44,254 nt of DNA from a virus: IMG/VR virus record IMGVR_UViG_3300018465_000006, positions 1 through 44,254 of that record; one strand, 5' to 3'. Both the position numbers and the translations under genes were made by a program. Below, piece after piece: positions 1 to 44,254 of the stretch; the stretch's first letter is position 1; each line of letters opens with the position of its first letter. The notes below the pieces were generated by a model, which saw only the letters and a program-made list of their open reading frames with translations, did not search any database and was not told the DNA's origin.

Positions 1-3000
1 TTAAACTTCTCGCCGAACTTCTCCCCTTCCGCTAGCCCTCGCATTGTGCTGTAGGCGGGGGAGAACTTACCCGTCCCGTAGTAGCCAAGCGTCCTGGCGG
101 CGTCCGGCTTATTGTGTTTCCCGTTCTTGTCCACGCTTCCCAAGGGGGAAAGTTGGGCGGCTACACGAATTGGGGCAAGGAGTCCGCCGAACGGGTCGAT
201 CTTCACCCCTCCGAGGCGGATCTTGCCGAAGTCAGAGCTGCGCACGTCGGTTTCAACGTCGAGCCCCTGCGCCTTGAGGATTTGAAGGGTTCCGTACATG
301 ACGCCGGCCACTTTGACGTAATCCTTGAGGATATTCGCCGCGAGCTTCGGGTTCTTTCTTATGATCGCATTGAAGGCGGGGGTTCCAAAGGCCGTTTTCC
401 ATCGGCTTACCATGAACCCAGGGGCAAACAGGGCGCCTGTTGCTTTGTTCAGCGCCTTCAGGTTCCCGGCCACCGTTCCGGTTCCGGCGCCGGTTACTGT
501 GTTGACGTACTCGGCAATCTGCCTAAGTTCACTGAGGGTCAAGTTCTGTTGCTTGCCTAACACCCTGAACCAAGGACGCTCCGACGTTTCGACCATCTGC
601 GAAAACTTCTCCATCCTCAGATCGTTCAGAAACGCCGTCATCTGCCGCTCGGATAGCTTGACGTTCGGAAGCCTGGATAACAGTTTAGAGGCTAGTAGTT
701 CGTTCGGGTGAGCGTTCGTGGTCGTGAACAGATCCAATCCCGCCGCCCGTGCCTGGTTGTATTTGGGGTGAAGCTTGATCTTCGCGATGGCTTCTGCTGC
801 TCTCGTCTCCGTAAGTGCCCCAAGCGACCTCTTGAGCGACCGGAGGGACATGATGGGATTGCTGCTCGTGACAAACGCGCCCTGGTTCATCAGCGCGGAC
901 ATGTCCGTGGATGCTACTAGTGTTCGAGGGGCATTGATAAGCTCCCCGCCATAGGCGAGCATCTTCTCGTATCCGTTGCGATTCTCGGCGTCGTACTTGG
1001 CTTTCAGTTCCTCGCGAACGTCAGCCGCCTTTACCTTTTCGGCCTCCAGTTCAATGCGAAGGCGCTCCAGCCCTGGTAGTTCTGGCAACTCCTCTCGTGT
1101 CTTGAAGTCGCCCTTAGCCGCTCTCTCCGTCCACTTATCGCGGAGCCTTGCGAGTCGTCCGGCTTGACTGGCTTCCGTTTGTTTTGCCGCTCGTTCCGCA
1201 CCCTTCAATGCCGAACGGGTTCGGTCGGTTTTCTTGGATACCAGCTCGCTCTTAAATTTCTTCGGTCGCTCGTATTCTCCCGACAACGCCCGGTGAATAT
1301 CCCCGTCCTCGATCTCGACCCCCGAAGCCTTGAGGGTGGTGCGAATCTTTGCCGTCAAATCGTCAAGACGTAACGCGCTCTCTTCAAGGAACGTCTTCGC
1401 GAGTTCCCGAATATCCGGCGCTATCTCTCCGATTCGCTTTGCGAGGTTATAAGCCGTCTGTGCGCCGAACGGGTCAGACATGATCTCGGTCGGCTTGGAT
1501 GCTTTCCACTTAGCGGAGATGTTCTCAACCGCTTTTGTTCGCCGCGCCTTGATTGCTTCGATGCTTCCCTTGGGGGCTTTTGATCCGCCCTGCTTTGCCA
1601 TCTGCCTTACCGATGCTTCGGCTTGGAGTTTGGCGCTCAGCTTCTCGGCGACCTCTAGGCGTCTCTCGAGGTCGCCGATCTTGGTTCCCATTGCGTCGGC
1701 TTTGACTTTGTACTCAGGCGCTAGAGCCTTGCCACCCTGGGTGGCCCTCCAATCGTTGTACAAGCCTGCTGGTGAGAAGTCTTCGTAGATGGCTTTGTTC
1801 CGTGCGGAGAACGCTCGAGACTGTTCGGTGCCCACATAGCGCGAGGCTTGGGTAATGGCGTCGATTTCCGACCGTACATCCTCCCTCAGTCGAACAAGTG
1901 CGGATGTGTCGCCGCCCTGGTTGATCCTAGCAGTGAGGTCGTTGTACTTCTTGTTGCCGGCCGCTTCTGCTCTGGCGAATGCCTTTACGTCCTCAGTTGT
2001 GGCGACAGGCGCTTTCTGCCCTCGCTCCACGTCGCTGACGATCTTCCTTGCTTTGGCGAGCTGCGTATCGTAGTCAGGAATTACTCCATCGTCAACCTTC
2101 GGAGTCTTCTTTAACTCGGGAAGATCAACGGCTTTTCGGAGGTCCGTTGATGCAGCGTTGGACGCGGCGAACTTCTGTACCTTCGGTGGCTCTGGTGTCT
2201 GTACGGGCTTGGGGGAGAGGTCTTCGGAAGCTCGCGTTCGTAATTCTGTTCGCTTGGTTAATCTTGGTTTTTCAAACAATGCTGTCGTTACGACATTCCC
2301 ATCATCAGGGAATCTGATTCCGTCATATCCTTTCGCCTTGAGTTGGCGCTTGATGATCTCCCATGCTTTCGTCTGGACGCCGTGAATTGCCGTCCCTTTA
2401 AGTGTCCCGTGAAGACCTGTCGTGGTGTTCCAGGAGAACGTGCCGTGATCCTTGGCCTCTCGGATGATTTTCGCAACAAGTTCATTACCTTCACTGTCCA
2501 GGCTGCCAATCACTTCACGGATCGTAGCCCGGTTGAATGAACTTTTCCAACCTTCGCCCTCTGCCATGTTGAGCAGGTTGCCCTTACCCTCTGCTTCGTA
2601 CCGGAACGCCTCTTTACTGAACGCTGCACCTTGTCGCCTTGTCTGAATTAGGTCAACATCATCCATTGTTAGGTTTGGATGGTTGCCTGTCAGCGGCAAG
2701 AGGTCTCCATCCTCGCCCATTTCCGCTATGGCTTTAAGAGTCCCGTCTGCCTGCCGGTCGTAAACGATGTCAGCGTCTCCGTCTCCGTACTTTACAAAGT
2801 AGGAGTCGGTAGCCTTCGCTCCTGCCCCGCCAGAACTGCTGTAATTCAGCGTTTCCCCTGGCCTTTCGGCAGTGAAGAACAGAGATTGGTCTTCTAGCTC
2901 ATTGAACTTGTGCGGGCTGCCGTGATAGAGAGTCTTGGATGCAGGAACGGAATGCGGCGGCCCCTTAAATGAAGAAGCCCCCTTATCGGAGGCTTTCAGT

Positions 3001-4175
3001 GTTTCGGTGGTGGGCTTCGGTGGTGGTCCTTTCTCGACCTTGGGTTTTATTCCTGATTCCGCTAGGCTTCCGGGAGATTGATAGTCGGGGGCCTCTTTTG
3101 GGGTGAACGTCGCGGGCTTAGGAGCCTCGGGAACCTTAGCTATTGTCCGGGTGGATTCCGCCAACTGTGCGGGGTTCATCCTGGCCTGAACATCTGGAAG
3201 GCTGGGGGTCTTCGGTAACGCACCCTTAACCGCTGCCCCGGTGGCTGCGCTCAGAGTGAAGGCATTCCACATGCCCATCAACTGGGCGGCGGCGTCCTCG
3301 TCTCCCTCTCCGATGCGGCGGAAGATGTCCAGCATTCCCGCGCCCGCTTGCTTTAAGCCCGTGTTGCCGCTCTTGTCGGCTCCTCTCGTGACCTGCTCGA
3401 CAAACGCCGGGAGCTGGGATGGGTCGAGATTCTTGATCGTCTCCGCCCAAATCTTCCCATCGGTGGTTTTGCGCATCTGCGCCTCGATCTCAGGCTTTAG
3501 GAAGATGCCGTTTGGAAACTTCTGCTTGATCCCACCCGCTATGATCTTGCTTGCTTCGTTTGCGGTGGTCTGGTACTCGTCTCCCTTCTGTTGAGCTGCG
3601 CCCGCAACGAGGTTCCAAACGCCCTCGGCCATCGTTCCCAGGTCACCAGAACCCAACTTAGATGCCGCTCTTTGGCCCGGAGTCAAGCCGGGAATGAGGT
3701 CGATCCTCTGAGCAGGGGTAAGCGGTACGTTCTGGCCGCCGACCTTAGCAGAGACCCCAACAGAGTTGCCCTGCGTCACAACCGGCCTGGTTGCCATGCT
3801 TGGCTGCCGGTCGGGAGGAGGCAGCAGATTCATAGCCTTCTTCGGCTTTGCTTCCAACTTAGTGCCACCCATCGCGATCTGCCCGGCCAACGGAACACCA
3901 GCCATACCAGCGGCAGCGATAACCGTCTTCTTTTGAGTGCCCGTAATCTCGCTTGGGCTAACGGGCTTCCCGCCCTGCTCGATGGTGTTGGCAAACGGGT
4001 TGACGGGCGCAAACCCGCCAAGTTCGCCTTGCATTGGCGCGGGCTTCGCCTTTGTTTTGGGCTTCGACTTGTTCAGTTCATCCAGGTACGGGTTACCTGT
4101 TGACGCTTGCTCGGGCACTAGCTCTTGCTTCTGCCCCTTGGATGCGGCCAACTCTTGGAGGTAGGGATTGTTCAT
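1..4175 (-). CDS. Polyvalent virion protein with ADP-ribosyltransferase-like domain, N-terminal 1391 residues
   Basis: The open frame starts at ATG 4175 and runs without a stop to the left edge. It continues at 44254-44069, giving 1451 residues. The start overlaps the stop of the upstream gene as ATGA. Residues 1 to about 400 are Pro/Lys/Gln-rich and low in complexity, and repeat the motif NPYL near the N-terminus. At about residues 413-645 lies an ADP-ribosyltransferase-like domain of the kind found in phage polyvalent proteins: LYHGSPHKF opens it and GYDGIRFPDDGNVV with a following beta-strand closes it. A long charged, coiled-coil-like stretch follows (about 650-1200). The C-terminus resembles the large-polyvalent-protein domains (LPD38-like) that end such proteins. 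Proteins of this family are thought to be packaged in the capsid and injected with DNA, where the enzyme domain may modify host targets. The domain call is from motif recognition only, and catalytic residues beyond the first His are not assigned. Confidence 0.72.
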   Translation of the reverse strand, partial: MNNPYLQELAASKGQKQELVPEQASTGNPYLDELNKSKPKTKAKPAPMQGELGGFAPVNPFANTIEQGGKPVSPSEITGTQKKTVIAAAGMAGVPLAGQIAMGGTKLEAKPKKAMNLLPPPDRQPSMATRPVVTQGNSVGVSAKVGGQNVPLTPAQRIDLIPGLTPGQRAASKLGSGDLGTMAEGVWNLVAGAAQQKGDEYQTTANEASKIIAGGIKQKFPNGIFLKPEIEAQMRKTTDGKIWAETIKNLDPSQLPAFVEQVTRGADKSGNTGLKQAGAGMLDIFRRIGEGDEDAAAQLMGMWNAFTLSAATGAAVKGALPKTPSLPDVQARMNPAQLAESTRTIAKVPEAPKPATFTPKEAPDYQSPGSLAESGIKPKVEKGPPPKPTTETLKASDKGASSFKGPPHSVPASKTLYHGSPHKFNELEDQSLFFTAERPGETLNYSSSGGAGAKATDSYFVKYGDGDADIVYDRQADGTLKAIAEMGEDGDLLPLTGNHPNLTMDDVDLIQTRRQGAAFSKEAFRYEAEGKGNLLNMAEGEGWKSSFNRATIREVIGSLDSEGNELVAKIIREAKDHGTFSWNTTTGLHGTLKGTAIHGVQTKAWEIIKRQLKAKGYDGIRFPDDGNVVTTALFEKPRLTKRTELRTRASEDLSPKPVQTPEPPKVQKFAASNAASTDLRKAVDLPELKKTPKVDDGVIPDYDTQLAKARKIVSDVERGQKAPVATTEDVKAFARAEAAGNKKYNDLTARINQGGDTSALVRLREDVRSEIDAITQASRYVGTEQSRAFSARNKAIYEDFSPAGLYNDWRATQGGKALAPEYKVKADAMGTKIGDLERRLEVAEKLSAKLQAEASVRQMAKQGGSKAPKGSIEAIKARRTKAVENISAKWKASKPTEIMSDPFGAQTAYNLAKRIGEIAPDIRELAKTFLEESALRLDDLTAKIRTTLKASGVEIEDGDIHRALSGEYERPKKFKSELVSKKTDRTRSALKGAERAAKQTEASQAGRLARLRDKWTERAAKGDFKTREELPELPGLERLRIELEAEKVKAADVREELKAKYDAENRNGYEKMLAYGGELINAPRTLVASTDMSALMNQGAFVTSSNPIMSLRSLKRSLGALTETRAAEAIAKIKLHPKYNQARAAGLDLFTTTNAHPNELLASKLLSRLPNVKLSERQMTAFLNDLRMEKFSQMVETSERPWFRVLGKQQNLTLSELRQIAEYVNTVTGAGTGTVAGNLKALNKATGALFAPGFMVSRWKTAFGTPAFNAIIRKNPKLAANILKDYVKVAGVMYGTLQILKAQGLDVETDVRSSDFGKIRLGGVKIDPFGGLLAPIRVAAQLSPLGSVDKNGKHNKPDAARTLGYYGTGKFSPAYSTMRGLAEGEKFGEKF

Positions 4176-5458
4176 AGATCAAAACCGGTATCCCGCTTGA
4201 AGTACTGCCGAATCTTGGCTTTGTCCGACTCTGGGGCGCCCCCGCGGGTGAGTTCGTCAATAGCCTGTTGAGCTGCTTGTCTCTTCTGAGCTACAGCGTC
4301 AGACCCACCGAGAGATTGAAGTTGCTGGATGCGAGCCCTAGACCCCGCGATGCTGCGCTGAATCTCTCCCGCCGCTTTCGTCTTAGCCTCTGATTCAGCC
4401 TTGAAGAAGCCCGCGTCTGCCGTCTGTGCCGGGTCGTCCATCCACTGTTGAAGCTCCGCCTCCTTCTCGGCAATGTTCAATTGCTCCTGGAAGATTTGGC
4501 GATCAATGAAGGACACCCCGAATGGGTTCTTTTTGCGCCACTCGTGCTCTCTGTTTCTAGCGTTGAGATTCCCCTGAGCTACACGAGCGTCGTTCTGCCA
4601 TTTCTTAATCTGGGCATCTCGCACCTTCCCTTGGCTCTCCCAGACCTTCCACTTCTTATCGAAGTCGAGGAGCTTCTTCGTATGGATCTCCTGGTCCCGC
4701 TTGTTCTTGTCCGCAATCGCCTTGGTTTGGGCCGTCTCTTTCCCCTCTCCCGCTGTCGGCTTGCCGATGCTCGGGCGGAGCTTCATGTACAGCTCGTCGC
4801 TGATTCTGTCTTGGTCGTACAGTGCATCGAGCGCCGCCTCTCGACTGATCCCGTACCGAAGGCTCATCGCCTTGATCTGTTGGTCTGCTGCTTTGGCATT
4901 GTCCTTCAACTCAGCCCGGTAGTTAAGCCCCTTCTGTGTGGCCTCAAGCTGCTTGTCGCGGAACGCCTTATCCTCATCTCGTTCCTTGTCTCGATACTGC
5001 CGGTTGATGCTTCCCTCAGCTACCTCGGCGCCATACTTGGCTGCGTTCAGCTTTCCTTGATGAGCTGCTTGAGATTGCTGGTTTTGAATCTGCCAGTTCT
5101 GCATGGATCTCTGGGTTTCCCGATCCGCCCGTTGGCCCTTAGCCCCCAGGTAGTTTTGAGCGAACCCTGCGGCCTCCCTGCCACCACCAAGCAGAAGGGA
5201 TAGGAGTAACCCTCCGCCTCCAACAACGGCGTCACTGGTGCGGAATGCCGGACTTGTGCGCTCTGGCATGGGAGACATAGCGGGGGGATTCGCTAGGAGG
5301 TCGACCAGGTTGCGGTTGGCGGCATCGTAGCCGGACGTGTCGATTGATCCGCCGTAATTCGGCACAGAGGGCTCCATCGCCGCGGTGTACGGTGGGGACA
5401 TTTCCAGGTTTGGGTTGCCGAGTAGTCCCGCCTGCTGGAGAAGGGCTGTGAGTGACAT
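4172..5458 (-). CDS. Putative internal virion protein, helical, 428 aa
   Basis: No enzyme motif is visible. After a Pro/Gly-rich N-terminus and a hydrophobic run near residues 78-92 (VVGGGGLLLSLLLGGG), the protein is long, highly charged, Gln/Lys/Glu-rich and almost certainly alpha-helical with coiled coils. It lies between the nozzle-side genes and the polyvalent protein, and its stop overlaps the polyvalent start by 4 bases. In podoviruses this is where internal core or ejection proteins (functionally like T7 gp14-gp16) are encoded. The Gly-rich hydrophobic segment could insert in a membrane during DNA entry. Function is inferred from position and composition. Confidence 0.6.
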   Translation of the reverse strand: MSLTALLQQAGLLGNPNLEMSPPYTAAMEPSVPNYGGSIDTSGYDAANRNLVDLLANPPAMSPMPERTSPAFRTSDAVVGGGGLLLSLLLGGGREAAGFAQNYLGAKGQRADRETQRSMQNWQIQNQQSQAAHQGKLNAAKYGAEVAEGSINRQYRDKERDEDKAFRDKQLEATQKGLNYRAELKDNAKAADQQIKAMSLRYGISREAALDALYDQDRISDELYMKLRPSIGKPTAGEGKETAQTKAIADKNKRDQEIHTKKLLDFDKKWKVWESQGKVRDAQIKKWQNDARVAQGNLNARNREHEWRKKNPFGVSFIDRQIFQEQLNIAEKEAELQQWMDDPAQTADAGFFKAESEAKTKAAGEIQRSIAGSRARIQQLQSLGGSDAVAQKRQAAQQAIDELTRGGAPESDKAKIRQYFKRDTGFDL

Positions 5459-6114
5459 TACGCTAACCCCTGCTTGGCGGCATTAACCGTAGCCTGAATA
5501 GCAGGATTGACTCCCCCACCGAACAACTTCCCGAGGTCCAACCCGCCCGTTACTGCGCCGAGGATCGAACCTAATCCGCCACCAGAAGCTTCCTTTGCGG
5601 CTCTACGATCCTTGTTTCTGGACCTTTCCGCCTCGAGGCTCTGGACAAGTTGCATGGCCTGATTCCATAGAGGATGCTGTTGGCCCTGAACGAGGATCTG
5701 TAAGGCGTTCATGTACGCCCGGTTGATGCGCTCGCCCTCGTCGGCTTGATACTGGTTTGCGTCTCGCTGCGCCTGCCCTTGGGAAGATAGCTTTGCCGCC
5801 ATTGAATACTCGGGCCCGAATCCTCTTGCGGAGAGTTCGTCCGCGGTGTTCTGCCCCACAGCTTGGCCACGGTTCAGCATTCCCATTACGTCTCGCTGGG
5901 TTTGCGCTTGGATGTTGCCGGGAGAGTTCACAGACAGGACGTTGCCGATCATGCTCTGGCGACCCTGCTCGAGTTCGTTCGCGAACATAGCCCCGCTCTT
6001 TAAGGAAGGAGCCATGTAGCTCAATAGGTCGTATTGCAGGTGCTTGGGGGCCGTATTCGCCTGGTCGTAGCCCATGTCCAAAAACCTTTGCTTGTAGGGT
6101 GGGGTGTAAGCCAT
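5458..6114 (-). CDS. Putative internal virion/ejection protein, 218 aa
   Basis: The ATG at 6114 follows the 6123-6560 gene closely, and the stop shares one base with the next start at 5458. The N-terminal three quarters are Gln/Ala/Asn-rich and helical, with frequent small-residue spacing. The C-terminus holds a Gly-rich hydrophobic patch (GGGLGSILGAVTGGLDLG) that looks membrane-active. Together with the next two genes it forms a set of three proteins between tail nozzle and polyvalent protein, which is the usual place of podoviral ejection proteins. No specific family was recognised. Confidence 0.55.
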   Translation of the reverse strand: MAYTPPYKQRFLDMGYDQANTAPKHLQYDLLSYMAPSLKSGAMFANELEQGRQSMIGNVLSVNSPGNIQAQTQRDVMGMLNRGQAVGQNTADELSARGFGPEYSMAAKLSSQGQAQRDANQYQADEGERINRAYMNALQILVQGQQHPLWNQAMQLVQSLEAERSRNKDRRAAKEASGGGLGSILGAVTGGLDLGKLFGGGVNPAIQATVNAAKQGLA

Positions 6115-6122
6115 TTCTTTTC

Positions 6123-6560
6123 CTATAGGTGGTAGCCAATGCGGTTCATCGACCAGTTGTCAAAAGCCGCTTCCATGTAGTAGTCAAAGGTTCCGGTCCC
6201 GGTTAACGGGATGTCGAACCATATCGAATAACGGGTGTCTGTGCCACAGTGAAAGTCGATCTCAGGTGAGCCGTTCTCTTGCCGGTAATAACCGATAGCC
6301 GGGCCTCCCTGAAGGTGGTAGATGATCCTCACTTTCACCGCATTTGCGGGTGCGCCGGCGCTAATCGTTGTCCAGGCGCCGAGGGTTCCGCTTGCCTCGT
6401 CCGCAAGCTCTACCGGGTCTTCCTCGGTGAAAGTTGTTCCCGCGGAGGCCGATGATGCTGATGCGGCAATTAAGGATTGGACTTTCTTCAGGCTTAAACC
6501 GGGGTTGGAGTCGATCCGCTGAATGATGGAGGCGACTTGCGCTTGCAGTTCCTCAAGCAC
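6123..6560 (-). CDS. Putative virion protein, 145 aa
   Basis: The start overlaps the last codons of the nozzle gene (8 bases). A short helical N-terminus (LEELQAQVASIIQRID) is followed by an Ala/Ser linker and a beta-rich C-terminal domain of about 90 residues with many aromatic and Gly residues. Such a short coiled-coil plus beta-sandwich layout is common in small tail-tip or fibre proteins, but no family was recognised. It is translated with the structural genes, so it is probably a virion component. Confidence 0.5.
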   Translation of the reverse strand: MLEELQAQVASIIQRIDSNPGLSLKKVQSLIAASASSASAGTTFTEEDPVELADEASGTLGAWTTISAGAPANAVKVRIIYHLQGGPAIGYYRQENGSPEIDFHCGTDTRYSIWFDIPLTGTGTFDYYMEAAFDNWSMNRIGYHL

Positions 6561-9075
6561 GATCTCCTCCCGGGGTTGCTTTCTCCTTGCTGACCTTAAT
6601 CCCGATGTACTTCAGGAACTTTCCAGCCATCACCTTGCCGGAGATGGTGATCTTCACCGCCGCGGCCCTAATCGCCGAATCCTGGCTTGTCTTGGTCGAC
6701 GTCTCCCACCGGTACGCCCGAGTGGTGGAGACAGCTACATCTATTGACCCGTTGCCGGAACCTGTATTGGTGGCGTCGTGCTCGTCCACCCTGGCAACCG
6801 TCCAAGTTCCTCCGGTGATTGCGTCAGTAACAACGCAAACCGAGCCCCAGACCCTTTGAGAGAACATATCGTCATGGGTCTCTCCAGTAGTGAAAGTTCC
6901 AGTGATTGCGGTTCCATCATCATCGGTCTGACCCGACTTCTCGAGTTGGTAAATCCTGCCCTCTTTGGTGAACCCAATCAACTTCCTCGATGAGCCCGAG
7001 CCTTGGATGGCCACGCCTTCCCAGTTTTGGGCGGCGGTGGCATAAGAGTCCCTAACCCAAGATTGAGACTGAATGTCATACTGCATCGCCCGTTGGTTGA
7101 TCGATGCTCCCGACGCTCGGTAGTAGAGGCCATACCGTTCTTTGTAGACCACTCCGCAGGCTTTGGTCATATCGCCCGACTCAAACTGATCGTCGACTTC
7201 ATAAAGCGAAACCGGGGGAGATTCGATCCCGCCATTGAAGACTCTAACGATCAACTCTCCGTCGAGGTAGACAATAGAGCCGCGGTTCCTTACAATCGAC
7301 CTAGGATAGATCGTCCCGTGCTCGGTCATTAAAGTAGGTCTGCTGAGTGAAGCAGCATCGCGCCCCTCGAATCGCCTCACCGCTCCGGTTGTGAAGCAGG
7401 CTACGGGCGAGACCCCTACCAGCGTCCCGGGAATCGGAACGAGTGCGTAAACGTCTTCGCCGGGGAAAGATTTTGAAAGACCGGAGTTCGGGTCTGGGTA
7501 GCCGTCCCCATCTTCATCAGTCGCCAACGCCCTGAATCTAAGCGGGTGGAGTTCGTCCGAAATCCATACCTGGTTGGTCCCACCGTTAACACCCCCAAGA
7601 TATAGACGGTCGTTGTTGATGCATCCCGCCCTGGCACTCAGTGCGCCTCGTCCTCCGGGTGAAGGTGAGGGCCGGAATTCTGCTCTATCCGCGCTTGGAA
7701 CCGTGTCGTTAAATGGATTGTTCGAGACTCCCATATCCGCCACGAATAGGGCCCTCAAATCACCCGGCTCCATCCGGTACAAAAATGTCGCGTCGGCAGT
7801 GGGAGTGCCTGAAGGGGTTGAGCCTCCCCAGTCGATTCGGTAGGCATAGAAGAACTGACTAAACTCGGGGAACTTGTACGGTATGTTCAGCGAAACCCCA
7901 TACTCGGAAAGCGCCGCGGTCGGCTGCGCGGTAAGCACCATTCCAGGCGACTCCGCCCGAGAGAACATCTTCGCCCACGCCAGCTCGTAAGAGGTCCCCT
8001 GGGGGATTCTCCCCATCGCTAAAATGCCTGAAATCCGGAAGGTTCTGGATGCGGCAAATGTTCGAGCGAACTCAAGTTCGATGGCTTCAACCGCGGTAAG
8101 CCCCGATGCTACGGATTGCTCGAGATGGAACGCCGCGAGGTAATACCCGCCACCTAAAGACTGAATGGCCGGGTCAACGCGATTGGCCCCTTGAGCGTCG
8201 TAAATCTGCGTCTCGTTTCCGCTCTGGACCACAACAACGTTTGCATAGTTGTGGATTGGGTCAACCTGGGAATCATAGAAGACGATGCCTAACTGTCTTG
8301 ACCTCGAGAGGTTAAGCGTGTCACCCGTCGTTTCGGAATTACCGAAGATGTTGACGCAGGAGTTCGTTCCGAATGCGACCCGAACCCAGTCGGTGGTGGC
8401 CGTGCTTGTGGTGACAGTAACGTAAACCTCGCACAGTGGAGCCGACCCTGTTTCAGCAGTGGTTACGTTCGCGCCTGAGTCGGTGGCCGCAATCAATGCG
8501 GGGTCGTTGACGTAAACGTATCCTCCGGGAACTGGCCGGTAAGAGCCCGGGCTAAAGGTCGAAACGTCGTAGTTCGGAATGAGGTCCATCGACCCCGTAC
8601 CCGTAAGTCCAGCCTTGAAAATCCTTGGCGCGTCGGACGTTCCGTTGGAGATGTACAGGAAATCGCCTGCATCATTGGTGCCGTCGTTAATCCCGAGTTC
8701 TCTGTAGGGAACAAAGATGACGTCCCCATCTGTTGAGAACCTGGTGGCGTCCCCCGTGCTGCGGGTGTATTCGGTTCCCGTCCACGGTGAGCCGCTTGTA
8801 TCGATCCGGTAAACCCGTGTTGTTCCAGAAACCCTAAGAGCGACGAAGGTGTACTCGGTTCCGGCGAGCGTCCCCACCCAATGCCCTTTGTATTCGGCGC
8901 TTGCGACAATTACCCCGTTCGTGAGTTCGTCGCATCCTAATCTCCCCTGAACGGAATCCCGGGAAGTTCGGATGTTCTCAAGCAGGCGCCATTGAACCGT
9001 CGACGGGTCGACCGACGAGCGCATGGTCCGCATGGGAACCTTGCCCGGTTCGTAGAGTGGGATTCTGTCGTTCAT
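6553..9075 (-). CDS. Tail nozzle protein (tail tubular protein B-like), 840 aa
   Basis: The protein opens with RIPLYEPGKVPMRT and, near residue 45, LGCDELTNGV, then becomes almost entirely beta-rich. Repeated blades occur, for example around DGELIVRVFNGGIESPP and MQYDIQSQSWVRDS, as expected for the beta-propeller or nozzle fold of T7 gp12-type tail tube proteins. Length (840 aa) and position directly behind the adaptor gene match that role, which is to form the end of the short tail through which DNA leaves. The assignment rests on architecture and synteny. A large plain tail-needle or stabilisation protein is the alternative. Confidence 0.65.
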   Translation of the reverse strand: MNDRIPLYEPGKVPMRTMRSSVDPSTVQWRLLENIRTSRDSVQGRLGCDELTNGVIVASAEYKGHWVGTLAGTEYTFVALRVSGTTRVYRIDTSGSPWTGTEYTRSTGDATRFSTDGDVIFVPYRELGINDGTNDAGDFLYISNGTSDAPRIFKAGLTGTGSMDLIPNYDVSTFSPGSYRPVPGGYVYVNDPALIAATDSGANVTTAETGSAPLCEVYVTVTTSTATTDWVRVAFGTNSCVNIFGNSETTGDTLNLSRSRQLGIVFYDSQVDPIHNYANVVVVQSGNETQIYDAQGANRVDPAIQSLGGGYYLAAFHLEQSVASGLTAVEAIELEFARTFAASRTFRISGILAMGRIPQGTSYELAWAKMFSRAESPGMVLTAQPTAALSEYGVSLNIPYKFPEFSQFFYAYRIDWGGSTPSGTPTADATFLYRMEPGDLRALFVADMGVSNNPFNDTVPSADRAEFRPSPSPGGRGALSARAGCINNDRLYLGGVNGGTNQVWISDELHPLRFRALATDEDGDGYPDPNSGLSKSFPGEDVYALVPIPGTLVGVSPVACFTTGAVRRFEGRDAASLSRPTLMTEHGTIYPRSIVRNRGSIVYLDGELIVRVFNGGIESPPVSLYEVDDQFESGDMTKACGVVYKERYGLYYRASGASINQRAMQYDIQSQSWVRDSYATAAQNWEGVAIQGSGSSRKLIGFTKEGRIYQLEKSGQTDDDGTAITGTFTTGETHDDMFSQRVWGSVCVVTDAITGGTWTVARVDEHDATNTGSGNGSIDVAVSTTRAYRWETSTKTSQDSAIRAAAVKITISGKVMAGKFLKYIGIKVSKEKATPGGDRA

Positions 9076-9123
9076 TGAAGTATTGGCGGGAGCAGAACGG
9101 AGAGGCGGCTCCGCCCGCCCCCG

Positions 9124-10035
9124 CTAATAGACCCTTCGAGGCGAGTAGTGATAGGGCAACAGGAAAACCCCGGACCCTTCCTCTTGGGCGGCGTGAAAAG
9201 CTACAAATTCGTCCATCGCGAGCTGGTAAAGCTCCCGCTCGCGTTTCATCAAAGCGGTGTCCCTGATGGCCCGGGCGTAGCGCCAGCAAATGCCCATCAC
9301 GAAGACGTCAGAGTTCGGCCCGATATTTGGCAGCGTGTCCCCTGATACAAACGTGGTCGAGCGGCGGGCGAAGATTCTAAGTGCCGGCGACTCAGGTCCG
9401 ACAACGATTCCCCCCGACGTGTAGGCGCTGTTTCCCGCCACGCCAGAAGTTAAGTCTTCATCTGAGTAAAGCCCGAAGGTTGTCGTGGAATAACCCGTGA
9501 CCTTGGCATAACCCAGAACGTTTGCGGCCGTATTCCCACCCACGTTGTTTGGCCATACGGGATCTCCGTCTTCCAAACCGTGCGCCGTGGTGGTTGTGAT
9601 AACGGTTGGGGTCGCGTTCGTAGCATCGGAGACAACTAACGTCGTTGAATCCGGCTTCGGTCTAACCCCGATGGTTTTAACCCCCGTATTGGAAGAAGAC
9701 TCTGAACCCAGGAAGTAGCCCTGTGGCGACCCTGCGTCCTCAGTTCTCCAAGACGGGGAGTAGAGATCAAGCTCCTCCTCTCGCAAAAGCGGCAGCGGTT
9801 GACTCGCGGTCGCCGATGTGTAGAGGTGAACCTTACTGATGGAAACCGCCGTTTCAGCGAGCGTCATCTCCCGGTCGTTTTCGGTTAGGCCTTGCCATAT
9901 CTCACCGTCCAGGAAGTTGAACTTACTAGCGAGCAATGCCCATTCGTCGTTCAAGTACGCGAGCGCAGGGGTATCTCCCATCTCTGGGAAGGTCTCCTGC
10001 GCCCTAAGAATCGCTTGTGCGGCGGTTAGTGCCAT
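9124..10035 (-). CDS. Head-tail adaptor (tail tubular protein A-like), 303 aa
   Basis: The N-terminal region (ALTAAQAILRAQETFPEMG, then ALAYLNDEWALLASKFNF) and the C-terminal helices (CWRYARAIRDTALMKRERELYQLAMDEF, read in two parts) have the helix-bundle look of gp6/gp11-type adaptors that dock on the portal. A beta-rich insert of about 130 residues in between, rich in Thr and Gly, may project outward. It sits between the capsid-side genes and the nozzle gene. It has its own ATG at 10035, sharing one base with the stop of the upstream gene. Role inferred from fold pattern and gene order. Confidence 0.6.
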   Translation of the reverse strand: MALTAAQAILRAQETFPEMGDTPALAYLNDEWALLASKFNFLDGEIWQGLTENDREMTLAETAVSISKVHLYTSATASQPLPLLREEELDLYSPSWRTEDAGSPQGYFLGSESSSNTGVKTIGVRPKPDSTTLVVSDATNATPTVITTTTAHGLEDGDPVWPNNVGGNTAANVLGYAKVTGYSTTTFGLYSDEDLTSGVAGNSAYTSGGIVVGPESPALRIFARRSTTFVSGDTLPNIGPNSDVFVMGICWRYARAIRDTALMKRERELYQLAMDEFVAFHAAQEEGSGVFLLPYHYSPRRVY

Positions 10036-10994
10036 TACGCGCTCGCTGTTCCTACCAGGGCTCCAGCCTCACCTTCGCCGTTGACGACGTAGTTCTCGTG
10101 CCATTCCAGCTCGGAAGCTGTGTAAGGCAGGATGCCGGAGTTCACAAAGAGGTCGTTTCTTCGTGCAACACCCGTATCACCCGAAGTGAGCGAAACGGCA
10201 ATCGTCGAAGATGCCAGGATGTTGTTCAGGTAGTTGTATTCGATCAAGAGATCGGTACAAGCCGTCGTTTCGGAGTCGATAACACCGCGGGTTGTGCCGT
10301 CCGTAGCGCCCTTGATCCAGTTGTAACCGATATACAACCGGTCCGCACCCGTAAGGGTAAGGAAGGTGTTAGATGGCACGGCAGCCACAAGCGCCTGGCA
10401 GCGGTTGCCCGCAAAGACGCCGTTATCGCCGGTCCAAATGATCGCGTCTCCAACGATCTGGTCAGCATCGAAGCCCCACCAAATATCGTTGTTGACGATG
10501 CGGCAGCCGTCGCCGGATACCGTGATGGGGGCTGCAACCGTGATGGCCGTTCCTGCGGCATGAGCGCCCGCAAGAAACAGTCGACAGTTGGCGATTTCCA
10601 TCCCTGCCGTGTTCAGAAGGACAGTGGCGGTCGCCGCGGTCCAAGTGAAAGCAGGGCGGTTATCCCCGGCGCCAAGTCCACAGATCGAAACACCCGAGAG
10701 AGTGTCTGATGCGTACTGTCCGGCGTCAGCGACCGCGACGGATTCCGTGTGGTTCGGGAGAACGTAGATGACGTCCCCTCTTCCAGCCCGGGCGCCCAAC
10801 CGTTTCAGAGCGCCGTCAGAACCGAACACTGAAGCAAGAGGCCGCTCAATGCTCGTTCCGTCGCCGATCAACCCTTCTGGGCCACCGCTTGCTCCAACAT
10901 AGAGGACCCTACCCCCTGCCCACCCTCTGATGAAGGATGGGCTGAAGGATGTCCGCTGCTGGAGATTGTTTGTAATTGGGAATGCAGTCGGCAT
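10035..10994 (-). CDS. Beta-helix virion protein, possible head decoration or spike, 319 aa
   Basis: After a start common to phage head-region proteins (GGRVLYVGASGG) the protein shows the rungs of a right-handed parallel beta-helix: GDVIYVLPNHTESVAVADAG, GVSICGLGAGDNRPAFTW, ANCRLFLAG, CRIVNNDIWWG and IGYNWIKG. Proteins beginning with this GRGDVIYVLP.HTE and GLG.GDNRP pattern are frequent next to phage major capsid genes. No polysaccharide-cleaving residues were identified, so a structural role (head fibre or decoration) is as likely as an enzyme. It directly follows the major capsid gene. Confidence 0.65.
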   Translation of the reverse strand: MPTAFPITNNLQQRTSFSPSFIRGWAGGRVLYVGASGGPEGLIGDGTSIERPLASVFGSDGALKRLGARAGRGDVIYVLPNHTESVAVADAGQYASDTLSGVSICGLGAGDNRPAFTWTAATATVLLNTAGMEIANCRLFLAGAHAAGTAITVAAPITVSGDGCRIVNNDIWWGFDADQIVGDAIIWTGDNGVFAGNRCQALVAAVPSNTFLTLTGADRLYIGYNWIKGATDGTTRGVIDSETTACTDLLIEYNYLNNILASSTIAVSLTSGDTGVARRNDLFVNSGILPYTASELEWHENYVVNGEGEAGALVGTASA

Positions 10995-11003
10995 GGTTTC
11001 CTC

Positions 11004-11912
11004 CTAGGAGAGCCAGGACCCCCACACGCCGCGCGCGTCCTTGAAGTTCGCTTCGTACTCTTCCTCGATGGAGAACTTGTGGACCTTGAGATCCATGTCG
11101 TAATCCTCATCGGTGCCGAGTGGGATGCGGTTCAACAGGAATAGCGGGTTCTCGTCGATGTCGACCAAGAACCAGGAGGCGGTGAAGGTGAAGTAAGGAT
11201 TAGCGTGGCGAGCCGTTACGATCTTGCCGACCGCGTTAGGCTCGTTCAGGTTGGGGGTCTCGGGTTGCTTCTCGGCGCCGAAGATGCGCTCTGATTGGTC
11301 CCAAAGGTTCATCGGGCCGACCCACATAAACGGGCCCATCAAAGGAGACGGGTCGCCGCGGTGGGACTTGGTGAGGCCAAGCTCCTGGATGCCCTGAGCC
11401 GCTGCCAGAACACCAAACGAAACGTCGGTCGCCGGTCGGTTGGACCAGGTTCCTACGGCGGTTGGGTGGTCGGTGGCGATGAGAGCCTTACCGTCCGGGC
11501 CTGCGTACGCTCCGGTGGTCGAAGTCGCATTGATGAAGATGTTGGCCACCTTCTGCTCCTTCGTTTTGTTCATCGCGAGTGCGAGCTTCTTTGACGGCTT
11601 GGCTACCTTCCCATAGAGGTCGGTGTACTTGGCCTGCTTGGAGACCTGGAAACCAATCGACCGCATGAGCGGGTAGTAGCGCTTGGAGTACGGGGTCTGG
11701 AAGTCGTCATAAGCAATTGGGTTCGCTTCGTTGACAACCGGCGCCATGCCGAAGTCGCCCTCGAGCAGCATCTCTTCGAATTGCTGTTTCGTGTTGTAGG
11801 TCTCACCGATAAGCTGAGGCCAATACTTGCGAATCTTTTCGTTGTACTGCTTGACGGACTCCAATAGCCCGACGCGCGCCAATAGTGGCGAGGAATTGAT
11901 TGTTCGTGCCAT
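11004..11912 (-). CDS. Major capsid protein, 302 aa
   Basis: The length, the Asn/Gly-containing E-loop region near the N-terminus, the central KALIATDHPTAVGTW motif and the PFMWVGPMNLWDQSERIFG segment fit HK97-fold major capsid proteins. KALIATDHPT resembles the ALIATDHP type also seen in Mu gpT-related coat proteins. The gene lies downstream of scaffold and decoration genes, as expected. It would polymerise around the scaffold to form the procapsid. No separate protease gene was seen near it. Confidence 0.8.
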   Translation of the reverse strand: MARTINSSPLLARVGLLESVKQYNEKIRKYWPQLIGETYNTKQQFEEMLLEGDFGMAPVVNEANPIAYDDFQTPYSKRYYPLMRSIGFQVSKQAKYTDLYGKVAKPSKKLALAMNKTKEQKVANIFINATSTTGAYAGPDGKALIATDHPTAVGTWSNRPATDVSFGVLAAAQGIQELGLTKSHRGDPSPLMGPFMWVGPMNLWDQSERIFGAEKQPETPNLNEPNAVGKIVTARHANPYFTFTASWFLVDIDENPLFLLNRIPLGTDEDYDMDLKVHKFSIEEEYEANFKDARGVWGSWLS

Positions 11913-11923
11913 TTAGAGCCCTC

Positions 11924-12514
11924 CTAGGCCACGATTTGCGTCTCTCGGGCTTGAACCCATACGAGACCGTAGGTGTCGGTAACTGCCTGCTCTCCGCCTA
12001 GGAGGTTGTTAGTTGAGTAGTAGTTGGGTGAGTAGTAGTCGACGACCTTCACCATGTTGATGCCCGCGGTGCCGTTGGCGGCGTCGGAGGCAACTGTGAA
12101 GATGTTCGTGGCTACGTCTGTGCCCTTGTATCGGAAGAGTTCTGCGTGATCTCCGGGGGAGACGTCGCGAAGTTCCGCACTGGTCGAGGTCGCGTTGTAA
12201 AGGCGCATGAGCACCTGGACATTGCGAGCCAGAAGGATGGGGATGGGAGTGCCCGTTACCCCGGTGGAATCCCGCAGCGCATAACCGAGCAAGAGTTGCC
12301 CGTCTGCGACCGAGGAAGAAACTGCTCCCGCAGCGGGTGCGGTTGCGAGTTGAGTGACGCTGTGGACGCCGCCAGAGCTAGAGAGGATTACGGCCTCTCC
12401 ATATCGAAAGTCAGCGGACGCAGCCTCGGGATAATCCTTCGTTTGAATGGCTGCCCCACTGAACGCTGGTCTCCAACGAAATTGGCTGTTCAGCGCAGAG
12501 AAGTTGATAGGCAT
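11924..12514 (-). CDS. Putative capsid decoration/cement protein, 196 aa
   Basis: Beta-rich, Gly/Ala/Thr/Ser-rich protein directly upstream of the major capsid gene (11 bases between them). Segments such as FRYGEAVILSSSGGVHSVT and LLGYALRDSTGV look like the small beta-barrel proteins that stabilise heads in lambda gpD-like or P22-distant systems. No known motif was recognised. The functional call is from position and composition only. Confidence 0.55.
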   Translation of the reverse strand: MPINFSALNSQFRWRPAFSGAAIQTKDYPEAASADFRYGEAVILSSSGGVHSVTQLATAPAAGAVSSSVADGQLLLGYALRDSTGVTGTPIPILLARNVQVLMRLYNATSTSAELRDVSPGDHAELFRYKGTDVATNIFTVASDAANGTAGINMVKVVDYYSPNYYSTNNLLGGEQAVTDTYGLVWVQARETQIVA

Positions 12515-12580
12515 GTGCTGTTTCTCCGTGTGAGAAGGGTCGTCTCAGCCGCCTACTGATAGGATGACAAATGAACGAGG

Positions 12581-12919
12581 CTACTCGTCCAAATCGGTTG
12601 CGTCGGGGAGGGTGTCGGCCATCTCCTTTGCGGAAAGTCCCTTGACTTCCGTTCGGCCTAACCCATCGGTAGAACGCAGTCGCTCGTCGGCGATGCGCCG
12701 GGCTTCGTTCTCCTTTGCCGCGAACTTGTTGTAAGGGATTCGCATCGTGACTTTACGGGGTCCCTCAGTAACAATCTCGTACCCCTGCTCCTGGAAGTCC
12801 TCGATTGGATCTGCAAGGCCCCAGGATGAGGGCTGCTTCTCCACGATGATCTCCTTGAACTCGGGATTCTTGGTCTTGCCCCTCTTGGTTGGGGCGGTGA
12901 ATGTTTCGGTGTTTGCCAC
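12581..12919 (-). CDS. Structural-region hypothetical protein, 112 aa
   Basis: Small acidic and basic protein with a Lys-rich N-terminus (TKRGKTKNPEFKEIIVEKQ) and an acidic C-terminus (LPDATDLDE). Its start shares one base with the stop of the scaffold gene, so it is translationally coupled to it. It precedes the decoration and capsid genes, and could be an assembly factor or minor head protein. The 12515-12580 gap that follows is only a short spacer in which I see no promoter. Confidence 0.45.
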   Translation of the reverse strand: MANTETFTAPTKRGKTKNPEFKEIIVEKQPSSWGLADPIEDFQEQGYEIVTEGPRKVTMRIPYNKFAAKENEARRIADERLRSTDGLGRTEVKGLSAKEMADTLPDATDLDE

Positions 12920-13620
12920 TAGACGGCCTCCTTGATTGCTTTTTCAAGGGCCGATTTACCAAACGCCCTCTCGAACTCGTTCGCGTCCGTCTGCATTTCT
13001 GCCGGGATACGAAGGGTGGGAACTGCTGAAGGTGGCTCTGATCCCGGGGTTGCAAGAGTGCGTGGTGCCGCGGGCTTACCGATCTGAACGCCGGCCTGCA
13101 TCGCTGCGCCAAACCCTAACTGCTTGACCTTCTTTAGTAGAGGCTCTGGGATGGGGCCTTGAATGCCAAGCTCCCGAACCTCTTTCAGGACATAGGGGCG
13201 AACCTCCGCGGGAACATCATCGATTCGCGATTCCGCGTCCGTGATGGCCAGGGTTACGCCCGACGCGCTGAGGGCTACCCCGTGCTCCCGATTAAGGTCG
13301 GCAAATGCTTGCTTTCTGGCAAGATCCACGGATTTCCGGCTCGCCTCGATGTAGTTGCCCTCCATCTGGAGTTCGGCAATCTCTTGCAACTCGGCTTCGT
13401 AGTCGTTGACGGGTTGTGGAGTGCGCTCCGCCTCCCATCGCTGCCGCTCTATTGCAAGCTGCTCGGCGACCTGTTGTCGAACTAATTCCGCCGTATCTAT
13501 TTGGGGGGCGGGTGTTGGTTCCGGGGCGGGAGCAGGTTCCAGTTGCTCCTCGTTGTGATATGCCGCCACACCAGGAGGGATTTCCTCTATGATGGGCTCT
13601 AGGTTTTCATCAAGTGTCAT
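12919..13620 (-). CDS. Scaffolding protein, 233 aa
   Basis: I chose ATG 13620, with GAGG eight bases upstream, over an in-frame TTG at 13632. The protein is acidic at the N-terminus, has a Pro/Ala-rich linker (EPAPAPEPTPAP), then long helices (VRQQVAEQLAIERQRWEAER) and ends in a basic helix (KSALEKAIKEAV). This is the classic layout of podoviral scaffolds, which bind coat protein through the basic C-terminal helix. It lies between portal and coat genes. High helicity and the absence of any enzymatic motif support the call. Confidence 0.72.
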   Translation of the reverse strand: MTLDENLEPIIEEIPPGVAAYHNEEQLEPAPAPEPTPAPQIDTAELVRQQVAEQLAIERQRWEAERTPQPVNDYEAELQEIAELQMEGNYIEASRKSVDLARKQAFADLNREHGVALSASGVTLAITDAESRIDDVPAEVRPYVLKEVRELGIQGPIPEPLLKKVKQLGFGAAMQAGVQIGKPAAPRTLATPGSEPPSAVPTLRIPAEMQTDANEFERAFGKSALEKAIKEAV

Positions 13621-13846
13621 GTTTGTCCTCAAAGGATTCGATGGCCTCGGTTAAGGCCTTTTTGTCAAGCAAAATCTCAAGCAGGCGGCATTCCCCCTGC
13701 GCCCGGGTCAAGGAGGTCGACAAGTCCTGCGACCTGCATACTCTCGTCATCTGGTGGTACCGATCCTGGAGGTACGTCTCCAGGCGCTCCCACTGGTCCG
13801 ATGCCAGGAACTGAGCCAGGCGCGTCTTGTGTAAAGGGTTGGGCAT
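13610..13846 (-). CDS. Small helical protein overprinted on the portal 3' end, 78 aa
   Basis: The ATG at 13846 lies inside the portal gene in another frame, and the last 11 bases overlap the scaffold start. The product is a helical protein with the pattern LAQFLASDQWERLETYLQDR, then RAQGECRLLEILL. Small proteins of this type (a helix, then R-x-QG-x3-L-x-LL) are often found between portal and scaffold or coat genes in short-tailed phages. About 170 bases are read in two frames. The pattern of the product and the 3' overlaps make it a likely real gene rather than a shadow. Confidence 0.62.
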   Translation of the reverse strand: MPNPLHKTRLAQFLASDQWERLETYLQDRYHQMTRVCRSQDLSTSLTRAQGECRLLEILLDKKALTEAIESFEDKHDT

Positions 13847-15545
13847 CAGGGAATAGGTCCGAGTCTGCGACGGGCCACCGCTTGGATTTCAGATATGCCT
13901 TCAGGAGCGCCGAGATGTTGATTCCGGTCGTCATCAGGGCCTGGAGAGCGATAGGGTTACCAAGCAGGGCAACGATTTCGTTTATGTTCTGAGTGAGAAC
14001 CTGGGGGTTGGAGTCCGACGTCTTGCCGGTCGCCTCCCACCGGAGAGGCTTTCTGAGTGATTCGCGGTCTTGACAAGGGAATTGCTCCTGGTAGACCATC
14101 GATAAGGTGCCGTAGTGGATGTAGGCGAGTTCGCGAATGAAGTCGCACATCTCTTCCGGAGCGAGCGCGGCCACGTCCCGATATTCGTCGGCGCCCTCCT
14201 CCATGTTGTTGTTCACAATCACGGCCTCAGAAGCGGTTTCTCCGGTCGTTTGAGCCGTGCCGCCCTGCGAGATCCGAACAAGAGCGTCCGCGTCTCCCTT
14301 CAGGGATTGGAACATCATCGGCCAGACTTCGCCCTTGAACTTGCATTCGGCAAATGTGATGCTTACGTCCGCTTCGACCGGGATGTACTCACCGGGTCGA
14401 TAGCGCTTAACTTTGTCAATCGATCCGCCCGAGATGAACGCCGCGGGGAAGGCCTGCATCTTGCCGCCCTCGATCATCAGGGTTTGACCGTCTGAATAGG
14501 CGCCCTGGATTGGGATAAGGTCTTGAACGATGGGGTTCGCGTGGAAGAACTCGTTATAGGCGGGCATCGTCACCGCATGGGGGAAGTACCAGGGGCGGGA
14601 ATAGGGGACGAACTCTACACTCGTCTCGCCCGTTAGTTGGTCGCTAATCTCGAGCATGGCGCCGTACTGCTCGAACTCGAGAAGAAGTCTTTGGTTTCTG
14701 GCAACGACGGCTCTGTACCTTTCCTCGTATCCGTCTCCGTCGAGGTCGTGCTTTACGATCACGTCCCACAACTCGACCATCTCATCGTCAGAATCCGATA
14801 TCCCGGAAGCCTCCTCAGTGAGGGACCAGTCCTTTGCCCGGCCTGACTCCCATGACTGAGGATCGTCGCCGCCGTAGACGGTCACCTTGTCAAAGTAGGC
14901 GCCCATCTTCTGGAGTTCCTTGACCTCCCGGACGCGCTTCTTGATTCTGTCCCCAACCAACCGGGCTGCCATTACCCCACCGGTCGACAGTGGGTAGATA
15001 GCGAAGTCGTTTGGATGGATTACCCCGGGGTCTGGCCCAACGTACTTGTATGGAGCGTCGACGTCCTGTGACTGCTCGGTATGGTTGGCCATCCGGTCCT
15101 GGGTTTGGATAGAGAAGGGACACTTGAAGATGGCCGGCGCCGCCATGCAGGAAAGCCGGGTAGCCGTTCGCAGCTTTCGGGGGAAGTCCGCTCGCTCCCA
15201 GAGGAACTGAACTACGTCCTCATTCTCCTTGATCCTCGCTTTGTCCGACGAGAATCCGAAGGCCGAGAAGTAGGGCCTTTGAGAAGTGATGGGGTTGCAG
15301 GTCTTCGTCACCAGCGCATCGATGCGAGGCTTGATGATGTTAATTGCTAGCGGCTGCGCATCCTCATTAACCTTAATTCCCTGCTCGTCGGGTTCGCCGC
15401 GGTATCTGCGCTCGCAGTCCTCCCACCTTTCCTGAAGGCCGGAGCCCCGCATATTCTGAGCGTCGTCAAGCATGGAGGAGATAAGCTCTCCAAGCTTCTT
15501 GCGCACCTCAGGGTCGCGGACTTTGTTAGGGCGTAGAGGGTTCAT
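13677..15545 (-). CDS. Portal protein, 622 aa
   Basis: The N-terminal region has the portal signature of short-tailed phages: EDCERRYRGEPDEQGIKVNE and INIIKPRIDALVTKTCNPI, followed by SQRPYFSAFGF and a wing domain with ENEDVVQFLWERADF. The C-terminal part has a helical stem/crown and a Pro/Gly-rich tail that carries the overprinted gene. The protein forms the dodecameric vertex ring for DNA entry and tail attachment. It starts at 15545, overlapping the stop of the GroES-like gene by 4 bases. Length is normal for podoviral portals. Confidence 0.82.
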   Translation of the reverse strand: MNPLRPNKVRDPEVRKKLGELISSMLDDAQNMRGSGLQERWEDCERRYRGEPDEQGIKVNEDAQPLAINIIKPRIDALVTKTCNPITSQRPYFSAFGFSSDKARIKENEDVVQFLWERADFPRKLRTATRLSCMAAPAIFKCPFSIQTQDRMANHTEQSQDVDAPYKYVGPDPGVIHPNDFAIYPLSTGGVMAARLVGDRIKKRVREVKELQKMGAYFDKVTVYGGDDPQSWESGRAKDWSLTEEASGISDSDDEMVELWDVIVKHDLDGDGYEERYRAVVARNQRLLLEFEQYGAMLEISDQLTGETSVEFVPYSRPWYFPHAVTMPAYNEFFHANPIVQDLIPIQGAYSDGQTLMIEGGKMQAFPAAFISGGSIDKVKRYRPGEYIPVEADVSITFAECKFKGEVWPMMFQSLKGDADALVRISQGGTAQTTGETASEAVIVNNNMEEGADEYRDVAALAPEEMCDFIRELAYIHYGTLSMVYQEQFPCQDRESLRKPLRWEATGKTSDSNPQVLTQNINEIVALLGNPIALQALMTTGINISALLKAYLKSKRWPVADSDLFPDAQPFTQDAPGSVPGIGPVGAPGDVPPGSVPPDDESMQVAGLVDLLDPGAGGMPPA

Positions 15546-16255
15546 GCTGCTCGGGTGATAACCGCCTCAATCTGTGAAATCCTGACAATGCGAAGGTCTT
15601 CGTCGACGTCGACCGTAAGGTCTGAGTCTTCCGGCTGAAAGACAACTTTCTCGCCTCGCTTGAACTTAGAGGAGCCAGGCCCGACCACCGTGGCGGTTTG
15701 GGTTGGCATCTTGGTTTTGTCCGGTAGGGCTAGGAATTCGTGCTTGGTGTTCTCAAGCCGAATCATTAGGTTTCCTATCGTTGGCACGATGACGTTTCCG
15801 ACCAACTTGGCCACGATGGATTCGTTCCAGTCGATAACCTCGTACACGCCGGTTTCGGTTCGGTCGCCCTGGCCAGTTAGTTGGTAAACACTCGGGTCTC
15901 CGTGGACGCCCAGGAATGCAACTCGTCGGTCTGTTTTGTATCCACCGGATTGGAAACCATCGAACCAGGTTCCGTGGTACGGCCGCATCAGGACCCCATC
16001 ACCCGCCTTTATGTCGATCTCTTCGTATTCACCGTTCTTGCGGTTCTTCGGGGGCGTGACCGAGAGAACAACTCCGACGTCACATCTCAGTCGACCTGAA
16101 ACCTTGTCGGGAAGGTAGATGTTTCCTATCTGGTCCGGGGCGTCGGCCATCTCGACCGCGCACTTCCCCGGGAGGCATGTCACACAATCAAAGGCTTCTT
16201 GTGGGACGTGAGGTAACTCGTAACCGGAGAGCTGAAGCGTTCCTGAGTTATGCAC
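15542..16255 (-). CDS. Tandem GroES/Cpn10-like protein, 237 aa
   Basis: The second half (about residues 155-235) reads as a co-chaperonin domain: IVPTIGNLMIRLENTK, a mobile-loop-like stretch LALPDKTKMPTQT, then TATVVGPGSSKFKRGEKVVF and a closing strand DEDLRIVRISQIEAVI. The first half repeats the pattern: IGNIYLPDKVSG, CDVGVVLSVTPP, IKAGDGVLMRPYHGTWF. The order beta-strand, mobile loop, V-G-x-V/G-P-G, K-x-G-(E/D)-x-V-x-F, I-x-x-x-x-I is that of GroES. Phage co-chaperonins such as T4 gp31 replace host GroES for coat folding. This one sits between large terminase and portal, so it may assist portal or capsid folding, or be a structural reuse of the fold. The N-terminus has three Cys (CVTCLPGKC), possibly metal binding. 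I see no GroEL gene. Confidence 0.68.
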   Translation of the reverse strand: MHNSGTLQLSGYELPHVPQEAFDCVTCLPGKCAVEMADAPDQIGNIYLPDKVSGRLRCDVGVVLSVTPPKNRKNGEYEEIDIKAGDGVLMRPYHGTWFDGFQSGGYKTDRRVAFLGVHGDPSVYQLTGQGDRTETGVYEVIDWNESIVAKLVGNVIVPTIGNLMIRLENTKHEFLALPDKTKMPTQTATVVGPGSSKFKRGEKVVFQPEDSDLTVDVDEDLRIVRISQIEAVITRAA

Positions 16256-17705
16256 TCGCCGCCTCCTTCAGTCTTTGTTCTAAGTTCATGCTTTTCTTCA
16301 GTGGTTCTTCTTGCTCGAATCGTGAAACTGTCTCTCCGCTCCTGACCACCGCAGCCAACCCTTCATAGAGGGCTGTCGCAAGCGATCTACAGCAGTCGAT
16401 CCGGTGATAGGTCTCCTTGTCGGCGATCTTCCGGTCGATTGGCTCCCCTTCGGGATTGAGTTCGAATGAGTAGGTCTCGAACTCTTCACAAAGGTGGGTT
16501 AGGTCATCGAAGACCTTTAATAGACCTCGAGCGATCAGAGCATCCAGGCGGTAGATCCCCTCGAACAGGTCGGCGATTGGCGGGCGCTTTATCGGATAGC
16601 CTGCTCTCGTGAAGTCCTTCCGCCAGTTGTCTTCGCTCGGCGCCCCGCCCCATGCACTGGGAGGGAACTTAAGCCCCTGCTTCTGGAGCATCGTTCGGAT
16701 GTGCGCTTCCGTCGTTCGGGACTCGTTCGGTAGATATGTCCCGTAGACGTAGATGACCCCTGTTTTCGGGTCCTGCGCGGCGAATACTCCCGCGGTGTGG
16801 ATCGGTCCAAAGTCGTGGCCACTGAACCGGCGCCATGTGCTTGGGATTTCGAACCGCTTGACTCTTGCTTTGTCAAAGGTGGGGAAGATGGCGCCCGCGG
16901 GCTTCCTAAAGAGCCCCAGGTACATCATTTCCCACTTCCACTCCGGCATCTCGTACCGGTCTTTCTCGATCTCCTCCCGGCTCATTACCGGGTTCATCCA
17001 AGACTCGAACTGGAAGAGTTCGTAACCTCTCTCACCGTTGAATGCGGGGTCGTGGACCTTGGACTTGAACCAGTTCCACTCGTAGGGAGTCGACCCCCAC
17101 GCCCTGCGGCCCATTCCGTTGGACCGGCCAACCTTCAAGCGGCGATTACAGGCAAAGAAGGAATCAAGTTTGTTGTCCTTCTGTCCCGCTTCGTCCCAGA
17201 TGCAGGCTAGCGCCGTCATCGACTCGAGGTTGTTGGAGTCGGAGGCATAAGCGAACTGGATGGTTACCGTTACGCCGCCGAACCCGAATATCTTCTGGAG
17301 CCCTTCCTCGGAGAAGGTGAACCTAGGCCTGTTTCCCTTAACCAACTTCCCGAGTTGGTGATCTTCCTCGAACACCCTGCGGAATGTCTGGAAGAGCTGC
17401 GACTCCATCAGGGTCATCGTTGGTCCGACAACCAAGAACTTGCCTTCGCCCTTCTCTTTTATCCACTCCTTACACCGCTGGATTTCGCGAAGCAACCAGT
17501 AGATAAGGAACTCGGTCTTTCCACCTTGGGCGCCGGCGCAAATGACAACTTCTAAGGCCTGTGACTTCCAGGCTCGTAATTGGCCCTCGTGGAAGTGCGC
17601 GGGCGGTGTTTCCAGGTCGAGAGTCTTCGGTGGGATTCCGCGTCTTCGCTTCTCAGCTAGGATCTCCTCCAGGCTAGGAACCGAGTTTAGAGCTAATCCG
17701 TTCAA
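16248..17705 (-). CDS. terL: Terminase large subunit, 485 aa
   Basis: ATPase: Walker A-like AGAQGGKTEF at about residues 57-66 and Walker B ALACIWDEAG with the catalytic acidic pair at D171-E172, followed by a coupling motif around GSTPYEWNW. Nuclease: first acidic residue in FSGHDFGPIHTAG (about D298) and later acidic residues in the RNase H-like domain (RPPIADLFEG, VFDDLTHLC). The protein packages and cuts phage DNA at the portal. It overlaps the small-subunit gene by 32 bases and the next gene by 8. Confidence 0.88.
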   Translation of the reverse strand: MNGLALNSVPSLEEILAEKRRRGIPPKTLDLETPPAHFHEGQLRAWKSQALEVVICAGAQGGKTEFLIYWLLREIQRCKEWIKEKGEGKFLVVGPTMTLMESQLFQTFRRVFEEDHQLGKLVKGNRPRFTFSEEGLQKIFGFGGVTVTIQFAYASDSNNLESMTALACIWDEAGQKDNKLDSFFACNRRLKVGRSNGMGRRAWGSTPYEWNWFKSKVHDPAFNGERGYELFQFESWMNPVMSREEIEKDRYEMPEWKWEMMYLGLFRKPAGAIFPTFDKARVKRFEIPSTWRRFSGHDFGPIHTAGVFAAQDPKTGVIYVYGTYLPNESRTTEAHIRTMLQKQGLKFPPSAWGGAPSEDNWRKDFTRAGYPIKRPPIADLFEGIYRLDALIARGLLKVFDDLTHLCEEFETYSFELNPEGEPIDRKIADKETYHRIDCCRSLATALYEGLAAVVRSGETVSRFEQEEPLKKSMNLEQRLKEAASA

Positions 17706-18318
17706 GGTTCTCTAAGTCCTCATCTGACAGCTTGGATAGGTCAACGGTGGTTTGGGTTTTCTCTGTCCACTGTCCGAGTTCTTGGGCGGCTTGCTTGGCG
17801 AGTTCTCTTTCTTCCTTGATCGTGCCAATGTCCACCTTGTAGATGTCCACGACGGTCGCAAGTTCACCGCTTCCTAAGCTTCGTTGTTCGTGGCAGAGAA
17901 GACCCGTGGTCCAGCCTGGTTGCAAGGCATGGGATGGGTCCTCCGCTCGCGCCAGAAACACTTCATCGATCTGGTTCCAGCGGGTATGAAGCCGCTTAAC
18001 TCGCTCCAACCTGTTGCCGATCCCTTCTTGAAGGATGGCCTGGTGTATCTGCTCTTTGGCGTCTTCCACTTTCTTCACGAACTTGGGGTCGCGCATCCAT
18101 ATGCCGATGGTTTCCGGTCGAACCCCGACTAACTCAGCGATCTTCGCTCTCGAATACTCTCCAAGGGCTATGAGGGCAGGGGCCTTGGATTTGCAAACCG
18201 TTCCTGTTTCCTCGGTGATCTTCCGTCCCGCGTTGAAGGCGTTACCCCAGTTCCCCCCGCTATTGAGTCCACCTTGCGGCTCCCCAGTCTTTGGGTGTTT
18301 GCCCGGACGGTCTGCCAT
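17674..18318 (-). CDS. terS: Terminase small subunit, 214 aa
   Basis: Basic, Gly/Asn-rich N-terminus, then an HTH region (ALGEYSRAKIAELVGVRPETI, with the recognition helix at VRPETIGIWM) followed by a helical oligomerisation part (RDPKFVKKVEDAKEQIHQAI) and an acidic C-terminal tail (KLSDEDLENLERISS). This is the standard plan of small terminases, which bind the packaging site and feed DNA to the large subunit. The gene is directly before terL and starts just behind a strong intrinsic terminator. Confidence 0.7.
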   Translation of the reverse strand: MADRPGKHPKTGEPQGGLNSGGNWGNAFNAGRKITEETGTVCKSKAPALIALGEYSRAKIAELVGVRPETIGIWMRDPKFVKKVEDAKEQIHQAILQEGIGNRLERVKRLHTRWNQIDEVFLARAEDPSHALQPGWTTGLLCHEQRSLGSGELATVVDIYKVDIGTIKEERELAKQAAQELGQWTEKTQTTVDLSKLSDEDLENLERISSKLGS

Positions 18319-18323
18319 ACATC

Positions 18324-18345
18324 AAAAAGGCCCCTCTTCGGAGCC
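18324..18345 (-). terminator. Intrinsic terminator upstream of terS
   Basis: On the minus strand GGCTCC-GAAGA-GGGGCC forms a 6-bp stem (one G-U pair) followed at once by TTTTTG. It sits 6 bases before the terS start codon, so late transcripts from upstream must read through it to reach packaging and head genes. It could instead protect terS from upstream transcription, but no obvious promoter lies between it and terS. Confidence 0.7.
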
Positions 18346-18370
18346 TGGGTTGGGTTGAAAATGTGGTTGA

Positions 18371-18961
18371 TTAGGGGTCTACGCTGCCCCGATACTTGAT
18401 TTGTGGAACCTCTGGCGCGAGGGAGTCATTGAATGACCGAACAGCGTCTCTGGTGACATCGTCCCAGGAATCGTCTAACCACGTATCCGAGTGGTCGTCC
18501 GCTAGTCGAACGTGGTCACCGAACCATCTGGTCGCCATCGTCCAGGGCAGCAGTCTCGCCAACTCGCCAACCGTCGCATTGCCCCACTTGTAACATCCCC
18601 GCTCGCCTACCTCGATCCCGACGATGTACTCCTTCTTAGTGACGTTCTCCCATCGGTAGTAGGTGGCCATGTCTTTTACTCGCTCCTCCTCTGGCAGATA
18701 CCACGCATATTGACTCTCCAAAAGTGGACGTTGCGGGATCGTGCGGATTTCGCTTTGGACGCGGGGCTCTCTGGCAACCGTCACGCCCGCTGCCATGATT
18801 GTTCGGTTCGATCTCATCGCTTCCCCGATCTTCCTGATAACGTCATACTTATCCTCGGGATTGCACTTACTCAAGTCGGCTTCACTGATTGCCTTGCCGC
18901 ATTCTTGGCATACGGTCTGGCCAAGAATCTTAATCCACTTGTGCGGTGAAGCGAGGTTCAT
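18371..18961 (-). CDS. Hypothetical protein with N-terminal zinc-ribbon-like motif, 196 aa
   Basis: Near the N-terminus TVCQECGKAISEADLSKC has a Cys-x2-Cys plus a third Cys, a possible zinc site. The rest is charged and rich in Trp and Asp (DDHSDTWLDDSWDDVTRDAV). No family recognised. It lies between the signal-peptide protein and the terminator before terS, in the late-operon orientation. The length and the regular composition support a real gene. Function unknown. Confidence 0.5.
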   Translation of the reverse strand: MNLASPHKWIKILGQTVCQECGKAISEADLSKCNPEDKYDVIRKIGEAMRSNRTIMAAGVTVAREPRVQSEIRTIPQRPLLESQYAWYLPEEERVKDMATYYRWENVTKKEYIVGIEVGERGCYKWGNATVGELARLLPWTMATRWFGDHVRLADDHSDTWLDDSWDDVTRDAVRSFNDSLAPEVPQIKYRGSVDP

Positions 18962-18966
18962 ATCTG

Positions 18967-19350
18967 TTAGAACCTTACTCGAAACACCGGAATCGGAAGC
19001 ATCGTCGCCCCATAGTTCCGGTTATGCAAAACGCAGTAGCCATGAGCGAGTGCCCCGACGATGTAGGCCGCGCCCTTCCACTTCTTCGGTAGCTTGGATT
19101 CGATCAGATCCACCAGAACCATCTCCCCGATCAACAGTAGGGAAGCCTCTAACCATCGGTCGTTGTTCACGAACGGAGCCGCGATGGGGTTGAGCTCAAA
19201 GTGACCCTTCTGGCGAAACTGATAGGTCGATATCCCATCCAGAACCGCGTTCAATCGGTACGTGCTCTTCCAGTCCATCGAGACACGGATCTGCGCCCAA
19301 CAAAAAGGCCCTGTGGTTAGCAGGGCCAATGCAAGGAGTAGACGTTTCAT
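18967..19350 (-). CDS. Secreted or membrane hypothetical protein with embedded terminator, 127 aa
   Basis: Starts with a clear signal peptide: MKRLLLALALLTTGPFCWAQ, with a likely cleavage site after WA. The body is basic and contains two hydrophobic segments (LEASLLLIGEMVLVDLI; AAYIVGALAHGY). The fold could be a small exported or inner-membrane protein. A perfect intrinsic terminator lies inside the signal-peptide codons, with the T-run just past it, so transcription may often stop in this gene. Located in the late region downstream of lysis genes; a superinfection or envelope role is possible but unsupported. Confidence 0.6.
   Translation of the reverse strand: MKRLLLALALLTTGPFCWAQIRVSMDWKSTYRLNAVLDGISTYQFRQKGHFELNPIAAPFVNNDRWLEASLLLIGEMVLVDLIESKLPKKWKGAAYIVGALAHGYCVLHNRNYGATMLPIPVFRVRF
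19302..19327 (-). terminator. Intrinsic terminator inside the 18967-19350 coding sequence
   Basis: On the minus strand GGCCCTG-CTAACCA-CAGGGCC forms a perfect 7-bp stem followed by TTTTTG. It spans codons in the signal peptide of the gene starting at 19350. This is an unusual place and suggests attenuation coupled to translation, or antitermination of the late transcript. Confidence 0.7.
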
Positions 19351-19524
19351 GTCTCTTGAATCAGTTCGGGCTGGTACGCCCTAGCCCCGTCTCCAAAACG
19401 GGGCCTCCCGCCGAACGCATCGGGATTTGCCAGCAGGCTCGGGTCCGATTAACGAATCGCCCTACACAGGGTGCTAACGGTGACTTAACCCTCCCGCCTA
19501 TCGAGCGAGCGTGTTACGGACTTC
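19351..19524. other. Non-coding stretch with a strong hairpin
   Basis: No gene is supported here. The main feature is a hairpin at 19384-19404, with 7-bp arms GCCCCGT/ACGGGGC and loop CTCCAAA. There are further short inverted repeats (GGGC-TGGTAC-GCCC at 19368-19381). The loop matches a tRNA-Trp anticodon loop, but no acceptor or normal T-arm can be formed. It may be a leader structure for the 18967-19350 gene. Confidence 0.4.
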
Positions 19525-19986
19525 CTATCTGGTCTTCTGCCGCAGGAACATACGGCAAAGGTCTTCGGTTGAGCCCTCCATCGCATGTGTAATCTGATCG
19601 AAAGCTAGGATGTAGGCCGGCGACTCTTGATCTGGCACCAATGCGCCGACAGCAGACCTACCCGCTCTGGCTGTGGGGATCGTGTAGAAGTGGCACATCT
19701 CATGGAGAATGATGTGCTCGTCTTCTCTGTTTGTGAAGCTCCCTGCCCAGGACCCACCCAGGCAGAGGGTTGCACTTCGATACTCTTCTGAAACCGTTAA
19801 CTGGGCGGTGTATTCGCCTTTCTCGTCGTAGCTTAGGGTTAGGTGTTCCAGCCATCGCGGAACCATCCACGACCAGTTAGACACGATCCTTTCCACAGAT
19901 GCAGCGAATTCCGGGCGAACCCAGGGCTCTACGCTGAATATGAAGGGTAGCCCCTTCGCCTGCTCGTCAAATGCGCCTTCGTCCAT
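19525..19986 (-). CDS. HExxH zinc metallopeptidase-like protein, 153 aa
   Basis: IILHEMCHFY gives the zinc motif H95-E96-x2-H99, with a downstream Glu in HAMEGSTEDLCRMF that could be the third ligand. Length is short for a protease and resembles small SprT/WSS1-like or peptidase-domain proteins of phages. No signal peptide is seen, so it would act in the cytoplasm. It lies in the late operon, two bases before the next gene upstream. Substrate unknown. The motif is clear, but protease activity is an inference. Confidence 0.6.
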   Translation of the reverse strand: MDEGAFDEQAKGLPFIFSVEPWVRPEFAASVERIVSNWSWMVPRWLEHLTLSYDEKGEYTAQLTVSEEYRSATLCLGGSWAGSFTNREDEHIILHEMCHFYTIPTARAGRSAVGALVPDQESPAYILAFDQITHAMEGSTEDLCRMFLRQKTR

Positions 19987-19988
19987 CG

Positions 19989-20330
19989 TTACTCCGGTGT
20001 GCAGGGCGGGTACATCAGCCTTTCTTCTGTGAGTTCACGAAGGTGTTCACCGCGGAGCGTTGTGACGGCAACGATTAGGTTTGCAAAGGCTCGGTCCAGT
20101 TCTTCCTCACTCTGTGTTTGGTACAACTCCTCGATGGACCAACAGGCTAGGGCATACGCGCCCGGTTCACGCTCCTTCGTTCCATCCGTCTCCACTACTC
20201 TCTCGGGGAGATCCCGCTCGGTTTCCGGTGCGAATCGACCGGTTTCCGTATTGCGGACGTTCTGATTTCCCTTTAGCTTGGGCATCTCGTTGAAGTGTCT
20301 TCCGCCTGGATGATTCGGATATTCGTTCAT
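19989..20330 (-). CDS. Hypothetical protein, 113 aa
   Basis: The ATG at 20330 lies directly after the stop of the 59-residue gene (TAG-ATG). Charged, with an N-terminal stretch rich in Asn and Pro and a C-terminal amphipathic helix (EELDRAFANLIVAVTTLRGE). The C-terminus resembles helical phage proteins of unknown role. No family recognised. Confidence 0.45.
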   Translation of the reverse strand: MNEYPNHPGGRHFNEMPKLKGNQNVRNTETGRFAPETERDLPERVVETDGTKEREPGAYALACWSIEELYQTQSEEELDRAFANLIVAVTTLRGEHLRELTEERLMYPPCTPE

Positions 20331-20510
20331 CTATCTATCCCAACAGCCCTTAGGGGCTCCTTTGTAACTGTCTATGCAGGCTCCTACTCGACGCTCTGAG
20401 TCCCTGATTACTTGCTCACGTTCTTTCTTTGAGAGCTTGGATAACCAGTTGTCTAACCTGATTAACTCTTGAGTAGTGAGTGCGGATTTGAACGGAGGAC
20501 GGTATGGCAT
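20331..20510 (-). CDS. Small basic hypothetical protein, 59 aa
   Basis: Read directly from the sequence: starts MPYRPPFKSALTTQELIRLD and ends GAPKGCWDR. It has a basic helix (LSKLSKKEREQVIRDSERR), so it may bind nucleic acid. The stop abuts the next start. No Shine-Dalgarno is visible upstream, which makes the start somewhat uncertain. Function unknown. Confidence 0.45.
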   Translation of the reverse strand: MPYRPPFKSALTTQELIRLDNWLSKLSKKEREQVIRDSERRVGACIDSYKGAPKGCWDR

Positions 20511-20602
20511 GGTTTATACAGGGAGCCTTGTGGTACTCCTAACTTGTGGTCTTTACTTGGCTTTGCCGTGTGCAAGGCTGGGTAGTTTGCGCCTGCGGAG
20601 GC
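20511..20602 (+). pseudogene. Degenerate copy of the 35045-35152 small gene
   Basis: Read on the plus strand, TTTATACAG (20513-20521) is followed about 70 bases later by the 18-mer AGTTTGCGCCTGCGGAGG (20584-20601). The same two blocks occur at 35053 and 35127, inside and at the end of a 35-residue gene. Here the frame is interrupted (AVCKAG-stop-FAPAE, against AVVCQFAPAEV there). The stretch lies between two minus-strand genes, so it looks like a decayed fragment. Confidence 0.4.
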
Positions 20603-20764
20603 TTAGCGTCGCCCCAGGAAACTGGTTACGCCGTCATAGCAGTCGCCTCGGTTGGCTCTGCCGCACTCACAACTAAGCACCCAAAAGCCGGGGCCATCCA
20701 CGTCGTAGTGACCGGTGAATTTCTTCCAACGATGTAGGCCGAAGAAGCACAGTAGTTTCCTCAT
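20603..20764 (-). CDS. Small Cys-containing protein, 53 aa
   Basis: Starts MRKLLCFFGLHRWKKFTGH and contains VLSCECGRANRGDC, a possible zinc site with spacing C-x-C-x7-C. Short phage proteins beginning with M(R/K)xLLCxxGxHxW and carrying a CxxC or CxC pair are common and of unknown function. The start overlaps the stop of the preceding gene (TAATG). Confidence 0.55.
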   Translation of the reverse strand: MRKLLCFFGLHRWKKFTGHYDVDGPGFWVLSCECGRANRGDCYDGVTSFLGRR

Positions 20765-20964
20765 TACCACACCTTCAGAACCACGCCACGCTGGTCTACG
20801 ACCTTCTTTGCGCTAGCGGGGGCGGTGTCTTCGTTGAAGTCCTCGACCGAGACGTTTAGAGGGTTCTGCGCAGAGATACCCACCTTTACCAACTTGGTAA
20901 ACCGGGCGAAGTCGATGAAGAATGCCCGGAACTTAACCCGTAGCATGATGTTGAGAGTCAGCAT
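20764..20964 (-). CDS. Hypothetical protein, 66 aa
   Basis: AGGAGA precedes ATG 20964 with good spacing. A basic, hydrophobic N-terminal half (MLRVKFRAFFIDFARFTKLVK) could be a helix or a beta-hairpin. The C-terminal half is more acidic. No known family recognised. Located in the block of small genes between lysis cassette and packaging genes. Confidence 0.5.
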   Translation of the reverse strand: MLTLNIMLRVKFRAFFIDFARFTKLVKVGISAQNPLNVSVEDFNEDTAPASAKKVVDQRGVVLKVW

Positions 20965-21034
20965 TTGTGTTTCTCCTGAAAGTTGAAAGGCCCGCCGCGT
21001 GGAACGACGAGCCTTAGTGAGGGGAGGATAGGTG

Positions 21035-21136
21035 TTAAAGACTAGCGCCGAGACGAAAGAATAGGTAGCAAACAGCCGCCAATATTAGGAGCGCGAAGCA
21101 ACCGAGGCGGCTCCATTGGTCAGAGTTCAGGTCCAA
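21035..21136 (-). CDS. Small membrane peptide, 33 aa
   Basis: A TTG at 21136 gives a peptide with one clear membrane segment (LGCFALLILAAVCYLFFRLG) and a short polar N-terminus. It overlaps the end of the 21120-21290 gene. The start codon is a guess; an AAGGGG lies a few bases upstream. Could be part of a lysis or envelope function, as other membrane peptides are encoded nearby. Confidence 0.35.
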   Translation of the reverse strand: MDLNSDQWSRLGCFALLILAAVCYLFFRLGASL

Positions 21137-21290
21137 CCAGGAACCCCTTTCCTTTCTCAATGATCTGCGCCATGAGCCCGTTGATCCGCTCGCGTTCGAC
21201 TTCCATCTGCTCAGGGGAGAGTTTCGGGTTAGCGGGCTCGTCGAAGTCGTCATTCATGACAATAGAATTCCATTCGTCTTGGGTCGGCAT
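21120..21290 (-). CDS. Small acidic hypothetical protein, 56 aa
   Basis: I chose ATG 21290 (MPTQDEWNSIV) because GGAGA lies five bases upstream; a longer in-frame start exists at 21308. The product is acidic with a helical middle (LSPEQMEVERERINGLMAQI). No family recognised. Confidence 0.5.
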   Translation of the reverse strand: MPTQDEWNSIVMNDDFDEPANPKLSPEQMEVERERINGLMAQIIEKGKGFLVGPEL

Positions 21291-21328
21291 TCGTTCTCCT
21301 TTGCCCATTGCGGGCGAGATAAAGCGTG

Positions 21329-22309
21329 TTAGTGGACCTTGCCCTCGATGATTGAGTGGTTGAATACAGTGAACATGCCCGCCGAGTCAACTTCAACCCG
21401 AGCAAAACCGTGGTTCCACTTCAGTCCGCCGAAATAGTTGTAGTCCGGTGACAAATCACAAAGACAGCCGACCGACCAACAACCGGTTCTTCCACCTTCA
21501 ATGTCCCCTTCCGAGTGATGGGAGGTTTGATGGTGGTGCCCGACGATGCAAGACTTCTTCGCCTTCAGGAACACGCCTCGAGCAGGGTTGACCGGCGCGG
21601 ATATTCCGTGGGGTAGTTCGTGGCCGTGAAGCACGTTCAGCTTGCCTAAAGCGATTCGCTCGTGCTTGACGACCTCGTACCCGATCTCCTCGAGGTGCAG
21701 AAGCTTCTCAAGTTCAAGAACACCCTCGAGTTCTGCCGCCTTGCTTTGGATGTACGTTCTTAGGCGGATCTCATGGTTGCCAAACTTGTAGATGAGGCGA
21801 GCCTTGGGGAACTCGTCGCGCACTAGCTGAAGGAACGCACGCACACATGCCAACTCCTGGGAGAATGTCGGCCGGCTCGAGTCCTTCGGGAACTTCGACA
21901 GTTGGTAGTTGTCGATGATGTCCCCGTTCAGAAGGAGAACCGTAATCCCCGGCGCCTTCAACGATTCGAGAGCGACCTTTACGGAACCAAAATCATGATA
22001 GGGACAGTGGACATCGTTGATAACCCCTACGTTCTCGTCCAGGAGGTGAATGACATCCTCGCGGACCCTCTCGTACCCTTGGAGCTTTGCTAAGCCTTCA
22101 GCGATTGTTGAAATACGGACCTCTTTGCAGACTGCCTGATGACGACACTTTTCGCCGAAGGCTCCGGTTCTTAGCCTGATGGCGGAACGGGCTTGGTCGA
22201 TGCTTGAGAAATACTGCGGATAGTCTTGGGCTAACTGCCTGGCTACGGTCTGCTTGGGGAGGGTCTTCGTTCGCTCCACCGCTTGAGCCAGGATGTCTTC
22301 CCTAGTCAT
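21329..22309 (-). CDS. Calcineurin-like metallophosphoesterase, 326 aa
   Basis: All metal-binding motifs of the family are visible: D-x-H in GVINDVHCPYHDF, GD in LLLNGDIIDNYQ, GNHE in YKFGNHEIRLR, and two late His motifs, NVLHGHELPHG and CIVGHHHQTSHH. The N-terminal 80 residues are a separate basic helical part (TKTLPKQTVARQLAQDYP) that could bind DNA. Such phage phosphoesterases can be nucleases or small-molecule phosphatases, and the substrate cannot be read from the sequence. The start overlaps the preceding stop (ATGA). It is the first larger gene behind the lysis cassette. Confidence 0.8.
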   Translation of the reverse strand: MTREDILAQAVERTKTLPKQTVARQLAQDYPQYFSSIDQARSAIRLRTGAFGEKCRHQAVCKEVRISTIAEGLAKLQGYERVREDVIHLLDENVGVINDVHCPYHDFGSVKVALESLKAPGITVLLLNGDIIDNYQLSKFPKDSSRPTFSQELACVRAFLQLVRDEFPKARLIYKFGNHEIRLRTYIQSKAAELEGVLELEKLLHLEEIGYEVVKHERIALGKLNVLHGHELPHGISAPVNPARGVFLKAKKSCIVGHHHQTSHHSEGDIEGGRTGCWSVGCLCDLSPDYNYFGGLKWNHGFARVEVDSAGMFTVFNHSIIEGKVH

Positions 22310-22395
22310 CGTAAAGCTGATAGAACGGCTGCGGCTAGGAGCGCTAGTAAGGTAATCCCCACGAACTCCAGCCAGAAGCGAGGGATGGCTTTCAT
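22306..22395 (-). CDS. Membrane peptide, 29 aa
   Basis: Peptide MKAIPRFWLEFVGITLLA followed by more hydrophobic residues to LSALR: one membrane helix with short basic ends. ATGA overlaps with the holin gene before it and the phosphoesterase after it make it a true member of the operon. A role in lysis (holin partner, small spanin substitute) is plausible by position only. Confidence 0.5.
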   Translation of the reverse strand: MKAIPRFWLEFVGITLLALLAAAVLSALR

Positions 22396-22568
22396 TTCTC
22401 CGTCAGCTTCTCCGTAATCTTGTCCATGACCTGGACCATCTTCACACCCAGCTCGTCCCAGCGTTCGCGGTCTTTGTCTGCTTGCTTGAGGGTCCGGTGG
22501 CCGAGATAGCCGAAGAGAAGCGCGAATATTCCTTGGCTAGCAAGAGCCTTTAAGAGTTCTGGGTCCAT
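22392..22568 (-). CDS. BhlA/UviB-type holin, 58 aa
   Basis: One N-terminal membrane segment (LLKALASQGIFALLFGYLGH) followed by a charged helix (RTLKQADKDRERWDELGVK). This is the plan of BhlA-like holins: short polar start ending in (S/T)QG-x-F, a single membrane helix, then a soluble charged helix. It would form lesions in the inner membrane and release the endolysin. The gene lies close behind the endolysin and overlaps the next small gene. Confidence 0.62.
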   Translation of the reverse strand: MDPELLKALASQGIFALLFGYLGHRTLKQADKDRERWDELGVKMVQVMDKITEKLTEK

Positions 22569-22571
22569 ATT

Positions 22572-22682
22572 TCACCGAGTCACGAGCCAGCCCATGATTA
22601 GGCCGACAACAACACAAAAACTGAGGAAGACAAGAATGCACCCGCCGTAACCGTCACATTGGCGGAGAAAGGATTTCAGCAT
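22572..22682 (-). CDS. Small membrane peptide, 36 aa
   Basis: Peptide starting MLKSFLRQCDGYGGCI with one hydrophobic segment (ILVFLSFCVVVGLIMGWLV). The stop lies a few bases before the holin start. It may be a second holin-like or antiholin-like component, which is an inference from position and the membrane segment. Confidence 0.5.
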   Translation of the reverse strand: MLKSFLRQCDGYGGCILVFLSFCVVVGLIMGWLVTR

Positions 22683-22689
22683 GGAATTC

Positions 22690-22788
22690 TTACAGGGAGC
22701 CCTTGAGCTTCTTGCCACAGTGCATACAGCGGGTGTTGCGGAGGTTTGGGAAATGACCGTAGAAGAAGCAACGAATCCGCTTAGTCAA
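22690..22788 (-). CDS. Mini zinc-finger-like peptide, 32 aa
   Basis: TTG start at 22788 overlapping the amidase stop (TTGA), with GGAGG five bases upstream. The peptide contains CMHCGKK near the end and an earlier Cys, so it may bind a metal ion. Similar MxxRCxxxGH peptides are common in phages. Function unknown. Confidence 0.45.
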   Translation of the reverse strand: MTKRIRCFFYGHFPNLRNTRCMHCGKKLKGSL

Positions 22789-23282
22789 AACATCCTCCAA
22801 ACAGCCTGCGGGTTCTTCCACGGCTCAAGGCCAACCTCAGCACAAAACGACTTCAAGTCGAACAAACGAGGGTCGAACTTCCGCCCAGGTGAAACACCGA
22901 AATGCGTACAGCCCCACTTGATTGAGGGGATGGCCTTCATTAGTTCCAAGGTGTATTCCCGCGCCGCCTTAAGTTGAGCCGCTGTTATCGGGTCTTTCCC
23001 GTCATTGCGGTTCACGAAACAGATGCCCACCGAGTAATCGTTAACGTTCGGACCCTCAGGTCCAACTGACTTACCAGCGTGGTAAGCAACCCTCGTGTAC
23101 GGGACTGCCTTCCACACCGTGCCGTCCTTGTCGATCAGGACGTGGTAAGAGAACCCCTTCAGCTTCAGGGTGGACAGTGCGCCACTCAGCGACCCTCCGG
23201 CTGTAGCGTGGTACACGACAGTCGTGCACGGCTGCTTGCGCGATCTTGACGCGAGCCAAGCGGTGAGGTTCTTGAGGATCAT
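22785..23282 (-). CDS. Endolysin, N-acetylmuramoyl-L-alanine amidase (Amidase_2), 165 aa
   Basis: T7-lysozyme-like fold: first zinc His in TTVVYHATAGG (H25), second in WGCTHFGVSPGRKFDP (H127), with the PGRKFDP signature giving the catalytic Lys (K135) and the third ligand D137. T7 lysozyme has Cys at the corresponding place; many family members have Asp. SYHVLIDKDGTVWKAVP and VAYHAGKS are further family motifs. The enzyme cuts the amide bond between muramic acid and L-Ala. There is no signal peptide, so release depends on the holin. First enzyme gene of the lysis cassette. Confidence 0.88.
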   Translation of the reverse strand: MILKNLTAWLASRSRKQPCTTVVYHATAGGSLSGALSTLKLKGFSYHVLIDKDGTVWKAVPYTRVAYHAGKSVGPEGPNVNDYSVGICFVNRNDGKDPITAAQLKAAREYTLELMKAIPSIKWGCTHFGVSPGRKFDPRLFDLKSFCAEVGLEPWKNPQAVWRMF

Positions 23283-23285
23283 TGG

Positions 23286-23492
23286 TTACCGTGATAAATC
23301 CAGCCCTGTGCGCGGACAAGTGCCCTCGTATTTACGAGTTCTCTCCAAATCACCCGGATCCAAGGGAAGTCCCATCTGGTCTCGCCGTACGGCTGCATCA
23401 ATGCGAACAGCCTCAGCGATCGTCTTTGACCACAACTCATCCTCGCGACCGACAACTACGCCAACAGCGTTAATAGCACGAATGATGTTCAT
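23286..23492 (-). CDS. Hypothetical protein, 68 aa
   Basis: Starts MNIIRAINAVGVVVGREDEL right after the leader terminator and ends just before the endolysin gene. No ribosome binding site is seen before the start, so translation could be weak or leaderless. The hydrophobic start (IINAVGVVVG-like) could insert in a membrane. No family recognised. Confidence 0.4.
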   Translation of the reverse strand: MNIIRAINAVGVVVGREDELWSKTIAEAVRIDAAVRRDQMGLPLDPGDLERTRKYEGTCPRTGLDLSR

Positions 23493-23520
23493 GAAACTTA
23501 AAGCCCGACTCTCGCCGGGC
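23493..23520 (-). terminator. Leader terminator before the lysis genes
   Basis: On the minus strand GCCCGGC-GAGA-GTCGGGC forms a 7-bp stem (one G-U) with a GAGA loop at 23503-23520, followed by TTTAAGTTT. It lies about 300 bases downstream of the late promoter and just before the first lysis-region gene, the position of lambda tR'. The interrupted T-run makes it a moderate terminator. Confidence 0.55.
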
Positions 23521-23822
23521 GGCCGCCTTATCTCGGGATACCGCCTAAGAGTTAATGTGTGCGGTCAGAGAATGTCAGCGGCAAACTGAAGAGGGCGAGG
23601 AGGCAAATGCCTGACCTCGCCCATCGATTCGAACGGCCAGACGCCGCTCGGTGTGACAACCAAAGCGTACCACGTTCGTTATGGTCTGTGGTGTACTAAA
23701 CTGGCTGGCTACGGTCCGCTCCCGGTACGTTCCTGGGTGGGTAGCCAAAACTACACAGCCCCACCGCTAAGGGTGAGGCTGAAACTGTGAGAAGTTAGTG
23801 GCGCAAGATTCCCTGGGCCACT
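23493..23822 (-). ncRNA. Structured leader RNA of the late operon (6S-RNA-like position)
   Basis: No gene is supported here. Several hairpins can form in the leftward RNA. 23795-23824 has arms TTAGTGGC/GCCACTAA. 23757-23780 has 9-bp arms with one G-U and loop of six. 23706-23712 pairs with 23741-23747 (TGGCTAC/GTAGCCA). 23593-23622 has GGGCGAGG/CCTCGCCC plus an inner 4-bp stem. A promoter lies just upstream and a terminator at the end, so a discrete RNA of about 325 nt is expected. It may be the counterpart of lambda 6S RNA, or an RNA that modifies RNA polymerase. Confidence 0.5.
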
Positions 23823-23828
23823 AAAGAT

Positions 23829-23834
23829 ATTATA
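23829..23834 (-). promoter_or_regulatory. Late leftward promoter, -10 box
   Basis: TATAAT on the minus strand, 18 bases behind the stop of the 23852-24334 gene. A -35 is weak: TTGCAT at a 19-base spacing is the best match. The start of transcription would be near 23822. No other equally good promoter was seen before the lysis and head genes, so this is the candidate late promoter. Confidence 0.55.
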
Positions 23835-23851
23835 CGAACAAGTGCACCCAA

Positions 23852-24334
23852 TCATGCAACCTTTTTTGTTTGCTCCATTTTCTCGATAGCAATCAAGGTA
23901 GCTACACGGTTGATTGCCCACGCTGCATTAGCGATAGCCCACACGCCGAGATCCTTGAGTTTCCAGCGGTTTCGCCCAAAACTAGGCACCAACCAGAACT
24001 CCCCAATCCCCCGGTGATAGTAGGCCACATGGACGATCAACTCTGGCAAGGAGGCGTCCTGGGGATACTCCGTCACGTACCGACCAATGACATCTCGCAC
24101 CAGCAAGTAATCACCGTGCTCATAGTCCAGGGGCCATCCGTCGAACTCCTCTAGGTTGTCCGGTAGCACCCCTTGCGGCCATTGCGCCGGTGGATGGATC
24201 TGTTCTTTCTGCCATGCGCTCTCCTCCCCACCATGCACCTTGTACGCGGCGTAACTGGTCAGTGCCTCGAAAGCCCATCGATAGTGCTCCTTGGTCAGTT
24301 TGTCTTTTGATGCTGTTACCGTGTTGTCCTTCAT
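23852..24334 (-). CDS. Last gene of left operon, possible late regulator, 160 aa
   Basis: I chose ATG 24334 (MKDNTVTASKDKLTKEHY), with GGAGGG about five bases upstream, rather than a longer open frame that would run through the iteron region. The product is Trp/Tyr-rich and helical (AFEALTSYAAYKVHGG; GVWAIANAAWAINRVATLIA). No family recognised. It ends 18 bases before the late promoter, the position of Q in lambda, so a late-transcription role is possible. No zinc motif like that of lambdoid Q is seen. The alternative is a replication accessory protein behind the helicase. Confidence 0.55.
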   Translation of the reverse strand: MKDNTVTASKDKLTKEHYRWAFEALTSYAAYKVHGGEESAWQKEQIHPPAQWPQGVLPDNLEEFDGWPLDYEHGDYLLVRDVIGRYVTEYPQDASLPELIVHVAYYHRGIGEFWLVPSFGRNRWKLKDLGVWAIANAAWAINRVATLIAIEKMEQTKKVA

Positions 24335-24445
24335 TTTGACCCTCCAGTGGTCCGTATTCCCCTTGCTATTACTCCCATGTCGTGATATTGAGTGTTTCTG
24401 TTGTCCAAGTTCCCCCTGCGGAATATGGAGCGGAATAGTTCGATA

Positions 24446-24600
24446 CTTGTCGAACAAGGACACTAGGGACAGTAAGGACACTTTTTGACTATTTCCCTTA
24501 CGCGTACGCGCGAGAGAAGAACCCCTAGAAAGTGTCTTAAGTGTCCCTTTTAGGTTCAAACAAGTGTCCCTCCTTGCCCCTGAAATTGCCCAAGTGTCCC
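24446..24600. repeat. Iteron-like repeats, candidate replication origin
   Basis: The 8-9 base unit AAGTGTCC(C) occurs six times: reverse orientation at 24458 (GGACACTA, one mismatch) and 24476 (GGACACTT), forward at 24530 (AAGTGTCT, one mismatch), 24539, 24562 and 24592. A palindrome CTTGT-CGA-ACAAG lies at 24446-24458, and CGCGTACGCG at 24501-24510. The array sits between the helicase-primase gene and its downstream neighbour. No gene start is needed here, and the stretch 24335-24606 is otherwise non-coding. Iterons next to a replication gene are typical of origins. Confidence 0.55.
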
Positions 24601-24606
24601 CGGCCA

Positions 24607-26853
24607 TTAGTCGTTGCTCCCCCGATACGTCCTGTCCTCGGCTGTCTCCTCGCGCAGTTTTCGGCCTCTGTAGAACTTCGCTCCGCTGATCTCTACCGAT
24701 CCTTCGCCTCGCTCCCGCATGGCGTTTCCAAACTTGGTGAGGGATAGCGGATACTCGCCCGACACCTTCGCCCAGTTTTGATAGGCTCGGTACAGATCTC
24801 CAGCCTTTACCCTGTAGTTCTCATCCTGCTCTGTTGCCTCCTCAAGGAATGCCCCTAACTTGTCCTGGCTTGTCCGATAGCCACCGATAGCTTCCTCGAT
24901 AGCCCCTGGCCTTCCTAGGCGGTCATTCTTCCAAGCCTTAAAGCCCTTAATGGCCCAGTTCAGAATCCCGGGCAGTTCCTCTAGTAGCTCATCCTTAAGG
25001 TTCGGATTTCGCTCCTCTTTGGGGATTGTAACCTGAAATGGTATAAGCACTACCCGACGCCAGATGGCATCGTCCGTACCTCTGATCTCTGGCCTGTGGT
25101 TTCCTGTCATCCACACTTTAAACTGAGGCTTGAATTCGAAGAACTCTTGGTGCATGAACCGCGCTGTTATTGTGTCACCTCCCGTAAGTCTCTTTACTAG
25201 CCCTTCATTTAGTCTCTTGCCGTCTTCTGTCTCTGGTGCTGCAACAAGTCGGGCATCTTTGAGTCTGGCAATATCATTACTTATCCCAGAGTCGCCAATC
25301 TTAGCCATTAACGTTTCCGTGGGTGTTTGCCTCGCGTAGTCACCAAAGAGCATTAGTAGTGTTTCGATAAATGTTGACTTACCATTATTGCCTGTGTTGC
25401 CGTGAAGAAAGAAGAAGCACTGCTCGCTAGTATCGCCGGTAAGTGAATAGCCGACAGCCTTCCATACGAACTTCAACAAGTCCGCGTCTTCTGCCAGCGT
25501 TCTAATGAGAAACGATTGCCAGAGCGGACATAGCGCAGTCTCCTCGTAATCAACATCGATACCGCGAGTTAACAGCAGTGCCCTTTCGTGCATCAAAAGC
25601 TGTGAGTTGCGAAGATCGTAAACACCATTACGGAGGTTAAGTAGCCAAGGGTGCGAGTCAAGCTCCGAACTCATAACGGGAATCCCCGGCATCTTGGAGG
25701 CCATGCTTACCATGTTGTCGATGCGGCTCTTTGATTCGCACTTGAAGCCCCATTCGCCTAGAGCTTTGCGCCGGTCGGAGTCTGTACACTCTGTGGCTTC
25801 CTTCTGAATGCGCCTGACCGTCTCTAAGGCGAGCTGGTGAACCCTTGCGCCGCCTGTCTCGTCCACAACCCACTTCCAGCCATTCCAGTTAATCCATCGT
25901 CCCCACTGCGAACAGAACCGTAGGTCTTTGCCGTACCAGTGGACTAATCGCTCTGCGTTCCCTGCATCGGTTAAAGGAAACTCCTTGATCTTCCCGTCCT
26001 CATCGGCCTCTACACTGGGTGTTTGCGCCTGAATCTGGATAGCTACCTTTGTGGCCGTCCCTGGCTTATATCGGGCGCAAGAGGCGGCAATAACTCCTAT
26101 CTCCTTGTCCTCAATCGGTGGGCGGCACCGGGCCTGATTAACGGATCTTAGAGCCGCCTCGATCTCCACATGCTCGAACCCCTCAGAGCGGAGCCGACAG
26201 CCATATCGGAACAGCTCTTGGTTGCGTGAGCCCTCGGTAAGATCTAAGGACGTAAGTGCCGCATTCTTGCCGGTCTGCTTGCGGTTTGCCGCCTCGACAA
26301 GCCACGCGGGCATGTCCGGTAATTCTGTTCCGGGGAAGGGAAATTTGAGCCACTTATACCAGCCCTCGTATCCCTTGTCCTCTTGGATCACAAAGGATGG
26401 TGGCAAGAGCGTATAGCCGCGCTTTGTGCGAACGTCAATGCCCGGAAGAGGCTTGACTGCATTTCTTACATCGTCGCGGCACTTGACAAACATGTGAAAG
26501 CCACCAGAGGGAGTCTTAACCCCATACTGAGCCCACTTGTTCTGATCGCCTTTTGCCCTGGCGGTTTCGATACCGTCCGGCTCGATGTCTACAGCGTCGT
26601 GATCCGCCCCGTTGTTCTCGCTTGAACCGCAGGGGCACCCGATATTAGCTCCCGGCCACCTTTTCCACCATGCCCGTATCTGGTCAGGGTTGACAGTGGC
26701 ATCATCAAGCCCATTCTCAGTTAGTGGGGCCTTCATGTGAGTCAGACAGGGAAAGACGGGCCACCCCATCACTTCTGCGTAGAACAGAGCCCAGGTAAGC
26801 AGGCTGTCTTGATCGGAAGGCAACGTAATGCTATTTGATGGGTCTGCCAACAC
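24607..26853 (-). CDS. Prim-pol / D5-type primase-helicase, 748 aa
   Basis: N-terminal bifunctional primase-polymerase domain: HDAVDIEPDG (catalytic acidic residues about 86-92) and GVKTPSGGFHMFVK (about 111-124). A PriCT-like helical part follows (about 205-265). Then comes a D5_N-type domain and a superfamily 3 helicase: Walker A FLHGNTGNNGKST at about 482-494, an acidic B-motif region around RLKDARLVAAPETEDGK, and sensor WMTGNHRPEI with arginine finger region AIWRRVVLIPF. It would open and prime DNA at the nearby iterons. A short overlap couples it to the gene before it. No phage polymerase gene is seen, so elongation would be by the host. Confidence 0.85.
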   Translation of the reverse strand: MLADPSNSITLPSDQDSLLTWALFYAEVMGWPVFPCLTHMKAPLTENGLDDATVNPDQIRAWWKRWPGANIGCPCGSSENNGADHDAVDIEPDGIETARAKGDQNKWAQYGVKTPSGGFHMFVKCRDDVRNAVKPLPGIDVRTKRGYTLLPPSFVIQEDKGYEGWYKWLKFPFPGTELPDMPAWLVEAANRKQTGKNAALTSLDLTEGSRNQELFRYGCRLRSEGFEHVEIEAALRSVNQARCRPPIEDKEIGVIAASCARYKPGTATKVAIQIQAQTPSVEADEDGKIKEFPLTDAGNAERLVHWYGKDLRFCSQWGRWINWNGWKWVVDETGGARVHQLALETVRRIQKEATECTDSDRRKALGEWGFKCESKSRIDNMVSMASKMPGIPVMSSELDSHPWLLNLRNGVYDLRNSQLLMHERALLLTRGIDVDYEETALCPLWQSFLIRTLAEDADLLKFVWKAVGYSLTGDTSEQCFFFLHGNTGNNGKSTFIETLLMLFGDYARQTPTETLMAKIGDSGISNDIARLKDARLVAAPETEDGKRLNEGLVKRLTGGDTITARFMHQEFFEFKPQFKVWMTGNHRPEIRGTDDAIWRRVVLIPFQVTIPKEERNPNLKDELLEELPGILNWAIKGFKAWKNDRLGRPGAIEEAIGGYRTSQDKLGAFLEEATEQDENYRVKAGDLYRAYQNWAKVSGEYPLSLTKFGNAMRERGEGSVEISGAKFYRGRKLREETAEDRTYRGSND

Positions 26854-27109
26854 TCTGCCCCTCCATGAGCTTGTTGAGTTCTGAAATTGCCCTGCTCAAC
26901 AGTTCCGGCATTTCGTGGTATGCCTTGCAAGCGGATGAATAGTGGTATTCCCCTGCGTTCACGGCTTCAAAGAGAGATCGGCAAACCTTTGCTCCTCCCT
27001 CAAGCTGGGACTCCACGATAGAGAGCCTTACCTGTATCGCTTCACCGCCATCCATTGGCAGGAAGGGCAGAGACGCCTCTGGTTCAGGGATCGATTCGAA
27101 TAGACTCAT
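26831..27109 (-). CDS. Hypothetical protein, 92 aa
   Basis: ATG 27109 (MSLFESIPEPEASLPFLP) overlaps the stop of the nuclease-like gene as ATGA; a longer in-frame start at 27139 is less likely. The C-terminal half is helical with Cys and His scattered, and the protein ends LMEGQSVGRPIK. It overlaps the primase start by 23 bases, so both are coupled. Function unknown. Confidence 0.5.
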   Translation of the reverse strand: MSLFESIPEPEASLPFLPMDGGEAIQVRLSIVESQLEGGAKVCRSLFEAVNAGEYHYSSACKAYHEMPELLSRAISELNKLMEGQSVGRPIK

Positions 27110-27708
27110 GCGGCCTTCTTGCGCTTCCGCGCTAAACATTCCTCAACGTCCCTGGGGGTGATCTTTTTGGGAACCGGTAGGTATCGCCCGTTCTCTTGTT
27201 TCTCAAATCCGAGCAGGGCGACCCATGCACCGGAATCCAGGGTATTGCGGAGGTTGACAATTCGAGGCTTGCGGTTATCGGGCGCAGGCTTATCGCTGCA
27301 CATGTTGCGGAGGTGCGCCTTTTGGTCCTTCTCCCCACCGCAGAGCTGCACATAGAGCGTCTGGCCCTTCTTGGTGCACATGTAGTCGAAAAGCCCCAGG
27401 AAGTCACACTTAAAGGCGAAGCCGGAAGGGAGCGTTACCCACCGTTCGACTTTGGCGACTTGGTAGCCCAGCCCCTCAAGGTAAGCAACGGCGCGCTTGT
27501 GGTGGCTGACCTTTGGCTTGCGCTTCTTGCCGGCCGATTTCTCGGGGTCGCCGGATTCTAGGAACTCGCGCAGGTTCTCGTCCCATGACTTCGTGCCCGT
27601 GAATTTCTGGAAGCCTGCCTGCTTCTTGACGGGAGGAAGATCGCCTGACTTAGAGTTCCCATTCTCAAGAACGGTATCTCCCTCGAAGATGAACGGATCT
27701 TCGCTCAC
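27106..27708 (-). CDS. Putative PD-(D/E)XK-like nuclease, 200 aa
   Basis: After a disordered N-terminus and a basic stretch (SAGKKRKPKVSHHKRAVAYL), the core reads AYLEGLGYQVAKVERWV, then FAFKCDFLGLFDYMCTKKG, then TLYVQLCGGEKDQKAHLRN. A helix, D-x-x-G with D-x-x, a strand ending in V-Q, and a basic helix is the layout of VRR-NUC or Holliday-junction-resolvase-like phage proteins. It would cut or resolve DNA during replication or recombination. The catalytic Asp and Gln can be seen, but the call is at fold level only. It sits in the replication operon. Confidence 0.55.
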   Translation of the reverse strand: MSEDPFIFEGDTVLENGNSKSGDLPPVKKQAGFQKFTGTKSWDENLREFLESGDPEKSAGKKRKPKVSHHKRAVAYLEGLGYQVAKVERWVTLPSGFAFKCDFLGLFDYMCTKKGQTLYVQLCGGEKDQKAHLRNMCSDKPAPDNRKPRIVNLRNTLDSGAWVALLGFEKQENGRYLPVPKKITPRDVEECLARKRKKAA

Positions 27709-27887
27709 AGCTCTAACTCCGTCTGCTCTACATCGGAGTCAGCTACCTCTTCCCACTTGTCCCAGTCCTCTTTCTTTACTTGGGAGTAACCCTTTTCGTT
27801 GTTACGGTGGACTACTACCATTCCACGGATTTGGAAACTGGAGTTCGCTAACTTGTAGCGGTTGCCGAAGCCGTCTATCTTGGTCAT
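27705..27887 (-). CDS. Hypothetical protein, 60 aa
   Basis: Begins MTKIDGFGNRYKLANSSFQI, with ATGA overlaps on both sides. Mixed charge, with an acidic C-terminal region (WEEVADSDVEQTELEL). No family recognised. The tight overlaps support it as a real early gene. Confidence 0.5.
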   Translation of the reverse strand: MTKIDGFGNRYKLANSSFQIRGMVVVHRNNEKGYSQVKKEDWDKWEEVADSDVEQTELEL

Positions 27888-28111
27888 GCGGCCCTCACTA
27901 GACGGGTGTACGCTACACTATCTGTTAAGGCTTCTCTCTCTTGTGTAGGAATACTGTGAGAGAGCCGAACTAACAAAACACTTCTGTCGTTGGTTAAGTC
28001 AGAGGGAGAAGTGTTGCGTTTTTTAAGACAAGCCTCACGCAAAACTGCACACCGGTTACTGGGGACAAGTGATTTGGGTAGAACCCCAAGCTTGCTGATG
28101 CTGGCGGTCAT
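27884..28111 (-). CDS. Hypothetical protein with paralog at 36481, 75 aa
   Basis: The first 32 residues match the 39-residue product at 36481-36600, with about 18 identities: MTAS, LG, PK, LV, C-x-VL and ACLK are shared. The tail after residue 32 is extra and basic. Both genes are in early operons on opposite strands. No function recognised. The overlapping starts and stops with the neighbours support expression. Confidence 0.5.
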   Translation of the reverse strand: MTASISKLGVLPKSLVPSNRCAVLREACLKKRNTSPSDLTNDRSVLLVRLSHSIPTQEREALTDSVAYTRLVRAA

Positions 28112-28332
28112 TTCGCCTCCGGGTTTGGGATCAGGCGCAGCGCGAATGCCTTTGCGATCATGTGAACGCGGTTCTTGGCTCCTAGTACACGCCGGAGCCG
28201 GTGGACACGCATATTGATGGCGGTTTCCTGAATGCCCTCTTTTTCAGCGATTTCCCGAGCAGATAGACCAGCCGCGAAGAAGTAGAGGGTTCGAGCCTCT
28301 TTCTTGGTGATCGTGATTCTAAGCTGAGGCAT
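28108..28332 (-). CDS. LuxR/GerE-type HTH protein, 74 aa
   Basis: KKEARTLYFFAAGLSAREIA then EGIQETAINMRVHRLRRVLG is a typical GerE helix-turn-helix: a helix with L-x-x-x-A-x-G-L-S-x-R-E-I-A and a recognition helix E-T-A-I-N-M-R-V-H. The protein is only the DNA-binding domain, with no receiver. It likely controls promoters in the early or late programme. It overlaps both neighbours in the left operon. Confidence 0.7.
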   Translation of the reverse strand: MPQLRITITKKEARTLYFFAAGLSAREIAEKEGIQETAINMRVHRLRRVLGAKNRVHMIAKAFALRLIPNPEAK

Positions 28333-28570
28333 TGAATGCCCCCACGATCTGGCCCGTTGGATTCCCCTTGATTCCGTTCTCGTCGGGAACGATGTTCCAG
28401 GACTTACCGAACTCCTTCAAGGGAACGTTCATCCGGTGGCCGTTGACTTTGCAGACCAGCTTGATAAGGGGCTCGTCCCAGTCACCATCCCTACCGTCTA
28501 CATACCAAGGAGAGCCGTCTTTCTTGGCTACCCAAGTTCCGGCAGTTAACAGTGTAAGTAGACCAGGCAC
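28319..28570 (-). CDS. Hypothetical protein, 83 aa
   Basis: Starts MPGLLTLLTAGTWVAKKDGS and contains two short beta-like segments (PLIKLVCKVNGHRMNVPLKEF). Shares its start base with the end of the preceding gene. No family recognised. Confidence 0.45.
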   Translation of the reverse strand: MPGLLTLLTAGTWVAKKDGSPWYVDGRDGDWDEPLIKLVCKVNGHRMNVPLKEFGKSWNIVPDENGIKGNPTGQIVGAFNASA

Positions 28571-28860
28571 TATTTGCCCTCCGTCGTGGTATCGTGTTTC
28601 TTAACGCTGAGCGTTGGCGTCTGCCCCGTGTCGTTGTCCGCGACCGGGGCGTCTTCATTTCTGACCCTAATCGCGATCTCTCGTATGCCGGTGGGGGTGA
28701 TGGACTTCCATCGAGACAACGGGCCGTACTCGTCCGCTAGGTCTTTCGCCGTCTCGTTATCATCGAAGTAACGGCGGGTTATCTCACGCTCAAGATCCGA
28801 AGGGAAGCTCCTTCGTCGGCCCCGCCTTTTTTGCGGTGATTTCACAGTTTTTGTGAGCAT
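28570..28860 (-). CDS. First left-operon gene, HTH-like protein, 96 aa
   Basis: Basic N-terminus (KSPQKRRGRRRSFPSDLER) then a helix-turn-helix-like segment (REITRRYFDDNETAKDLADE). It is the first gene behind the leftward promoter and starts only seven bases behind the -10 box, so it is probably leaderless. An operator lies inside its first codons. By position it could be the counterpart of lambda N/Cro-type early regulators, but no clear family was found. Confidence 0.55.
   Translation of the reverse strand: MLTKTVKSPQKRRGRRRSFPSDLEREITRRYFDDNETAKDLADEYGPLSRWKSITPTGIREIAIRVRNEDAPVADNDTGQTPTLSVKKHDTTTEGK
28842..28856. promoter_or_regulatory. Repressor operator OL1
   Basis: Palindrome TCACA-GTTTT-TGTGA lying within codons 2-7 of the leftward gene. 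Same half-sites and spacing as at 29757. Confidence 0.65.
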
Positions 28861-28867
28861 CCTTCAC

Positions 28868-28896
28868 ATTCTACGGTAAAACACAGAAACTGTCAA
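28868..28896 (-). promoter_or_regulatory. Leftward early promoter (PL-like)
   Basis: On the minus strand TTGACA (28896-28891) and TAGAAT (28873-28868) are separated by 17 bases, a near-consensus sigma-70 promoter. The start codon at 28860 follows seven bases later. An operator overlaps the -35 and spacer, and another lies just inside the gene. Confidence 0.8.
28881..28895. promoter_or_regulatory. Repressor operator OL2
   Basis: ACACA-GAAAC-TGTCA matches TCACA-N5-TGTGA at 8 of 10 half-site bases and overlaps the -35 of the leftward promoter. A further half-site TCACA lies at 28864-28868. Confidence 0.5.
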
Positions 28897-28913
28897 CGGC
28901 TGTATGTGAGTAT

Positions 28914-29708
28914 TTGGAGAATTCTTTCCGGGTGGCGTTTTCAACCGGAAGGAAGATCGAGAAGGCAAGGAATGCAATGCCGCCCAATGGGTGGAGCCAG
29001 ATGGATCTGGCGGCTGCGCTCGCTAAGAGGCGTGCCCTTGGCGTGTCTGAGCCTACTAAGTGGCGCTCCAGGCTCGCGAATTACGAAACGGACCGCCCGT
29101 CAGCATCAGCGGACGCATTAAAGGAAATTGCGGAAACCATGCAAATTTCCCTAAGCTGGTTCCTTGACAATGACGAAAATAGCCCTATACTGTGGTATCG
29201 CCAACCAAACCCCGTAGGACTGCCGGATATCAGGGACGCGGACGTCGAGTTTGACGATGAAGTCGAAATGACCTTTGCGGGGTATGTGCCCTGCTCTGGT
29301 GTTTGGGGGGAACCATTGCTTGCTACTGGTAAAAGGCGCGTGCCTCGAAAGTGGAGAGCTGCCAATCGTTACACCGCTGAGGTGGTTGGGGACTCTTGCT
29401 ATCCGGCACTGCGCGAGAATGATTTAACGTGTTGGGAATATAACAAGAACCCTCCGGTGGGTTCAATCGTCCTTGCTGAGCGATCTTCAGACCATGCGTG
29501 CACCGTGAAGGAACTGGCCTACGAGCCGGGCACGTACCGGCCAAATCTGCGCCCCATCAACCCCACATCTGAACCCCCGCCGAACGACGACGGATGGGAG
29601 GTCGTGGCGTGGCTGGTTGGCGTGAAGCGCGAGAAGGATGGGCTTGAGCAGGACTGGTTTGCGCCCAGAACGGGTATTCGCCGGAGACACCTTATGCCCG
29701 ACCTTTAG
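28914..29708 (+). CDS. CI-type prophage repressor with LexA/S24 peptidase domain, 264 aa
   Basis: N-terminal HTH of the XRE type: GRKIEKARNAMPPNGWSQMD, then LAAALAKRR and a recognition part around KWRSRLANYETDRPSASADA. Linker around residues 85-120. C-terminal S24 domain: catalytic Ser in AEVVGDSCYPALREND (S161) and Lys in CTVKELAYEP (K199). FAGYVPCSGVW (about 121-131) is a candidate self-cleavage site (S-G in place of the usual A-G). It represses both early promoters and is cleaved on SOS induction in known relatives. The start is uncertain: TTG 28914 or GTG 28932, neither with a ribosome site. The gene is between the two operator regions, as in lambda. Confidence 0.85.
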   Translation: MENSFRVAFSTGRKIEKARNAMPPNGWSQMDLAAALAKRRALGVSEPTKWRSRLANYETDRPSASADALKEIAETMQISLSWFLDNDENSPILWYRQPNPVGLPDIRDADVEFDDEVEMTFAGYVPCSGVWGEPLLATGKRRVPRKWRAANRYTAEVVGDSCYPALRENDLTCWEYNKNPPVGSIVLAERSSDHACTVKELAYEPGTYRPNLRPINPTSEPPPNDDGWEVVAWLVGVKREKDGLEQDWFAPRTGIRRRHLMPDL

Positions 29709-29747
29709 GTTAAGGAGTCCTAAAACACAAAAAACAGCAAAAATGTG

Positions 29748-29777
29748 TTGACCTAATCACAAGAACTGTGATATCTT
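29748..29777 (+). promoter_or_regulatory. Rightward early promoter (PR-like) with operator
   Basis: TTGACC (29748-29753) and TATCTT (29772-29777), spacing 18. The perfect operator TCACA-AGAAC-TGTGA fills 29757-29771, exactly between the two boxes, so bound repressor would exclude polymerase. AT-rich with further CACA/TGTG half-sites upstream at 29725-29748. Confidence 0.75.
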
Positions 29778-29820
29778 CTTTACACGGGTGTCGGACACAC
29801 CCCAAAAGGAGATACACGTC

Positions 29821-30042
29821 ATGTCAACGCAATCAGCCCGGCGAACAGCCAAGACCCCGCTAGCGCAAACTAGCAACCTCTCTAAAGTAGAGCGCCCTGA
29901 GAAGGGTTCCCGCTCCCTGAAGCCTAAGAGCTTCCTGTTGACCCGCTCAACCCGCGTCACTCGTTGGTTTGACGCTTTAGATTGGCAAGAAGTATTTGGT
30001 GGTCGTCCCACGTATGGCCGACGACTGGCGGGGGTGGGTTAA
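29821..30042 (+). CDS. First right-operon gene, basic hypothetical protein, 73 aa
   Basis: ATG 29821 with AAGGAG nine bases upstream was preferred over GTG 29788. The product is very basic and Ser/Thr-rich (QSARRTAKTPLAQTSNLSKV; KSFLLTRSTRVTRW), suggesting nucleic acid binding. By position it would be the first protein made after induction, where lambda has Cro, but no HTH is visible. Confidence 0.5.
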   Translation: MSTQSARRTAKTPLAQTSNLSKVERPEKGSRSLKPKSFLLTRSTRVTRWFDALDWQEVFGGRPTYGRRLAGVG

Positions 30043-30607
30043 GGTGGGAACCCGTAACACAACCCTCGTTCAGCTTGACGGAGAGTATAAGGTCGCCAAG
30101 TATTGCCAGTGGGACGGCTACCCAGAAGGGCAGGGCCTTGGAGTGCTGTCTGCACTGAGGGAGATCGGTAACGACAAGTTCTTGGAGGTATTCAAGGACA
30201 AGGTTCGCACACTGCCTGAGATCACTCAAGAGCAAATCGATGCAATAAACGCTACGCCTGACTGGTCAAGTGTTTACCCGTTCCTGAGCAGAGATATGGG
30301 TGGCGGCTCATTCATTACGGAGTTGATGAATGGCAATATCCCATTCCATCATCGTGACCCAGACTTTCCCGCAGATTCGCTTTTCTGTGAATGGTGCTAT
30401 GTGGTCGACCTAGACAGGGGCACATTCGAGGTTTACAAAGGCTTCAACCAAGAGCCTCTTGAGGAAACAGAGCGATTCTATCCGCTCAGCGAGAAGTCGG
30501 AAGGCGGCTACCAACCCGTAAAGCTTGCTCAAGGCTGGCCCCTCAGTGAACTGCCAACCGATGAGCAGTTTATAAAGACGTTGTCCGACGATGAGGAGCA
30601 AAGCTAA
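30014..30607 (+). CDS. Conserved phage hypothetical protein (WDGYPEGQG type), 197 aa
   Basis: I use ATG 30014 (MADDWRGWVKVGTRN), inside the end of the previous gene. The stretch RNTTLVQLDGEYKVAKY followed by WDGYPEGQGLGVLSALR is a known motif of a widespread bacterial and phage protein family of unknown function. The C-terminal half has FEVYKGFNQEPLEE and acidic ends. No catalytic motif recognised. ATG overlap with the next gene. Confidence 0.6.
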   Translation: MADDWRGWVKVGTRNTTLVQLDGEYKVAKYCQWDGYPEGQGLGVLSALREIGNDKFLEVFKDKVRTLPEITQEQIDAINATPDWSSVYPFLSRDMGGGSFITELMNGNIPFHHRDPDFPADSLFCEWCYVVDLDRGTFEVYKGFNQEPLEETERFYPLSEKSEGGYQPVKLAQGWPLSELPTDEQFIKTLSDDEEQS

Positions 30608-30951
30608 TGGCTACCTCACAAGAGAAGTGGAGCCCCGGGGAGTGGTTGACTGGCTACTACACTCCCTCCGAGTCTTTCAAGGGCATCACCGAGCATATGG
30701 CCGTGATGAGCCAAGACGGGAAGCTACTCGCTGTTACCGGTCCTTTCGAATGCGCACTCTCGCAGGCGGACGCAGAACTGATGTCCGCAAGCAAGGACAT
30801 GTACGAGGCGCTGAAGACGGCCTCTTATTGGATTGGCAAACTCGCCCACTGGAACGGCACCGACCTCTCAGAACTAGATGGTTACGAGTCTATTCCCGCC
30901 GCTCTTGCTAAAGCACGTGGTGAGTTATCCCTACCCGAAGGAGGTAAGTAA
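30607..30951 (+). CDS. Conserved phage hypothetical protein, 114 aa
   Basis: Contains ALSQADAELMSASKDMYEAL, resembling the NA-x-L-(I/M)-(A/S)-A-(A/S)-x-D-(L/M)-x-E-A-L segment found in many small phage early proteins. The N-terminal part is beta-like with Trp-rich WSPGEWLTGYY. Function unknown. Confidence 0.55.
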   Translation: MATSQEKWSPGEWLTGYYTPSESFKGITEHMAVMSQDGKLLAVTGPFECALSQADAELMSASKDMYEALKTASYWIGKLAHWNGTDLSELDGYESIPAALAKARGELSLPEGGK

Positions 30952-31176
30952 ATGGCGATTACCAAAGCTCAGCTAATCAAGATGCTGGAATCCGCGCCAG
31001 ACGATGCGACCATCACTTTTGCTTCAGGCTTCTGTTTGAGTTGGATTAAGAGTGTGTCGGTCGGTTTCGCCTTCGAAAACAAGCCCGTGATCGCGCTTTG
31101 GGATTCACTCAAGCCAAACATGGGCGAAGTGATCCCGGCCCCCTCATCCCTACTAACTAGTGAGGAGGAGAAGTAG
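30952..31176 (+). CDS. Hypothetical protein, 74 aa
   Basis: Starts directly after the preceding stop, with GGAGG upstream. The N-terminus, MAITKAQLIKMLESAPDDA then TITFASGF, looks like the K-x-E-L-x-x-x-L-x-x-x-P-D-D-x-x-x-x-F motif common in early phage proteins. Function unknown. Confidence 0.5.
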   Translation: MAITKAQLIKMLESAPDDATITFASGFCLSWIKSVSVGFAFENKPVIALWDSLKPNMGEVIPAPSSLLTSEEEK

Positions 31177-31524
31177 ATGGGGAAGGCCATATGCAAATCC
31201 TGTAACAAGCAGGTGACCTGGTTTGCCGGTAAAGGGGAACGGCTTGCTAACCAGAAGTGCCCTACCTGCAACGGCCCACTAGTTGGCAAAACTGCCGGTA
31301 AACCTGGTGTGGCGGGAAGGGTTTTCCACTGCGCGATATGCGGCAGGCGAAGACGCGAGCCTCGCCTCACTACCTTAAGTGAACCCACCGTCTTCAATGG
31401 GTTTGGCCTCCGTGGGGTTGAGGAATCCCGCGAGTTACCTCTGGGCTCGAAGGTCTGCACCTATCACAGACCGGAATGCAAATTTGGCAACTTCTTCTAT
31501 AGCGCGCCTGAGGTGATTCAGTGA
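31177..31524 (+). CDS. Zinc-ribbon protein, 115 aa
   Basis: Three or more zinc pairs: ICKSCNKQ, KCPTCNG, HCAICGRR and, near the C-terminus, VCTYHRPECK. Spacing supports one or two zinc fingers (CxxC-N24-CxxC and CxxC-HxxxC). It may bind nucleic acid. No family name can be assigned. Confidence 0.55.
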   Translation: MGKAICKSCNKQVTWFAGKGERLANQKCPTCNGPLVGKTAGKPGVAGRVFHCAICGRRRREPRLTTLSEPTVFNGFGLRGVEESRELPLGSKVCTYHRPECKFGNFFYSAPEVIQ

Positions 31525-31715
31525 GAGACCTTGAAATCGTTTACATCATCGTTGGCATTCTTGCCTTTTTAGCTGGGGCCTTATCCGGCTACATGATCGG
31601 GAATGCGCCGATAACGAATGCGCGGAAAGACTTAGTGGTTTCGTGGGGCCTCTATCGTGAGGCACAAGAGTACACATCTGCTCACTATGTCATCAAGCCA
31701 GAGGTGCAAAAGTGA
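31521..31715 (+). CDS. Small membrane protein, 64 aa
   Basis: GTG start overlapping the previous stop. N-terminal membrane helix (IVYIIVGILAFLAGALSGYM), then a soluble tail. Might anchor a host-directed function in the inner membrane. No family recognised. Confidence 0.5.
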   Translation: MRDLEIVYIIVGILAFLAGALSGYMIGNAPITNARKDLVVSWGLYREAQEYTSAHYVIKPEVQK

Positions 31716-32152
31716 AGAAATATTCTTTACAGGAAGCCTCTAGTAATCCAAGCGTTACTCCAGAACAAGAACGCTCTGAATGCCAAGTTGGTAAGGAGTG
31801 CGTGCGAAGGGTTTGGACTATTGGAAAGCTAGGCCCCCTGCAACTGGGAGGTCATCCGGTCTTTGTTCTGGCTACGGACATGCCTGTAACCGGACCCTAC
31901 GACATCGGTAAGGGCTACCAAGTGTATACCGCTACCTCACCCAAAGGAACCGAATTCGTCTTTGAATCCACTACCGGCGCATCGGTGGGACATCAAGGAT
32001 TAGCGCAGGTCATCAAGGACATGGAGGGATGCTCTCCTGAACTTGCAGCAAAGCAGGTTAAGCAGGCCGCTGAGTGGTTTGATTCGCACGTTCTCGAAGT
32101 AGTTGAGCCTGCGGAGTTTTGGAGCCGACTACCGGAGGCCACTAATGGCTAA
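31712..32152 (+). CDS. Hypothetical protein, 146 aa
   Basis: GTG start (ATGA-like GTGA overlap). Ser-rich N-terminus SLQEASSNPSVTPEQERS, then a beta-rich core with VFVLATDMPVTGPYDIGKGY. C-terminal helix ELAAKQVKQAAEWFDSHVLE. Function unknown. Confidence 0.5.
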   Translation: MKKYSLQEASSNPSVTPEQERSECQVGKECVRRVWTIGKLGPLQLGGHPVFVLATDMPVTGPYDIGKGYQVYTATSPKGTEFVFESTTGASVGHQGLAQVIKDMEGCSPELAAKQVKQAAEWFDSHVLEVVEPAEFWSRLPEATNG

Positions 32153-32318
32153 CCCCCAAGAATTCCAAGCAGCCTGCATTGCTTACGGCTTAGCCAAGCA
32201 AGGCTTACTTAACCTTTACGATGAGAGAGCAGACCAGCTTGCACAGCGAGAAAAGATGCTCCAGGACCTGAAAGCAAAAGTGGACCGACTAGCCGAGGAG
32301 GTGTCGAATGCCAACTGA
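32145..32318 (+). CDS. Small helical protein, 57 aa
   Basis: I use ATG 32145 (MANPQEFQAACIAYGLAKQG) overlapping the previous gene by 8 bases. The product is a helix-turn-helix bundle or coiled coil (ADQLAQREKMLQDLKAKVDR). Function unknown. Confidence 0.5.
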   Translation: MANPQEFQAACIAYGLAKQGLLNLYDERADQLAQREKMLQDLKAKVDRLAEEVSNAN

Positions 32319-32598
32319 ACCAAGTAACCGAAATGTGTTCGATGTCTTAAGCAAGATCGAGGATGTTTGCCCCACTGAGTGGGAGGCAAGGTTTACCAAG
32401 TGTCGGCGTGATCTTGCCTATATCGCACCAGAACTCGTATCCATAGCCTTTGCTAAGGTTGGGGAGTGCGTTACACAAGTGGTTGGCCCGCCGCCCCTAA
32501 AAGAAGACTGGCAGGTTGAAGCTGTGGCGATTCTCATGGACAAATCAGCGGAAGATATCCGTGCCCGGTATGGCGTTGATGCGAAGGAGGCTTCCTAA
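32308..32598 (+). CDS. Hypothetical protein, 96 aa
   Basis: GGAGG lies upstream of ATG 32308. Mixed-charge protein with VCPTEWEARFTKCRRDLAYI in the middle. One-base overlap with the next start. No family recognised. Confidence 0.5.
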   Translation: MPTEPSNRNVFDVLSKIEDVCPTEWEARFTKCRRDLAYIAPELVSIAFAKVGECVTQVVGPPPLKEDWQVEAVAILMDKSAEDIRARYGVDAKEAS

Positions 32599-32822
32599 TG
32601 CTTAACAACCCACACGGTAAGACATACGACCCCGGACATCAAGCAGATATGGATGCGATGTACGAAGAAGCGTTCCGATGCACTCCTGCCTTTTACGGCA
32701 CCAAGAGAAGCTTTGTTAAGTTCCTTGTCTGGCTTGTATTGTATCTCGCCGGAATATGGCTACTTGCTTCGGTAATCGTGGGCTCTATCGTGATGGTCGG
32801 GATGCTAGGGGGTGGGAGATGA
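32598..32822 (+). CDS. Small membrane protein, 74 aa
   Basis: C-terminal membrane segment (LVWLVLYLAGIWLLASVIVG then IVMVGML). The soluble N-terminus faces the cytoplasm by the positive-inside rule (KRSF). Located in the early operon; role unknown. Confidence 0.5.
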   Translation: MLNNPHGKTYDPGHQADMDAMYEEAFRCTPAFYGTKRSFVKFLVWLVLYLAGIWLLASVIVGSIVMVGMLGGGR

Positions 32823-33082
32823 AAGACGGCGGACCAGCCTTCCCAACCCCATCAGGCCACGCCCGGGTTAAAGACTACCATGCGGGGCACGGGGAGTTCG
32901 AGAAGACCGTTGCTGTTTGCGAATCTGGTATGAGCCTACGCGATTACTTCGCCGGGCAAACGCTTACTGGGATATTGGCTAATGCAGCCGATCCACGGGA
33001 GTGTTATGACGTTTATGCTGACCGGGCATACCAAATGGCAGACGCCATGCTTGCAGCCCGCGAGAAGACGGAGGAAGCATGA
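32819..33082 (+). CDS. Conserved phage protein (SLRDYFAGQ type), 87 aa
   Basis: MKDGGPAFPTPSGHARV at the start, then SGMSLRDYFAGQTLTGILA and YADRAYQMADAMLAAREKTE. These segments are characteristic of a very common small phage protein of unknown function. The ATG overlaps the previous stop (ATGA). Confidence 0.65.
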   Translation: MKDGGPAFPTPSGHARVKDYHAGHGEFEKTVAVCESGMSLRDYFAGQTLTGILANAADPRECYDVYADRAYQMADAMLAAREKTEEA

Positions 33083-33267
33083 TCCCCGCCTATCACTCTT
33101 GGAACGAATCCCGTGAAATCGGGTGCGAGCAGTGCGGAGGACCTTGTATTTGGGATGACGGGGAATTGCAGTGTTTACAGTCCTGCCCTGACCCTGAAGG
33201 ATTTGAAGACGTGAGCTATCTGGCACAGACGCCGGGTTACTCGGATATCGAAGTTGATGCCGCTTGA
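33079..33267 (+). CDS. Cys-rich hypothetical protein, 62 aa
   Basis: Contains GCEQCGGPCIWDDGELQCLQ with four Cys, probably a zinc-binding loop. Acidic tail. ATGA overlap with the previous gene. Function unknown. Confidence 0.5.
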   Translation: MIPAYHSWNESREIGCEQCGGPCIWDDGELQCLQSCPDPEGFEDVSYLAQTPGYSDIEVDAA

Positions 33268-33301
33268 GCATCCATGACCATTTCAAAACAGAGGAACAAA
33301 C

Positions 33302-33931
33302 ATGAGAATCGATCCTAACAACCCACAGAAAATCACTATCGGCCCTGTCCGATTCAGCTACATGCACGTGTTCTCCCCCCGGAAGACGGACACGGGAGAG
33401 TATCAGTACGGCCTTGTCTGCCTGATCCCCAAGGAGCCACACAAGTATCTCGCCAACCCAGAAGCGGAGCTGGAGGGCATTCGAACGGCTATCCGAGCTG
33501 CTGCCCAATCCGATCGATTGAAGGGGGCTAAGAACTGGGCTCAACCACTGAAGGATGGAGACAAGGAACTCAACGGGGACGGCCAGCCGAAGTATCCCGG
33601 CTATTGGTATCTGAGCACCAAGGCTTTCACCCGCGACCGAGAGGGGAACGAGAAGCTTGGCCCGATGGTGAAGGACGGGCAGGGTGTTCCGATCTCCGCC
33701 CATTCCGGCTTTGTGTCAGGCGACTGGGGCAAGGTCATCGTCTACTTCTCGGCCTACGACACATCGGGCAATAAAGGGGTCACGGCCTACCTGAACGCTG
33801 TCCAGTGCCTCTATAAGGACGAGCCCTTTGCCAAGCCAAGTGACGACTTCGAGCCAGTGAACGACGCCCACTCTCCCGAGCCAGTAGGCGTAGGAGCCCC
33901 TGCAAGCGATGAGTACGACCCGTTCAGTTGA
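33302..33931 (+). CDS. ssDNA-binding protein, Enc34/DUF2815 type, 209 aa
   Basis: IGPVRFSYMHVFSPRKTDTG at the start, GLVCLIPKEPHKYLANPEAE, then NPGYW-like PGYWYLSTKAF and GFVSGDWGKVIVYFSAYDTS fit the phage ssDNA-binding family first seen in Enterobacter phage Enc34. The acidic C-terminal tail ending DEYDPFS resembles the tail that recruits partner proteins in SSBs. It would protect single strands during replication or recombination with the nearby exonuclease. Confidence 0.8.
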   Translation: MRIDPNNPQKITIGPVRFSYMHVFSPRKTDTGEYQYGLVCLIPKEPHKYLANPEAELEGIRTAIRAAAQSDRLKGAKNWAQPLKDGDKELNGDGQPKYPGYWYLSTKAFTRDREGNEKLGPMVKDGQGVPISAHSGFVSGDWGKVIVYFSAYDTSGNKGVTAYLNAVQCLYKDEPFAKPSDDFEPVNDAHSPEPVGVGAPASDEYDPFS

Positions 33932-33941
33932 AGGAGAGCAG

Positions 33942-34220
33942 ATGTTCGAAGACAGACCGAAGATACACGTCACGCTCACAAGGAAGGTTTCTGATGGCAA
34001 TTGGGGATCGGCAGAGGTTTCAATGTCGGTTTCCCATATACCATTCGACGCGCCCCCTGAAGAGGTTGATAACTACATCAATCAAGCAGGCTTTGTGGTC
34101 GAGAAGATGAAGGCTCAGCTCCGCCAGAAGGTGGCCGAGATCCGAAAGGAGGGAGATGCGCCGGCCGAGAGAGGTTTGGGATTCGTGGAGCCTCAGCCTA
34201 AGTTCGCGGGGCGGACATGA
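33942..34220 (+). CDS. Hypothetical protein, 92 aa
   Basis: ATG 33942 with GGAGAG upstream was chosen; a longer frame at 33909 overlaps the SSB gene. Beta-rich N-terminus (KIHVTLTRKVSDGNWGSAEV) and a C-terminal helix (FVVEKMKAQLRQKVAEIRK). It lies between SSB and exonuclease, so a role in recombination is plausible. No family recognised. Confidence 0.5.
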   Translation: MFEDRPKIHVTLTRKVSDGNWGSAEVSMSVSHIPFDAPPEEVDNYINQAGFVVEKMKAQLRQKVAEIRKEGDAPAERGLGFVEPQPKFAGRT

Positions 34221-34768
34221 GGTTCATTGCCATTGACTATGAGACCGGGGGGTTATTCCCCCGGTACCATGCCCCGGTCTCGGTCGCCTGTTGGCTGTTC
34301 GACCACGGGCGCGAGGTTTGCAGCTTCGATGCCGATTACCCCTTGCTGGACGATCTGGCTTATACACCCAAGGCGCTATCGGTAAACGGCTATACCTGGG
34401 AGCGACTATCAGCCGCCACCAAATCAGAGACGGAGATCATGGCCGAGATGCTCGCATGGGCACAAAGGTGCGATGCGAGGCACCTGCCAATCGTCGCCCA
34501 TAACGCTGAGTTCGATGAGGGGTTCTACCGGTCCTCCGTGCAGCGAACAAAGATCGACCCCTTACTAGGCGGGTGGATCTGCACGAAGAGACTGGCGAGA
34601 GAGTTTTGTAAAGGGCAGTCTAAGTTCGACCTGAACACGTGCCTCGCACGGTACGGGCTTAAGCGGGAAGACAAAGACCTGCACTACGCCAACGAAGATG
34701 CGGCCCTGTGTGGCCAGGCTTACCTTAGGATCATGGAAGAGGCCCGCGAGCAGATGGTGAACAAATGA
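34217..34768 (+). CDS. DnaQ-like 3'-5' exonuclease (DEDDh), 183 aa
   Basis: Exo I: FIAIDYETGG with D7 and E9. Exo II: PIVAHNAEFDEGF with Asp in AEFD. Exo III: DLHYANEDAALCG with His and Asp. These are the four DEDD residues plus the His of the DEDDh class. It is a free-standing exonuclease of proofreading-domain type. Here it could trim 3' ends for repair or recombination. The ATGA overlap couples it to the preceding gene. Confidence 0.82.
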   Translation: MRFIAIDYETGGLFPRYHAPVSVACWLFDHGREVCSFDADYPLLDDLAYTPKALSVNGYTWERLSAATKSETEIMAEMLAWAQRCDARHLPIVAHNAEFDEGFYRSSVQRTKIDPLLGGWICTKRLAREFCKGQSKFDLNTCLARYGLKREDKDLHYANEDAALCGQAYLRIMEEAREQMVNK

Positions 34769-35052
34769 ACATCCTTACAGCAAAAGAGATAGAGCGCATC
34801 GAGAGGCGTTTTAAGAACCCTGAGTTGATGGGTGAAGAGTTCCCCCGTGCCATCGCAACAATAAGAGAGTACGAGAAAGCCTTACAACAGGCGATTGAGT
34901 TGGGGAGGATTGGTCTTTGTTCAGACCCGTTCCCGGTTACGGTCGAGTCTAGGCCCAATAGTCGATCATGGGATAGAGCGGAAAGGTTCCCAGAACTCGC
35001 TCGATACCTCCGCGCCCTTACTGCACCTACTGAGGAGGCCAAAAATGCGTGA
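34765..35052 (+). CDS. Hypothetical helical protein, 95 aa
   Basis: Helical, charged protein: ILTAKEIERIERRFKNPELM then IREYEKALQQAIELGRIG. The last bases overlap the next small gene. No family recognised. Confidence 0.45.
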   Translation: MNILTAKEIERIERRFKNPELMGEEFPRAIATIREYEKALQQAIELGRIGLCSDPFPVTVESRPNSRSWDRAERFPELARYLRALTAPTEEAKNA

Positions 35053-35152
35053 TTTATACAGAAAGCACTCTGTTATTCAGAAGTTAAAAGGCACAAATAC
35101 AACAGGGCAACACGCGGTAGTCTGCCAGTTTGCGCCTGCGGAGGTCTGCTGA
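35045..35152 (+). CDS. Small basic peptide with dispersed relatives, 35 aa
   Basis: Peptide begins MRDLYRKHSVIQKLKGTNTT and ends CQFAPAEVC. The same DNA blocks, TTTATACAG and the 18-mer at 35127-35144, recur at 20513-20601 in a broken frame, and TTTATACAG recurs at 35643. Stop and next start overlap (TGATG). Function unknown. Confidence 0.4.
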   Translation: MRDLYRKHSVIQKLKGTNTTGQHAVVCQFAPAEVC

Positions 35153-35427
35153 TGACCGTTAGAGAAGCTTTTGCTCTTGCCGGGTATCCGGTGCCAGAGG
35201 GGGCCACTCTCGTCTGGGCATCGTTTGACTGGATCGCGACAGCGAACAATCCTTGGAAAACCTATTGCTTCCTTGAAGACGAGTGGGTACCGGAGACGGA
35301 TATTTGCATGGGTTTCCGGGATATCGACCTCTCCAACCTCCCAGCCAAGAACGCATGGAGCGCCCTGCCGACCTGCGTTCGTAAAGCCATCCCACTTACT
35401 TCTCCTACCTCTGGAGAGAAGGAATGA
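35152..35427 (+). CDS. Hypothetical protein, 91 aa
   Basis: GGAGG lies upstream of ATG 35152. Contains a Trp-rich core (SFDWIATANNPWKTYCFLED). No family recognised. Overlaps the next gene by 4 bases (ATGA). Confidence 0.5.
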   Translation: MTVREAFALAGYPVPEGATLVWASFDWIATANNPWKTYCFLEDEWVPETDICMGFRDIDLSNLPAKNAWSALPTCVRKAIPLTSPTSGEKE

Positions 35428-35642
35428 CCGAAGTAAAGAACCACTCTATCGCAGCAATCTGCCCCACTTGTGAAGGCTGGGTTCATATCTGCGTCCTTGG
35501 CTACGACAAAACGGAGGAGCGCGATGTGCACCGAACGGCGGCGAGGATTGGCGGCACGACGCGGTTTGTAACTCAAGAGGAGATTTCCGCCTTCATAGGC
35601 AAGCAGTGCGCCAGAGATTGTCCACGGAGGGCGAAGGCATGA
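35424..35642 (+). CDS. Cys-containing hypothetical protein, 72 aa
   Basis: ICPTCEGWVHICVLGYDKTE and KQCARDCPRRA give two Cys pairs, a likely zinc site. Small and basic at the end. ATGA-type overlap on both sides. Function unknown. Confidence 0.5.
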   Translation: MTEVKNHSIAAICPTCEGWVHICVLGYDKTEERDVHRTAARIGGTTRFVTQEEISAFIGKQCARDCPRRAKA

Positions 35643-35770
35643 TTTATACAGAACACGCTCTACAACCAAAAACGATACATACCAACAAAGCTAGTTCTCT
35701 CCAAGAGTTGGTTATTAAGAGTGCCGAGGTTTCGGTGAATGCGAGAGATGGGAGGAATGCGAATGGCTGA
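35639..35770 (+). CDS. Hypothetical peptide, 43 aa
   Basis: Starts MIYTEHALQPKTIHTNKASS and ends VNARDGRNANG. Its first bases contain TTTATACAG, as in the 35045 gene but in another frame. It may be a weakly translated linker or a decayed relative. The stop overlaps the next gene start. Confidence 0.3.
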   Translation: MIYTEHALQPKTIHTNKASSLQELVIKSAEVSVNARDGRNANG

Positions 35771-35999
35771 GGAAAGACAAGTTAAGAATTTTGATGATGT
35801 ACTGGTTTGCACGGTTTGCAATAGCGACACAGCCTATTGTGAGTGTCCAAAGGGGGGCGAAACGGGCAACACGCAGAAGTTTGAGGTTTGGTACGAGAAG
35901 AGACACGGCTTGTTACCGAACATGGATGACGAGGTGGTGCGGGAGATATATTTCGCCTTTCTGGGAGGAATGGAATCGGGGAGAAATGCGAATGAGTGA
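35763..35999 (+). CDS. Cys-containing hypothetical protein, 78 aa
   Basis: ATG 35763 with GGAGG eight bases upstream. VCTVCNSDTAYCECPKG has four Cys, a small zinc-knuckle-like loop. The C-terminal half is helical (DDEVVREIYFAFLGGMES). Function unknown. Confidence 0.5.
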   Translation: MAEERQVKNFDDVLVCTVCNSDTAYCECPKGGETGNTQKFEVWYEKRHGLLPNMDDEVVREIYFAFLGGMESGRNANE

Positions 36000-36282
36000 G
36001 TTTAAATGCCCAAGAGGAAACGAGCCATGCAACCAGGTGGGTTGTGGTTGTCGAACCGAGTACCTGAAAGAGAGACTACGCAATTCACCCCCAGGGACAG
36101 CCACAAAGGTTCTGTCTAACTTAGTCGCCTTTGCGCAAGGTGACCCAGAAACACTCAGCGACGAAGAGATTGATTACGAACTCAGAATGGCAGGGATTGA
36201 CCCTGAGGAATTGTCCCGCAGGACTTTAAGCAAAATCGCAGACATCAAGGCAAAAATGGATCGTGGGGAGGGAGCGAATTGA
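35992..36282 (+). CDS. Cys-rich hypothetical protein, 96 aa
   Basis: ATG 35992 (MSEFKCPRGNEPCNQVGCGC) has four Cys close together, followed by an amphipathic helical C-terminal half (EEIDYELRMAGIDPEELSRR). Overlaps both neighbours by a few bases. Function unknown. Confidence 0.5.
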   Translation: MSEFKCPRGNEPCNQVGCGCRTEYLKERLRNSPPGTATKVLSNLVAFAQGDPETLSDEEIDYELRMAGIDPEELSRRTLSKIADIKAKMDRGEGAN

Positions 36283-36497
36283 GAAAGATCATTAGGCGGA
36301 GTGGGGTAAGCCAAAGGCAAGCGGTAAGTGATTATTTTGACCGAGCTACGCGCAAAGAGATCGAGCAGCGACGTGTAGAGTTCCACCGTTTACTAGACGC
36401 AAAAGAGGCTCACGTCTCTGGTTGCATCTGCCACAGGTGCCATCTATCTCGCAATACATGTGACCCTAACGAGGAACCCAATGACCGCCAGCACTAA
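36279..36497 (+). CDS. Basic hypothetical protein with zinc-type Cys pairs, 72 aa
   Basis: TTG start overlapping the previous stop. Basic helix RKIIRRSGVSQRQAVSDYFD, then SGCICHRCHLSRNTC, with two Cys pairs. May bind nucleic acid. Confidence 0.45.
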   Translation: MRKIIRRSGVSQRQAVSDYFDRATRKEIEQRRVEFHRLLDAKEAHVSGCICHRCHLSRNTCDPNEEPNDRQH

Positions 36498-36600
36498 CCA
36501 GCTTGGGATACCACCAAAAGTTCTAGTCCATAGCTACCAGTGTGTAGTTCTACAGAACGCTTGTCTTAAACAAAAGATTTTGGTCGGGGTGAAGTCGTGA
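36481..36600 (+). CDS. Paralog of the 27884-28111 protein, 39 aa
   Basis: ATG 36481 gives MTASTNQLGIPPKVLVHSYQ and on to LQNACLKQKILVGVKS. The first 32 residues share about 18 identities with the protein encoded at 27884-28111 on the other strand, and the DNA also keeps ATGACCGCCAGCA and GCTTGTCTTAAA. It overlaps the end of the preceding gene and ends beside the next start. The gene is too short for standard ORF calling. Function unknown. Confidence 0.5.
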   Translation: MTASTNQLGIPPKVLVHSYQCVVLQNACLKQKILVGVKS

Positions 36601-36806
36601 GGGGGAGAGTGAAGATGCTGTCCGGGCAAAACACGTGTGTCGTCTTCAGCCACGACCAGTTCCCCAGCGGCACCGAGGTCATTGTCCTTGAAGCCCAGAA
36701 GGTGAAGGAGTACGACCAGCGAAACATCAGCCAGGCTGTCTCCGATATTGCTACCGGCAACATACAATGCAAGCGTCTTCGGGTGTACGTGGTGGAGGAG
36801 GAATGA
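36597..36806 (+). CDS. Hypothetical protein, 69 aa
   Basis: GTG start overlapping the previous stop. Contains FSHDQFPSGTEVIVLEAQKV; the segment GTEVIV recurs in the next protein, so the two are likely related by duplication. C-terminal strand CKRLRVYVVEEE. Function unknown. Confidence 0.5.
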   Translation: MRGRVKMLSGQNTCVVFSHDQFPSGTEVIVLEAQKVKEYDQRNISQAVSDIATGNIQCKRLRVYVVEEE

Positions 36807-37102
36807 AAGTGAAAGTTGAGAAGATCGTTGAGTACAGCGTTGAGGGGGAGACGGATTACATTGAAGCCATCCGCACAGACCTACCTGAAGGCACCGAGGT
36901 CATCGTGTTTCAGCCGAAACCGATAGAGACGGCTCCGAAGGACCCCGACCGACTCCTCATGCTCTATGTGGATGGGTACTGGCACCTTGGCGGCTGGGAG
37001 TTAAACGCAGACATGGTGGAGCCAGTTCCCTGCTGGGTTGATGACAGTGGAGACACGATACAGCCCACTCACTGGGCCAATCCTGAGGAACTACGTCTAT
37101 GA
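36803..37102 (+). CDS. DUF551-like phage protein, 99 aa
   Basis: ATG 36803 (MKVKVEKIVEYSVEGE) with GGAGGA upstream. The C-terminal half, IETAPKDPDRLLMLYVDGYW then PTHWANPEEL, is the short DUF551-type motif (I-E-T-A-P-x-D, W, P-T-H-W). It shares GTEVIV with the preceding protein. A 17-codon frame at 37099-37152 overlaps its stop and ends just before the excisionase gene; I treat it as a coupling peptide. Confidence 0.55.
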   Translation: MKVKVEKIVEYSVEGETDYIEAIRTDLPEGTEVIVFQPKPIETAPKDPDRLLMLYVDGYWHLGGWELNADMVEPVPCWVDDSGDTIQPTHWANPEELRL

Positions 37103-37154
37103 TCGACCTCACTCGACCGGAGGAATCGGCGCGGGTGGAGGAGGAAGGTTAAGC

Positions 37155-37340
37155 GTGGAGCCCACGTACACGATCAAAGAAGTCGCCTTGTACTACCGGG
37201 TGGACGAGAGAACCATCCGCCGGCGCATCGCGGGCAAGAAACCCTCATTAGGCCACCTGAAGGCAGACGGCCGGATTCTGTTCAAGCAGAAGCACATTGA
37301 CGACTACGACCGCCGCCATGAGGTGAAGGCAGTAATATAA
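37155..37340 (+). CDS. xis: Excisionase/MerR-type HTH protein, 61 aa
   Basis: GTG 37155 preceded by GGAGGAAGG. TYTIKEVALYYRVDERTIRR then ADGRILFKQKHIDDYDRR is the winged-HTH pattern of small Xis/AlpA-like DNA-binding proteins (Y-T-x-x-E-(V/A)-A, x-V-x-x-x-T-(I/V)-x-x-x-I). It stands five bases before the integrase, the usual place of an excisionase, and would control the direction of recombination. Confidence 0.72.
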   Translation: MEPTYTIKEVALYYRVDERTIRRRIAGKKPSLGHLKADGRILFKQKHIDDYDRRHEVKAVI

Positions 37341-37344
37341 CGCC

Positions 37345-38331
37345 GTGACGGTCTTCAAACTCGCAGACGGGCGATACAGGGCCAAAGAGGGGGCATTTCA
37401 GCGGGAAGGTAAATCCCCGCGAATCGCCAAGGATCGGCTAAACGAAGCCATCAGGGAAGCAGAGCGAAACGCGCCACGCCCAACAATGCTTGTGTCAGCC
37501 TGTGTGGATCTCTACTATCAGCGATGCGAGGACAAGAACCGGGCCGATAAGACCCTCAGGGACTACCGTTATCACCGAGACGCCATAAAGGAGCGCATCG
37601 GGCACATGAAGGTTTGCGACCTAGACGGAGAGATTATCGAGAATGAACTCTTTGCGGGTCTACCAGACAAGGCAAAAGCGCAAATTAACCGCCGAGCCTT
37701 TCTGAGAGCTGCGATCAATAAGGTGATCCGCAAGAAGCATCCAGGCTTTGCGAACCCCGCCGAAGTAGCTGAGCCGGATTCCTATAAAGCCAAAGGTGCT
37801 CGCCCATTAGTGGGATCGGAGTCGGCACGATTCCTCAAAGCGGAAGAAAACCCGTTCAATCTCGCCATGTGGCTTTTGTTGATGGATTCGGGGATACGCC
37901 CAGATGAAGCTTATGGGCTGATGTGGTCGGAGATAACCAGAGAAGACGATGGGTGGTGGCTCTACTTGGACGAGTCGAAGACCGAGGAGGGCAAGAAGCC
38001 CATACCCTTGTCAGACACCTCGGTGGACGCACTGAAAAGGATCGCCAGTCACGCGGTGTACGTCTTCCCCTCTTTCTACTGCAAGAAGATTAAGCCTTAC
38101 AACCCAACCTATTGGTGCAAGCACTTTAAAGCAACGGCAGTTAAGGCAGGGATTGATGTATCTAACGGCGACGTGACCCCATACAGCCTCAGGCACACCT
38201 TCGCGTCCCAGATGTCCCGCAAAGTCACCGATGAGGTTCTCCAGCGTCTTATGCGGCACACTGACATCAGGACCACCAAGCAGTATTACGTCGAGGTCGA
38301 TAAGTCCGACCTAAGAAAAGCCAAGGCATGA
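37345..38331 (+). CDS. int: Tyrosine integrase, 328 aa
   Basis: GTG 37345, with TAATAT six bases upstream and no ribosome binding site. N-terminal arm-binding and SAM-like core (about 45-140), catalytic domain with Arg in DSGIRPDEAYGLMW (R185), Lys near ESKTEEGKKPIP (K212), TPYSLRHTFASQ (R283; the usual His before it is Tyr here), RHTDIRTTKQYY with H305 and nucleophile Y314. It would recombine attP with a host attB. It is followed by an attP-like segment. Confidence 0.85.
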   Translation: MTVFKLADGRYRAKEGAFQREGKSPRIAKDRLNEAIREAERNAPRPTMLVSACVDLYYQRCEDKNRADKTLRDYRYHRDAIKERIGHMKVCDLDGEIIENELFAGLPDKAKAQINRRAFLRAAINKVIRKKHPGFANPAEVAEPDSYKAKGARPLVGSESARFLKAEENPFNLAMWLLLMDSGIRPDEAYGLMWSEITREDDGWWLYLDESKTEEGKKPIPLSDTSVDALKRIASHAVYVFPSFYCKKIKPYNPTYWCKHFKATAVKAGIDVSNGDVTPYSLRHTFASQMSRKVTDEVLQRLMRHTDIRTTKQYYVEVDKSDLRKAKA

Positions 38332-38491
38332 ACCACACCAAAAACCACACCAGCAACGGTGTCATCTCCTGTCATGGTTCTACATACTCTGTCAAGGAGA
38401 ACCAGTAGACGCGAATTTGCCGCCCGTCTGTTTCGTAAACAAGAGTGGTTGGGTTCAAATTTGGGTAAAACACACCACCGACCACACCAAA
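38332..38491. other. attP-like region with arm repeats and core
   Basis: ACCACACCA occurs three times (38332, 38344, 38481), candidate arm-type integrase sites on both sides of a candidate core. The core TGTTTCGTAAACA at 38429-38441 is an inverted repeat (TGTTT-CGT-AAACA) and is identical to 38519-38531, the anticodon arm of the tRNA 90 bases downstream. The following GGTTGGGTTCAAAT resembles a T-loop but cannot pair. No gene is supported in this 160-base stretch. Confidence 0.6.
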
Positions 38492-38566
38492 GCCGGTGTA
38501 GCTCAGCGGTAGAGCAAGTGTTTCGTAAACACTAGGCCAGCGGTTCGAATCCGCTCATCGGCTCCA
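38492..38566 (+). tRNA. tRNA-Thr (CGT)
   Basis: Complete cloverleaf of 75 bases: acceptor GCCGGTG/CATCGGC, D-arm GCTC...GAGC, anticodon arm AGTGT-TTCGTAA-ACACT with anticodon CGT, T-arm AGCGG-TTCGAAT-CCGCT, and an encoded CCA end. All stems pair, with one G-U in the acceptor. It decodes ACG. It lies next to the attP-like region. Confidence 0.93.
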
Positions 38567-38572
38567 ATTCTC

Positions 38573-38905
38573 ATGCGCGAAGACGTTGACCTCTCCGGCT
38601 CCTGCACCATCGTCCTCTACTACGATGAGAAGTTCTACGTCCGGTTGTTAAGGAGAGGGGAGAAGAGAACGTATCTGACCCGTGGAGAGGAAATCCCCAC
38701 CAACGCCCTAGAGGATTTGCTGGAAAAGATAGAGTTCGCCAGTAAGCACAACATGAAATGGAAGTGGGAGTTTGGGGAGAACGTGATCGGACTAGATGGG
38801 TCTTCGGTTATCGCGGGTCTGAAGTCCAACACTCACGCCGAAGGATGGACCGAATCACACAAGCTGTACAGAGCTATTCGGAATCTGCTCGATGTAGTAA
38901 AATAG
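38573..38905 (+). CDS. Hypothetical protein, 110 aa
   Basis: Starts six bases behind the tRNA end and might be read from the same transcript. Basic, beta-strand-rich N-terminus (SCTIVLYYDEKFYVRLLRRG) and helical C-terminus (LEDLLEKIEFASKHNMKWKW). Its last codons are part of a 40-base direct repeat that carries the promoter of the next gene. Function unknown. Confidence 0.5.
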   Translation: MREDVDLSGSCTIVLYYDEKFYVRLLRRGEKRTYLTRGEEIPTNALEDLLEKIEFASKHNMKWKWEFGENVIGLDGSSVIAGLKSNTHAEGWTESHKLYRAIRNLLDVVK

Positions 38906-38906
38906 A
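38867..38906 (+). promoter_or_regulatory. Leaderless promoter, copy 1 of a 40-bp direct repeat
   Basis: Starts TACAGAGCTATTCGGAATCT and contains the -10 box TAAAAT at 38898-38903. GTG 38910 follows after six bases, so the mRNA should start at or next to the start codon. A second copy lies 210 bases downstream. Confidence 0.6.
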
Positions 38907-38909
38907 GCC

Positions 38910-39110
38910 GTGTGTGAATGCCAGTTCGATATAGACCCGAACGATACGGAGGATGATTGGCATCACCGACGGGTCTGCCCGAGTTGCGGACAAGAATGGT
39001 ACGCGCTACACTGCCCGCACGACCTATACCAAAACCCATGCCCTTCATGCGGGGTTAGGCCCGAGCCCGTTCCCTTTACAGAGCTATTCGGAATCTGCTG
39101 GATGCAGTAA
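38910..39110 (+). CDS. Cys-rich hypothetical protein, 66 aa
   Basis: GTG start directly behind a -10 box. Contains HHRRVCPSCGQEWYALHC then NPCPSCGVRP, two CPSCG knuckles with extra Cys and His, so a zinc-ribbon protein. The last codons read through the second copy of the promoter repeat. Plus-strand moron beside the late region. Confidence 0.55.
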   Translation: MCECQFDIDPNDTEDDWHHRRVCPSCGQEWYALHCPHDLYQNPCPSCGVRPEPVPFTELFGICWMQ

Positions 39111-39116
39111 AATAGA
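39077..39116 (+). promoter_or_regulatory. Leaderless promoter, copy 2 of the 40-bp repeat
   Basis: Identical to copy 1 except for two bases, with TAAAAT at 39108-39113. TTG 39119 follows after five bases and ATG 39122 after eight. The duplication is exactly 210 bases apart and each copy serves one small gene. Confidence 0.6.
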
Positions 39117-39118
39117 AG

Positions 39119-39568
39119 TTGATGAAGCCCAGCGCAGAGCAGTTTATGAAGTCCATCAAGGTCAAGCGATTGGCTAAGATGTTCCCGAAGTATGTAGGCC
39201 GCTGGGTGCCCGTTCAGGAAGCCTTGCCGCCCGAAGGGATTGGAGTGCTGGTGGCCAGGAATGACCTCGATGGCCCGATGTTCGCCTACCTCAAATATGC
39301 GGCTGGCGATAAGTGGTCTCCCTGGTTCGTCTGTGCTGGGTATGCTGGACTGAAGGATCGTGGGATGGTGCCATCGGATGGGCTCGTGGCGACCACGCAC
39401 TGGTTTTCTCCGACCCTGGAGGGATTACCGGTGGTGACGAGGGGGCTTCACGCGGAGTTGGGACTTGGAAGCGCCCCAGGGCAGGACTACGCGTGGTATG
39501 ACACCAGCGAGTACACGCGTAAGCATGAAGACGAGGTCACTCGGGAAGAATACAAGCCTGCTTCTTAG
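39119..39568 (+). CDS. DUF551-like hypothetical protein, 149 aa
   Basis: TTG 39119 or ATG 39122. YVGRWVPVQEALPPEGIGVL then VATTHWFSPTLEGLP fits DUF551 (W-I-P-V-x-E-x-L-P near the N-terminus and T-H-W-x-P near the C-terminus), here in a longer version of unknown function. Ends 13 bases from the opposing glycosidase gene. Confidence 0.55.
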   Translation: MMKPSAEQFMKSIKVKRLAKMFPKYVGRWVPVQEALPPEGIGVLVARNDLDGPMFAYLKYAAGDKWSPWFVCAGYAGLKDRGMVPSDGLVATTHWFSPTLEGLPVVTRGLHAELGLGSAPGQDYAWYDTSEYTRKHEDEVTREEYKPAS

Positions 39569-39581
39569 TCTGTTTTATGTC

Positions 39582-40679
39582 TTATTGAACGACCTTGGCG
39601 ATTGCGGCCGGCGTCTCAGCGATGGTGTCCCAGACGTAAGAACCGACCCTGATTCTATGTCTGTTGGGCATTGATATTTTGGTTCCGGTGGCCTCGAAGC
39701 GGTTGTCCTCTTGGAAGGTCGAGAGCCCGGTCCGGTTCTTGTTCAGGTAACCCCCGAAGAGTAAGGCATCTTTTCTCCTGGGGTCGGATTGGATCGAATA
39801 CCTGTCCGTATCGCTTCCGGTCGAGTAGGCGTACACCGCGACGGACCATCCTTCAGCCGCTGCGATGACGTGCATGGAAATCTCGTTCTCGACATAGTGG
39901 GGGTTGACGCTGTACGAACCAAATTCTGTGATAAAGACCGGCTTGGGGTTGCCGCTGTCCTTCAGGACTTGAATCCACCACTTGAGATTCCGGTACTGCC
40001 ACTCGTTCATCCAGGATGGCTTAGCGTCGGACTGGAAGTCTTCAACCCCACCATAGAAATTGGCACAGAAGGCGTCCTCTTCCACGATGACGTTCAGCAA
40101 ATCTTGTTTAGGAGATACCCAGAAGTCGTTCGTCGTGTAGACCATGACATGCGGGTTGTACGACTTAATGATCGGCACCCACCTGGCCCTGAGTTTGCGC
40201 ATGATGTCCTGATCCAGGAACTCCACGCACTCATTGATGATGCCCACCATGAAAAGGGCGGGGTGCCTTAAAAGTGGGGCGATCTCCTGAATGTAGGCTT
40301 TCAGGATCTCTTCAGCTTCAGGGTCGAACTCGCAAAGCTTCTGCTTGAATCCCCTCAATCCCCAGGGAGTGTTTTCTCCCAGGTTCTCCACCAGATCGAT
40401 GCAGGTCCTTACTCCGTTGGCTTTGAAGAGGTCCCAGGTGTTGGAAACCTGATCAACCGTCATCCACCCTTTTTTAATGGCTGTCGCTAAGTGATGCGCT
40501 CTGGCTAGGTTCTGCCCGAAGGAGACGAAGGTTAAAACCTCCTCCAGGGTCATCACGTTTCCCAAGACGGCAAGGTTAGAGCCCACCATCCGGTATCCGT
40601 TCTTGATGTTCTTCACCAGGGTTGCGGTGGTGAGGGTAGGAGAAATGCGATTGCTAACGGTAAAGGGTGGTGTTATCAT
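39582..40679 (-). CDS. Clan GH-A glycoside hydrolase-like protein, 365 aa
   Basis: A (beta/alpha)8-type enzyme with the two catalytic Glu of clan GH-A: ALFMVGIINECVEFL gives the acid/base in N149-E150, and KPVFITEFGSYSVNP gives the nucleophile E252. Supporting features are WDLFKANGVRTCIDLVEN early and FYGGVED before the nucleophile. GH5/GH2-like enzymes cut beta-linked glycans. The gene lies at the end of the late-oriented tail-fibre cluster, so it could be a virion-associated depolymerase or a free enzyme that breaks host exopolysaccharide. No signal peptide. Confidence 0.7.
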   Translation of the reverse strand: MITPPFTVSNRISPTLTTATLVKNIKNGYRMVGSNLAVLGNVMTLEEVLTFVSFGQNLARAHHLATAIKKGWMTVDQVSNTWDLFKANGVRTCIDLVENLGENTPWGLRGFKQKLCEFDPEAEEILKAYIQEIAPLLRHPALFMVGIINECVEFLDQDIMRKLRARWVPIIKSYNPHVMVYTTNDFWVSPKQDLLNVIVEEDAFCANFYGGVEDFQSDAKPSWMNEWQYRNLKWWIQVLKDSGNPKPVFITEFGSYSVNPHYVENEISMHVIAAAEGWSVAVYAYSTGSDTDRYSIQSDPRRKDALLFGGYLNKNRTGLSTFQEDNRFEATGTKISMPNRHRIRVGSYVWDTIAETPAAIAKVVQ

Positions 40680-40688
40680 GACTTTCTA

Positions 40689-41012
40689 ATGCGAAACATA
40701 TATGGAGAGACCGAAGAGGAAGAAGCCCTAAACAATCACCTTGAATTGGTAAGGCTGACTTACGCGCTGTGGGACGAAGAGGCCGCAGAGGTTCGGACCA
40801 GAGACAACGCAATGGACCCGGCGACCAACGCGTTTCTGCTTGATCTCCAGGAGGTCTTCAGGAAACACCAACTGGGGCTCTATCCACAAGGAAAATACAT
40901 GGTCGGCCCCTGTCTCCCGGATCAGGGCACGGAGTGGTTATGGTTGGCGGTTGATATGAACCGGGCTCTGCCTAAGATTCACGCCAAGCTAAAGAAGAAG
41001 TTCTTCGGCTAA
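40689..41012 (+). CDS. Hypothetical moron protein, 107 aa
   Basis: Plus-strand gene inside the late region. Divergent from the glycosidase start, which is only nine bases away; TATCAT lies nine bases before ATG 40689, again leaderless-like. Acidic N-terminus, helical (HLELVRLTYALWDEEAAEVR; FLLDLQEVFRKHQLGLYPQG), basic C-terminus. Its end overlaps a minus-strand gene. Function unknown. Confidence 0.55.
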   Translation: MRNIYGETEEEEALNNHLELVRLTYALWDEEAAEVRTRDNAMDPATNAFLLDLQEVFRKHQLGLYPQGKYMVGPCLPDQGTEWLWLAVDMNRALPKIHAKLKKKFFG

Positions 41013-41194
41013 GCCCACGGGTCAAAGTCAGGCAGTTGGATCGTTCTCGGGTGAAGGAACCTCAGCCCAGACTTCCACTTCGTTTGAAGTTTAAGTGCCT
41101 CAAGCAGAGTGAACTCCGCGAAGGCGTCGTCAGGGTCGATTAAAATTCCCGAGCGTCGCCGGATACCGAACCAGGCTTCGTAAACTTCGATCAT
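41009..41194 (-). CDS. Hypothetical protein, 61 aa
   Basis: Late-strand gene, ATGA overlap with the preceding gene. Short protein with VYEAWFGIRRRSGILIDPDD and an aromatic, Pro-rich end. It may be a tail-fibre accessory. No family recognised. Confidence 0.45.
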   Translation of the reverse strand: MIEVYEAWFGIRRRSGILIDPDDAFAEFTLLEALKLQTKWKSGLRFLHPRTIQLPDFDPWA

Positions 41195-41682
41195 GATTGT
41201 CCGTAGGGTTTGAGGTTGAGGATGGTTAAGAGTTGGCGAGGGCGAACCGCAGTCCCGACATACTCAGCGAGCGCAGGGACGTTGTGATCGGGGGTGAGGA
41301 CGTACACGCCGTTGACCCTTTGTAGCCGGGCGTATCTCATCCCTGTTACCGGAGCATTTGCGATCCTTTGTGCTATCCGGTTCCACCACGCGTCCGATAA
41401 ACCCGCCGCTCCCAAATAGTAATCCGGGGTTCCCGAGTTGTTCAGTTCGTAGACGGTTTGGAAGTTTCGGCTCTGCGTGGAGTAGGTCGAGTCGTAAGCC
41501 AGAACGTCAGCCAAGGCCACCGTCCCATCAGCGATCGCTAGTCTTCTAGCGGGGGTTAACGCCGGCTGACCGTTGGCATTATCTTCCTCCATGACCGCGA
41601 CCCCCCACCTTTGGCAGATTCTCCGATTGGCGGCGCTGAACGGAAGGGCGAGTAAGAGTTTGTGCTTCACGCTATCTGCCAC
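41191..41682 (-). CDS. Putative tail-fibre accessory protein, 163 aa
   Basis: Overlaps the LamG-like gene by 16 bases. N-terminal helices, then FQTVYELNNSGTPDYYLGAA and AWWNRIAQRIANAPVTGMRY. No family recognised; sits within the fibre cluster, so an accessory or receptor-binding role is inferred. Confidence 0.45.
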   Translation of the reverse strand: MADSVKHKLLLALPFSAANRRICQRWGVAVMEEDNANGQPALTPARRLAIADGTVALADVLAYDSTYSTQSRNFQTVYELNNSGTPDYYLGAAGLSDAWWNRIAQRIANAPVTGMRYARLQRVNGVYVLTPDHNVPALAEYVGTAVRPRQLLTILNLKPYGQS

Positions 41683-42422
41683 CTGCTTTCTAGGTAGGCC
41701 ATGACCCCTAAAACCGTGTCTGTGTCGTGGGCCGTGGAGAAGACGGCAACATAGTGCATCAGGCCATCGAAGAACTCAAAGCCTGACTCTGTGGCTCCCA
41801 ATTGGTTCGTCGCCGTCCCGAATGTCCGGGTAATCGATGTGGTTCCATTCGTCGCGCTGTTGCGGAAGAAGGAGAATAGAGACCCCGTGTAGGTTACGCA
41901 GTCCACAAACCTCGTCCCCGTCGATGGGGCGTTGGTGCCGTTGGCGATGTCCTCGACCGAGTTCTTGAGGATCTTCGGGTTCCCGTAGCGGTTTTGGAAC
42001 GCATCGGTTCCGGTGCTTGAGAGAACCGTGCAGCTCGCCAGAGAGTCAAGGGTAACGACCGTGTAGACCGTGCAGTTGGCGAACACCGTCCCTGGGATTC
42101 CTGAGTCGTCAATGGCGTAGCGGTTATCTACCCCGTCTAGTTCAACCCCCCACCCGTAGGCGTTCTGCCTTGCGATTCCCCTTAATCCTGACGTGCCCTG
42201 ATTTGGGCTCTTGGTGGTGGCTTCGCCTATGTCCTGCCATGCAAGAACTAGCTCCCCATCGTTAGCTGTGACCAGGGAGGGCAAAACAGCCGAGTAGAGC
42301 CCCGAGTTGTCGAACGCATCGATCTCGAAGATGCGGTTACTGAGCGTGTGCGGGTCAACCGGCGTCACGCCGTCCGTACTGACCGGGCCAAACGGAACAC
42401 CAAGCGTTAAGAGTCCTCTCAT
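41667..42422 (-). CDS. LamG/concanavalin-like tail-fibre protein, 251 aa
   Basis: ATG 42422 overlaps the previous stop as ATGA, preferred over a longer start. NGELVLAWQDIGEATT-like, GIARQNAYGWGVELDGVDNR and TVYTVVTLDSLASCTVLSST with a final VLGVMAYLESRWQIA are typical of concanavalin-like lectin domains, which end in (I/V)-x-x-x-(I/M)-x-x-Y-L-x-x-(K/R)-W. It likely binds a surface sugar. Confidence 0.6.
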   Translation of the reverse strand: MRGLLTLGVPFGPVSTDGVTPVDPHTLSNRIFEIDAFDNSGLYSAVLPSLVTANDGELVLAWQDIGEATTKSPNQGTSGLRGIARQNAYGWGVELDGVDNRYAIDDSGIPGTVFANCTVYTVVTLDSLASCTVLSSTGTDAFQNRYGNPKILKNSVEDIANGTNAPSTGTRFVDCVTYTGSLFSFFRNSATNGTTSITRTFGTATNQLGATESGFEFFDGLMHYVAVFSTAHDTDTVLGVMAYLESRWQIA

Positions 42423-42925
42423 GCCGGCCGGAAGTCTCCTATCCTTGCAATGAACTCTAGGGAAGTAACCCCACCATCCAAGACCCCGATACAAACGGCG
42501 ATACTCGTCTGGTCGGTCGGGTTGCGGTTAAGCGCGAGCCACGTCAAAGACCCTCCATGTGGGGTGATTAAAGGTGAATCCCAAACGTCCCACGCGGCCC
42601 CTGTCCAATAGAGGACCGAGATGCTTCCATTTTCGGTAAACCCCACCTTTGCGGTGTAGGTTGACCATAACTGACTCGCTGAGACGTACCACATCCCGAA
42701 GATGTAGTCTGTGGGAGCCGATGCGTCCGAAGTCCCCTCGTAAGTGGTCTCGTCCCCAACTCCCACATCGTTGAACTTGGTGGTCGCTGTCCAAGCGGGG
42801 TCCGTAGGATCGGGAGGAGTCGCGTCTGCCTGGACGACAAAGTATGAGCCGTCCGCCATCGGCGCGGCCCCGCCGTCAGAACCCCCGCCCTCACCAGGAA
42901 CCCCAAGCAGGGGCCAGATGCTCAT
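42419..42925 (-). CDS. Putative virion/tail-fibre protein, 168 aa
   Basis: ATG 42925 overlaps the previous stop (TAATG). After a Gly-rich N-terminus, a beta-sandwich-like body with DYIFGMWYVSASQLWSTYTA and LYWTGAAWDVWDS. This resembles lectin-like or fibre-tip domains. No specific family recognised. Confidence 0.5.
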   Translation of the reverse strand: MSIWPLLGVPGEGGGSDGGAAPMADGSYFVVQADATPPDPTDPAWTATTKFNDVGVGDETTYEGTSDASAPTDYIFGMWYVSASQLWSTYTAKVGFTENGSISVLYWTGAAWDVWDSPLITPHGGSLTWLALNRNPTDQTSIAVCIGVLDGGVTSLEFIARIGDFRPA

Positions 42926-43404
42926 TAGAAGGGGTACACGTCCTGGGCGTAGAAACGGAACTTCAGACCGGAAGCGGTGGAGGTTGTTGACCCACCCGCA
43001 AGCACAGCGAAATACAGGGTGTTCGTACCGCTTTTCGGGTGCATGGCTTCGGGCAGTTTCTCTTTGGGAATCTCCACCCACTTGAACCCACCTAAGTCGT
43101 GCCAGTCCGCCGATGCAATGAGCACGTCTCCGATGATGTCCAGGCCGTTGGTATCCGAGATGTTCGGAGGCGAGTTGAGAGAACCAAGGGAAGTGCTGTT
43201 GGCAAGGAAGATAACCCGCAGATCCGCCGCTGTGTTGTCGTCCTGATCGTAGACAACCATCTTCACGAGGTAGGAAGGCTGATCGATGGCTGGTGAGAAG
43301 TTGGGAATGGCGGTGGTGTCCGCGATGATGTCACCAGCGGCAACGGCTGAGGTCTCGCAGACGGGGGTAACGAGTCCGACGTGTCTAAGATAGTTTCCTG
43401 GCAT
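42925..43404 (-). CDS. Putative virion protein, 159 aa
   Basis: ATG 43404 (MPGNYLRHVGLVTPV) with AGGAGA six bases upstream; a longer frame reaching 43563 has no site. Beta-rich, with VVYDQDDNTAADLRVIFL and ADWHDLGGFKWVEIPKE. Similar small proteins occur next to structural genes of marine and soil phages. It leads the fibre cluster. Function inferred from position. Confidence 0.5.
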   Translation of the reverse strand: MPGNYLRHVGLVTPVCETSAVAAGDIIADTTAIPNFSPAIDQPSYLVKMVVYDQDDNTAADLRVIFLANSTSLGSLNSPPNISDTNGLDIIGDVLIASADWHDLGGFKWVEIPKEKLPEAMHPKSGTNTLYFAVLAGGSTTSTASGLKFRFYAQDVYPF

Positions 43405-43583
43405 TTGTTTCTCCTGGTAAGTTGAGGCGTGAGTGAAAAGGGGTGCGCTATTGGGTTTCTCCGGGTGTTCCGGTTCCTGTGGCGCGATCTTAAAAAGTGG
43501 CGGGCAAAGAGAAGGGTCGCGATCTGGTGGAAGACCTACGACCCTAACGACTGAATTCAGCAAACCTGCGTTATAATCTTTCT
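43405..43583. promoter_or_regulatory. Divergent intergenic region with leaderless promoter of the lipoprotein gene
   Basis: TATAAT at 43572-43577 is followed by ATG 43584 after six bases; the -35 is not clear. On the other strand a ribosome binding site serves the 43404 gene, but I see no strong promoter for it. Otherwise no gene. Confidence 0.6.
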
Positions 43584-43961
43584 ATGCGTCCAGCCCTATT
43601 ACTTCTAGCCTGTTTAGCCATCGGTTGTGGTGGTTCAGGCGGCTCTAGCGGTGGAGGAACTACTCCCCCACCAGATCAAGAGCTGAATTCTGCCCCGCCC
43701 GGTGATTACTTCGGAGTCATCGACTGGACGGGCAATGACCAGCCATGCAAATTGACCGTACACGCGAACCAATTTGGACAGCCTTCGGGAGATGTCACGG
43801 TGGCCCTAACAGGTAGCGCTGGGGTTCCTGGAACGTTGACCGGAAAGAAATTAAGCCTAATCGGTGACAAGTTTGTGAACATCCGCCAAACCCAGCAAGG
43901 TGTTCAGATTGTGTCCGTCGAGTTCGGTAACGTCCTGGTGAATGTCGCTGGTCCTCAATAG
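43584..43961 (+). CDS. Lipoprotein, moron, 125 aa
   Basis: MRPALLLLACLAIGCGGSGG is a lipoprotein signal with lipobox LAIG-C (C15), followed by a Gly/Ser/Pro linker (GGGTTPPPDQE). The mature part is a small beta domain (PGDYFGVIDWTGNDQPCKLT; FVNIRQTQQGVQIVSVEFGN). It would be anchored in the cell envelope. Phage lipoproteins of this kind often block superinfection or change surface properties, which is an inference here. Own leaderless promoter, strand opposite to the late genes. Confidence 0.65.
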   Translation: MRPALLLLACLAIGCGGSGGSSGGGTTPPPDQELNSAPPGDYFGVIDWTGNDQPCKLTVHANQFGQPSGDVTVALTGSAGVPGTLTGKKLSLIGDKFVNIRQTQQGVQIVSVEFGNVLVNVAGPQ

Positions 43962-43968
43962 TCTGTGT

Positions 43969-43974
43969 TACACT
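43969..43974 (+). promoter_or_regulatory. -10 box TACACT of the 43981 gene
   Basis: TACACT six bases before GTG 43981, same spacing as in the lipoprotein gene. A -35 is not clear. Confidence 0.45.
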
Positions 43975-43980
43975 ACGGGC

Positions 43981-44085
43981 GTGAGCAAGTTGGATCGCGC
44001 TTGGCAGGTCGCGGGGACAATCATCGCGGTCCTCATAGTCCTTGTTCTCTTCTTTGCGCCCTGGCTTCCTAGTTGCGGTAGGTAG
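43981..44085 (+). CDS. Small membrane peptide, 34 aa
   Basis: GTG start behind a -10 box. The peptide has one hydrophobic segment (VAGTIIAVLIVLVLFFAPWL), then a short tail ending SCGR. It lies behind the lipoprotein gene and overlaps the end of the polyvalent gene by 17 bases on the opposite strand. Confidence 0.5.
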   Translation: MSKLDRAWQVAGTIIAVLIVLVLFFAPWLPSCGR

Positions 44086-44254
44086 AACGTTGGTTTTTGT
44101 TGATGTTCACTCCGAACACAGAGCCAATCGACAATAGGGCCTTTTGCTTCACGTCAAGGGTCGGGTCGCTCCATAAGTCCGCGTTCGTGTGAATCGAGAT
44201 TGGAGCGAAGGACCAGGCCACATTCTTTAACCCCTCGTCGGTGTTAAGGTTAAA
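44069..44254 (-). CDS. Polyvalent virion protein, C-terminal 61 residues
   Basis: Reads from the right edge inward: FNLNTDEGLKNVAWSFAPIS, then a Trp/Asp-rich stretch and KQKALLSIGSVFGVNINKN before a stop at 44069. It joins in frame with the 1-4175 piece when TTAAA is counted once. The segment resembles the C-terminal LPD38-type end of phage polyvalent proteins (...W-x-x-x-P-(I/L)-S-I..., then L..G-x-x-F-G-(V/I)-N). Confidence 0.7.
   Translation of the reverse strand, partial: FNLNTDEGLKNVAWSFAPISIHTNADLWSDPTLDVKQKALLSIGSVFGVNINKNQRSTYRN

Follow-up and report, generated by a model that had tools for sequence, protein, structure and literature searches.

A putative late promoter and structured non-coding leader at the early/late boundary of an uncultivated phage

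The control of late genes is well understood in a few model phages only. How it operates in the phage represented by IMGVR_UViG_3300018465_000006 is the question raised by a short region located between its early genes and its lysis genes. The window analysed here is this whole IMG/VR virus record (44,254 bases). It encodes an integrase (PF00589), an S24-type repressor, a PrimPol/D5 primase-helicase, a terminase and an SU10-like portal, and the phage is probably temperate and podovirus-like. A portal-based search for relatives returned none, and when 301 genomes of a single phylum were searched with the terminase profile, the matches were distant, scattered and uninformative on the host phylum. 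Sigma-70 and intrinsic-terminator rules were assumed throughout; the rules of the host may differ. Also recorded in the window were a GroES-like co-chaperonin domain (phrog_3188, 1.3e-5) at 15542–16255, between terminase and portal, and a complete tRNA-Thr (CGT) gene at 38492–38566, just after the integrase, which is possibly an attachment site or a phage-borne tRNA.

The preliminary description of the region had seen in it the layout of lambda pR'-6S-tR', with lysis genes and then packaging and head genes on the same strand. This gene order was confirmed. On the minus strand, a TATAAT box is followed by a non-coding stretch, a small ORF, the amidase, the BhlA holin, the two terminase subunits, the portal and the head genes, and the presence of both amidase and holin downstream of the leader confirms the lysis block. 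The main features are:

23852–24334, minus strand: gene for a 160-aa acidic protein (pI 5.9) of no known family, in the position of Q
23829–23834, minus strand: -10 box TATAAT of the putative late promoter, predicted start near 23822
23493–23824, minus strand: non-coding structured leader with about eight local hairpins, defined by fold z, rank, helix probabilities and absence of coding signal
23286–23492, minus strand: small ORF of 68 aa that separates the leader from the amidase, stopping 3 nt before the amidase start
22785–23282, minus strand: endolysin, N-acetylmuramoyl-L-alanine amidase (Amidase_2; PF01510, 6.9e-21)
22392–22568, minus strand: BhlA-type holin, 58 aa (PF10960, 1.1e-7)
16248–18318, minus strand: terminase small and large subunit genes (phrog_2538, 1.6e-5; phrog_2, 3.8e-23), start of the packaging/head block

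The 68-aa ORF displays a weak coding signal and no good Shine-Dalgarno sequence at its ATG, and no relatives of its product were found in profile databases or among viral contigs. An in-frame TTG at codon 20 has GAGG just upstream, so the ORF may in fact start at a more downstream position, which would also shift the end of the leader.

The late promoter that had been proposed holds as far as its -10 box is concerned. The perfect TATAAT at 23834–23829, which separates the 160-aa gene from the first hairpin of the leader, has no exact counterpart elsewhere on the minus strand of the record; the start near 23822 was deduced from the spacing to this box. Counted over both strands, TATAAT occurs twice, compared to 5.0 ± 2.4 in shuffles. 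Among the genes downstream, the minus strand has no other perfect -10, and from 1 to 23834 it has just three other -10-like sites with at least 5/6 matches including A2 and T6 (22000, 9379 and 8277). The promoter came without a usable -35 element, the best hexamers matching 3/6 with spacings of 19 nt, 20 nt and an unfavourable 15 nt. Initiation may need an activator, or the host may follow other rules. An imperfect 22-nt direct repeat (73%) is common to the late -10 region (23826–23847) and the iteron region described below (24442–24463), and may be due to chance.

Folding analysis bore out the earlier observation of about 325 nt of hairpin-rich sequence without a good gene. With end points picked so that no hairpin is cut, a choice which favours the leader (tiles cutting hairpins gave z of -2.1 to -2.4), the 332 nt from 23824 to 23493 have a predicted minimum free energy of -138.8 kcal/mol (z -4.75), and none of 100 shuffles was as stable. 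Once dinucleotide content was regressed out, this fold came first when the minus strand was divided into 1,758 overlapping windows of 332 nt. The two halves of 166 nt each gave z of -4.8 and -3.2, against a whole-strand mean of -0.1 (sd 1.04). The plus strand of the same DNA folded less well (z -2.20), which indicates that the structure favours the minus-strand RNA. Mean pair probability is 0.8–1.0 for the majority of the helices, and every long helix falls within this range. The predicted hairpins are:

23823–23796, 23781–23756, 23747–23706, 23705–23659, 23650–23630, 23625–23591, 23582–23522 and 23520–23503, minus strand: leader hairpins
23796–23823, minus strand: hairpin TAGTGGC/GCCACTA at the 5' terminus, where the RNA is predicted to start, pair probability 0.97

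No coding signal was detected in the leader. The ORFs inside it have negative codon-usage scores, while the 160-aa gene scores +0.12 and the amidase +0.16, and a coding leader was rejected on this basis. A search of Rfam gave no match, and at a loose threshold chance-level matches alone; comparison of the leader DNA with phages and plasmids returned just a 28-base chance match. As read from the sequence, the -10 box, the gene order and the predicted folding of the leader and its strand probably represent a late promoter followed by the structured non-coding leader of the late transcript.

The same features could also arise if no dedicated element were present, the region being the place where transcription of the early operon ends, with its hairpins and a TATAAT that occurred by chance. 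Hairpins resembling terminators do occur directly behind the early operon, the TATAAT count and the leader terminators are each near chance when taken alone, and the stretch is not conserved in relatives. However, its fold stands out from the rest of the strand and is strand-biased, and the long run of late genes needs a promoter, for which this TATAAT is the only perfect -10. Such an explanation is considered unlikely.

A replication origin within the leader was considered and rejected, as iteron-type repeats are found upstream instead, beside the primase gene. At 24453–24601, directly after the primase-helicase gene, GGGACACTT occurs three times and is followed by AAGTGTCC/GTGTCC in inverted orientation, around a CTCTCGCGCGTACGCG core. 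A relative of the primase (L003:6455–6575) has this layout too, built from another repeat (AAGTGACG ... TCTCGCGAGG ... CGTCACTTACGTCACTTACG). The iteron region is a probable replication origin, in which the repeat appears to have changed and the layout to have been kept between the two phages.

Terminators had been announced both at the end of the leader and within the downstream operon. Candidates were scored by hairpin and U-tract and ranked (n = 116), and those of relevance here are:

23756–23781, minus strand: 10-bp hairpin, weak terminator-like, tail TGTAGTTTTG (rank 8/116, tail score 1.95, within shuffle range)
23503–23520, minus strand: 7-bp GC stem closed by a GAGA tetraloop, terminator-like but weak, tail TTTAAGTTTC, directly ahead of the next gene (rank 10/116, tail score 2.86, within shuffle range)
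19307–19327, minus strand: highest-ranking candidate for an intrinsic terminator in the record, tail TTTTTGTT (rank 1/116), in the signal-peptide-like first codons of ORF 18967–19350
18329–18345, minus strand: good intrinsic terminator candidate, tail TTTTTG (rank 3/116), between ORF 18371–18961 and the terminase small subunit gene

The leader hairpins themselves are present, but as terminators they appear weak: both have poor U-tracts, and shuffles of the single strand yield several equally good candidates. The two terminators within the operon were retrieved. They are the two best on the minus strand and lie 4.5 and 5.5 kb downstream in the same gene run. Owing to its position within the first codons of an ORF, the one at 19.3 kb may be masked by translating ribosomes.

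The hairpins at the 5' and 3' ends, which flank a stretch devoid of coding signal, are also what a discrete structured non-coding RNA would display, be it a small RNA or another type, ending near 23503 while the late genes use another start. The 6S RNA of lambda is a precedent for such an RNA. The terminator at its 3' end is weak, however, the minus strand offers no other clear promoter before the lysis genes, and the sequence belongs to no known Rfam family, which makes a discrete RNA quite unlikely.

The resemblance to the lambda switch is mostly positional. As in the pR'-6S-tR' regions of lambda and HK022, a structured non-coding leader is found between the replication block and the lysis genes, with a gene just upstream and a long late operon on the same strand; at about 330 nt, it differs from their late leaders in length. 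Q antitermination in lambda is defined by Q itself, a Q binding element and loading at a sigma-dependent promoter-proximal pause (PMC7171158). Among the features of this type that were looked for, gene order alone was found. The window phage has no Q homologue and no -35, in contrast to lambda and HK022, and no -10-like pause hexamer (A2, T6, at least 4 matches) occurs after the start, between about -6 and +45. The tail of HK022 tR' reaches a score of 4.08, much above the 2.86 and 1.95 of the leader terminators. With regard to N-type control, the leader contains no match to boxA (TGYTCTTTA or YGCTCTT) followed by boxB as in lambda nut; its sole boxA-like piece is the core CTCTTA (at 23551), which occurs 16 times on the strand.

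The place of Q is occupied by a genuine gene, as the preliminary description had it, but no match to the Q family or to any other was detectable. The gene has a GGAGG Shine-Dalgarno sequence and a coding signal, while an extension of it to 251 aa is without coding signal. No relatives of the 160-aa protein were found in Pfam, PHROGs, NCBIfam, 50,697 phage records or the IMG/VR viral contigs, comparison with the PDB gave no meaningful match, and its structure model (pLDDT 45.5) was unusable. Another candidate transcription factor is encoded in the early operon at 28108–28332. This 74-aa HTH protein is GerE/sigma-region-4-like (PF00196, 1.1e-6; phrog_3282 'sigma factor', 2e-10).

The lack of a recognisable protein candidate, together with the good terminators further down the operon, would also fit antitermination by RNA only, where the leader RNA binds the elongating polymerase like put of HK022 and terminators are ignored for many kilobases. 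Put needs no phage protein for read-through, which depends on the beta' zinc-binding domain. The put elements measure about 70 nt, fold into two stem-loops, act in the early operons and allow terminator read-through over at least 10 kb, and putL is located just downstream of pL (PMC9378689). The leader resembles them in that a phage transcript carries hairpins at its 5' end or close to it, structure being predicted from the 5' end onwards, and in that terminators are located downstream. It differs by its chain of about eight hairpins placed before late genes, and a put-like RNA, as had been suggested, was not supported: similarity to the early region of HK022 was at chance level (6 of 100 shuffles were as good), Rfam gave no match and the collections searched contain no relatives of the leader for covariation. 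The leader following Q in HK022 was folded as a yardstick and also proved more stable than its shuffles (z -3.07), so strong folding by itself is no pointer to a put-like RNA. Read-through mediated by the RNA only is considered highly improbable. The broader proposal that the leader is a new structured RNA making polymerase terminator-resistant, alone or with the 160-aa protein, in a non-lambdoid late operon is judged very unlikely.

The closest relatives available share single proteins with the window phage at moderate identity. L002 has a terminase (40%), an amidase (50%) and a head-region protein (68%) in common with it, L014 an amidase (55%), and L007 a terminase (41%) and head proteins (about 29–43%). 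In the corresponding upstream regions of these three relatives, the leader sequence was undetectable above shuffles. In L002, the amidase is directly preceded by a gene (L002:2784–3362) for a 192-aa sigma-factor-like protein (PF04542, 1.7e-7; TIGR02937, 3.4e-10, just under its cut-off), and a strong intrinsic terminator (tail score 4.07) lies in front of this gene. The protein may be a late sigma factor of the phage. The amidase gene of L014 follows one for an unrelated 124-aa protein of no family, and the 266-nt gap at the equivalent spot has an unremarkable fold (z -0.67) but contains a sequence that looks by eye like a promoter. Not far upstream of this amidase, L014:3424–4050 encodes a Mom-family DNA modification protein (PF25680, 6.7e-36). 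As L002 and L014 hold other elements at the equivalent spot, other routes of late control are probably used in the group. The comparison suggests that the early/late boundary is a swappable control module, while lysis and head genes are kept. The structured leader seems private to the window phage, and the collections may omit very near records.

The sigma-factor-like protein of L002 at the same boundary draws attention to control by an activator, in which a phage protein recruits polymerase to the late promoter and the leader is an ordinary stabilising 5' UTR with no antitermination. The 74-aa HTH protein and the 160-aa protein are examples of candidates for this role. The absence of a -35, the weakness of the leader terminators and the presence in the early operon of an HTH protein with sigma-factor PHROG similarity are consistent with such control, and the two phages share the same amidase and related head genes downstream. 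L002 differs in having a sigma-like gene and a single strong terminator at the boundary instead of a long structured leader. Activator control leaves the most structured stretch of the strand unexplained, and no activator site was identified; it is a possible explanation, judged nearly as likely as gating by termination and read-through.

Our preferred reading, a late promoter with a structured leader, can be extended by a mechanism in which the leader gates the late transcript by termination and read-through. The region would then act as the switch from early to late genes in a temperate, podovirus-like phage, with host RNA polymerase starting at the -10-only promoter near 23822 on the minus strand, directly after the early/replication operon. 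Polymerase would first make an untranslated hairpin-chain leader of about 330 nt and then continue through the genes for lysis, packaging and head, all on a single long late RNA. If a phage factor were missing, most polymerases would stop at the leader hairpins and at the stronger terminators located at 19.3 and 18.3 kb. In the presence of this factor, be it the 160-aa protein or another early protein, they would read through. Here we infer the start site, the gating and the read-through alike.

Several observations are in favour of gating. A unique TATAAT immediately precedes the strongest fold of the strand, and this fold is better on the minus strand; the leader has no coding signal, no other perfect -10 is located downstream, the late genes are in order and the two best minus-strand terminators are in the same run. 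By analogy, the well-folded Q leader of HK022 (z -3.07) and the strong terminator of L002 at the equivalent boundary (4.07) point in the same direction. Against it are the missing -35, the weak leader terminators, the absence of a pause-like element, of a recognisable antiterminator and of a homologue of the 160-aa protein, and the lack of conservation of the leader in L002, L014 and L007, with the gap of L014 at z -0.67. Gating is put forward as a tentative proposal. The further step to processive antitermination, which had been taken earlier, was found unsupported in view of the poor leader terminators, a 160-aa protein without family and the absence of any pause, put or Rfam match. Antitermination and activator control are judged about equally likely.

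As it stands, the stretch is a testable but ordinary-looking late-operon leader, and an RNA-based antiterminator, if true, would be the interesting outcome. With its clean early/late boundary and structured leader, this uncultivated, family-poor phage offers a test of antitermination and RNA-based control beyond the known lineages.
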